Virus record (IMG/VR): IMGVR_UViG_3300020473_000106
Coordinates: 1-27,016 of that record
DNA length: 27,016 nt
Origin: a virus
Direction: 5' to 3' (one strand)
Made by a program: the position numbers and the translations under genes. Of this stretch, positions 1-27,016 are shown one piece after another. The notes under the pieces were generated by a model that made no database searches, was not told the origin of the DNA, and saw nothing but the letters and a program-made list of their open reading frames with translations. Numbering within the stretch: position 1 is the first letter of the stretch; every line of letters starts with the position of its first letter.

Positions 1-1
1 A

Positions 2-106
2 AATCAATACCTGGAAATGGTGGACGCATTACTAGACAAATATCCAGAATTTGTTAGTATTTATTATAGGTACCTTGAAGGTGATAAAATTAAGGCTAGT
101 AAATGA
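2..106 (+). CDS. C-terminal end of an unseen upstream protein (partial)
   Basis: Frame 2 is open from the left edge of the window and ends with TGA at 104-106. It gives about 34 residues rich in Tyr, Leu and Lys, including the segment EFVSIYYRYLEGDKIK. The stop overlaps the next start as ATGA (103-106), the same coupling used through this genome, which supports this being the real end of a gene lying to the left. Nothing in the fragment identifies a family. By position it could be a portal, terminase-associated or other head gene, but that is a guess. Confidence 0.6.
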   Translation, partial: NQYLEMVDALLDKYPEFVSIYYRYLEGDKIKASK

Positions 107-2343
107 ACAGTATTAAGTTATATATTGAGTTAATTGGCAAAGCTTTAAATGGTAATATCAGTCCAAGTGAAGCCTCAGCACTTAAACAATTAGATACATT
201 GATTGAAACTGAGGACAAATTAGATGAAGGTGTATTAGATTTAGAGCAATATTCATGGGCTTTTAGCCCAAGTATAGAAGCTATGATTAATGAGGCAGAA
301 AGCAATCCATTAGAACTTGCGGAAAATTTAGCTAACTTTACACCAACTGAAAAACCAAATATGAGTACCCCAATAAATGATCCTTTACAAGCAATCTCAG
401 GAGTAAAAAATAAAGCCGCAATTATGGATGCTATGACTTTAGATAATCCTGTAGAACAAGCAATTATATTTCAAGCTAATGCAGGATTTGTGCCTAAAAA
501 CATACAAGATAAAGTAAATGAAGCTTTGGCTCCTTTAGAGGAAACTTATTCTTATTTAGACCAAATAGAGGAAAATGTTCGTAATGCTCCTTCCCAAAGC
601 CCTTATCAGTTTAGTGATGAGGAGTGGGAAGAGTTTAGAAATAGAACTCCAAATGGTGTACAAGTTGGGGCTCAATGGTTGGCTTCTATAGGTATGCCAG
701 TATTAGGTGGTGCATTTGGTGGACCAGGTGGTGCAGTTGCTGGAGCAGTAGCGGCCCCTGAATTTCCGATTATTGAAACAATAGAGTTATTTCCTGAGGA
801 TACACAAGATGTTATTTATGCTGGTATGTCACCTTGGATGTTAAGTATATTGGCTTTTATGCAACCTGAAAAATTTAAAAAAGTAGAGGCGAAACAACTC
901 ACTAAGATTAAAGGTGGAGTACTATTAGAACCCACAGTGGAAGAGTTTACAAATGCTAACACAAAAGAAAAAGGTTTAGAATTAGGAAAGAAAGGAAAAA
1001 GAAGTAAGATGTTTAATGACTTTTTCAAAAATGGTGGCTATAAAAAATGGTTACCTTCATCTACAAAAGGTAGAATAGGTCTAGTAGTAGCAGGTGGATT
1101 ATTATTAGGGTCTATATTTGGTGATGATGATGTTGAGCCCACAGTAGAACCTGTAAGTGAGGAAGTATTACCGGAAGAACCTACTACTGTTGATACTATT
1201 GCTGAAACCCAAGATGATACAGGGGGCTTTCAAGGTTCAATAGGTGATACAGCCCAAGAGGAAATAGATAAATGGATGGCTAAAAATGTACCTAATTTAG
1301 ATGATGTAGATTATGGCCAATCAGTATGGACTGTGCCTGATGAAATGGATGTAAGTTATGATTTAGGATTGTGGAATACAGATACAAGTAATACTTATAT
1401 CGGACCTTCAATGAGTGATGATGACTTAAACTATATACAACCTACATTACCAAAAGGTGGTAAGATAAATCCTAATGCGTTAAAGAAATATAATTTTGGT
1501 GCTTTAGGTGAGATACCTTTATTAAGTTATATACAGATAGCCGCTAAGGCAAATAACATACCTTTTAATTTATTGTATGGACAAATAGCAAAAGAAACTT
1601 TTAATACATTTGACCCAACTTCTTTCAATGGAAAAGGTGAAAATAGTTATGGATTAGCCCAGATTAACATGGATGTTTGGGGTGAAGGTAATGAAAACCC
1701 AGCTTCACATATACCAGGGGGTCATGCTTTTATCACACCAGAAATGGCTATGGATCCTAAATTCGCAGTAGATTTTCTTGTGCATAATGTAAAAAGATTA
1801 ACCAATCACTATAGTGATACATGGGATCCAATCGTAGGTATTATAGGTCATAGAGGCGGACCAAGTCATGCAGAGTATTACGCAAGAACAGGTAAATATA
1901 AAACTGATATGGATAAATCTTATATTGATGATATATTTGGATATGCTAATCAATCTAAAATATCTGGTGGTGAAGGATTTGATAGCTTTGAATTTATGAA
2001 TAAATGGAATAACGCAAAGAATACTGGAGTAGGTGCAAGTGCTACATTTACACCAACTGAACCAGAGGCAGTTAATTTATTTATTGATAAATTCATTGAA
2101 GGTAATTTAGGTAGAAAAGCTACAAAAGCCGACTATGATACATGGGCACCACAATTTACTGAAACCGAAAAGAAAATTTTTAATGCAAGTTTAGAAGGAG
2201 ACTATAAAGGCTTAACACTTGGTCAAACATTACAAGAAGGCATGGAAGATACAGGTGAGTTTAAGTTTGTTGATAATAGAAAAAATTATCAAACAGTCCA
2301 AGATTGGATGACCAAAAATGTACTAGGAGTATTTGATATATAA
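103..2343 (+). CDS. Large virion protein with lytic transglycosylase (SLT-like) domain
   Basis: The protein is 746 residues. Residues about 478-610 resemble a soluble lytic transglycosylase: a likely catalytic Glu498 in the sequence AKETF, then YGLAQIN at 516-522, which matches the GLxQ motif, and a GHRGG segment at 582-586. The family cuts the peptidoglycan glycan strand without water; in virions it helps DNA pass the cell wall. Two hydrophobic glycine-rich stretches lie at about 197-219 and 323-340, as expected for a membrane-active ejection protein. A short motif near 390 (WMAKNV) recurs at the C-terminus (WMTKNV). ATG at 103 has AAGG seven bases upstream and overlaps the previous stop. 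Position before the capsid genes fits an internal virion or ejection protein of a short-tailed phage; a tail lysin is the alternative. Confidence 0.75.
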   Translation: MNSIKLYIELIGKALNGNISPSEASALKQLDTLIETEDKLDEGVLDLEQYSWAFSPSIEAMINEAESNPLELAENLANFTPTEKPNMSTPINDPLQAISGVKNKAAIMDAMTLDNPVEQAIIFQANAGFVPKNIQDKVNEALAPLEETYSYLDQIEENVRNAPSQSPYQFSDEEWEEFRNRTPNGVQVGAQWLASIGMPVLGGAFGGPGGAVAGAVAAPEFPIIETIELFPEDTQDVIYAGMSPWMLSILAFMQPEKFKKVEAKQLTKIKGGVLLEPTVEEFTNANTKEKGLELGKKGKRSKMFNDFFKNGGYKKWLPSSTKGRIGLVVAGGLLLGSIFGDDDVEPTVEPVSEEVLPEEPTTVDTIAETQDDTGGFQGSIGDTAQEEIDKWMAKNVPNLDDVDYGQSVWTVPDEMDVSYDLGLWNTDTSNTYIGPSMSDDDLNYIQPTLPKGGKINPNALKKYNFGALGEIPLLSYIQIAAKANNIPFNLLYGQIAKETFNTFDPTSFNGKGENSYGLAQINMDVWGEGNENPASHIPGGHAFITPEMAMDPKFAVDFLVHNVKRLTNHYSDTWDPIVGIIGHRGGPSHAEYYARTGKYKTDMDKSYIDDIFGYANQSKISGGEGFDSFEFMNKWNNAKNTGVGASATFTPTEPEAVNLFIDKFIEGNLGRKATKADYDTWAPQFTETEKKIFNASLEGDYKGLTLGQTLQEGMEDTGEFKFVDNRKNYQTVQDWMTKNVLGVFDI

Positions 2344-3854
2344 TGGTATGGTACGACAAAGAAGGTAGAACTAACCCAACACAAGAAGGTGAGTTTCAAT
2401 ATTCTGGGCCACCAGGTCAAGCTGGTAATCCTGGCTTATCTGCTGAGGAATCAAGAAAAGTATTAGAAGGTTTAGAGGAAAAGCATAGATGGTTTAGATA
2501 TGATAGTGGTTCTTACGGTGTAACAAAAGAGGATAGTCCACCTGAAAATGCTACCTTTGTAGATGAATTACCTGAGTTTCAAGATGCAGTAGAGGCTGGT
2601 ACAGATTTCTCAACTGATACTTTTGTGGATTCTGGCTCAGTTATTTCAGAAGCAACAAACCCAACAGGTGCAAATAATAGTCCTGAGGGTGGTAATGATG
2701 GTAGCGAAACTCCTACTCAAAATACAAATACAGAAGGTTCAGAAAACCCAGCACTAAAACAATTACCTCAAGGATCTAAAATTATTAAAGTAGGTGATGA
2801 ATACAGAATAGTATTAGAATTTAGCGATGGTCTAGGTGCCGCTTGGTATGATATGACTTCAGTTCAATGGGCTAATCTAGGTAGTCCTAATGCAGATGAA
2901 GTTTTAAATTTAGATAGTTTTATAGGTAAATATGGTGACTTTTATTTTGGTAACTTAAATGAAATAGAAGTAAATGGTGATGTGGCTTGGAAAGAAATGA
3001 CTAAATCTATCTTTGCTGAATATGGACAATATGTACCTTTAGATAATCTTGAATTAAAACGAATGGTAATGCAGGCTTACTTAGAAGGCTGGGACGGTGA
3101 GCAAACTAAACAAGCTTATAAGAATACAAATTATTACAATGCTATGACCGAACAAGCAAGGGCATTTAAAAATATGTCCACTGCTGAACAAGCCGCTGAA
3201 ATTGAGAGAACCCAATATAAAATGTTAGCCCATCATATCTATGAATATGGTGAAAATCCAAGTGATGGTATTACAAGTTTCTTAGCGGATGCTACAAAAG
3301 TAGCTAAAGGTGAAATAGGTTTAGATGGTGCATACTTTAATATTACTTCTAATGCAGAAGCCGTAGAAGGTAGTTCAGCACATAGGAGATTAAGTGACCA
3401 AGCTGAAGCTAAAAATAAAGCTTTAGGTGAGGCACAAGGTTGGTTAGCTAGAGTATTGGATGCACATAACACTTATCTTGGTAATCATATAGCAGTGGAT
3501 AATTCTCATTATGATAGTATTGCACAAAACTTAACTACCGGTGTAACTGATTGGAATACAGAATTGGCCGCTATACAAAATGCTTCAGCTTCTATACATA
3601 AGAATAAAGATCCTTTATTAACTTGGAATCAATATTCATCTGGTGCTAAAGGTGTAGTAAAAGGTGCATTAGAAATAGAAAACATAGCCAGTGATGATAG
3701 CTTATTAAATAAAATTTTAAGTGAGGAATTATCAGGAAAAGATTTAGATAAAGCTATAAGAGCCGATAGTAGATTTTTAAATACAGTAAGAGCAAAAGAT
3801 GAATTAACCTCTAGTATTAATTCATTAGGTAAAAGTATGGGGTTTGAAACATAA
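2343..3854 (+). CDS. Putative internal virion protein
   Basis: The protein has 503 residues and no catalytic motif that I recognise. The N-terminus has a short collagen-like stretch (GPPGQAGNPG), then an acidic Ser/Thr/Asn-rich linker to about residue 140. The C-terminal two thirds is Ala-, Gln- and Glu-rich and mostly helical in character. The segment around 245-285 (LEGWDGEQTKQAYKNTNYY onward) recalls helical repeats in actinophage internal virion proteins, from memory of that family. ATG overlaps the preceding stop as TAATG, with AGGAG 13 bases upstream, so translation is probably coupled. The setting between the transglycosylase protein and another structural-type protein suggests a virion role. 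No specific function can be assigned. Confidence 0.55.
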   Translation: MVWYDKEGRTNPTQEGEFQYSGPPGQAGNPGLSAEESRKVLEGLEEKHRWFRYDSGSYGVTKEDSPPENATFVDELPEFQDAVEAGTDFSTDTFVDSGSVISEATNPTGANNSPEGGNDGSETPTQNTNTEGSENPALKQLPQGSKIIKVGDEYRIVLEFSDGLGAAWYDMTSVQWANLGSPNADEVLNLDSFIGKYGDFYFGNLNEIEVNGDVAWKEMTKSIFAEYGQYVPLDNLELKRMVMQAYLEGWDGEQTKQAYKNTNYYNAMTEQARAFKNMSTAEQAAEIERTQYKMLAHHIYEYGENPSDGITSFLADATKVAKGEIGLDGAYFNITSNAEAVEGSSAHRRLSDQAEAKNKALGEAQGWLARVLDAHNTYLGNHIAVDNSHYDSIAQNLTTGVTDWNTELAAIQNASASIHKNKDPLLTWNQYSSGAKGVVKGALEIENIASDDSLLNKILSEELSGKDLDKAIRADSRFLNTVRAKDELTSSINSLGKSMGFET

Positions 3855-4738
3855 TGGCATTAATAGATACAGACTGGATAAAACAAATTATAGATAGAAA
3901 TCCATGGTTACAAAACTTTGGTTCTGATTTTATTAACTCTTTAATTAATGACATTGTGCTAGAAGGTATTACTGAACCAACAGAGATATTAGATATAGTA
4001 AGAACAACCCCAGCCTATCAAGCTAGGTTTCCAGGTTTAATAGAAAGACAAACAAAAGGTTTAGCTCCAATGAGTGAAGCTGAATATATCCAATATGAAA
4101 CATCAGTTTATGGTATTTTAAATAGTTATGGTGTAGCTGATGTATTTGCAGATGGTGGTATAAGTGGTGAAAGTTTTAAAAATAAAATAAAAGATTTAGT
4201 AGCTGGAGATGTGTCAGCCCAAGAGTTTTCAGCAAGAATGGATAGAGGTTATGCGGCAGTCGTAGATAACATAGATGAGGTATCATCACAATTTAGACAA
4301 TTTTATGGTACAGAACTACAGGAATCAGACTTACTTGCTTACTTCTTAGACCCTAGTATTGGAATCCAAATTATTGAGGATCAAGTAGCTACGGCACAAA
4401 TAGGTGCTTCAGCTCAAAAATTTGGATTGAATATTACACAAACTTTCGCAGAGAAATTAGAGGACTTCGGTGTAACAGAACAATTAGCAAGACAAGGTTT
4501 TGCAGAAGCAGCCAGAGAACAGGAGTCCTTGACAAAGCTGGCTAATATCCATAGAATTAATCCATTGAGTGATGAACAAATATCAGATTATATATTTCAT
4601 GAGGATAGTAATGTTGCGGCACAACGAAAACAGATTTTCGACACCGCATTATCAGAGTTTCAAGCTGGTGGGGCCTCTCGGCTTAACCAAAAAGGCGGTA
4701 TCGCCGGATTGGGTAGGACACAAAGAGGTGGCTACTAG
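3854..4738 (+). CDS. Putative internal/minor virion protein of actinophage type
   Basis: The protein has 294 residues and starts by a TAATG overlap with its neighbour. The run TPAYQARFPGLIERQ near residue 55 with SEAEYIQYE near 75, YFLDPSIGIQIIEDQ near 160 and a Gly/Arg-rich end (GRTQRGGY) match a family I recall from actinobacterial and marine phages, usually next to structural genes, where the C-terminus likewise ends in a Gly-rich segment closing on Tyr or Phe. That recollection is established knowledge at best and cannot be checked here. The role in the particle is unknown; an internal or head-to-tail protein is likely. The last 25 codons are clearly more G+C-rich than the rest of the gene. 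Confidence 0.55.
   Translation: MALIDTDWIKQIIDRNPWLQNFGSDFINSLINDIVLEGITEPTEILDIVRTTPAYQARFPGLIERQTKGLAPMSEAEYIQYETSVYGILNSYGVADVFADGGISGESFKNKIKDLVAGDVSAQEFSARMDRGYAAVVDNIDEVSSQFRQFYGTELQESDLLAYFLDPSIGIQIIEDQVATAQIGASAQKFGLNITQTFAEKLEDFGVTEQLARQGFAEAAREQESLTKLANIHRINPLSDEQISDYIFHEDSNVAAQRKQIFDTALSEFQAGGASRLNQKGGIAGLGRTQRGGY
4529..4557 (+). promoter_or_regulatory. Candidate sigma70-like promoter for the capsid operon
   Basis: TTGACA at 4529-4534, a 17-base spacer and TAGAAT at 4552-4557 match the sigma70/sigmaA consensus at 11 of 12 positions with ideal spacing. It lies inside the preceding coding region, about 265 bases upstream of the scaffold start, and would give an extra transcript for scaffold, zinc-ribbon and capsid genes, which are needed in high amounts. 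Chance occurrence cannot be excluded. Confidence 0.4.
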
Positions 4739-4823
4739 ATGAAAAAGGTAACCCAGAACCTAAATCTGGCGAAGCGATTCCCTATTGGAAACTCCAACCA
4801 ATAGGCGTAACAGGAGGAAAAAT
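4739..4823 (+). other. Non-coding leader or out-of-frame coding relic before the scaffold gene
   Basis: Between the stop of the preceding gene and the scaffold start lie 85 bases of higher G+C. Two readings exist. An ATG directly after the stop (4739) opens a 21-codon ORF ending at 4804 without a Shine-Dalgarno site. In another frame, open from 4717 to the TGA at 4825-4827, the translation looks protein-like (for example DEKGNPEPKSGEAIPYW) and ends in an ATGA overlap with the scaffold start, but it has no start codon. It would need a -1 shift out of the preceding gene. Confidence 0.35.
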
Positions 4824-5432
4824 ATGAGTAAATTTGAGGAACTTATCAAGGAAATCAAAGCAGGAAACATAGATGCAGTGGATCAATTAGAATCCGAGTT
4901 TAGTGGTTCAGCACTAAGAGAAAAAGCTGAAAAGGCAGGAGAGCTACAAGCCCAGGTAGAGGCGCTTGCCCCCTTTGCTAAAGAAGCCAAAATAAAAGAG
5001 CTTCAAAGTAATCTACCCGACAAATATGCAAATATGCAATTAACTGCGGATGACTTGAAAGATGTGAATCCTTCAGATATTACCCTTGAAACCCTCATTG
5101 TAAAGGCTGAAATCAAGAACCAACAACAAGAACAGTTTTTGGCTCAGGCTGCAACTGCGGCTGGATTTGAGTCCGTTGAGGCGTATCAAAGTGCATTAGA
5201 TAGTGTTAGACCCGAGCCTTCGGTATCACAACCTGAGGCCCTTAGCGACATGGAGACTGTTGCAAGTGCGGTTACTAATACTTCTGCAGGTCAACCAGAC
5301 AACACAGTTGATACAAGAAAGATGGCAAGGGAAGTATATTCAGAAGCAAAGGATGGAGGCAAAGCCCACGATTATGCAATGGGTGAAGCCCTAGAAGCCT
5401 TATTTGACAACCAAGTTAATCGGGAGACATAA
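4824..5432 (+). CDS. Putative capsid scaffolding protein
   Basis: The start is set at ATG 4824 because AGGAGG lies at 4812-4817, six bases upstream; an earlier in-frame ATG at 4785 has no ribosome site and would add a basic stretch unlike the rest. The resulting 202-residue protein is acidic, rich in Glu, Gln and Ala, and largely helical, with no catalytic motif. A central predicted coiled-coil-like segment (EKAEKAGELQAQVEALAPF, about residues 31-50) and the position just before the major capsid gene are typical of scaffold proteins that shape the procapsid and then leave. The identification rests on composition and context only. Confidence 0.6.
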   Translation: MSKFEELIKEIKAGNIDAVDQLESEFSGSALREKAEKAGELQAQVEALAPFAKEAKIKELQSNLPDKYANMQLTADDLKDVNPSDITLETLIVKAEIKNQQQEQFLAQAATAAGFESVEAYQSALDSVRPEPSVSQPEALSDMETVASAVTNTSAGQPDNTVDTRKMAREVYSEAKDGGKAHDYAMGEALEALFDNQVNRET

Positions 5433-5434
5433 CT

Positions 5435-5725
5435 TTGACAGATAGGACTTGCCAATATTGTTTCGCTATACAGAACCATAACCGGAATTTTTGTACAGAG
5501 TGTACAATGGTTATAGATACTGTGGTGTTGAATATTGCACCTTCGGCAACGCCGTCAATAAAAAATAGTATACCGCCCAGGGGTTCAAATAACTCTTGGG
5601 AAAAGGGGACTAGGACAGATGATAGGGGAGTACCTTATCTTGACAAAAACCTAGACCCTGTTAAGATGGGTGAGAAGTTCAATAAATATGACTACGAGCC
5701 CAAACCAATTAAAGTAACAACTTAA
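5435..5725 (+). CDS. Zinc-ribbon protein between scaffold and capsid genes
   Basis: The protein has 96 residues and a TTG start with GGGAG eight bases upstream, two bases after the scaffold stop. Cys6 and Cys9 (CQYC) pair with Cys20 and Cys23 (CTEC), giving CX2C-X10-CX2C, a classic zinc-ribbon layout. The remainder is polar and Pro/Lys-rich with no recognised domain; the last segment (NKYDYEPKPIKVTT) is basic. Possible roles are a small structural or assembly factor or a nucleic-acid-binding regulator; nothing decides between them. The same Cys spacing recurs in a mini-gene at 26105-26203 on the other strand. Confidence 0.65.
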   Translation: MTDRTCQYCFAIQNHNRNFCTECTMVIDTVVLNIAPSATPSIKNSIPPRGSNNSWEKGTRTDDRGVPYLDKNLDPVKMGEKFNKYDYEPKPIKVTT

Positions 5726-5737
5726 AGGAGAAATAAA

Positions 5738-6850
5738 GTGGCAACACAAACAGGAACAAGAAGGACCTATGATTCCACAGTCGGCGTAAAGCTAGACATG
5801 GAAGACGCCATTCATTTAATTTCCCCATTCGATGTGCCTTTTCTTGGAACTTACGGTGCCCAAGGTGGGTCTGCTTTCGCTTCAGAATCCACTTCTAGTA
5901 AAAAAGTCGAATGGCTAGAGGACGAATTAGTCCCAGCTTCAGACAAGGTAAACATGGGATCCAACATCAATAACTCCGCTACAACTCTTGTAGTTGATAA
6001 TGGAGCTTATTTCAAAGTTGGTGACCTTATCAGAGTTGATGATGAGTTAATGGCAGTTTCTGCTGTTTCATCAAATAACCTCACAATTTCAAGAGGTTAT
6101 GGCGACAGTACTGCTGCCGCTCACAACGATGACGCTGATGTCTTTATCTTAGGAACAATCCCTGTTGAAGGTGCTGATCCAGTATCAGGTATCAACAACC
6201 AGAGAACTTCTTTGTATAACATGACACAGATATACCAAGATGAACTAGAAGTAACTCGTTCAGAGGAAAAAGCAGCCAAATACGGTGTAAGTTCTGAAAT
6301 CGCATACCAAGGTGGTAAGAGATTAAAAGAAGCGGCTGTTAAATTAGAACAAAATATTATTCTCGGTTCAAGAAACGAGGATACATCCAACAAGAAAAGG
6401 TCTATGGGTGGACTTGACTATTTCATTACAAGTAATGTAGATAGCTCAACAAACGCATTAACCTTAGCAAAAATCAACGACCAAATGCAGGCTAGTTTCA
6501 ATGCTGGTGGTAATGTAGATATATTGGTAGTTGGTGGTACACAAAAGAGAAAAATCAATCTCTTTGATTCCGATGATATTCGTTTTTCACAAGATGAAAA
6601 CATCAGAGGTGCCGTTGTGGATTATCTCGACCTTGACTTTGGTAGAGTATATATAATGTTAGATAGATGGGTACCATCAGATATGTTATTTGGGTTAGAA
6701 ACTCAATACATTAACATGGTGTGGTTCGATACCTTTTTCATGGAAGCACTAGCTAAAACTGGTGACAGACAACAGTACCAACTCGTTGGGGAATGTTCGA
6801 TGAAGGTTAAAAACCAGAAAGCTCATTTTAAATTTAACGCCTTAACATAA
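5738..6850 (+). CDS. Major capsid protein, DUF5309/SU10-like (HK97 fold)
   Basis: The 370-residue protein starts at GTG with a strong AAAGGAG seven bases upstream, fitting high expression. The N-terminal segment (ISPFDVPFLGTYG at 29-41), the region EVTRSEEKAAKYG near 176-188, the helix around EAAVKLEQNIILGS and the C-terminal strands (LDFGRVYIMLDRWVP, then QLVGECSMKVKNQKAHF) match, from memory, the DUF5309 capsid family of SU10-like phages, which has the HK97 fold. Residues 78-139 look like an inserted beta domain with the motif RGYGDSTAAAH; related modules occur in the proteins at 7160-8041 and 8034-9599. A weak extra promoter (TTGACA, 16 bases, TAAGAT at 5662) lies upstream. Confidence 0.85.
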   Translation: MATQTGTRRTYDSTVGVKLDMEDAIHLISPFDVPFLGTYGAQGGSAFASESTSSKKVEWLEDELVPASDKVNMGSNINNSATTLVVDNGAYFKVGDLIRVDDELMAVSAVSSNNLTISRGYGDSTAAAHNDDADVFILGTIPVEGADPVSGINNQRTSLYNMTQIYQDELEVTRSEEKAAKYGVSSEIAYQGGKRLKEAAVKLEQNIILGSRNEDTSNKKRSMGGLDYFITSNVDSSTNALTLAKINDQMQASFNAGGNVDILVVGGTQKRKINLFDSDDIRFSQDENIRGAVVDYLDLDFGRVYIMLDRWVPSDMLFGLETQYINMVWFDTFFMEALAKTGDRQQYQLVGECSMKVKNQKAHFKFNALT

Positions 6851-6861
6851 GGAATTAGATT

Positions 6862-6948
6862 ATGGGAGTAGTAAGAGGAACTATAAGTAGCTACAGCGAT
6901 GTATCTACTGGTTCCTCTACTCCCGATGAAACTGAGGAAGAGGAATAA
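6862..6948 (+). CDS. Small acidic protein, 28 residues
   Basis: An ATG with AAGGAA seven bases upstream, 11 bases after the capsid stop, opens a 28-codon ORF with a basic start (MGVVRGTISSYS) and an acidic tail (DETEEEE). It ends in a TAATG overlap with the next gene at 6948, the same joint used by its neighbours. Spacing, ribosome site and coupling support a real gene missed by length cut-offs. Function is unknown; position after the capsid gene could suit a small decoration or head-completion factor, or a leader that couples translation. Confidence 0.6.
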   Translation: MGVVRGTISSYSDVSTGSSTPDETEEEE

Positions 6949-7160
6949 TGGAAACCAAAGTAAATCTAGGTCAAATTCTACAAGGTGGTTTAGCCGCTTT
7001 AGTTGGTTGGTTGTTTAAAACAGTTAATGACCTTCAACAAGAAGTAGCAACATTAAAAGCACAAGTACAGGCTTATCAAGATAGTATTGCAGGATTCAAT
7101 CAAAACTTAACAATTATTGAGGAAGTAATTCGAGAAATACTATTTAAAGTAGGTGGATAA
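6948..7160 (+). CDS. Small membrane-anchored coiled-coil protein
   Basis: The protein has 70 residues. A hydrophobic segment at about 12-24 (GGLAALVGWLF) is followed by a heptad-like coiled coil at about 25-65 (VNDLQQEVATLKAQVQAYQ). Both ends join neighbours by TAATG overlaps. Proteins of this shape occur among phage head, tail-chaperone and lysis factors; a role in the head or neck is suggested by position alone. No family is recognised. Confidence 0.6.
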   Translation: METKVNLGQILQGGLAALVGWLFKTVNDLQQEVATLKAQVQAYQDSIAGFNQNLTIIEEVIREILFKVGG

Positions 7161-8041
7161 TGGCTGCCGCTAGTACAGTAATAAACCGAATAACTAAAGC
7201 TTTTAATAGGCATGACAATGCAGATATATTGGCTGTGTCTATGAATAGCAGTACAACCTCATTAACTTATACTGGGATCTTACCTGCATGGGGACCAGGT
7301 ACAGTAATAGAAGTAGAGGAAGAATTAATGATGGTTCAAACTGTGGATACTACTTTAAAAACAGCTACAGTTATAAGGGGTTGGTTAGGTACAACTGCCG
7401 CAAGTCATAATTCAAATCTACCTATCTATGTTAACCCAAGAGTTTCAAGAGATGATATTTTAAACCTATTCAATGATTGTTTAACAGCAGTATTTCCAGC
7501 TATCTATAAGGTAAGTACAACTACTGCCTCTTATGATACTAATACTATTGGATATAATGTACCATCGGATGTGTCTAAAATATTATCAATAACTTACCAA
7601 TTAAATTCAACAGCAGAACAATGGGAACAAATTGGTGATTATGAATTAGTACAAAATTTAGCAACCAGTGATTTTGCGGGCGGTAATGCAGTCATGATAA
7701 GAAAATCTTTACCATCCTCAGCAAGTATTAGAATTACATACGCCTCACCTTTCACAAGATTTACTGCGGAATCAAATGATATGACTAGCCATGCAGGATT
7801 AGAGGAATACATGACGGATCTTTTATTCTACTTCTCTATGAATAGATTAATGGTTCAAGAGGAATTAGAAAATACCCAAAAGAAAAATGCACAACAACAC
7901 CAAAGAGCCCAGGAATCACCTGCCTTTTTATCAGTAAGAACTGGTGAGTGGTTCCAAGCAAGATTTGAGGAATTGTTGCAAGATTGTAAAAACCGACTAC
8001 ACTTAGAAAATAAACCATTTATAATGAGCAGATATGGCTAG
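7160..8041 (+). CDS. Putative head-tail connector or neck protein
   Basis: The protein has 293 residues. Residues about 29-92 form a beta-type module (EVEEELMMVQ then RGWLGTTAASH at 73-83) related to the insert of the major capsid protein and the start of the fibre at 8034. The rest begins with a helical segment (RDDILNLFNDCLTAVFPAIY, about 97-116) and ends with a long, polar helical region containing QKKNAQQHQRAQE. Its place after the capsid gene and before the fibre genes, and this mixed beta/helical plan, suggest a connector or adaptor joining head to tail. I do not recognise a named family. The stop overlaps the next start by eight bases. Confidence 0.5.
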   Translation: MAAASTVINRITKAFNRHDNADILAVSMNSSTTSLTYTGILPAWGPGTVIEVEEELMMVQTVDTTLKTATVIRGWLGTTAASHNSNLPIYVNPRVSRDDILNLFNDCLTAVFPAIYKVSTTTASYDTNTIGYNVPSDVSKILSITYQLNSTAEQWEQIGDYELVQNLATSDFAGGNAVMIRKSLPSSASIRITYASPFTRFTAESNDMTSHAGLEEYMTDLLFYFSMNRLMVQEELENTQKKNAQQHQRAQESPAFLSVRTGEWFQARFEELLQDCKNRLHLENKPFIMSRYG

Positions 8042-9599
8042 AAAATATTTTAGTAACACAGCAGTAGCAACAACCTTAGCATCCAATATATCGGATGCCG
8101 ATACTTCATTAACAGTTAATAGTTCTACTGGTTATCCAGCAGTACCATTTGTTATAGCCATTAATGCTGGTACTTCAGCAGAGGAAATAATTAAAGTAGG
8201 TGCTAAATCTGGTACAACCTTTAGCACACTTACAAGAGGTTATGATAGTACAACTGCAAGAGCCCATACTTCTGGAGCAAGTGTTAAACATGTGGCCGCG
8301 GCTGAGGATTTTGACGCCATGTTCACACATACTCATGCTACTTCGGATGGTCATGCAAATATTCCTATAGCTAATGTTACTGGTACAGTACCAACTACTA
8401 AAGGTGGTACAGGTGTTACTTCATTAGGTACTGCAGGTCAAGTATTAAAAGTTAATTCAGGAGCTAATGCTTTAGAATATGGTGATGTTGAAGCCGTATT
8501 TAATATTGATGGTATGACTGATGGATCAGGAATTACTATAGCGGACGCAGATAAATTTCCTATATCAGATGGTGGTACAGAAAAATATGTAAATGCTTCA
8601 CAAATTAAAACTTATGTTGGACCATTAGATACAGAACAAGTACAAGATATAGTCGGAGCCATGTTTAGTGGTAATACAGAAACTAATATCTCAGTAACCT
8701 ATGATGATAGCGATGGAACAATAGACTTAGTTTCAACAGATACCCAATTAACAACTGAAGCCGTACAAGATATAGTAGGTGCTATGTTTAGCTCTAATAC
8801 TGAGACCAGAATTTCTGCAACTTACGAGGATGGAGATGGAACGATTGATTTAGTTGTAGATGATATGACAACTAACACTCAATTAACCACTGAGGAAGTA
8901 CAAGATATAGTTGGCGCTATGCTCACAGGTAATACCGAAACAAGAATAAGTGTTACTTATGAGGATGGTGATGGAACTATCGACTTTGTGGTTGATGATA
9001 TGACTAGCCTTACACAAGAACAAGTTGAGGATTTTGTAGGTGGTATGGTTACAGGTAATACTGAAACATTTATCACAGTTACTTATGAGGATGCAGATGG
9101 AACATTAGACTTCGTAGTTCCAGTTAAAGATGAGGATGATATGGCTAGCGATAGTGATACATTTTTAGCAACCCAACAATCAATTAAAGCTTATGTGGAT
9201 AATGCAAGTGTTAGCTCTGAACAAGTCCAAGACATTGTTGGGGCTATGTTCACAGGAAATACAGAAACTGGTATAACCGCTACTTATGAGGATGGCGATG
9301 GTACAATAGATTTAGTTGTGTCTGCCTCATCTGATGTTATAAAGGATGCAGATAATGATACAAAAATTCAGGCTGAGGAAGCTTCAGATGAGGATAAATT
9401 AAGATATGATATTGCAGGTACAGAAGTTGCTGTCCAAGATGTGGGCGGTATGGCTTTTACTACTAACTCTGGAACAGTTAGACATCATCAAACACAAGCT
9501 GGAACATATACTATAGCCGCCAATGAAGGTCAAGTAATGGCTGGTCCAGTAACTGTCACCGGAACCATAACAAATAGTGGTACTCTGGTGATAATATGA
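8034..9599 (+). CDS. Tail fibre protein with five tandem repeats
   Basis: The protein has 521 residues. Residues about 12-90 hold the beta module shared with the capsid and connector proteins (TRGYDSTTARAH at 67-78), probably the virion-attachment end. A stretch near 115-140 (TGTVPTTKGGTGVTSLG) is of the kind common in phage fibres. Five repeats start near residues 201, 242, 287, 329 and 396 with the theme VQDIVGAM..GNTET..TYEDGDGTIDLVV, known from many marine phage fibres. The C-terminus is beta-rich (TVTGTITNSGTLVII). Trimeric fibre folding is inferred. The end overlaps the next start as ATGA. Confidence 0.75.
   Translation: MARKYFSNTAVATTLASNISDADTSLTVNSSTGYPAVPFVIAINAGTSAEEIIKVGAKSGTTFSTLTRGYDSTTARAHTSGASVKHVAAAEDFDAMFTHTHATSDGHANIPIANVTGTVPTTKGGTGVTSLGTAGQVLKVNSGANALEYGDVEAVFNIDGMTDGSGITIADADKFPISDGGTEKYVNASQIKTYVGPLDTEQVQDIVGAMFSGNTETNISVTYDDSDGTIDLVSTDTQLTTEAVQDIVGAMFSSNTETRISATYEDGDGTIDLVVDDMTTNTQLTTEEVQDIVGAMLTGNTETRISVTYEDGDGTIDFVVDDMTSLTQEQVEDFVGGMVTGNTETFITVTYEDADGTLDFVVPVKDEDDMASDSDTFLATQQSIKAYVDNASVSSEQVQDIVGAMFTGNTETGITATYEDGDGTIDLVVSASSDVIKDADNDTKIQAEEASDEDKLRYDIAGTEVAVQDVGGMAFTTNSGTVRHHQTQAGTYTIAANEGQVMAGPVTVTGTITNSGTLVII
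8634..9332 (+). repeat. Five imperfect tandem repeats inside the tail fibre gene
   Basis: Units begin at about 8634, 8757, 8892, 9018 and 9219. The first four are 123 to 135 bases apart; the fourth is longer because of an inserted segment (DDMASDSDTFLATQQSIKAY) of a kind also common in fibres. Protein similarity between units is high (VQDIVGAM, NTET, DGDGTIDL) while third codon positions differ, suggesting old duplication under selection rather than a recent expansion. Confidence 0.8.
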
Positions 9600-9784
9600 C
9601 ATTAAAAGTAAATACTCTATCAAAAGTAAGTGGTAATAATATTACTCTTAATCACCCTTTAAATTTAAAATCATATACAACTACAGCAAGAGATTCCTTA
9701 ACAAGTGCGGCTGGTGATATGATATATAATTCTACAACTAATAAGATCCAGTTTTATAATGGATCTGCTTGGAATGATTTTTAA
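9596..9784 (+). CDS. Small fibre-tip module protein, 62 residues
   Basis: The whole protein is one module also found at the N-terminus of the next two genes: a start like LKVNTLSKVSGNN, then LNLKSYTT, then a beta segment AGDMIYNSTTNKIQFYNG ending in SAWNDF. The YNG-x-x-W ending is a familiar phage fibre motif. Here it stands alone, without the Gly-rich C-terminal domain of its paralogues, so it may be a short cap or adaptor, or a paralogue that lost its adhesin part. It is joined by ATGA and TAATG overlaps to its neighbours. Confidence 0.65.
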   Translation: MTLKVNTLSKVSGNNITLNHPLNLKSYTTTARDSLTSAAGDMIYNSTTNKIQFYNGSAWNDF

Positions 9785-10854
9785 TGAGTACCTTAGAAAC
9801 AAATAATATATCTAAATATAGTGGTAATAATATCTCAGTTGATGACGCCTTAAAATTAAAAGGTTATACAACTTCTCAAAGAAATGGATTAACATCCGTT
9901 GCTGGTGATGTAGTTTATAATAGTGAAACAGGAACAATAGATTATTATAATGGTTCTAACTGGTATGCAACATCTGGTAATACCTTTGTGTTTGACTGCT
10001 CATATTTAGTTATAGCAGGTGGGGCTTCTGGAGGAAGAGCTGGTAACTCATCTGGTTCTGGTGGCGGTGGAGCAGGTGGTTATCGTAATTCATTTAGTTC
10101 TGAAACTTCTGGTGATAATTCATCTACTGAAACACCTTTAGAAATTACTTATGGGGCTTCTTTAACAGTAACCGTAGGTGCAGGTGGGGCAGCTAAATCA
10201 AGTGGTGAAGGAAACGAAGGTAACGATAGTGTATTTTCAACAGTTACTTCTTACAAAGGCGGACCCGGAGGTAGTTCTCATCACGCACCAACTGGAACTT
10301 GGGGTTCTGGTGGGGGAGCGGCTGCTTATACTAGCGGTGGCTCTGGTGCCGCTGGTACTGCCGGTCAAGGTGGAGATGGCGGTGGTGGTGCTGGTCACTC
10401 ATCTACAAACAATCGTGCTGGTGGTGGTGGCGCAGGAGCAGGCGCTAACGGTGGTGGTGCTGCCCATAACAATGCTGGTTCTGGTGGAAATGGTTTAGTC
10501 TCATCAATTACTGGGGGATCTGTAACAAGAGCAGGTGGCGGAGGTGGATCCGGACCTAACTCAGGTAATACCAGAAGTGGTGGAACTGGCGGAGGTGGTT
10601 CTAGTTCTAATAATGGAGGTACTGGTGGTAGCGGTACAGTTAATACAGGTTCAGGAGGTGGTGCCTCTCTTGGAGATGGTGGTACATCTGGTGCAGGAGG
10701 TAGTGGAGTAGTTATACTTCGTTGGACTACAGCAGATGCAACATTAGGCGGTACAAGAACAGGTTTAACAGACGGTGGTGTACAAACTGCAGGTTCAGAT
10801 AGTTATATAATTTTTACAGCAGGAACAGGAACAATTACATTTAGTAGTCCATAG
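9784..10854 (+). CDS. Fibre-tip/adhesin paralogue with Gly-rich domain (copy 1)
   Basis: The protein has 356 residues. Residues 1-65 are the fibre module shared with the genes at 9596 and 10861 (SGNNISVDDALKLKGYTT, then YNSETGTIDYYNGSNW). From about residue 74 it opens a Gly/Ser-rich domain with YLVIAGGASGG and many GGGGAGG runs, closing with a strand GGSGVVILRW near 310-319 and a short beta end. Gly-rich domains of this kind fold as polyglycine sandwiches in known adhesins such as T-even gp38 and are widespread in marine phage fibre tips. Receptor binding is inferred. The Gly codons make this part more G+C-rich than its surroundings. Confidence 0.7.
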   Translation: MSTLETNNISKYSGNNISVDDALKLKGYTTSQRNGLTSVAGDVVYNSETGTIDYYNGSNWYATSGNTFVFDCSYLVIAGGASGGRAGNSSGSGGGGAGGYRNSFSSETSGDNSSTETPLEITYGASLTVTVGAGGAAKSSGEGNEGNDSVFSTVTSYKGGPGGSSHHAPTGTWGSGGGAAAYTSGGSGAAGTAGQGGDGGGGAGHSSTNNRAGGGGAGAGANGGGAAHNNAGSGGNGLVSSITGGSVTRAGGGGGSGPNSGNTRSGGTGGGGSSSNNGGTGGSGTVNTGSGGGASLGDGGTSGAGGSGVVILRWTTADATLGGTRTGLTDGGVQTAGSDSYIIFTAGTGTITFSSP

Positions 10855-10860
10855 GATAAT

Positions 10861-11955
10861 ATGAGTGAATTAAAAACAAATACAATAGCAACCCATGATA
10901 ATAACAATGTGGCTATGAGTGATCCTATGAAATTAAAAAATGTAAGCACAACTGACAGAAATGCTTTATCTAGTCCACAAGAAGGTGATACTGTATATAA
11001 CTCTACTACTGGAACAATAGATTTTCATAATGGAGCAGAATGGGTAGCCACTTCTGATACTACTTATGTAACGGTAGTAGATTATTTAGTTGTTGCAGGT
11101 GGTGGAGGAACTGGTTACTATTATGGTGGAGGAGGTGGAGCTGGAGGACTTCGTTCAACTGTAGGTAATACAGGCGGGGGTTCTAACTTAGAAACAGCTT
11201 TAACTATTACAGATAATACCAATGTTACGGTAACTGTAGGTGCTGGAGCTACAGGAAATCACTCAGCAGGCACAACAGGAAGTAATAGTGTTTTTTCATC
11301 AGTAACATCAACAGGTGGTGGTTCTGGTGGTAGAGCTGGTCCAAATACAAATGCAACAGCAGGTGGTTCTGGTGGGGGTGGTTCTTACACTAATACATCA
11401 GGAGCTGCCGGTACTGCTAATCAAGGTTATGCAGGTGGTAATGCTTATGGTAGTACTGCATATCAAAAAGCTACATCTGGTGGTGGTGGCGGAGCTGGTG
11501 AAGTAGGTGCTGCTTCAACAAACTGGGACCAAGGTGGTAATGGTGGCGATGGTGTAATTTGTAATATTTTAAATTCTACCAACGCAAATACTAGGTCTGT
11601 TGGAGAAATAGACGGTTCTAATGTATATTACGCAGGTGGTGGTGGAGGAACAAATGGAGACCAATCTATAGCCAATCCAGGTACTGGTGGTAAAGGTGGT
11701 GGCGGTGATGGATATGATAATACTAATGATGGTTCTAACTTCAATACTTATGATAATGGTGACGCCAACACAGGCGGTGGAGGCGGTGGTGTACCTGGTG
11801 CAGGAACTAATGGTGGATCTGGTGTAGTTATACTTAAATACCCTAGCTCTAAAACTATTACTGTTGGTGCAGGTTTAACATCTACAACAGATACACAAGG
11901 ATCTGATAAAATAACAACTTTTACAGCAGGAACAGGAAATGTTAGTTGGGCATAA
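10861..11955 (+). CDS. Fibre-tip/adhesin paralogue with Gly-rich domain (copy 2)
   Basis: The protein has 364 residues and the same plan as copy 1. The N-terminal module (residues 1-66) contains MKLKNVSTTDRNALSS and YNSTTGTIDFHNGAEW; the Gly-rich domain starts with YLVVAGGGGTG and ends in GGSGVVILKYP, followed by a beta segment ending in FTAGTGNVSWA. The module ends are well conserved with copy 1, but the Gly-rich interior has diverged, as expected if the loops face host receptors. It starts six bases after the stop of copy 1. Both copies may sit on one fibre or be used for different hosts. Confidence 0.7.
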   Translation: MSELKTNTIATHDNNNVAMSDPMKLKNVSTTDRNALSSPQEGDTVYNSTTGTIDFHNGAEWVATSDTTYVTVVDYLVVAGGGGTGYYYGGGGGAGGLRSTVGNTGGGSNLETALTITDNTNVTVTVGAGATGNHSAGTTGSNSVFSSVTSTGGGSGGRAGPNTNATAGGSGGGGSYTNTSGAAGTANQGYAGGNAYGSTAYQKATSGGGGGAGEVGAASTNWDQGGNGGDGVICNILNSTNANTRSVGEIDGSNVYYAGGGGGTNGDQSIANPGTGGKGGGGDGYDNTNDGSNFNTYDNGDANTGGGGGGVPGAGTNGGSGVVILKYPSSKTITVGAGLTSTTDTQGSDKITTFTAGTGNVSWA

Positions 11956-11997
11956 GCTTTGCATAATAGAAGGAACGATGTATAATAGGAGATAGAT

Positions 11998-12396
11998 ATG
12001 GCACATTACGCATTTTTAGATAGCAATAATATAGTAACCGAAGTAATTACAGGTATAGATGAGGATGATAAATCTACTTTACCAAGTAAATATAGTTCTT
12101 GGGAAGAGTTTTATTTAAGTATGAGACCTCAATATGTGGCCTGTAAAAGAACTTCTTATAACATGTATGCTAATGAACATAAGAAAGGTGGAACAAAATT
12201 TAGGGGTAACTATGCTGGTATAGGTTTTACTTATGATCCAGATAAAGATGTATTTATAGAACCCCCACCTTATTCTAGTTGGACTTTAGATGAAAGTAAG
12301 TGGCAATGGAAAGCGCCAAAAGATAAACCTGATGATGGTAAAGACTATACTTGGAACGAAAATAAACTGGAGTGGGAAGAAATAGTATATGAGTAG
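11998..12396 (+). CDS. Conserved marine phage fibre-associated protein
   Basis: The protein has 132 residues and starts at ATG with AGGAG at 11987-11991, six bases upstream. It matches, from memory, a protein common near tail-fibre genes of marine phages: an N-terminal AFLDSNNIVTEVITG, a central CKRTSYNMYANEHKKGG then FRGNYAGIGFTYDPDKDVF, and a Trp/Pro-rich end (PPPYSSWTLDE, WQWKAPKDKPDD, YTWNE). The exact role is unknown; a virion part or fibre chaperone is suggested. The last eight bases overlap the next gene (ATGAGTAG). Confidence 0.65.
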   Translation: MAHYAFLDSNNIVTEVITGIDEDDKSTLPSKYSSWEEFYLSMRPQYVACKRTSYNMYANEHKKGGTKFRGNYAGIGFTYDPDKDVFIEPPPYSSWTLDESKWQWKAPKDKPDDGKDYTWNENKLEWEEIVYE

Positions 12397-13015
12397 CGAA
12401 CTCAAAGTAGATACTATAAATGAAAAAACTTCAGCCTCTGGTGTAACCATTGATACTGTTTTAATTAAAGATGGTTTAGTAGATGGTAAAGATGTATCTA
12501 CATTAACACCTGGTGGATTTGTTCATCTAAGCACAGATAGTTTTACAACAGCTTCCTCTTTTACTAAAGATAGTATATTTAGTGCCACTTATGATTACTA
12601 CAAAATTGTGGGTTCTGTAGGTGCTACTAATAATGCAAACGGTACTGTTACATTTCTTTTAAGAGGAAGTGCTAGTGATGTAACTTCAAATTATCAAGGT
12701 TTAAGGAACTATTCTAATATAGGTTCTGGTTCTGCTTCTGGTGGTACAAGTACAGGAACAGGTAGTTGGTATGTGGCTGACGCCGGTGGTGCTGATGCTG
12801 ATAGAATGGCATTTGATATAATGCTTTATAAACCTTTTGTGGCAGTAGATACTAGGTATGCTTGTAATGGGCTTGGGCCTTATGCAAGTGCTTGGTATTA
12901 TCAACAAGCTTATGGTTATAATAGTAATGATACCTCTTATGATGGGTTTAAATTAAATTATAGTGGAACAGAATTTACAGGTTCAGTTTCAATTTTTGGA
13001 TTAGTAAAGAGTTAA
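12389..13015 (+). CDS. Fibre-associated protein with divergent N-terminal module
   Basis: The protein has 208 residues. The first residues (SSELKVDTINEKTSASGVTI) match the opening of the fibre-module paralogues at 9596, 9784 and 10861 and the common phage fibre start LKVDTI. After a short linker comes a beta-rich domain starting near GGFVHLSTDSFTTASS and ending in GSVSIFGLVKS, similar in style to fibre-tip domains that bind receptors; it is not Gly-rich. It probably provides another fibre tip or a baseplate-side attachment. It overlaps the preceding gene by eight bases. Confidence 0.6.
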   Translation: MSSELKVDTINEKTSASGVTIDTVLIKDGLVDGKDVSTLTPGGFVHLSTDSFTTASSFTKDSIFSATYDYYKIVGSVGATNNANGTVTFLLRGSASDVTSNYQGLRNYSNIGSGSASGGTSTGTGSWYVADAGGADADRMAFDIMLYKPFVAVDTRYACNGLGPYASAWYYQQAYGYNSNDTSYDGFKLNYSGTEFTGSVSIFGLVKS

Positions 13016-13016
13016 T

Positions 13017-13307
13017 ATGGCAAAATCAGATTACATAGCAGAGGCAACTACAGAAATAAATAATGCTAAACCAATCAAGCAATGGATTAATGGTGAAATG
13101 AAAGAATTAACAGACACCGAATATGATTTAAAAATAGACCAGTTAGCAACCCAAAAAGATTTAGACGCCTCAGAAGGTTACAAAGAAAAAAGAGCTTTAG
13201 AATATCCATCAATAGTGGATCAACTAGATTATATATATCATAATGGATTGACTAAATGGAAATCAGATATAATAAAACCAGTTAAAGACAAATATCCTAA
13301 GCCATAA
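13017..13307 (+). CDS. XkdW-like phage protein
   Basis: The protein has 96 residues. The C-terminal half (KEKRALEYPSIVDQLDYIYH, then NGLTKWKSDIIKPVKDKYP) matches, from memory, the XkdW-like family common in marine phages beside tail fibre genes. The family is usually taken as a tail-assembly or fibre-associated factor of unknown mechanism. The start lies one base after the previous stop, and the stop overlaps the next start as TAATG. Confidence 0.6.
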   Translation: MAKSDYIAEATTEINNAKPIKQWINGEMKELTDTEYDLKIDQLATQKDLDASEGYKEKRALEYPSIVDQLDYIYHNGLTKWKSDIIKPVKDKYPKP

Positions 13308-13438
13308 TGGATTACTTAATAGGTTTTCTATTTGGCTATTTCTTGCCTAAATTTTTTAGATACTTAGATAAACTAGGTAAAGATTTGATAGAAATTCCTG
13401 ACCATTATTCAGAGGAAGATTGGGATTGGATAAGATGA
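13307..13438 (+). CDS. Small membrane protein, 43 residues
   Basis: ATG at 13307 overlaps the previous stop (TAATG), and the TGA at 13436-13438 overlaps the next start (ATGA). The first 18 residues are hydrophobic and aromatic (YLIGFLFGYFLPKFF), a likely membrane segment, followed by a basic patch and an acidic tail ending EEDWDWIR. The two coupled overlaps make it very likely to be real even though it is short. It lies just ahead of an XhlA-like protein, so a lysis accessory role is possible. Confidence 0.65.
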   Translation: MDYLIGFLFGYFLPKFFRYLDKLGKDLIEIPDHYSEEDWDWIR

Positions 13439-13620
13439 CAAACCCTAACGGATTTACCCAAAAGGAAATGTTACTAATGATTATTGAGGGGCAAAAAGAA
13501 TTAAATGAAAGGATTGACTTGCTTCATGAAAAGGTTAATGCTAAAGTATCAAGACAAGAATTATTCGGTTGGATAGTAGCCATAGGTGCCTTATCTGCAC
13601 TGGTTACTAACTTAGTGTAA
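13435..13620 (+). CDS. XhlA-like coiled-coil membrane protein (candidate lysis accessory)
   Basis: The start is taken as ATG 13435, which forms an ATGA overlap with the preceding stop; an earlier in-frame TTG at 13420 adds only five residues. The 61-residue protein has a coiled-coil-like part (IEGQKELNERIDLLHEKVNA, about 17-36) followed by one C-terminal membrane helix (about 43-61, WIVAIGALSALVTNLV). This plan matches haemolysin XhlA-like phage proteins, which assist holins at the membrane. The match is by architecture only. Confidence 0.55.
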   Translation: MTNPNGFTQKEMLLMIIEGQKELNERIDLLHEKVNAKVSRQELFGWIVAIGALSALVTNLV

Positions 13621-13625
13621 AGGAG
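13619..13625 (+). promoter_or_regulatory. Strong ribosome binding site feeding the Cys-rich micro-ORF
   Basis: AAAGGAG lies eight bases before ATG 13634, which opens a 13-codon ORF, but 13 bases before the TTG at 13639 that would start the long Thr/Glu-rich protein. The spacing therefore favours the micro-ORF, leaving the long gene without its own good start. Confidence 0.6.
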
Positions 13626-13633
13626 ACATTAAT

Positions 13634-13675
13634 ATGGATTGCTGTGGAAACGGGTGTTGCAACAACGGGGGGTAA
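13634..13675 (+). CDS. Cys-rich micro-ORF ending on a G6 run
   Basis: The ORF encodes MDCCGNGCCNNGG and stops at TAA 13673-13675. It has the best ribosome site in this stretch (AAAGGAG, eight bases upstream). The last two codons before the stop are GGG GGG (13667-13672). A -1 slip of the last Gly tRNA re-pairs perfectly on GGG and carries reading to GTA 13672, in the frame of the long downstream protein just before its signal peptide. It may be a real four-Cys micropeptide, a coupling leader, or the true 5' end of the downstream gene reached by frameshift. A miscounted G in the assembly would also explain it. Confidence 0.45.
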   Translation: MDCCGNGCCNNGG

Positions 13676-15717
13676 GTAAGTATTTAAGAATTTTAGCCGC
13701 CGTATGTTTAATATATCCATTACCGGTATATGCTAATGAAGGAGATACTACAACTACTACTACCACTACTATACCTACTACTACTACTACTACTATCCCG
13801 GGAGAAACCGAGGAAGTAGAAACTTTTGACGGACCTTTAGAGGAAGAGGAAGAAACTACAAGTACAACAAGTACAACAACTACTACTACCACTTCTACTA
13901 CGACTACTACTGTGCCTACTTATGAACAAGCCACAGATATAGAGTTACCTGAGGATCAATTAGATATTAATGGTGATGAAGTGGAAAACAATATAGTAAT
14001 TAATAATCATTATGATGGTCAATTTGGTTGTACAGATTTTTGTATGAACTTACACTATATGCAACACGGCAACGATAGTGAGGATTATACATTTATATTA
14101 CCAGAAACAACCACAGTGGAAGAGGAAGAATTAGATATAGAGATATATGAAGTAGGTTTTACAATAGGTGCATTAAATAATGAAGGTACAGTTACCTATA
14201 CTCATACAGATGAAACAACCCAAGAAAATGTCTTAGACGCCCAAAGTAATTCTAACTTACAAACCATGCTTGAAACAGTGGTTTATAATATTTACGATAC
14301 ACTAGACACCTTCATAGAAAGTTTTACAATAACCATTAATGACTGGTCATTGTTAGATGATATATCTTTTAAATATGTTATGCCCACAACTACTACCACT
14401 ACAACTACAACAACTACAACTTTACCCCCTCCGCCCCCTGAACCCGAACCTGAGCCAGAAATTTATATAGACCCATATATTAAAGAGGATAAAGAAGTTA
14501 TACTAGATGATGGAACTGTTGGAACATATAGTCAATCAGATATAGATGATGGTACTGTTGAAAGGGATAACCAAAGACAGGCTAATTTAGATACTTATGG
14601 TTGTGAATTAACGGATGAACAAATAGAAAGAGGAGATTGTGATGTCGAAATTATTGAGGAAGATATGGAAGAAATCGGAGACGAGTTTTTTGATGATGTT
14701 GATATACCTGACTTTGTGGAAGATGAATATGAGGAGGAAGAGTTTATTGAACTTACTGAGGAAGAGATCCTTGAACTTGAAAAAGAAATGGAACTTGATG
14801 TTAAAAAGTTGGAATTGGAAGATGAACTTGAAATCTTGGAATTTGAAAATGAAGAGGAGTTTGAGGAATTTATTGAAACCTATGTTGAGATTGAGGAATT
14901 CTTAGAGGAGTTTGATGATTTTGAGGAAGAAGTTATTATACTAGAAATACCTGATGAAATTGAAATAATTATAGAGGAAGAGGATATTGATGATTGGGAC
15001 ACAGAGTTTGAGGAAATAGAGGAAGATGAATTTGTTGAGGAAATTATCGAAACAGAAATACCTGTCGAAAAAGATGAGGAGGAAATTATTGATATTGTGG
15101 TTGAGGAAAAGATTGAGGAATTAGAGGAAGTAATCGAAATAGAAATAGAGGAAGATTTATCAGATGAGGAAGTTGAAGAGGCCATTGAAGTATATGTGCA
15201 AGAACTCGAACCCGAGGAAGTTGTAGAAGTATTGGAAGAAGTTGTAGAAGTTGGTATAGAAAACTTAGACCAAGCTACAGAGGAAGTACAAGAAGTTATA
15301 CAGGCAGTAGTAGAGGAAGCTATTGAGGATGTAGAGGATCTTACTGAGGAACAAATAGAAGTCGTAGCTGAGGTTTTAAATTTGGAAGAGAGTGATGATG
15401 TTGAAATTATTGCAGAGGCTGTAAAAGATGATGAAGTAGTAGCGGAAGCAGTAGAGGAATATGTTGAAAGAGCTATAGAAAATAAGGATGTAGAGAACTA
15501 TACCCTTGCTGATGTTGTTACAGAGGTACAGTTTGAGACCTTCTTAGACAACCCAATAGAAACATTTGTGGATATAGATTTGGATGAAATAAGTATAAGC
15601 ACAATAGGAGATGACATGACCCAAGACCAAAAAGAAAAAGCCCAGGAAGTTGTGGTTCCTGTAATTTTGACTAGAATAGCTAGTATGTCGGCTTTAATAT
15701 TTAGGAAGACTATATGA
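13639..15717 (+). CDS. Secreted, very acidic Thr/Glu-rich repeat protein
   Basis: Counting from TTG 13639 the protein has 692 residues; GTG 13654 or a -1 shift from the micro-ORF at 13634 are alternative starts. A basic stretch, a hydrophobic core (ILAAVCLIYPLPV) and VYA before Asn33 form a likely signal peptide. Poly-Thr tracts follow at 37-52, about 73-91 and 250-262, with Pro-rich hinges (PPPPPEPEPEPE), then about 300 residues dominated by Glu, Asp, Ile and Val and probably helical. The end is hydrophobic (VVVPVILTRIASMSALIF). Two Cys pairs lie between tracts. Such Thr tracts are typical of secreted Acidimicrobiia proteins and may carry sugars. Lying between small membrane proteins and the lysin, it may act in the envelope; function is unknown. 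Confidence 0.6.
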   Translation: MLWKRVLQQRGVSKYLRILAAVCLIYPLPVYANEGDTTTTTTTTIPTTTTTTIPGETEEVETFDGPLEEEEETTSTTSTTTTTTTSTTTTTVPTYEQATDIELPEDQLDINGDEVENNIVINNHYDGQFGCTDFCMNLHYMQHGNDSEDYTFILPETTTVEEEELDIEIYEVGFTIGALNNEGTVTYTHTDETTQENVLDAQSNSNLQTMLETVVYNIYDTLDTFIESFTITINDWSLLDDISFKYVMPTTTTTTTTTTTTLPPPPPEPEPEPEIYIDPYIKEDKEVILDDGTVGTYSQSDIDDGTVERDNQRQANLDTYGCELTDEQIERGDCDVEIIEEDMEEIGDEFFDDVDIPDFVEDEYEEEEFIELTEEEILELEKEMELDVKKLELEDELEILEFENEEEFEEFIETYVEIEEFLEEFDDFEEEVIILEIPDEIEIIIEEEDIDDWDTEFEEIEEDEFVEEIIETEIPVEKDEEEIIDIVVEEKIEELEEVIEIEIEEDLSDEEVEEAIEVYVQELEPEEVVEVLEEVVEVGIENLDQATEEVQEVIQAVVEEAIEDVEDLTEEQIEVVAEVLNLEESDDVEIIAEAVKDDEVVAEAVEEYVERAIENKDVENYTLADVVTEVQFETFLDNPIETFVDIDLDEISISTIGDDMTQDQKEKAQEVVVPVILTRIASMSALIFRKTI
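13747..13911 (+). repeat. ACN triplet microsatellite tracts coding poly-Thr
   Basis: Two blocks (13747-13795 and 13855-13911) are built of ACT, ACA and ACC codons for runs of up to eight Thr, broken by Ile-Pro, Ser or an acidic spacer. Near-perfect ACT runs are prone to slippage in whole codons, so tract length may vary between strains without breaking the frame. Confidence 0.8.
14386..14424 (+). repeat. ACN triplet tract, 13 Thr codons
   Basis: Thirteen Thr codons in a row (residues 250-262 counting from TTG 13639), directly followed by a Pro/Glu hinge. It marks the border between the beta-type middle part and the acidic helical part of the secreted protein. Confidence 0.8.
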
Positions 15718-15896
15718 TAAGTAAATTGTGGAATTGGTTTGTTGAAGCTATAAAAGAAACACTCAACCTTAGTTGGACTTTGGTTGGTTTAGTTATAGCC
15801 ACACTTACCTTAACAGGCTCTGCCCAGCAAGTTACTGGATTAGCTACTATAATAACATTAGGTATATGGTTACTAACGATAAGCTTCCGAAAGTAA
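15714..15896 (+). CDS. Small two-helix membrane protein (candidate holin)
   Basis: The protein has 60 residues and an ATGA overlap with the long acidic protein. After an amphipathic start (MISKLWNWFVEAIKETLN) come two hydrophobic segments at about 20-36 (TLVGLVIATLTLTG) and 41-57 (GLATIITLGIWLLTI), ending in FRK. This is a class II holin-like topology, and the DUF5675 candidate lysin follows closely. A second holin candidate lies at 19535, so this one could be an accessory or antiholin. Confidence 0.55.
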   Translation: MISKLWNWFVEAIKETLNLSWTLVGLVIATLTLTGSAQQVTGLATIITLGIWLLTISFRK

Positions 15897-15970
15897 ATTG
15901 TCGGACATATAAACACCCAAATGGGTACACTAATGTATCTATTTGTAATTGTAAATACCCAAAACATTAG
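15866..15970 (+). CDS. Possible small Cys-containing protein, 34 residues
   Basis: ATG 15866 opens a 34-codon ORF that overlaps the end of the preceding gene by 31 bases and stops eight bases before the lysin start. It fills what would otherwise be an 82-base gap. It is basic, with three Cys (VNCRTYKHPNGY, then ICNCKYP). The ribosome site is weak (TTAGG). Overlapping placement next to lysis genes recalls nested spanin genes, but no lipobox or signal is visible. Real expression is uncertain. Confidence 0.4.
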   Translation: MVTNDKLPKVNCRTYKHPNGYTNVSICNCKYPKH

Positions 15971-15978
15971 GAGTAATA

Positions 15979-16518
15979 ATGAAAAAATTCCAAGTAGTAA
16001 GGTTAAGCAGTCAAGCTGATAGTACCTCAGGTGTTTTATTCTCAATTAATGATGATGGAACTAAATCTTTCATGTGTTATACATTAGAGGATGAACATAG
16101 AGATACTAAGGTATGGGGTGAAACAAGAATACCAGAAGGTACATATAAGTTAGAGCTTCGTACTGAAGGTGGTTTCCATAGTCGATATGTAAAGAAATAT
16201 GGTTCTATGCACAAGGGGATGATTTGGGTAAAAGATGTACCTGGGTTTGAATATATACTTTGGCATACAGGCAATACTGATGAGCATACCGCAGGGTGTC
16301 TTATAATAGGACAATCTCAAACAAGTAACTTAATAAAGCCAGACGGATTTGTGGGATCCAGTGTTTCGGCATATAAGTATGTCTACCCAGTAATAGCAAA
16401 AGCTATTCAAGAAGGTGGAGCAGAAGTTACTTATATAGACTATGATACCAATACCCATTGTTCACCTAGTTGTAAAACAAAAGCACCTACTCGTAGATTT
16501 TTTAGTAGGCCTATCTAA
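15979..16518 (+). CDS. DUF5675 protein, candidate peptidoglycan-active enzyme
   Basis: The protein has 179 residues and AGGAG five bases before its ATG. It matches the DUF5675 family from memory: CYTLEDEHRDTKVWGETRIP at 33-52, then GTYKLELR, a Lys/Tyr segment, KGMIWVKDVPGFEYILWHTG at 79-98, and TAGCLIIG at 104-111. His96, Gly98 and Cys107 follow the order of the YkuD L,D-transpeptidase catalytic motif, so a Cys enzyme acting on peptidoglycan is a reasonable inference. The lysis setting (small membrane proteins upstream, a holin downstream) supports a role as endolysin or wall remodeller. A Cys/basic tail (HCSPSCKTKAPTRRFF) is unusual. Confidence 0.65.
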   Translation: MKKFQVVRLSSQADSTSGVLFSINDDGTKSFMCYTLEDEHRDTKVWGETRIPEGTYKLELRTEGGFHSRYVKKYGSMHKGMIWVKDVPGFEYILWHTGNTDEHTAGCLIIGQSQTSNLIKPDGFVGSSVSAYKYVYPVIAKAIQEGGAEVTYIDYDTNTHCSPSCKTKAPTRRFFSRPI

Positions 16519-18461
16519 TGGCTAAATCAGAAATAAACCAAAAGATACCTTATGATTTATCTTTAGAACAATTCCAAAAAGCTACTGGTATTGGTGGTTT
16601 ATGGTCAGTAGGTATAGACGGAACTGGATATATGTTATCCACATTAGAGGATGAAGCACCATTTGATTATAGGGCTTATACAGTTCAGTCTATACCAACT
16701 CAGAAACAAAAAATAGATACTTCTGCTGAGCCAGGTGAACAAACATTTGAGCAATGGTGGACTAGAGCCCAACACTCTTTCCATGAAGGTGCAGGTCAAG
16801 ATGTATTTGACGCCCCAGGTTCTAATCGATTTTCTTTTAGGTCAAGTAGAGGTGTAGATATATGGACAGAAGGTCAGATAAGTTTATTGAAAGATACCGA
16901 TAGTGTAGCTAATAGTACCGGTGATGACTTAAATTGGTTTGTGGCTGGTGGCTATCTATTTTATAGTAAAGATGGTTCATTATATAGAGGCACAACAGTT
17001 GATGGTAGTTTTACTGCAACAGATTTAGGTGGGCCTGGTAGTGGTCAAGATATAACTTCAATCACTACTGATGGTCAATTCGTTTATGTATGTTGGACAG
17101 GTGCAAATAATATAAGGAAAGCAGATATAGATTCCGGTAGCTGGTCTAGTGAAGGATCTTTAGCTAATAACTTAGACCCTGAAGTAATAGGTTTTGTTAA
17201 AGGTAGATTGATTGCTGGTAAAGATGAAAAATTATATGAGATAGATTTAACTACTACAGATGAGCCAGATCCTTTCTTTAAACATAGAACTACAGAATGG
17301 ACATGGACTTCAATAACTGAGGCTGGTCCAGCTATTTATGTGTCAGGTTATGCAGGTGAAACTTCAGAGATTTACGCCACAAGATTGGATAGTCAAGACT
17401 TAGCTTATGCAAGTGTAAGTACCCTAGGTGCTCCTGTAAGTGTATATAAAGCACCAGAGGGAGAAGTTATACATACTATTAAGGGTTACTTAGGTAAAGC
17501 TTTAGTAATTGGTACAAGTAAAGGTATAAGGTTAGCTTCAATCATTAGTGAAACTGGTGGATTAGAAGTTAGTTCTTTATTGGTATCAAGTGATGAAGGT
17601 TTATCTAACCCAGTTAAATCTATAGAATTAGATGGTGACTATGCTTACTTTGGATGGACTAAATATGATAGCACTTATTCTGGTATAGGTAAAATTGATT
17701 TATCTACTACGGCTTTCTCTAGCCATTTAATGTATGCTATTCAAGGTGATGTAACCAGCATAGCTCAGTTTGGTGGAAGGTTATTATTCTCTGTAAATAA
17801 TGTACCAAGTAGTGGCCACAGTAGAGTTATTAAAGAACATGCCACTAACTATGTAGGTACTGGTGAATTAGAAACAGGCGAAATCAGATATGGTACATTT
17901 GAAGTTAAGACCCTAAGATATTTTGACGCCATGTTAAAAGGTAATGGTCTATTAGATGTGGATTTAAAAGCAGACATAACTGGATCTTATACTAATATTG
18001 TATCTAACTGGGAAGCTGACATAGAAGTAACCGACCGAGTTTACGGTATTATTGAACAAAATTTAGATGATGATATATCAAGGTTTGAATTAAAGCTAAC
18101 CCTAAAAACTTTAGTTTCTACTGCCACACCTAAGTTATTAGAGTGGCGTTCAAGAGGTGAACCTAAAGTACAGGGAAGGTATAGGTACTTTGTTCCTATA
18201 ATGTTATATGATACAATGATAGGGAACAATGGCCAAGCATTTGGTTATGCTGGCTATAGCCAAGAGAAGTTAAATGAACTTACGAATATCTATAGGAATG
18301 GTAAAAGAATACAATTCCAAGATCCCGGAAGTCATTTACCTAACGGCACACCATCGGTGACGGTGAGAATTGAGGATTTACAATTCAAATCGTGGGCGCC
18401 ACCGAGCGGATATGAAGGACCAGGAGGTATAGCATTAGTGGTGATGAAGGAAGAATCCTAA
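16518..18461 (+). CDS. Tail protein, probably beta-propeller
   Basis: The protein has 647 residues and starts by a TAATG overlap. Residues about 100-430 contain repeated beta-strand blades of the type GYLFYSKDGSLYRG, GQFVYVCWTG, GRLIAGKDEKLYEI and GDYAYFGWTKYD, spaced about 40 to 60 residues apart, as in propeller folds of phage tail proteins. The C-terminal third has further beta segments and a Gly/Pro-rich end. It is probably a tail tip or nozzle-type protein; host binding is possible. Bases 18345-18420 are notably G+C-rich. Confidence 0.5.
   Translation: MAKSEINQKIPYDLSLEQFQKATGIGGLWSVGIDGTGYMLSTLEDEAPFDYRAYTVQSIPTQKQKIDTSAEPGEQTFEQWWTRAQHSFHEGAGQDVFDAPGSNRFSFRSSRGVDIWTEGQISLLKDTDSVANSTGDDLNWFVAGGYLFYSKDGSLYRGTTVDGSFTATDLGGPGSGQDITSITTDGQFVYVCWTGANNIRKADIDSGSWSSEGSLANNLDPEVIGFVKGRLIAGKDEKLYEIDLTTTDEPDPFFKHRTTEWTWTSITEAGPAIYVSGYAGETSEIYATRLDSQDLAYASVSTLGAPVSVYKAPEGEVIHTIKGYLGKALVIGTSKGIRLASIISETGGLEVSSLLVSSDEGLSNPVKSIELDGDYAYFGWTKYDSTYSGIGKIDLSTTAFSSHLMYAIQGDVTSIAQFGGRLLFSVNNVPSSGHSRVIKEHATNYVGTGELETGEIRYGTFEVKTLRYFDAMLKGNGLLDVDLKADITGSYTNIVSNWEADIEVTDRVYGIIEQNLDDDISRFELKLTLKTLVSTATPKLLEWRSRGEPKVQGRYRYFVPIMLYDTMIGNNGQAFGYAGYSQEKLNELTNIYRNGKRIQFQDPGSHLPNGTPSVTVRIEDLQFKSWAPPSGYEGPGGIALVVMKEES
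18422..18427 (+). promoter_or_regulatory. Candidate ribosome site for an ATT-started metallophosphoesterase
   Basis: AGGAGG ends six bases before ATT 18434, which is in frame with the metallophosphoesterase. The same bases encode Gly-Gly of the preceding protein, so a chance match is possible. Confidence 0.3.
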
Positions 18462-18574
18462 GTACTCCACAGAGTACAAGTCCAGACATAGATGAACATA
18501 TAAAAAGTCTAGGTCTGGATCCAAAAGACTACCATATTTTAGACCCAGTTGAAGTAAGAAGCTGGGATACAAAT
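18434..18574 (+). other. Probable N-terminal extension of the metallophosphoesterase
   Basis: The frame of the downstream gene is open from 18416 and reads like protein (IDEHIKSLGLDPKDYHILDP, then VEVRSWDTN) up to its first ATG. There is no ATG, GTG or TTG in this part. The pattern GLDP-D-Y..W followed by the Tyr-rich YYKLKL is like the N-terminus of actinophage metallophosphoesterases as I remember them. ATT 18434 would add 47 residues, giving 362 in all. Confidence 0.45.
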
Positions 18575-19522
18575 ATGGGTGATAGTGTAGAACGCCTACA
18601 TTATTACAAACTTAAATTAATCAGAAAAATCCCAGAGAAAAAGGATTACTATGATGATTTAATCAAACAAGTAAAAACCCATAAGCCTACAAAGAAAGTT
18701 GCTAAAGGTGATTCCACATTTGTGGTTGCCTTATCTGATTGGCAATTAGGTAAATCTGATGGTAAAGGTACAAAGATGATTACCAAAAGAATACTAGCCA
18801 TGATAGATGGTGTAACTAAACAAATAGAGGAACTCAGAAACTCTGGCGAAAAGATTGATGAGTTATATATTGTAGGATTAGGGGATATAGTAGAAGGTTG
18901 CGAAGGTCATTATGATATGCAGACTTTCTCAGTTGACCTAGATATGAGAAGCCAAGTTAGATTAGCTTGGCAACTACTTATCAAATGCTTAGAGGCATGG
19001 TCACCTTTAGTAAATGATATAAGGGTATCATGTGTACCAGGAAATCATGGGGAAGTAAGAAGGAACGGAAAAGCCTTTACTACTTTCGGTGATAACTGGG
19101 ATGTCCATGTATTTGAAATACTAGAGGCTGTATTATCCCAGAACAAAAAAGCTTATGGTCATGTTAAGTTTGAAATACCTAACGATGAATTAGTTATGGT
19201 AACAAAGATACGAGGAAACAAATTTGTATTTGCACATGGTCATCAGTTTAGAGCTGGTGGTACAAATAGTTTTGATAAACAAAAGAAGTGGTTGGCTTTA
19301 CAGTCATTAGCCAAACTACCTTCAGATGGTTGTGATGTAATCTTATCAGGTCACTTTCACCATTTGTCTGTAGTACAAGAATATAATACCTTATTTCTAC
19401 AAGCACCGTCTATGGATGGTGGTAGTAGATGGGCTGAGAATACTCATGCCTTAGTTTCGGATCCCGGAACATTGACTTTCTTAGTTACCAAAAATAAGGT
19501 TAGTAAAATTGAAGTTATTTAA
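18575..19522 (+). CDS. Calcineurin-like metallophosphoesterase
   Basis: From ATG 18575 the protein has 315 residues. The ordered metal-ligand motifs of the family are present: SDWQLGK (Asp55; Gln57 in the place usually taken by His), GLGDIVEG (Asp104), PGNHGE (Asn157, His158), FAHGHQ (His221) and LSGHFHH (His260, His262). Members hydrolyse phosphoester bonds with two metal ions; phage versions are often called Mre11-like or DNA-processing phosphoesterases, though the substrate here is unknown. The gene is in the late + strand block rather than with the replication genes. Coding probably begins upstream of this ATG (see 18434-18574). Confidence 0.8.
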   Translation: MGDSVERLHYYKLKLIRKIPEKKDYYDDLIKQVKTHKPTKKVAKGDSTFVVALSDWQLGKSDGKGTKMITKRILAMIDGVTKQIEELRNSGEKIDELYIVGLGDIVEGCEGHYDMQTFSVDLDMRSQVRLAWQLLIKCLEAWSPLVNDIRVSCVPGNHGEVRRNGKAFTTFGDNWDVHVFEILEAVLSQNKKAYGHVKFEIPNDELVMVTKIRGNKFVFAHGHQFRAGGTNSFDKQKKWLALQSLAKLPSDGCDVILSGHFHHLSVVQEYNTLFLQAPSMDGGSRWAENTHALVSDPGTLTFLVTKNKVSKIEVI

Positions 19523-19534
19523 GGGGGTGAAATA

Positions 19535-19717
19535 ATGGTTGAATATAAAGACATGTTAGAAAAAACACTATGGACCTTCGTGGAAGCGTTCATTGGTGCT
19601 TTAGTCGTTGCTCCTCTCGTAGGTGTAGAAGCTGAAACAATACAATTGGCTGCTATATCTGGAGCAGGTGCGGCACTTGTTGTCGTTAAGGAATTTGCCA
19701 AAGCAAAGATTTCCTAA
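19535..19717 (+). CDS. r1t-type holin
   Basis: The protein has 60 residues and a strong GGGGGTG ribosome site. The N-terminal MLEKTLWTFVEAFIGALVV and the C-terminal SGAGAALVVVKEFAKAK match, from memory, the r1t-like holins common in actinobacterial phages: two membrane segments (about 12-28 and 36-52) with a short acidic loop. It would form the lesion that lets the lysin reach the cell wall. It sits at the end of the late transcription unit, apart from the DUF5675 lysin candidate. Its stop overlaps a poly-lysine micro-ORF. Confidence 0.7.
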   Translation: MVEYKDMLEKTLWTFVEAFIGALVVAPLVGVEAETIQLAAISGAGAALVVVKEFAKAKIS

Positions 19718-19755
19718 TGCCAAAAAAGAAAAAGAAAAAGAAAAAAAGATATTAA
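19717..19755 (+). CDS. Poly-lysine micro-ORF
   Basis: The TAA of the holin overlaps an ATG (TAATG, 19715-19719) that opens a 12-codon ORF, MPKKKKKKKKRY, ending at 19755 right at the base of the terminator hairpin. Coupling and placement are like the real overlapping genes here, so translation is plausible. A stretch of A-rich Lys codons would also slow ribosomes. It may be a tiny basic peptide tied to lysis or packaging, or simply an A-rich tract before the terminator. Confidence 0.35.
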   Translation: MPKKKKKKKKRY

Positions 19756-19782
19756 GAAAGGCCCCTGAAATGGGGCTTTTCT
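19755..19782. terminator. Bidirectional intrinsic terminator between convergent arms
   Basis: An 11-bp stem (19755-19765 with 19772-19782, one G-T wobble) with the loop TGAAAT has a CCCC/GGGG core and A/T-rich flanks, so both strands give U-rich 3' ends. The + strand late genes and the - strand replication genes converge here. The stem includes the stop codon of the ferredoxin gene. Confidence 0.85.
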
Positions 19783-20026
19783 AAGGTTCAATCATTATAC
19801 ACTCGCCGGGACATTCCTCAGCGGATTCAATTACAGCTTCCTCTTGACCTTTAGGAACAACAGCTAAACCATTAGCTCCTTCTGTATTACCTTTTATTGC
19901 AGAATATATGTGGTCACCATCTTTAACATAGTAAAGACCATCATCTAAACCCACAAAAACATCAGGTGCTATTTCCTCACATAGTCCATCACCTGTACAT
20001 AAATCTTGGTCAATCCATACTTTCAC
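19781..20026 (-). CDS. Single-cluster ferredoxin, actinobacterial type
   Basis: The 81-residue protein opens MKVWIDQDLCTGDGLCEEIA, almost the signature of actinobacterial [3Fe-4S]/[4Fe-4S] ferredoxins that feed electrons to cytochromes P450 and other oxidoreductases. Cluster ligands are probably Cys10, Cys16 and Cys72 of ECPGEC; Asp13 stands where the second Cys of a four-Cys site would be, as in [3Fe-4S] or Asp-ligated [4Fe-4S] proteins. Cys76 is an extra nearby Cys. The GTG start has no Shine-Dalgarno site but a TATAAT box ends six bases upstream (leaderless start possible). It is last in the replication operon; its electron acceptor is unknown. It looks host-derived. Confidence 0.85.
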   Translation of the reverse strand: MKVWIDQDLCTGDGLCEEIAPDVFVGLDDGLYYVKDGDHIYSAIKGNTEGANGLAVVPKGQEEAVIESAEECPGECIMIEP

Positions 20027-20032
20027 AAAAGT

Positions 20033-20038
20033 ATTATA
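20033..20038 (-). promoter_or_regulatory. -10 box placed for a leaderless ferredoxin transcript
   Basis: On the - strand TATAAT (20038-20033) is followed by six bases and then the GTG start of the ferredoxin, so transcription would begin at or within a base of the start codon. Actinobacteria often use such leaderless mRNAs. No clear -35 box is seen (best is TTTGGC with a 16-base spacer). Confidence 0.45.
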
Positions 20039-20332
20039 TCATAAGCCATGTTTAGCCAAAGTTACAATCGCCTCTTCCGGTGATGTAATTACAGCAGAAA
20101 TCCCGCCGTCAGAAGTAATCCTATCTAAAAATAATTCTTGTTTAGGACTAAGACCATGAGTACCATCATGTCTTTTAACTTCAAAAGCCACAAATCTCCC
20201 AGAGATACATCCTATTATATCAGATATACCTCCACCTTGTGTAGCATTACCATGTATTTTAATCCATGTACCACCATAATCTCTAAGTGTGGATAGTATA
20301 GCTCTATGGATTACACTTTCTCTTGCACCCAT
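20039..20332 (-). CDS. VRR-NUC domain nuclease
   Basis: The 97-residue protein is a stand-alone VRR-NUC fold of the PD-(D/E)XK superfamily. Asp38 (GGGISDIIG), Glu51 and Lys53 (VAFEVKR) form the expected active site, with Glu5 in the N-terminal helix and SPKQ at 62-65 as a typical family motif. Phage VRR-NUC proteins cut structured or branched DNA, including Holliday junctions, in recombination and packaging. A strong AGGGAGG site precedes the ATG, and the gene overlaps its upstream neighbour by 22 bases. Confidence 0.85.
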   Translation of the reverse strand: MGARESVIHRAILSTLRDYGGTWIKIHGNATQGGGISDIIGCISGRFVAFEVKRHDGTHGLSPKQELFLDRITSDGGISAVITSPEEAIVTLAKHGL

Positions 20333-20805
20333 TTAGGCACCTCCCTTTTCGTATATTTTAATAAGTCTTTCTTATGAACCAAATAATATTCTCTATAAGA
20401 TTTAACTGGACTTCTATTGTTTTTCACATCATCAGGCATAGCTAATACAGGTTTAGTTAAATCTTTTATTTGGATATTCTTTGGTAGTTTATATAAATGG
20501 TCTCTCAATTTCTTTTCGGTTAAATGTTTCTTACCATATCTAAATGTATATTCCGAACATAGAGTAGTCCATAATCTGTAGGTATATTGATAATTACCAC
20601 TTCCTTGTCTTACCCACTTACTACAAGGGTGGTTAATATAACATGCCTTATATAATATATCATTTTCATAAGGTGCTATATCATCTAAAATTCTGTGGGC
20701 GGTACTCATTAGCTGGGCGTATTCTAAAATCATCTTAACCACATGCTTATCACAATGGTACATCGCCGCTTTAACAGGATCTTTATCTAGGTAAAAAATG
20801 TTCAT
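20311..20805 (-). CDS. Conserved phage protein of unknown function (MNIF-LD-DP type)
   Basis: The 164-residue protein opens MNIFYLDKDPVKAAMYHCDK then HVVKMILEYAQLMSTAHR, and has NHPCSKWVRQGSGNYQYTYR and a later CSEYTFRYGKKH. I recall this family from many marine and cyanobacterial phages, always as a protein of unknown function. Conserved His, Asp, Cys and Lys residues near the start suggest an enzyme or nucleic-acid-binding protein. AAGGAGAG lies six bases before the ATG, immediately after a perfect 12-bp hairpin (20823-20855), so its translation or transcription may be controlled. Confidence 0.6.
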   Translation of the reverse strand: MNIFYLDKDPVKAAMYHCDKHVVKMILEYAQLMSTAHRILDDIAPYENDILYKACYINHPCSKWVRQGSGNYQYTYRLWTTLCSEYTFRYGKKHLTEKKLRDHLYKLPKNIQIKDLTKPVLAMPDDVKNNRSPVKSYREYYLVHKKDLLKYTKREVPKWVQEKV

Positions 20806-20818
20806 GAAATCTCTCCTT

Positions 20819-20881
20819 GAAAAGAGTGGGTTACTTGGCGCATGTAACCCACTCTAATATTGCTACGAGAGAGGAGGTAGC
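20819..20881 (-). ncRNA. Candidate short two-hairpin RNA or structured 5' leader
   Basis: A consensus promoter (20888-20917) would start a transcript near 20881. The RNA begins in a hairpin with the loop CUCCUCUCUC (20876-20867), then a perfect 12-bp hairpin, then UUUU. If it ends there it is about 60 nt long; if read through it is the leader of the gene at 20311-20805. The CUCCU loop can pair with AGGAG ribosome sites. Purely structural inference. Confidence 0.25.
20823..20855 (-). terminator. Perfect 12-bp hairpin, possible attenuator
   Basis: AGAGTGGGTTAC (20823-20834) pairs exactly with GTAACCCACTCT (20844-20855) around a nine-base loop. On the - strand it is followed by only four U and then by the ribosome site of the next gene, so it would be a weak terminator or attenuator. 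As DNA it is also a palindrome fit for a dimeric repressor. Confidence 0.5.
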
Positions 20882-20886
20882 AATAT
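20857..20886 (-). promoter_or_regulatory. Perfect 10-bp hairpin/palindrome over the transcription start
   Basis: ATATTGCTAC (20857-20866) pairs with GTAGCAATAT (20877-20886) around a ten-base pyrimidine loop on the - strand (CTCCTCTCTC). It lies one base downstream of the -10 box of the strong promoter, so it covers the expected start site. It could be an operator or the first stem of the transcript. Confidence 0.5.
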
Positions 20887-20887
20887 A

Positions 20888-20917
20888 ATTATAACTCTAT
20901 ACTTGGACTATTGTCAA
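20888..20917 (-). promoter_or_regulatory. Consensus sigma70-like promoter
   Basis: On the - strand TTGACA (20917-20912), an 18-base spacer and TATAAT (20893-20888) match the consensus at all 12 positions. It overlaps the last codons and stop of the DUF669 gene and would drive the genes at 20311, 20039 and 19781. Confidence 0.7.
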
Positions 20918-21338
20918 CTGGTGTTTCAGATAATAAATCCCTGCTAAATACATCATTAACTTCGGACCTTTTTTGATTATCCCATTCACCATCAACTATA
21001 GATAAAGCACATGTTCTACCATTTAATTTATCTAATGGTATATCCATTGCACCTTCGCCGTTAATAGGTACACCACATGCTTCTAAAGTATTTCTAAAAT
21101 TCCACAATGATTGTGGTAATAAGACGGTATTATAAAAGAACTTCTGTCCATTAAATTCGCCTCCGTCTATTTGAAATACCCATACTACCATTGGGTTACC
21201 AGCTTTAGAAGTTTCAGCTTTAGCCTCTACTACTTTGGCAGGGTAATTACCTTCAGGTATTACGACTTTCTTTTTTCCTTCAACGCCAGTAAAATCTACG
21301 GATAGTTTTTTCTCGCTTTGAATATTTACTTCTCCCAT
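20889..21338 (-). CDS. DUF669-like ssDNA-binding protein
   Basis: The 149-residue protein has the DUF669 pattern: VIPEGNYPAKVVEAKAETSK at 26-45, VVWVFQIDGGEFNGQKFFYN at 51-70, and an SLWNFRNTLEACGV helix at 77-90, with an acidic C-terminal tail. DUF669 proteins lie beside Sak-type recombinases in phages and are thought to bind single-stranded DNA with an OB-like fold. Its ATG directly follows the stop of the RecA-like gene, with AGGAGG before it. The acidic tail (SETPVDNSPSIEL) is like the partner-binding tails of SSB proteins. Confidence 0.75.
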   Translation of the reverse strand: MGEVNIQSEKKLSVDFTGVEGKKKVVIPEGNYPAKVVEAKAETSKAGNPMVVWVFQIDGGEFNGQKFFYNTVLLPQSLWNFRNTLEACGVPINGEGAMDIPLDKLNGRTCALSIVDGEWDNQKRSEVNDVFSRDLLSETPVDNSPSIEL

Positions 21339-22139
21339 TTACTTACCTCCTAATTTGTTAAGTATCTTTGGAACTGTTACATTGTATGCCTGGTTAGGCA
21401 ATACAGGATCATCACCAGTTGTAAGTCTTTCACCTACTAAGGCTCTTGCACTTCTAAATTCCATACCATACATTACATCTGGTACTGCATCTATTGGTGC
21501 GCCTGCTGGTATATCACCTTCTTCAACAAAAGTTCTGGCTATAATATCTGGCATTTCGCAGAGTGTTGACCTAATTGAGGGCGACACATCTGGCACAATG
21601 TCAGGACCTGTGAAGTCTTTATCTTCCTTCAAGTACCTTTCTTGTGCTACATATATTAAGTTCATACCTTTTGTCCTACAAGTTGCAGATAGTTCTTCCA
21701 TAAACTCGTTCATGGATTGACCTAATCTACCCCAACTTTGCATAGTTGGATTGTTTGGCATGCGTTCTGTATCTCTACTTTCCTCATCTTTAAGGATGTA
21801 TCTCATACAAGTACGGGCCAATGCTGTTACTGTATCAATAACCACTGTCTTTCTATCGTGGTCACCATACTTTAGGTAATACAAAAAGTCATAGGCATTT
21901 GCCCATGTAACTTTCTGAGGTTTACCTTTCTTATCTACGGGAAACAGTTGTAAATCTGGTATATCTCTTACCGTCATCATACCTGGTTCAGCCATAAACA
22001 GAATTGGTTTTGGACCAGAACAAGCAAATCTAGTCTTACCAGTTTTCTGTTGACCATATACACACATGTGTAATGATTGGCCAACTTTATCTACTGTAGA
22101 TACTTGTCCTTGTATTTCGGCTAATCTAGCTTCGTCCAT
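21339..22139 (-). CDS. Sak4-like RecA-fold ATPase (phage recombinase)
   Basis: The 266-residue protein has a Walker A motif at 29-36 (GQQKTGKT), a Walker B strand at 99-102 (VVID followed by TVTAL) and NLIYVAQE near 160, as in RecA-fold Sak4/AAA_24 phage proteins. These anneal or exchange DNA strands, usually with a DUF669-type SSB, and help replication and genome repair. Adjacent DUF669 and RecB-like nuclease genes complete the usual set. It overlaps the upstream nuclease gene by 14 bases. Confidence 0.8.
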   Translation of the reverse strand: MDEARLAEIQGQVSTVDKVGQSLHMCVYGQQKTGKTRFACSGPKPILFMAEPGMMTVRDIPDLQLFPVDKKGKPQKVTWANAYDFLYYLKYGDHDRKTVVIDTVTALARTCMRYILKDEESRDTERMPNNPTMQSWGRLGQSMNEFMEELSATCRTKGMNLIYVAQERYLKEDKDFTGPDIVPDVSPSIRSTLCEMPDIIARTFVEEGDIPAGAPIDAVPDVMYGMEFRSARALVGERLTTGDDPVLPNQAYNVTVPKILNKLGGK

Positions 22140-23094
22140 CTTTCACCTCCTTGGTGTTATATCTTTGTTTTCTTATCTGACCTGCTTGTGGTGATCCCAT
22201 CAAATCAGCATTACATAAATCCTGAAATGAGCAATCCCAATCACAAGCTTTGGAAAGAACTCTAAAATAAGCCAAGTCATCTTTACTATCCATAAAGTTA
22301 ATCATTGTAGCCGTGCTATATAATTCACTTATCATGGTATCAGTAACTAACTTTGGCTTAGCTATAGTTATCCTCTTATAAAAGTTAGAACTGGATTTAA
22401 GACTTTCTAACCATGCGGTTAACTCATCTGTCATCTCCAAATCATTTTCCTCTATAAAATTTTTAAGAGTAGGATAATCTGTTTCTATCTTTACCTTAGA
22501 CATACGACCAGACTTAGTCATACGAGGTACTGTAGGTGGTTTAGTACGGATATAATTAAATATAAATTGGTCTACTTTTATATCCAATTCATTTAACGCC
22601 CACAAATATAATGTGGATTGTATATCTGTATTTCGCCACTCAGTATCTGGTAAAGTTTTATTAGATTTATGGTCCCAGCAACTAACTGTACCATCTCTCT
22701 TATCTCTTACAATCATATCTGGTTTGAATTTAAAGTTTAAACCACCAGTAATGGTTACTTCAAAATCTTCCTCTACTGATATAATTTCTAGGTTCTTGTC
22801 TTCCTTTTCCCAGAAGTCCATATAACCATTCATTAATCTAGCAGAGATACCAGGTAAATCACCATAGTGTTCTTTTTCCTCAGTTAGAAAACCATTAAAC
22901 TTGTGTGTTAATTCACCATAAGTTTCTAACCAATCCTCATCTTTGTAATGTGCTTCCAACATAGAGTGGATCCAATTACCTAAAGCTAATGGTACTGATT
23001 TTCTAACCGGCTCTAATCCCTCAATATATTTATATTCATATTGTTTAGGACAGCGCCTAAAGGTTTTTAATTTAGATTGTGATATATTCATCAC
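22126..23094 (-). CDS. RecB/Cas4-like PD-(D/E)XK nuclease with Fe-S cluster
   Basis: The 322-residue protein has a RecB-family active site: His43 (GNWIHSMLE), Asp126 (FKPDMIV), Asp141-His-Lys143 (CWDHKSNK) and Gln159/Tyr163 (TDIQSTLYLW). Cys15 (FRRCPKQYEYKY) with Cys284, Cys288 and Cys294 (CDWDCSFQDLC) have the split 1+3 spacing of the Fe-S cluster of Cas4 and AddB nucleases, which holds the fold together. Its likely job is to resect DNA ends for the Sak4-like recombinase encoded next to it. GAGGAGG precedes the start, and a promoter (23111-23138) lies just upstream. Residue 1 or 2 may be the true Met. Confidence 0.85.
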   Translation of the reverse strand: MMNISQSKLKTFRRCPKQYEYKYIEGLEPVRKSVPLALGNWIHSMLEAHYKDEDWLETYGELTHKFNGFLTEEKEHYGDLPGISARLMNGYMDFWEKEDKNLEIISVEEDFEVTITGGLNFKFKPDMIVRDKRDGTVSCWDHKSNKTLPDTEWRNTDIQSTLYLWALNELDIKVDQFIFNYIRTKPPTVPRMTKSGRMSKVKIETDYPTLKNFIEENDLEMTDELTAWLESLKSSSNFYKRITIAKPKLVTDTMISELYSTATMINFMDSKDDLAYFRVLSKACDWDCSFQDLCNADLMGSPQAGQIRKQRYNTKEVKDGRS

Positions 23095-23110
23095 TACCTC
23101 CTCTAAATCT

Positions 23111-23138
23111 ATTATACTATGTTCGGACTATTTGTAAA
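23111..23138 (-). promoter_or_regulatory. Sigma70-like promoter for the recombination operon
   Basis: On the - strand TTTACA (23138-23133), a 16-base spacer and TATAAT (23116-23111) match consensus at 11 of 12 positions. It overlaps the end of the polymerase gene, and the leader of about ten bases includes the GAGGAGG ribosome site of the nuclease gene. Confidence 0.6.
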
Positions 23139-24958
23139 GTTTCTGCACCTTCTGACCAATAGTCACCTACTTGAACATCAGCCACAATAGGTACTCTGAG
23201 TTCAAAGTCATAAGGTTCTATGATAGGGTTTTCCATAATTCTTACTATTTTCTGTATGGATTCATTAACTTTGGATTCATGTATTAGAAGTAGTAAGGAA
23301 TCATGGACTGTCCCTATCAAATTATCTAGGAAATCATCTCTTAATTCATTTAAGGTCATTAACATTAGGTCACTCGCCAACGATTGAACTGGTGAGTTGA
23401 TAGCCTGCCTCTCAGCTTGGGCTCTATAATATTCATTGGAAGAATGGATGTCATTTAATACTCTCAATCTACCTAATGGATTCATTACATAACCTCTGCG
23501 TTTGACTGTATCTCTCTGCCTTTGGTGCCATTCAAGTAAAGCTGGATAAGTGTTAAAGAATTTAGTTCTGGTTTCTTTTGCTTCTTCCAACGATATACTT
23601 AGACCAAAATTATCTCTTGCATATACCTTAAACTTCTCAGCACCCATACCATAAACAAAACCAAAGTTAACCGCTTTAGCTTTCTTTCTTTCCTCTTTTT
23701 CTGGGAATTCTTTACCAGTCATGGCTTGTGCAGTTATCGTATGTATGTCGCTATTGCTATGAAAGGCGCTTAAAAGTGCCTTATCGTTGCTGTAATGCGC
23801 CACTAAACGCAGTTCTACTTGTGAATAATCAACTTCAACAACCTTATAATCTTTGACCCCACCAATAAGACCACGGATAAATTCATCTCTAGGTACTTGT
23901 TGTAAGTTAGGATCCGAACTAGATAGTCGCCCAGTTACAGTATGAAATGGTTTAAAATTGGTATGTAAACGATAATTACTATCCATTCTTTCTGACCAAT
24001 TATCAAAGTATCTTGATTTATAGCCAGCCCAATGTCTAAACTCTAACACCTTATCAACTACACCTGATTGATCCATATCCAATAGTCTTAACAATACGGA
24101 TTCAGCAGTAGAAGGTGTACCAGATTTTGTACTCTCTAACATAGGTAAACCTAACTCTTTATACAATAGATTACCTAATTGTTTAGGACTACGAGGGTTA
24201 ACTTCATAACCTATGATATTCATTAGGTCAGTCTTAACTATTTCCACTTGTTCTAAAGTTTCATCTTGCCTATTGTGAAACTTGGTCCTATCTACTGGCA
24301 TACCATTAATTTCCATATCAGCCAAATTTCTATAAGCTGGCATTAATATATTAAAATATAATGGATTAGATATATGATGATTACCTTTATTGGATTCACT
24401 ACCTATAAGATTTCTTTGTGCTAACCATATTTGGTAAGTGTATAGCACATCATAAGCACCATACTCAAATAGTTCTTCCTTACTCATTTCATAAGGATCT
24501 TTTGATTTCATCAAGTGTTTCCATGGCTCTGCACCTAAGTATTTAATAGCCAAGGTTTCTAAATCTTTCTTGACATTTTCATCAAGGACATATTCAGCAC
24601 CCATCGTATCAAAACTAGGAAAGTATTCTCTACCATACTTAGCTTTGATGGCTTTATAATCAAACTTACCGTTCTGCATAATCCAATATTCTACTTTATC
24701 TAAAATAGGATATATCATTTCCCAGTAACTATGTTGCATTTGGTACTTATAATCTTGGTGATATAAAGGTAACACAAATGCAGTTTCACCATCAAAACTA
24801 AATTGTATGGTCACAATGTTAAAAGAAGGACTAAAGTAATCACCTAGTCTTTTCTTATTATCAGTTGTGGTTTCTACATCTAAAGCCGCAGTCTTTTTAA
24901 ATGCCTCTTGGGCTTTATGAACTGCGGTCATACTATCTATAATTATGGTATTAGACAT
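23117..24958 (-). CDS. polA: DNA polymerase, family A, with 3'-5' exonuclease
   Basis: The start is set at ATG 24958, which has AAAGGA close upstream and overlaps the previous gene by eight bases; an ATG at 24982 would add eight residues. In the 613-residue form the exonuclease has Asp27/Glu29 (LDVETT), Asn96/Asp100 (NGKFD) and Tyr/Asp169-170 (GAYD). Polymerase motif A has Asp377/Glu382 (VDYSQVELR), motif B Arg424, Lys428, Phe432 and Tyr436 (AVNFGFVYG), and motif C His552-Asp553. There is no 5' nuclease domain, so it is a Klenow-type replicative phage polymerase. Phe432 equals E. coli Phe762, the type linked in virome studies with virulent phages. Confidence 0.95.
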   Translation of the reverse strand: MSNTIIIDSMTAVHKAQEAFKKTAALDVETTTDNKKRLGDYFSPSFNIVTIQFSFDGETAFVLPLYHQDYKYQMQHSYWEMIYPILDKVEYWIMQNGKFDYKAIKAKYGREYFPSFDTMGAEYVLDENVKKDLETLAIKYLGAEPWKHLMKSKDPYEMSKEELFEYGAYDVLYTYQIWLAQRNLIGSESNKGNHHISNPLYFNILMPAYRNLADMEINGMPVDRTKFHNRQDETLEQVEIVKTDLMNIIGYEVNPRSPKQLGNLLYKELGLPMLESTKSGTPSTAESVLLRLLDMDQSGVVDKVLEFRHWAGYKSRYFDNWSERMDSNYRLHTNFKPFHTVTGRLSSSDPNLQQVPRDEFIRGLIGGVKDYKVVEVDYSQVELRLVAHYSNDKALLSAFHSNSDIHTITAQAMTGKEFPEKEERKKAKAVNFGFVYGMGAEKFKVYARDNFGLSISLEEAKETRTKFFNTYPALLEWHQRQRDTVKRRGYVMNPLGRLRVLNDIHSSNEYYRAQAERQAINSPVQSLASDLMLMTLNELRDDFLDNLIGTVHDSLLLLIHESKVNESIQKIVRIMENPIIEPYDFELRVPIVADVQVGDYWSEGAETLQIVRT

Positions 24959-25295
24959 GTATTCCTTTCTGTACTTTGTCATACAGGACTTTCAAATTCA
25001 TAGGCTTAAAGAACTTATCCCTCTCAATATATAGACCAAAAGGTAAGTCTAAATCTCTTAGCTCATTTATGCTAAATGGACCGAACTCACCATCTGGTAC
25101 CATGTGAGAAGTAACAAAGCCATAAGCTCTATCCTCATCTTTATCTAACTCCATAAGATACCAAGTGAAGCTACCTGTTGGATCAAAGAACTTGGCTGTA
25201 ACAGTCTGTTCTTCCATTGATAAGTTATCACCATAACCTAATTCAGGTGTATCTTTTAATATCTTTTTGGTTAACATCATTTGTCGTTTTGGCAT
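24951..25295 (-). CDS. DUF2958-like protein
   Basis: The 114-residue protein matches the DUF2958 pattern from memory: a start such as LKDTPELGYGDN, the segment VTAKFFDPTGSFTWYLMELD at 32-51, GEFGPFSINELRDLDLPFGL at 69-88 and IERDKFF at 90-96. DUF2958 proteins are common on plasmids and phages and have no firm function. It lies between the TS-like gene and the polymerase with tight overlaps, so it is co-expressed with replication genes. The start overlaps the preceding stop by one base. Confidence 0.7.
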   Translation of the reverse strand: MPKRQMMLTKKILKDTPELGYGDNLSMEEQTVTAKFFDPTGSFTWYLMELDKDEDRAYGFVTSHMVPDGEFGPFSINELRDLDLPFGLYIERDKFFKPMNLKVLYDKVQKGIHV

Positions 25296-26002
25296 TAAAA
25301 TACTCCTTCCATATCTTTAGCAAAACCATGTAAAGAAAATATGGTATGGGTAAAAGATCCCCATTTTATATTATCTTTATTTTGTTTGTTGTATTCCAAC
25401 ATAAACTTACTTCCATAAGCTACTGCCAATACAACATCTTTGGCCCAGTGTTTATAAAAATCACAAGACCTCATTATATAATTCATATATAATTTGTCAT
25501 ATCTAATAGCCATGTGATAACCAATAGAACAAGGCACTCTTTTACCATCTTTTCTACTGTCTGTATCTTGTGGCCACCAAATTGGTATGTATAGTTGTCG
25601 GCTATCTCTATTCTTAGTAGCCGCCGCAACTATTCTATCCATGTTATACTCTAATCTTTCAGGATATGAATAAGAGAACTTACCACCATGAATAAACTGT
25701 GACCAGTATTCCTCATCATGTTTATAAGCATTACCAGGATTACCACCTGTATTTAATCTCTCAAACAATTCCTCTTTTAGATAATCACCATCTAAGTTAT
25801 CTAAACCAAACTTCCATATATCACTACCCATATTTTTATGGCTAATGCTATACTGGTAGTTTAATAACTCGTGGGTCATATAACCTTTGTCTTTGCTCAC
25901 ATCCATATCTTGTACAGATTTGGATTGATAAATTAAAGCCAATTCTTTTAGGTCTCTAGTTATCTCGTTCTGAGCTTGGTCGATAGATATAAAATATCTC
26001 AT
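25295..26002 (-). CDS. Divergent thymidylate synthase-superfamily protein, possible dCMP hydroxymethylase
   Basis: The 235-residue protein aligns by eye with the thymidylate synthase core: DSRQ at 133-136 (phosphate-binding DSRR in TS), a Trp/Pro/Asp segment, the nucleophile Cys158 (VPCSIGYH), RSCD at 178-181, and SLHGF with His225/Phe227 in place of His-x-Tyr. Cys to Arg is 20 residues and Arg to the next key position is 11, exactly as in E. coli TS. That position is Asp189 instead of Asn177; Asp there marks dCMP hydroxymethylase and dCMP-accepting TS mutants. It may therefore methylate or hydroxymethylate dCMP. The start overlaps the upstream gene as ATGA. Confidence 0.75.
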   Translation of the reverse strand: MRYFISIDQAQNEITRDLKELALIYQSKSVQDMDVSKDKGYMTHELLNYQYSISHKNMGSDIWKFGLDNLDGDYLKEELFERLNTGGNPGNAYKHDEEYWSQFIHGGKFSYSYPERLEYNMDRIVAAATKNRDSRQLYIPIWWPQDTDSRKDGKRVPCSIGYHMAIRYDKLYMNYIMRSCDFYKHWAKDVVLAVAYGSKFMLEYNKQNKDNIKWGSFTHTIFSLHGFAKDMEGVF

Positions 26003-26121
26003 CTTTCCTCCTTCGATTTTAATTTAATTAATCTGGCTTCTACATAGACTTGGATGTCGATTAGTTTTTCCTCATCATCAATCTTGTCTATCTCATCTAA
26101 CCATTCATGAAGGTATCTCAT
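25999..26121 (-). CDS. Small helical charged protein, 40 residues
   Basis: ATG 26121 is chosen because AAGGAGG lies just before it; an upstream in-frame start at 26196 would add 25 residues that overlap the zinc-ribbon mini-gene almost entirely. The protein (MRYLHEWLDEIDKIDDEEKL start) is one charged helix and ends in KSKEER. Its stop overlaps the TS-like gene start as ATGA. Function is unknown. Confidence 0.55.
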   Translation of the reverse strand: MRYLHEWLDEIDKIDDEEKLIDIQVYVEARLIKLKSKEER

Positions 26122-26203
26122 CTTCCTCCTTAATCTCATAGAAACAATGTTTGCAGAATTCCCATTTAGGATCCCAATAATTGAAACACCTATCACAAAT
26201 CAT
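26105..26203 (-). CDS. Zinc-ribbon mini-protein, 32 residues
   Basis: ATG 26203 overlaps the stop of the upstream gene as ATGA and opens 32 codons ending at TGA 26107-26105. Cys3/Cys6 (CDRC) and Cys17/Cys20 (CKHC) make CX2C-X10-CX2C, a complete minimal zinc ribbon, followed by an acidic tail. It overlaps the next gene by 17 bases. The tight coupling and intact zinc site make it very probably real. A role in binding nucleic acid or a partner enzyme is possible. The same Cys spacing occurs in the protein at 5435-5725. Confidence 0.65.
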   Translation of the reverse strand: MICDRCFNYWDPKWEFCKHCFYEIKEEDEIPS

Positions 26204-27003
26204 ACATCCAATCCTTCTAATTTATCTAATGTTAGATTATTCACTTGAAGGCTAGGCTTTTGCTCACCCTTCTGTGATAAATCCCACATTGTTCTTACTC
26301 TACGAAAAGGCCCATAGATTTCTTCCTCTATAGTTTTACCTTCTCTCTCGTATCGTAAAACTGTGTCATGCCACTTCTGTATTCTCCTAGCTGTAGGCGT
26401 ATTTAATTCTAAAACCTGTTCAAACATTTGTGGATTAGCATAGAGATAAGGTAAAGTTTTAAAAGCATGTACCTGTGATACATCTATTTTCCACTGAAAA
26501 CTTATCTCTTTAGGATCACCTATATAACTAGCTAAAACACTGGCTAGACCTATATCTAAACCAGAGATATAACCCATATAAGTAACGCGGCTATGAAACA
26601 CTAGGGTAGGTTTAATGTGTGAATCCAACTGACCCCGAAAGGTGGCTGATAACAGACAGTTACCCCATTTGTGTTTCTTAGCCGACCTTTTATTACTTCG
26701 GAATTGCATTTCAGTTACAATTCCTTTATTACCAACCTCATTATATATCTCTCTGGATGCCTTAATGAACCTACTTGTTATCTCGGGATCCAAATAACTA
26801 CGAATAAGATTAGTCCATCTACCTTGTAAGAACCATAAATCATAACCTATATCAAAATCATTATGAAGGCTGGTGCTTTTCAAGGTAACATCATATAAAT
26901 TAGTACCAATTCCCATTTCATGGCCTACCTCAGGAGATAGTATATGACTTCTTGTGGCAATATTATGTAAAGCCGTAGCTTCAAATGTATTATTAATATC
27001 CAC
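26200..27003 (-). CDS. Second putative TS-fold protein
   Basis: From GTG 27003 the protein has 267 residues, but the frame stays open to the window edge, so the true start may lie outside. By eye it keeps the TS skeleton: Cys116 (WGNCLLSATFRG), Ser138-Arg139 (FHSR), Asp150 exactly 11 residues after Arg (YISGLDIG) and His179-x-Phe181 (SQVHAFK), with Cys-to-His 63 residues apart against 61 in E. coli TS. Sequence around these points is otherwise far from TS, so homology is tentative. Asp replaces the dUMP-selecting Asn, as in the companion gene at 25295. The two could form a heteromer or act in sequence on a pyrimidine nucleotide. Confidence 0.5.
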   Translation of the reverse strand: MDINNTFEATALHNIATRSHILSPEVGHEMGIGTNLYDVTLKSTSLHNDFDIGYDLWFLQGRWTNLIRSYLDPEITSRFIKASREIYNEVGNKGIVTEMQFRSNKRSAKKHKWGNCLLSATFRGQLDSHIKPTLVFHSRVTYMGYISGLDIGLASVLASYIGDPKEISFQWKIDVSQVHAFKTLPYLYANPQMFEQVLELNTPTARRIQKWHDTVLRYEREGKTIEEEIYGPFRRVRTMWDLSQKGEQKPSLQVNNLTLDKLEGLDV

Positions 27004-27016
27004 TATCCTGTCTGAA

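Follow-up and report, generated by a model that had tools for sequence, protein, structure and literature searches.

A widespread pair of adjoining thymidylate synthase-like genes in phages and its possible place in a cytosine-replacement cassette

Why would a phage keep two different genes of the thymidylate synthase (TS) type side by side, and on which pyrimidine would their products act? The question is raised by a 27,016-base virus record, analyzed here as a whole and called the window, in which two such genes lie on the minus strand, upstream of a DNA polymerase gene. An earlier note on this DNA had placed an aspartate at the dUMP/dCMP specificity position of both products and had proposed that the phage makes modified cytosine or that the two proteins act as a heteromer. 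We call the two genes TSa and TSb. The features at this end of the window are as follows.

23117..24982, minus strand: DNA polymerase I, downstream of TSa (phrog_17, E 9.5e-128)
24951..25295, minus strand: DUF2958 protein, between TSa and the DNA polymerase (PF11171, E 5.4e-12)
25295..26002, minus strand: TSa, predicted cytosine-type TS-superfamily protein of 235 aa (C158, R178, D181, D189, and H225; E78 at the TS Glu58 position)
25999..26121, minus strand: helical mini-ORF of 40 aa, beginning MRYLHEWLDEIDK (ORF confirmed)
26105..26203, minus strand: zinc-ribbon mini-ORF of 32 aa, CxxC-x10-CxxC (ORF confirmed)
26200..27003, minus strand: TSb, divergent protein with a predicted TS fold, phrog_13667, 267 aa, GTG start (invariant C116 and R139; near-invariant D150)
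26993..27016, minus strand: last 8 codons (FRQDSGY and stop) of an all-alpha NTP pyrophosphatase (dCTPase/dUTPase) gene, at the contig end

TSb is complete. Its GTG start codon and the stop codon of the upstream pyrophosphatase gene overlap, and the final residues encoded by that gene correspond to the C terminus of the L014 NTP pyrophosphatase; relatives carry the full gene (L014 9553-9993 and L012 9505-9954; PF08761). The major capsid protein (window 5738-6850, plus strand) shares at most about 31% identity with cultured phages, and the window therefore represents a phage with no close cultured relative. Elsewhere in the window, an ORF of 692 aa (13639-15717, plus strand) adjoins the lysis region; its product contains long runs of Thr and a highly acidic segment rich in Glu and Asp. 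A small 4Fe-4S ferredoxin gene (19781-20026, minus strand; PF13459, E 1e-15) sits at one end of the replication block and, among the related loci compared, recurs only in the IMG/VR contig of L006, at the corresponding end.

Both genes were found where they had been reported, with every listed residue in place: C158, R178 (+20), D189 (+11), and H225-x-F227 in TSa and C116, R139 (+23), D150 (+11), and H179-x-F181 in TSb. The E. coli reference residues were also correct, the K-12 thyA translation giving C146/R166/N177/H207-x-Y209, and T4 gp42 gives C148/R168/D179/H216-x-Y218. The specificity aspartate proved to be a trait of both families. Among 69 TSa sequences paired with a TSb, conservation was 98% for C158, 100% for R178, 98% for D189, and 100% for H225, and across 100 TSa rows D189 and C158 each reached 98 to 100%; the equivalents of the TS Cys, Arg166, Asp169, and His207 (C158, R178, D181, and H225) were conserved at 97 to 100%. 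The Asn177 that marks classical ThyA (EC 2.1.1.45) is thus replaced, with Asp in 68/69 paired TSa. TSb is far more variable, with only five columns conserved at 85% or more across 72 divergent, non-redundant sequences; these include C116 (100%), R139 (100%), and D150 (98%, Asp in 71 of the 72), and Y70 is also invariant. The H179-x-F motif is less conserved (His in 50/72), and there are two types of TSb, one with Tyr142 and His179 (48/72, including that of the window) versus one with mostly Glu142 and no His179.

That the two proteins share the TS fold was borne out by structure prediction and fold searches against the PDB. For TSa, the Pfam family Thymidylat_synt (PF00303) matched with an E value of 2.8e-5 and 23.9 bits, just below the cutoff of 24.3, and phrog_160 matched with an E value of 1.7e-17. 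A TSa profile of 85 sequences retrieved TS-superfamily chains from the PDB, the best being 9iqc and 9iqu (E about 9e-11), named in their deposits as riboflavin-dependent monooxygenase and phage HY126 dCMP hydroxylase AfhB, followed by the L. casei TS variant 1njc and then MilA. The AlphaFold2 model of TSa (pLDDT 94.8) gave 396 PDB matches with E values of ≤0.001, the best 50 of which were all from the TS superfamily, with MilA (TM 0.74), T4 dCMP hydroxymethylase, and AfhB at the top. The model thus identifies TSa as a TS-superfamily member.

TSb had no Pfam match and was assigned to phrog_13667, a family of unknown function (E 2.1e-26). Its model (pLDDT 93.5, built with 64 relatives) gave 52 PDB matches with E values of ≤1e-3, and the best 50 of the 52 all belonged to the TS superfamily, AfhB and MilA coming first. 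Since the global TM-scores to TS were only about 0.43, TSb would be a very divergent member, yet its predicted structure is that of a TS-fold protein. In this way phrog_13667, filed as unknown, gains a TS fold, seen here by model and fold search. Its members include Muddy gp47 and Serbin CPT_Serbin_051, which hold the place of TSb in the same cassette and are annotated as "hypothetical protein" or, sometimes, "pyrimidine hmase synthase." Sequence matches of TSb to eIF3H and SUMO chains in the PDB (E 0.05 to 0.6, profile included) were taken as chance.

The relationship between the two families was also detectable by profile. Outside its own family, a TSb-only profile, from which TSa sequences had been excluded, matched TSa proteins and no other ORF, and hhalign of TSb against TSa gave an E value of 6e-4, with C116 paired to C158, R139 to R178, and D150 to D189; TSb against AfhB gave 1.2e-3, versus 0.18 to 0.70 for unrelated control families. 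Over all 18 comparisons in which the TSa or TSb profile was set against an unrelated neighbor family, the E values were 0.10 to 0.70.

The layout, which the earlier note had not recognized, turned out to be a cassette that recurs across many cultured phages. A TSb gene closely precedes TSa in 67 non-redundant phage loci. Of the 35 IMG/VR loci obtained with a TSb query, 34 had TSa as the next TS-family gene, within about 320 bases downstream; the exception was L030, with TSa 1 kb away. In 16/68 loci the ends of the two genes overlap by 4 nt. The pair also occurs in cultured Gordonia, Mycobacterium (Muddy), Serratia, Pseudomonas, and Brevundimonas phages, annotated as "thymidylate synthase" and "hypothetical protein." A bacterial origin of TSb was not borne out, a scan of 84,980 genomes with narrow search patterns finding none. 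The pair is genuine and widespread; it is not unique but has been under-described.

The TSa tree comprises the clade of the window, in which all observable members are paired, and a large clade with most deep branches paired and one set of 25 members without any TSb, which indicates that TSa does not always need TSb. No hidden TSb was found in 35 TSa loci lacking one (nine neighbor groups against the TSa and TSb profiles, E 0.10 to 0.70); the contigs of L059, L117, and L093, also among the TSb-less, begin at TSa and so could not reveal one. With the root of the tree not fixed, the pairing is probably old, and TSb was probably lost at least once. TSb-less loci (L082, L085, L089, L094, L099, L124, and others) have IMPDH-like, 5'-nucleotidase (NT5C), trimeric dUTPase, or asparagine-synthase-like neighbors, possibly a different base-modification pathway. 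Other arrangements were seen as well. L067 has two TSa copies (5271-5969 and 5956-6735) after a single TSb, the first with the catalytic Cys changed to Thr and the specificity Asp to Asn and the second intact, and a second TSb-like ORF retaining Cys, Arg, and Asp lies downstream of TSa in four loci (L091:7071-7871, L115:7748-8491, L114:6855-7493, and L065:6939-7496).

The gene content around the pair is strikingly constant. An NTP pyrophosphatase and a DNA polymerase I are each present in 66/67 of the non-redundant paired loci, a kinase in 63/67, and a deaminase in 60/67, and the commonest order (47/67) is kinase, pyrophosphatase, TSb, TSa, dCMP deaminase, and PolA. Muddy, Emalyn, Serbin, and others show this same kinase-to-PolA order, and in the close relatives L012 and L014 the kinase and pyrophosphatase are directly upstream of TSb. 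The two mini-genes between the pair, which the earlier note had described as part of the layout, do exist as ORFs (the zinc ribbon in five and the helical one in three of six near relatives checked). They are incidental, however, and were rejected as components of the system, being missing from most paired loci; neither was found in L058 or in many loci with the 4-nt overlap, which places them outside the core. The DUF2958 gene is probably not part of the core either, because L014 has a copy and L012 does not.

Two of these neighbors point to nucleotide replacement. By hhalign, the cassette pyrophosphatase is homologous to the T4 gp56 dCTPase/dUTPase (E 1.1e-14; both PF08761), and the cassette kinase to RB69 ORF045 (E 5.7e-11), which lies three genes from the RB69 dCMP hydroxylase homologue in the RB69 5-hydroxycytosine cluster. 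No glycosyltransferase or other hmC-decorating gene was recognized in a 47-kb relative, so that the final base may be undecorated or its decorator unrecognizable.

The active-site residues allow the likely chemistry to be narrowed. Positions 177 and 147 separate TS homologues on cytosine-modified contigs from ordinary ones in the MetaGPA study (PMC8670742), and in TSa the residue after the nucleophilic Cys is Ser or Thr, matching T4 gp42 and AfhB, and not His. All 13 members of the window's TSa clade have Glu at the Glu58/Glu60 position (E78) and Asp at the folate-binding Asp169 position, and this Glu78 and Asp181 argue for folate use in the clade. The larger TSa clade has His at the Glu58 position in 81/87 sequences, followed three residues further on by a conserved Glu, and the catalytic mechanism there may therefore differ. 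TSa ends 10 residues past H225, without the closing tail of the ThyA type, and has an invariant Arg135-Gln136 at the site of the partner-derived Arg123/Arg124 phosphate clamp of T4 gp42. TSb keeps the Cys and Arg166 equivalents (C116 and R139, aligned to the Cys and Arg of TSa) and has a long C-terminal part that TSa lacks. It has Tyr or Glu at the position of the folate-site Asp169, no Glu58 equivalent, and no Arg126/127-type clamp (no conserved Arg pair before the strand in the 72-sequence alignment). Lacking the Asp169 and Glu58 equivalents, TSb probably makes no TS-style use of folate.

Two subunits together form a TS active site, and the family works as a homodimer. In our judgment there is about an even chance that the pair is part of a cassette for pre-replicative cytosine replacement, with TSb as the heteromer partner of TSa; the substrate, product, cofactor, and heteromer are the parts of this reading that we infer. 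A T4 gp56-like pyrophosphatase would remove dCTP (and dUTP), yielding dCMP; Cys158 of TSa would attack C6 of dCMP, with Asp189 reading the cytosine, and TSa with methylene-tetrahydrofolate would add a one-carbon group at C5, most likely hydroxymethyl. The cassette kinase would then phosphorylate the modified dCMP, and the phage polymerase would insert the modified nucleotide. TSb would be a second TS-fold component, with its Cys/Arg/Asp pocket kept and the folate-site Asp missing, most likely in a heteromer with TSa. Three features favor cytosine as the target: the specificity Asp, near-invariant in TSa and TSb alike; the gp56 homologue; and fold neighbors that are cytosine enzymes. Together with the Ser/Thr after Cys, these strengthen the original suggestion of modified cytosine. 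The heteromer is favored because it takes the partner subunit to complete a TS active site and because TSb and TSa are adjacent, often with a 4-nt overlap. Hydroxymethyl is the most likely group, since the C-terminal tail closing off the TS active site is missing from TSa, just as it is from T4 dCMP hydroxymethylase (PMC6400193). On this best reading, TSa would be a folate-type dCMP (hydroxymethyl)ase.

The two proteins might instead be successive enzymes, TSa making 5-hydroxymethyl-dCMP and TSb taking up this product in its own Cys/Arg/Asp pocket and exchanging or extending the C5 substituent to give a more elaborate cytosine. We consider this rather unlikely, although the retention of Cys, Arg, and Asp in TSb brings it close behind the heteromer: near-100% conservation of these residues across 72 sequences goes beyond the needs of a structural subunit, folate use by TSb is improbable, TSa occurs without TSb, and some loci have a second TSb downstream of TSa. 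Against it, no substrate or co-substrate gene was recognized, and the tight coupling and constant order would equally fit a heteromer. The product could also be plain 5-methyl-dCMP, as for the L. casei TS N229D variant or phage Xp12, in keeping with the folate residues of TSa and with the methylation of dCMP by Asn-to-Asp TS variants (Liu and Santi 1992, as cited in PMC8670742). We hold this to be quite improbable, the missing sealing tail favoring water attack and hence hydroxymethyl, as argued for T4 dCH (PMC6400193).

Somewhat less improbable is a flavin-dependent dCMP 5-hydroxylase of the RB69/AfhB type, which would put 5-hydroxycytosine-derived bases in the DNA. The solved sequences closest to the TSa profile are indeed 9iqc and 9iqu, the RB69 homologue aligns to TSa over its whole length (E 1.4e-14) and likewise ends shortly after H-x-F, and the kinases are homologous; however, at the positions that are RSQN and Phe in AfhB relatives, TSa has RSCD, with the folate Asp, and, in the window's clade, the catalytic Glu, and neither the TSa nor the TSb profile matches RB69 ORF046/047. 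The least probable reading takes TSa as an ordinary thymidylate synthase in an operon for dTTP, as the announcement of Gordonia phage Azira reads its dCMP deaminase, TS, dUTPase, and thymidylate kinase genes (PMC10353413). The gene content would suit a route from dUMP to dTTP, and database names say thymidylate synthase, but about 98% of paired TSa have Asp and not Asn at 177, Ser or Thr and not His follows the Cys, the closing tail is absent, ThyX already supplies dTMP from a separate gene in three paired loci, and TSb would be left unaccounted for.

We found no published description of the TSb-TSa pair in the accessible literature, the Lee et al. 2025 preprint (glycosylated 5-hydroxycytosine) lying outside the search. 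If the cassette reading is true, many cultured Gordonia, Mycobacterium, Serratia, Pseudomonas, and Brevundimonas phages listed with an ordinary TS carry a cytosine-modification cassette, which would bear on restriction and CRISPR escape, on sequencing behavior, and on the engineering of these phages, and phrog_13667 would gain a function. More tentatively, and with somewhat less than even likelihood, the pair may be the first two-gene heteromeric TS-superfamily enzyme, or a two-step pair with an undescribed C5-cytosine reaction of TSb, giving a novel modified cytosine in a large group of phages, among them the therapeutic mycobacteriophage Muddy. In either case, one may ask why a family of homodimeric enzymes should have given rise to a conserved gene pair.

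Among known systems, the CMP hydroxymethylase MilA is the top structural match to TSa and carries out cytosine C5 hydroxymethylation; to our knowledge, it is neither a phage DNA-base enzyme nor paired with a TSb. RB69 ORF048 and HY126 AfhB (9iqu and 9iqc) are closer by profile, being the best match among solved chains, and resemble TSa in length, in the end of the protein, in dCMP as the (predicted) substrate, and in a homologous kinase nearby. The AfhB relatives have RSQN and no Glu60, in contrast to the RSCD and E78 of TSa, and no TSb was seen beside RB69 ORF048. With the gp42/gp56/gp1 system of T4, the cassette shares the specificity Asp of TSa (D189 for Asp179), the Cys-Arg-Asp-His set (C158 for Cys148), the short end, a gp56-family pyrophosphatase, and the pre-replicative logic; the equivalent of gp42 Glu60 is E78 in 13/13 of the window's clade and His in most of the larger one. 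The cassette kinase is outside the gp1 dNMP kinase family, and a glucosyltransferase was not recognized. T4 has a single TS-fold protein, a homodimer, to which the cassette would add an adjoining second one. Our best reading is therefore a cytosine-replacement cassette of the T4 kind, whose variation is the extra conserved protein TSb, with its predicted TS fold.
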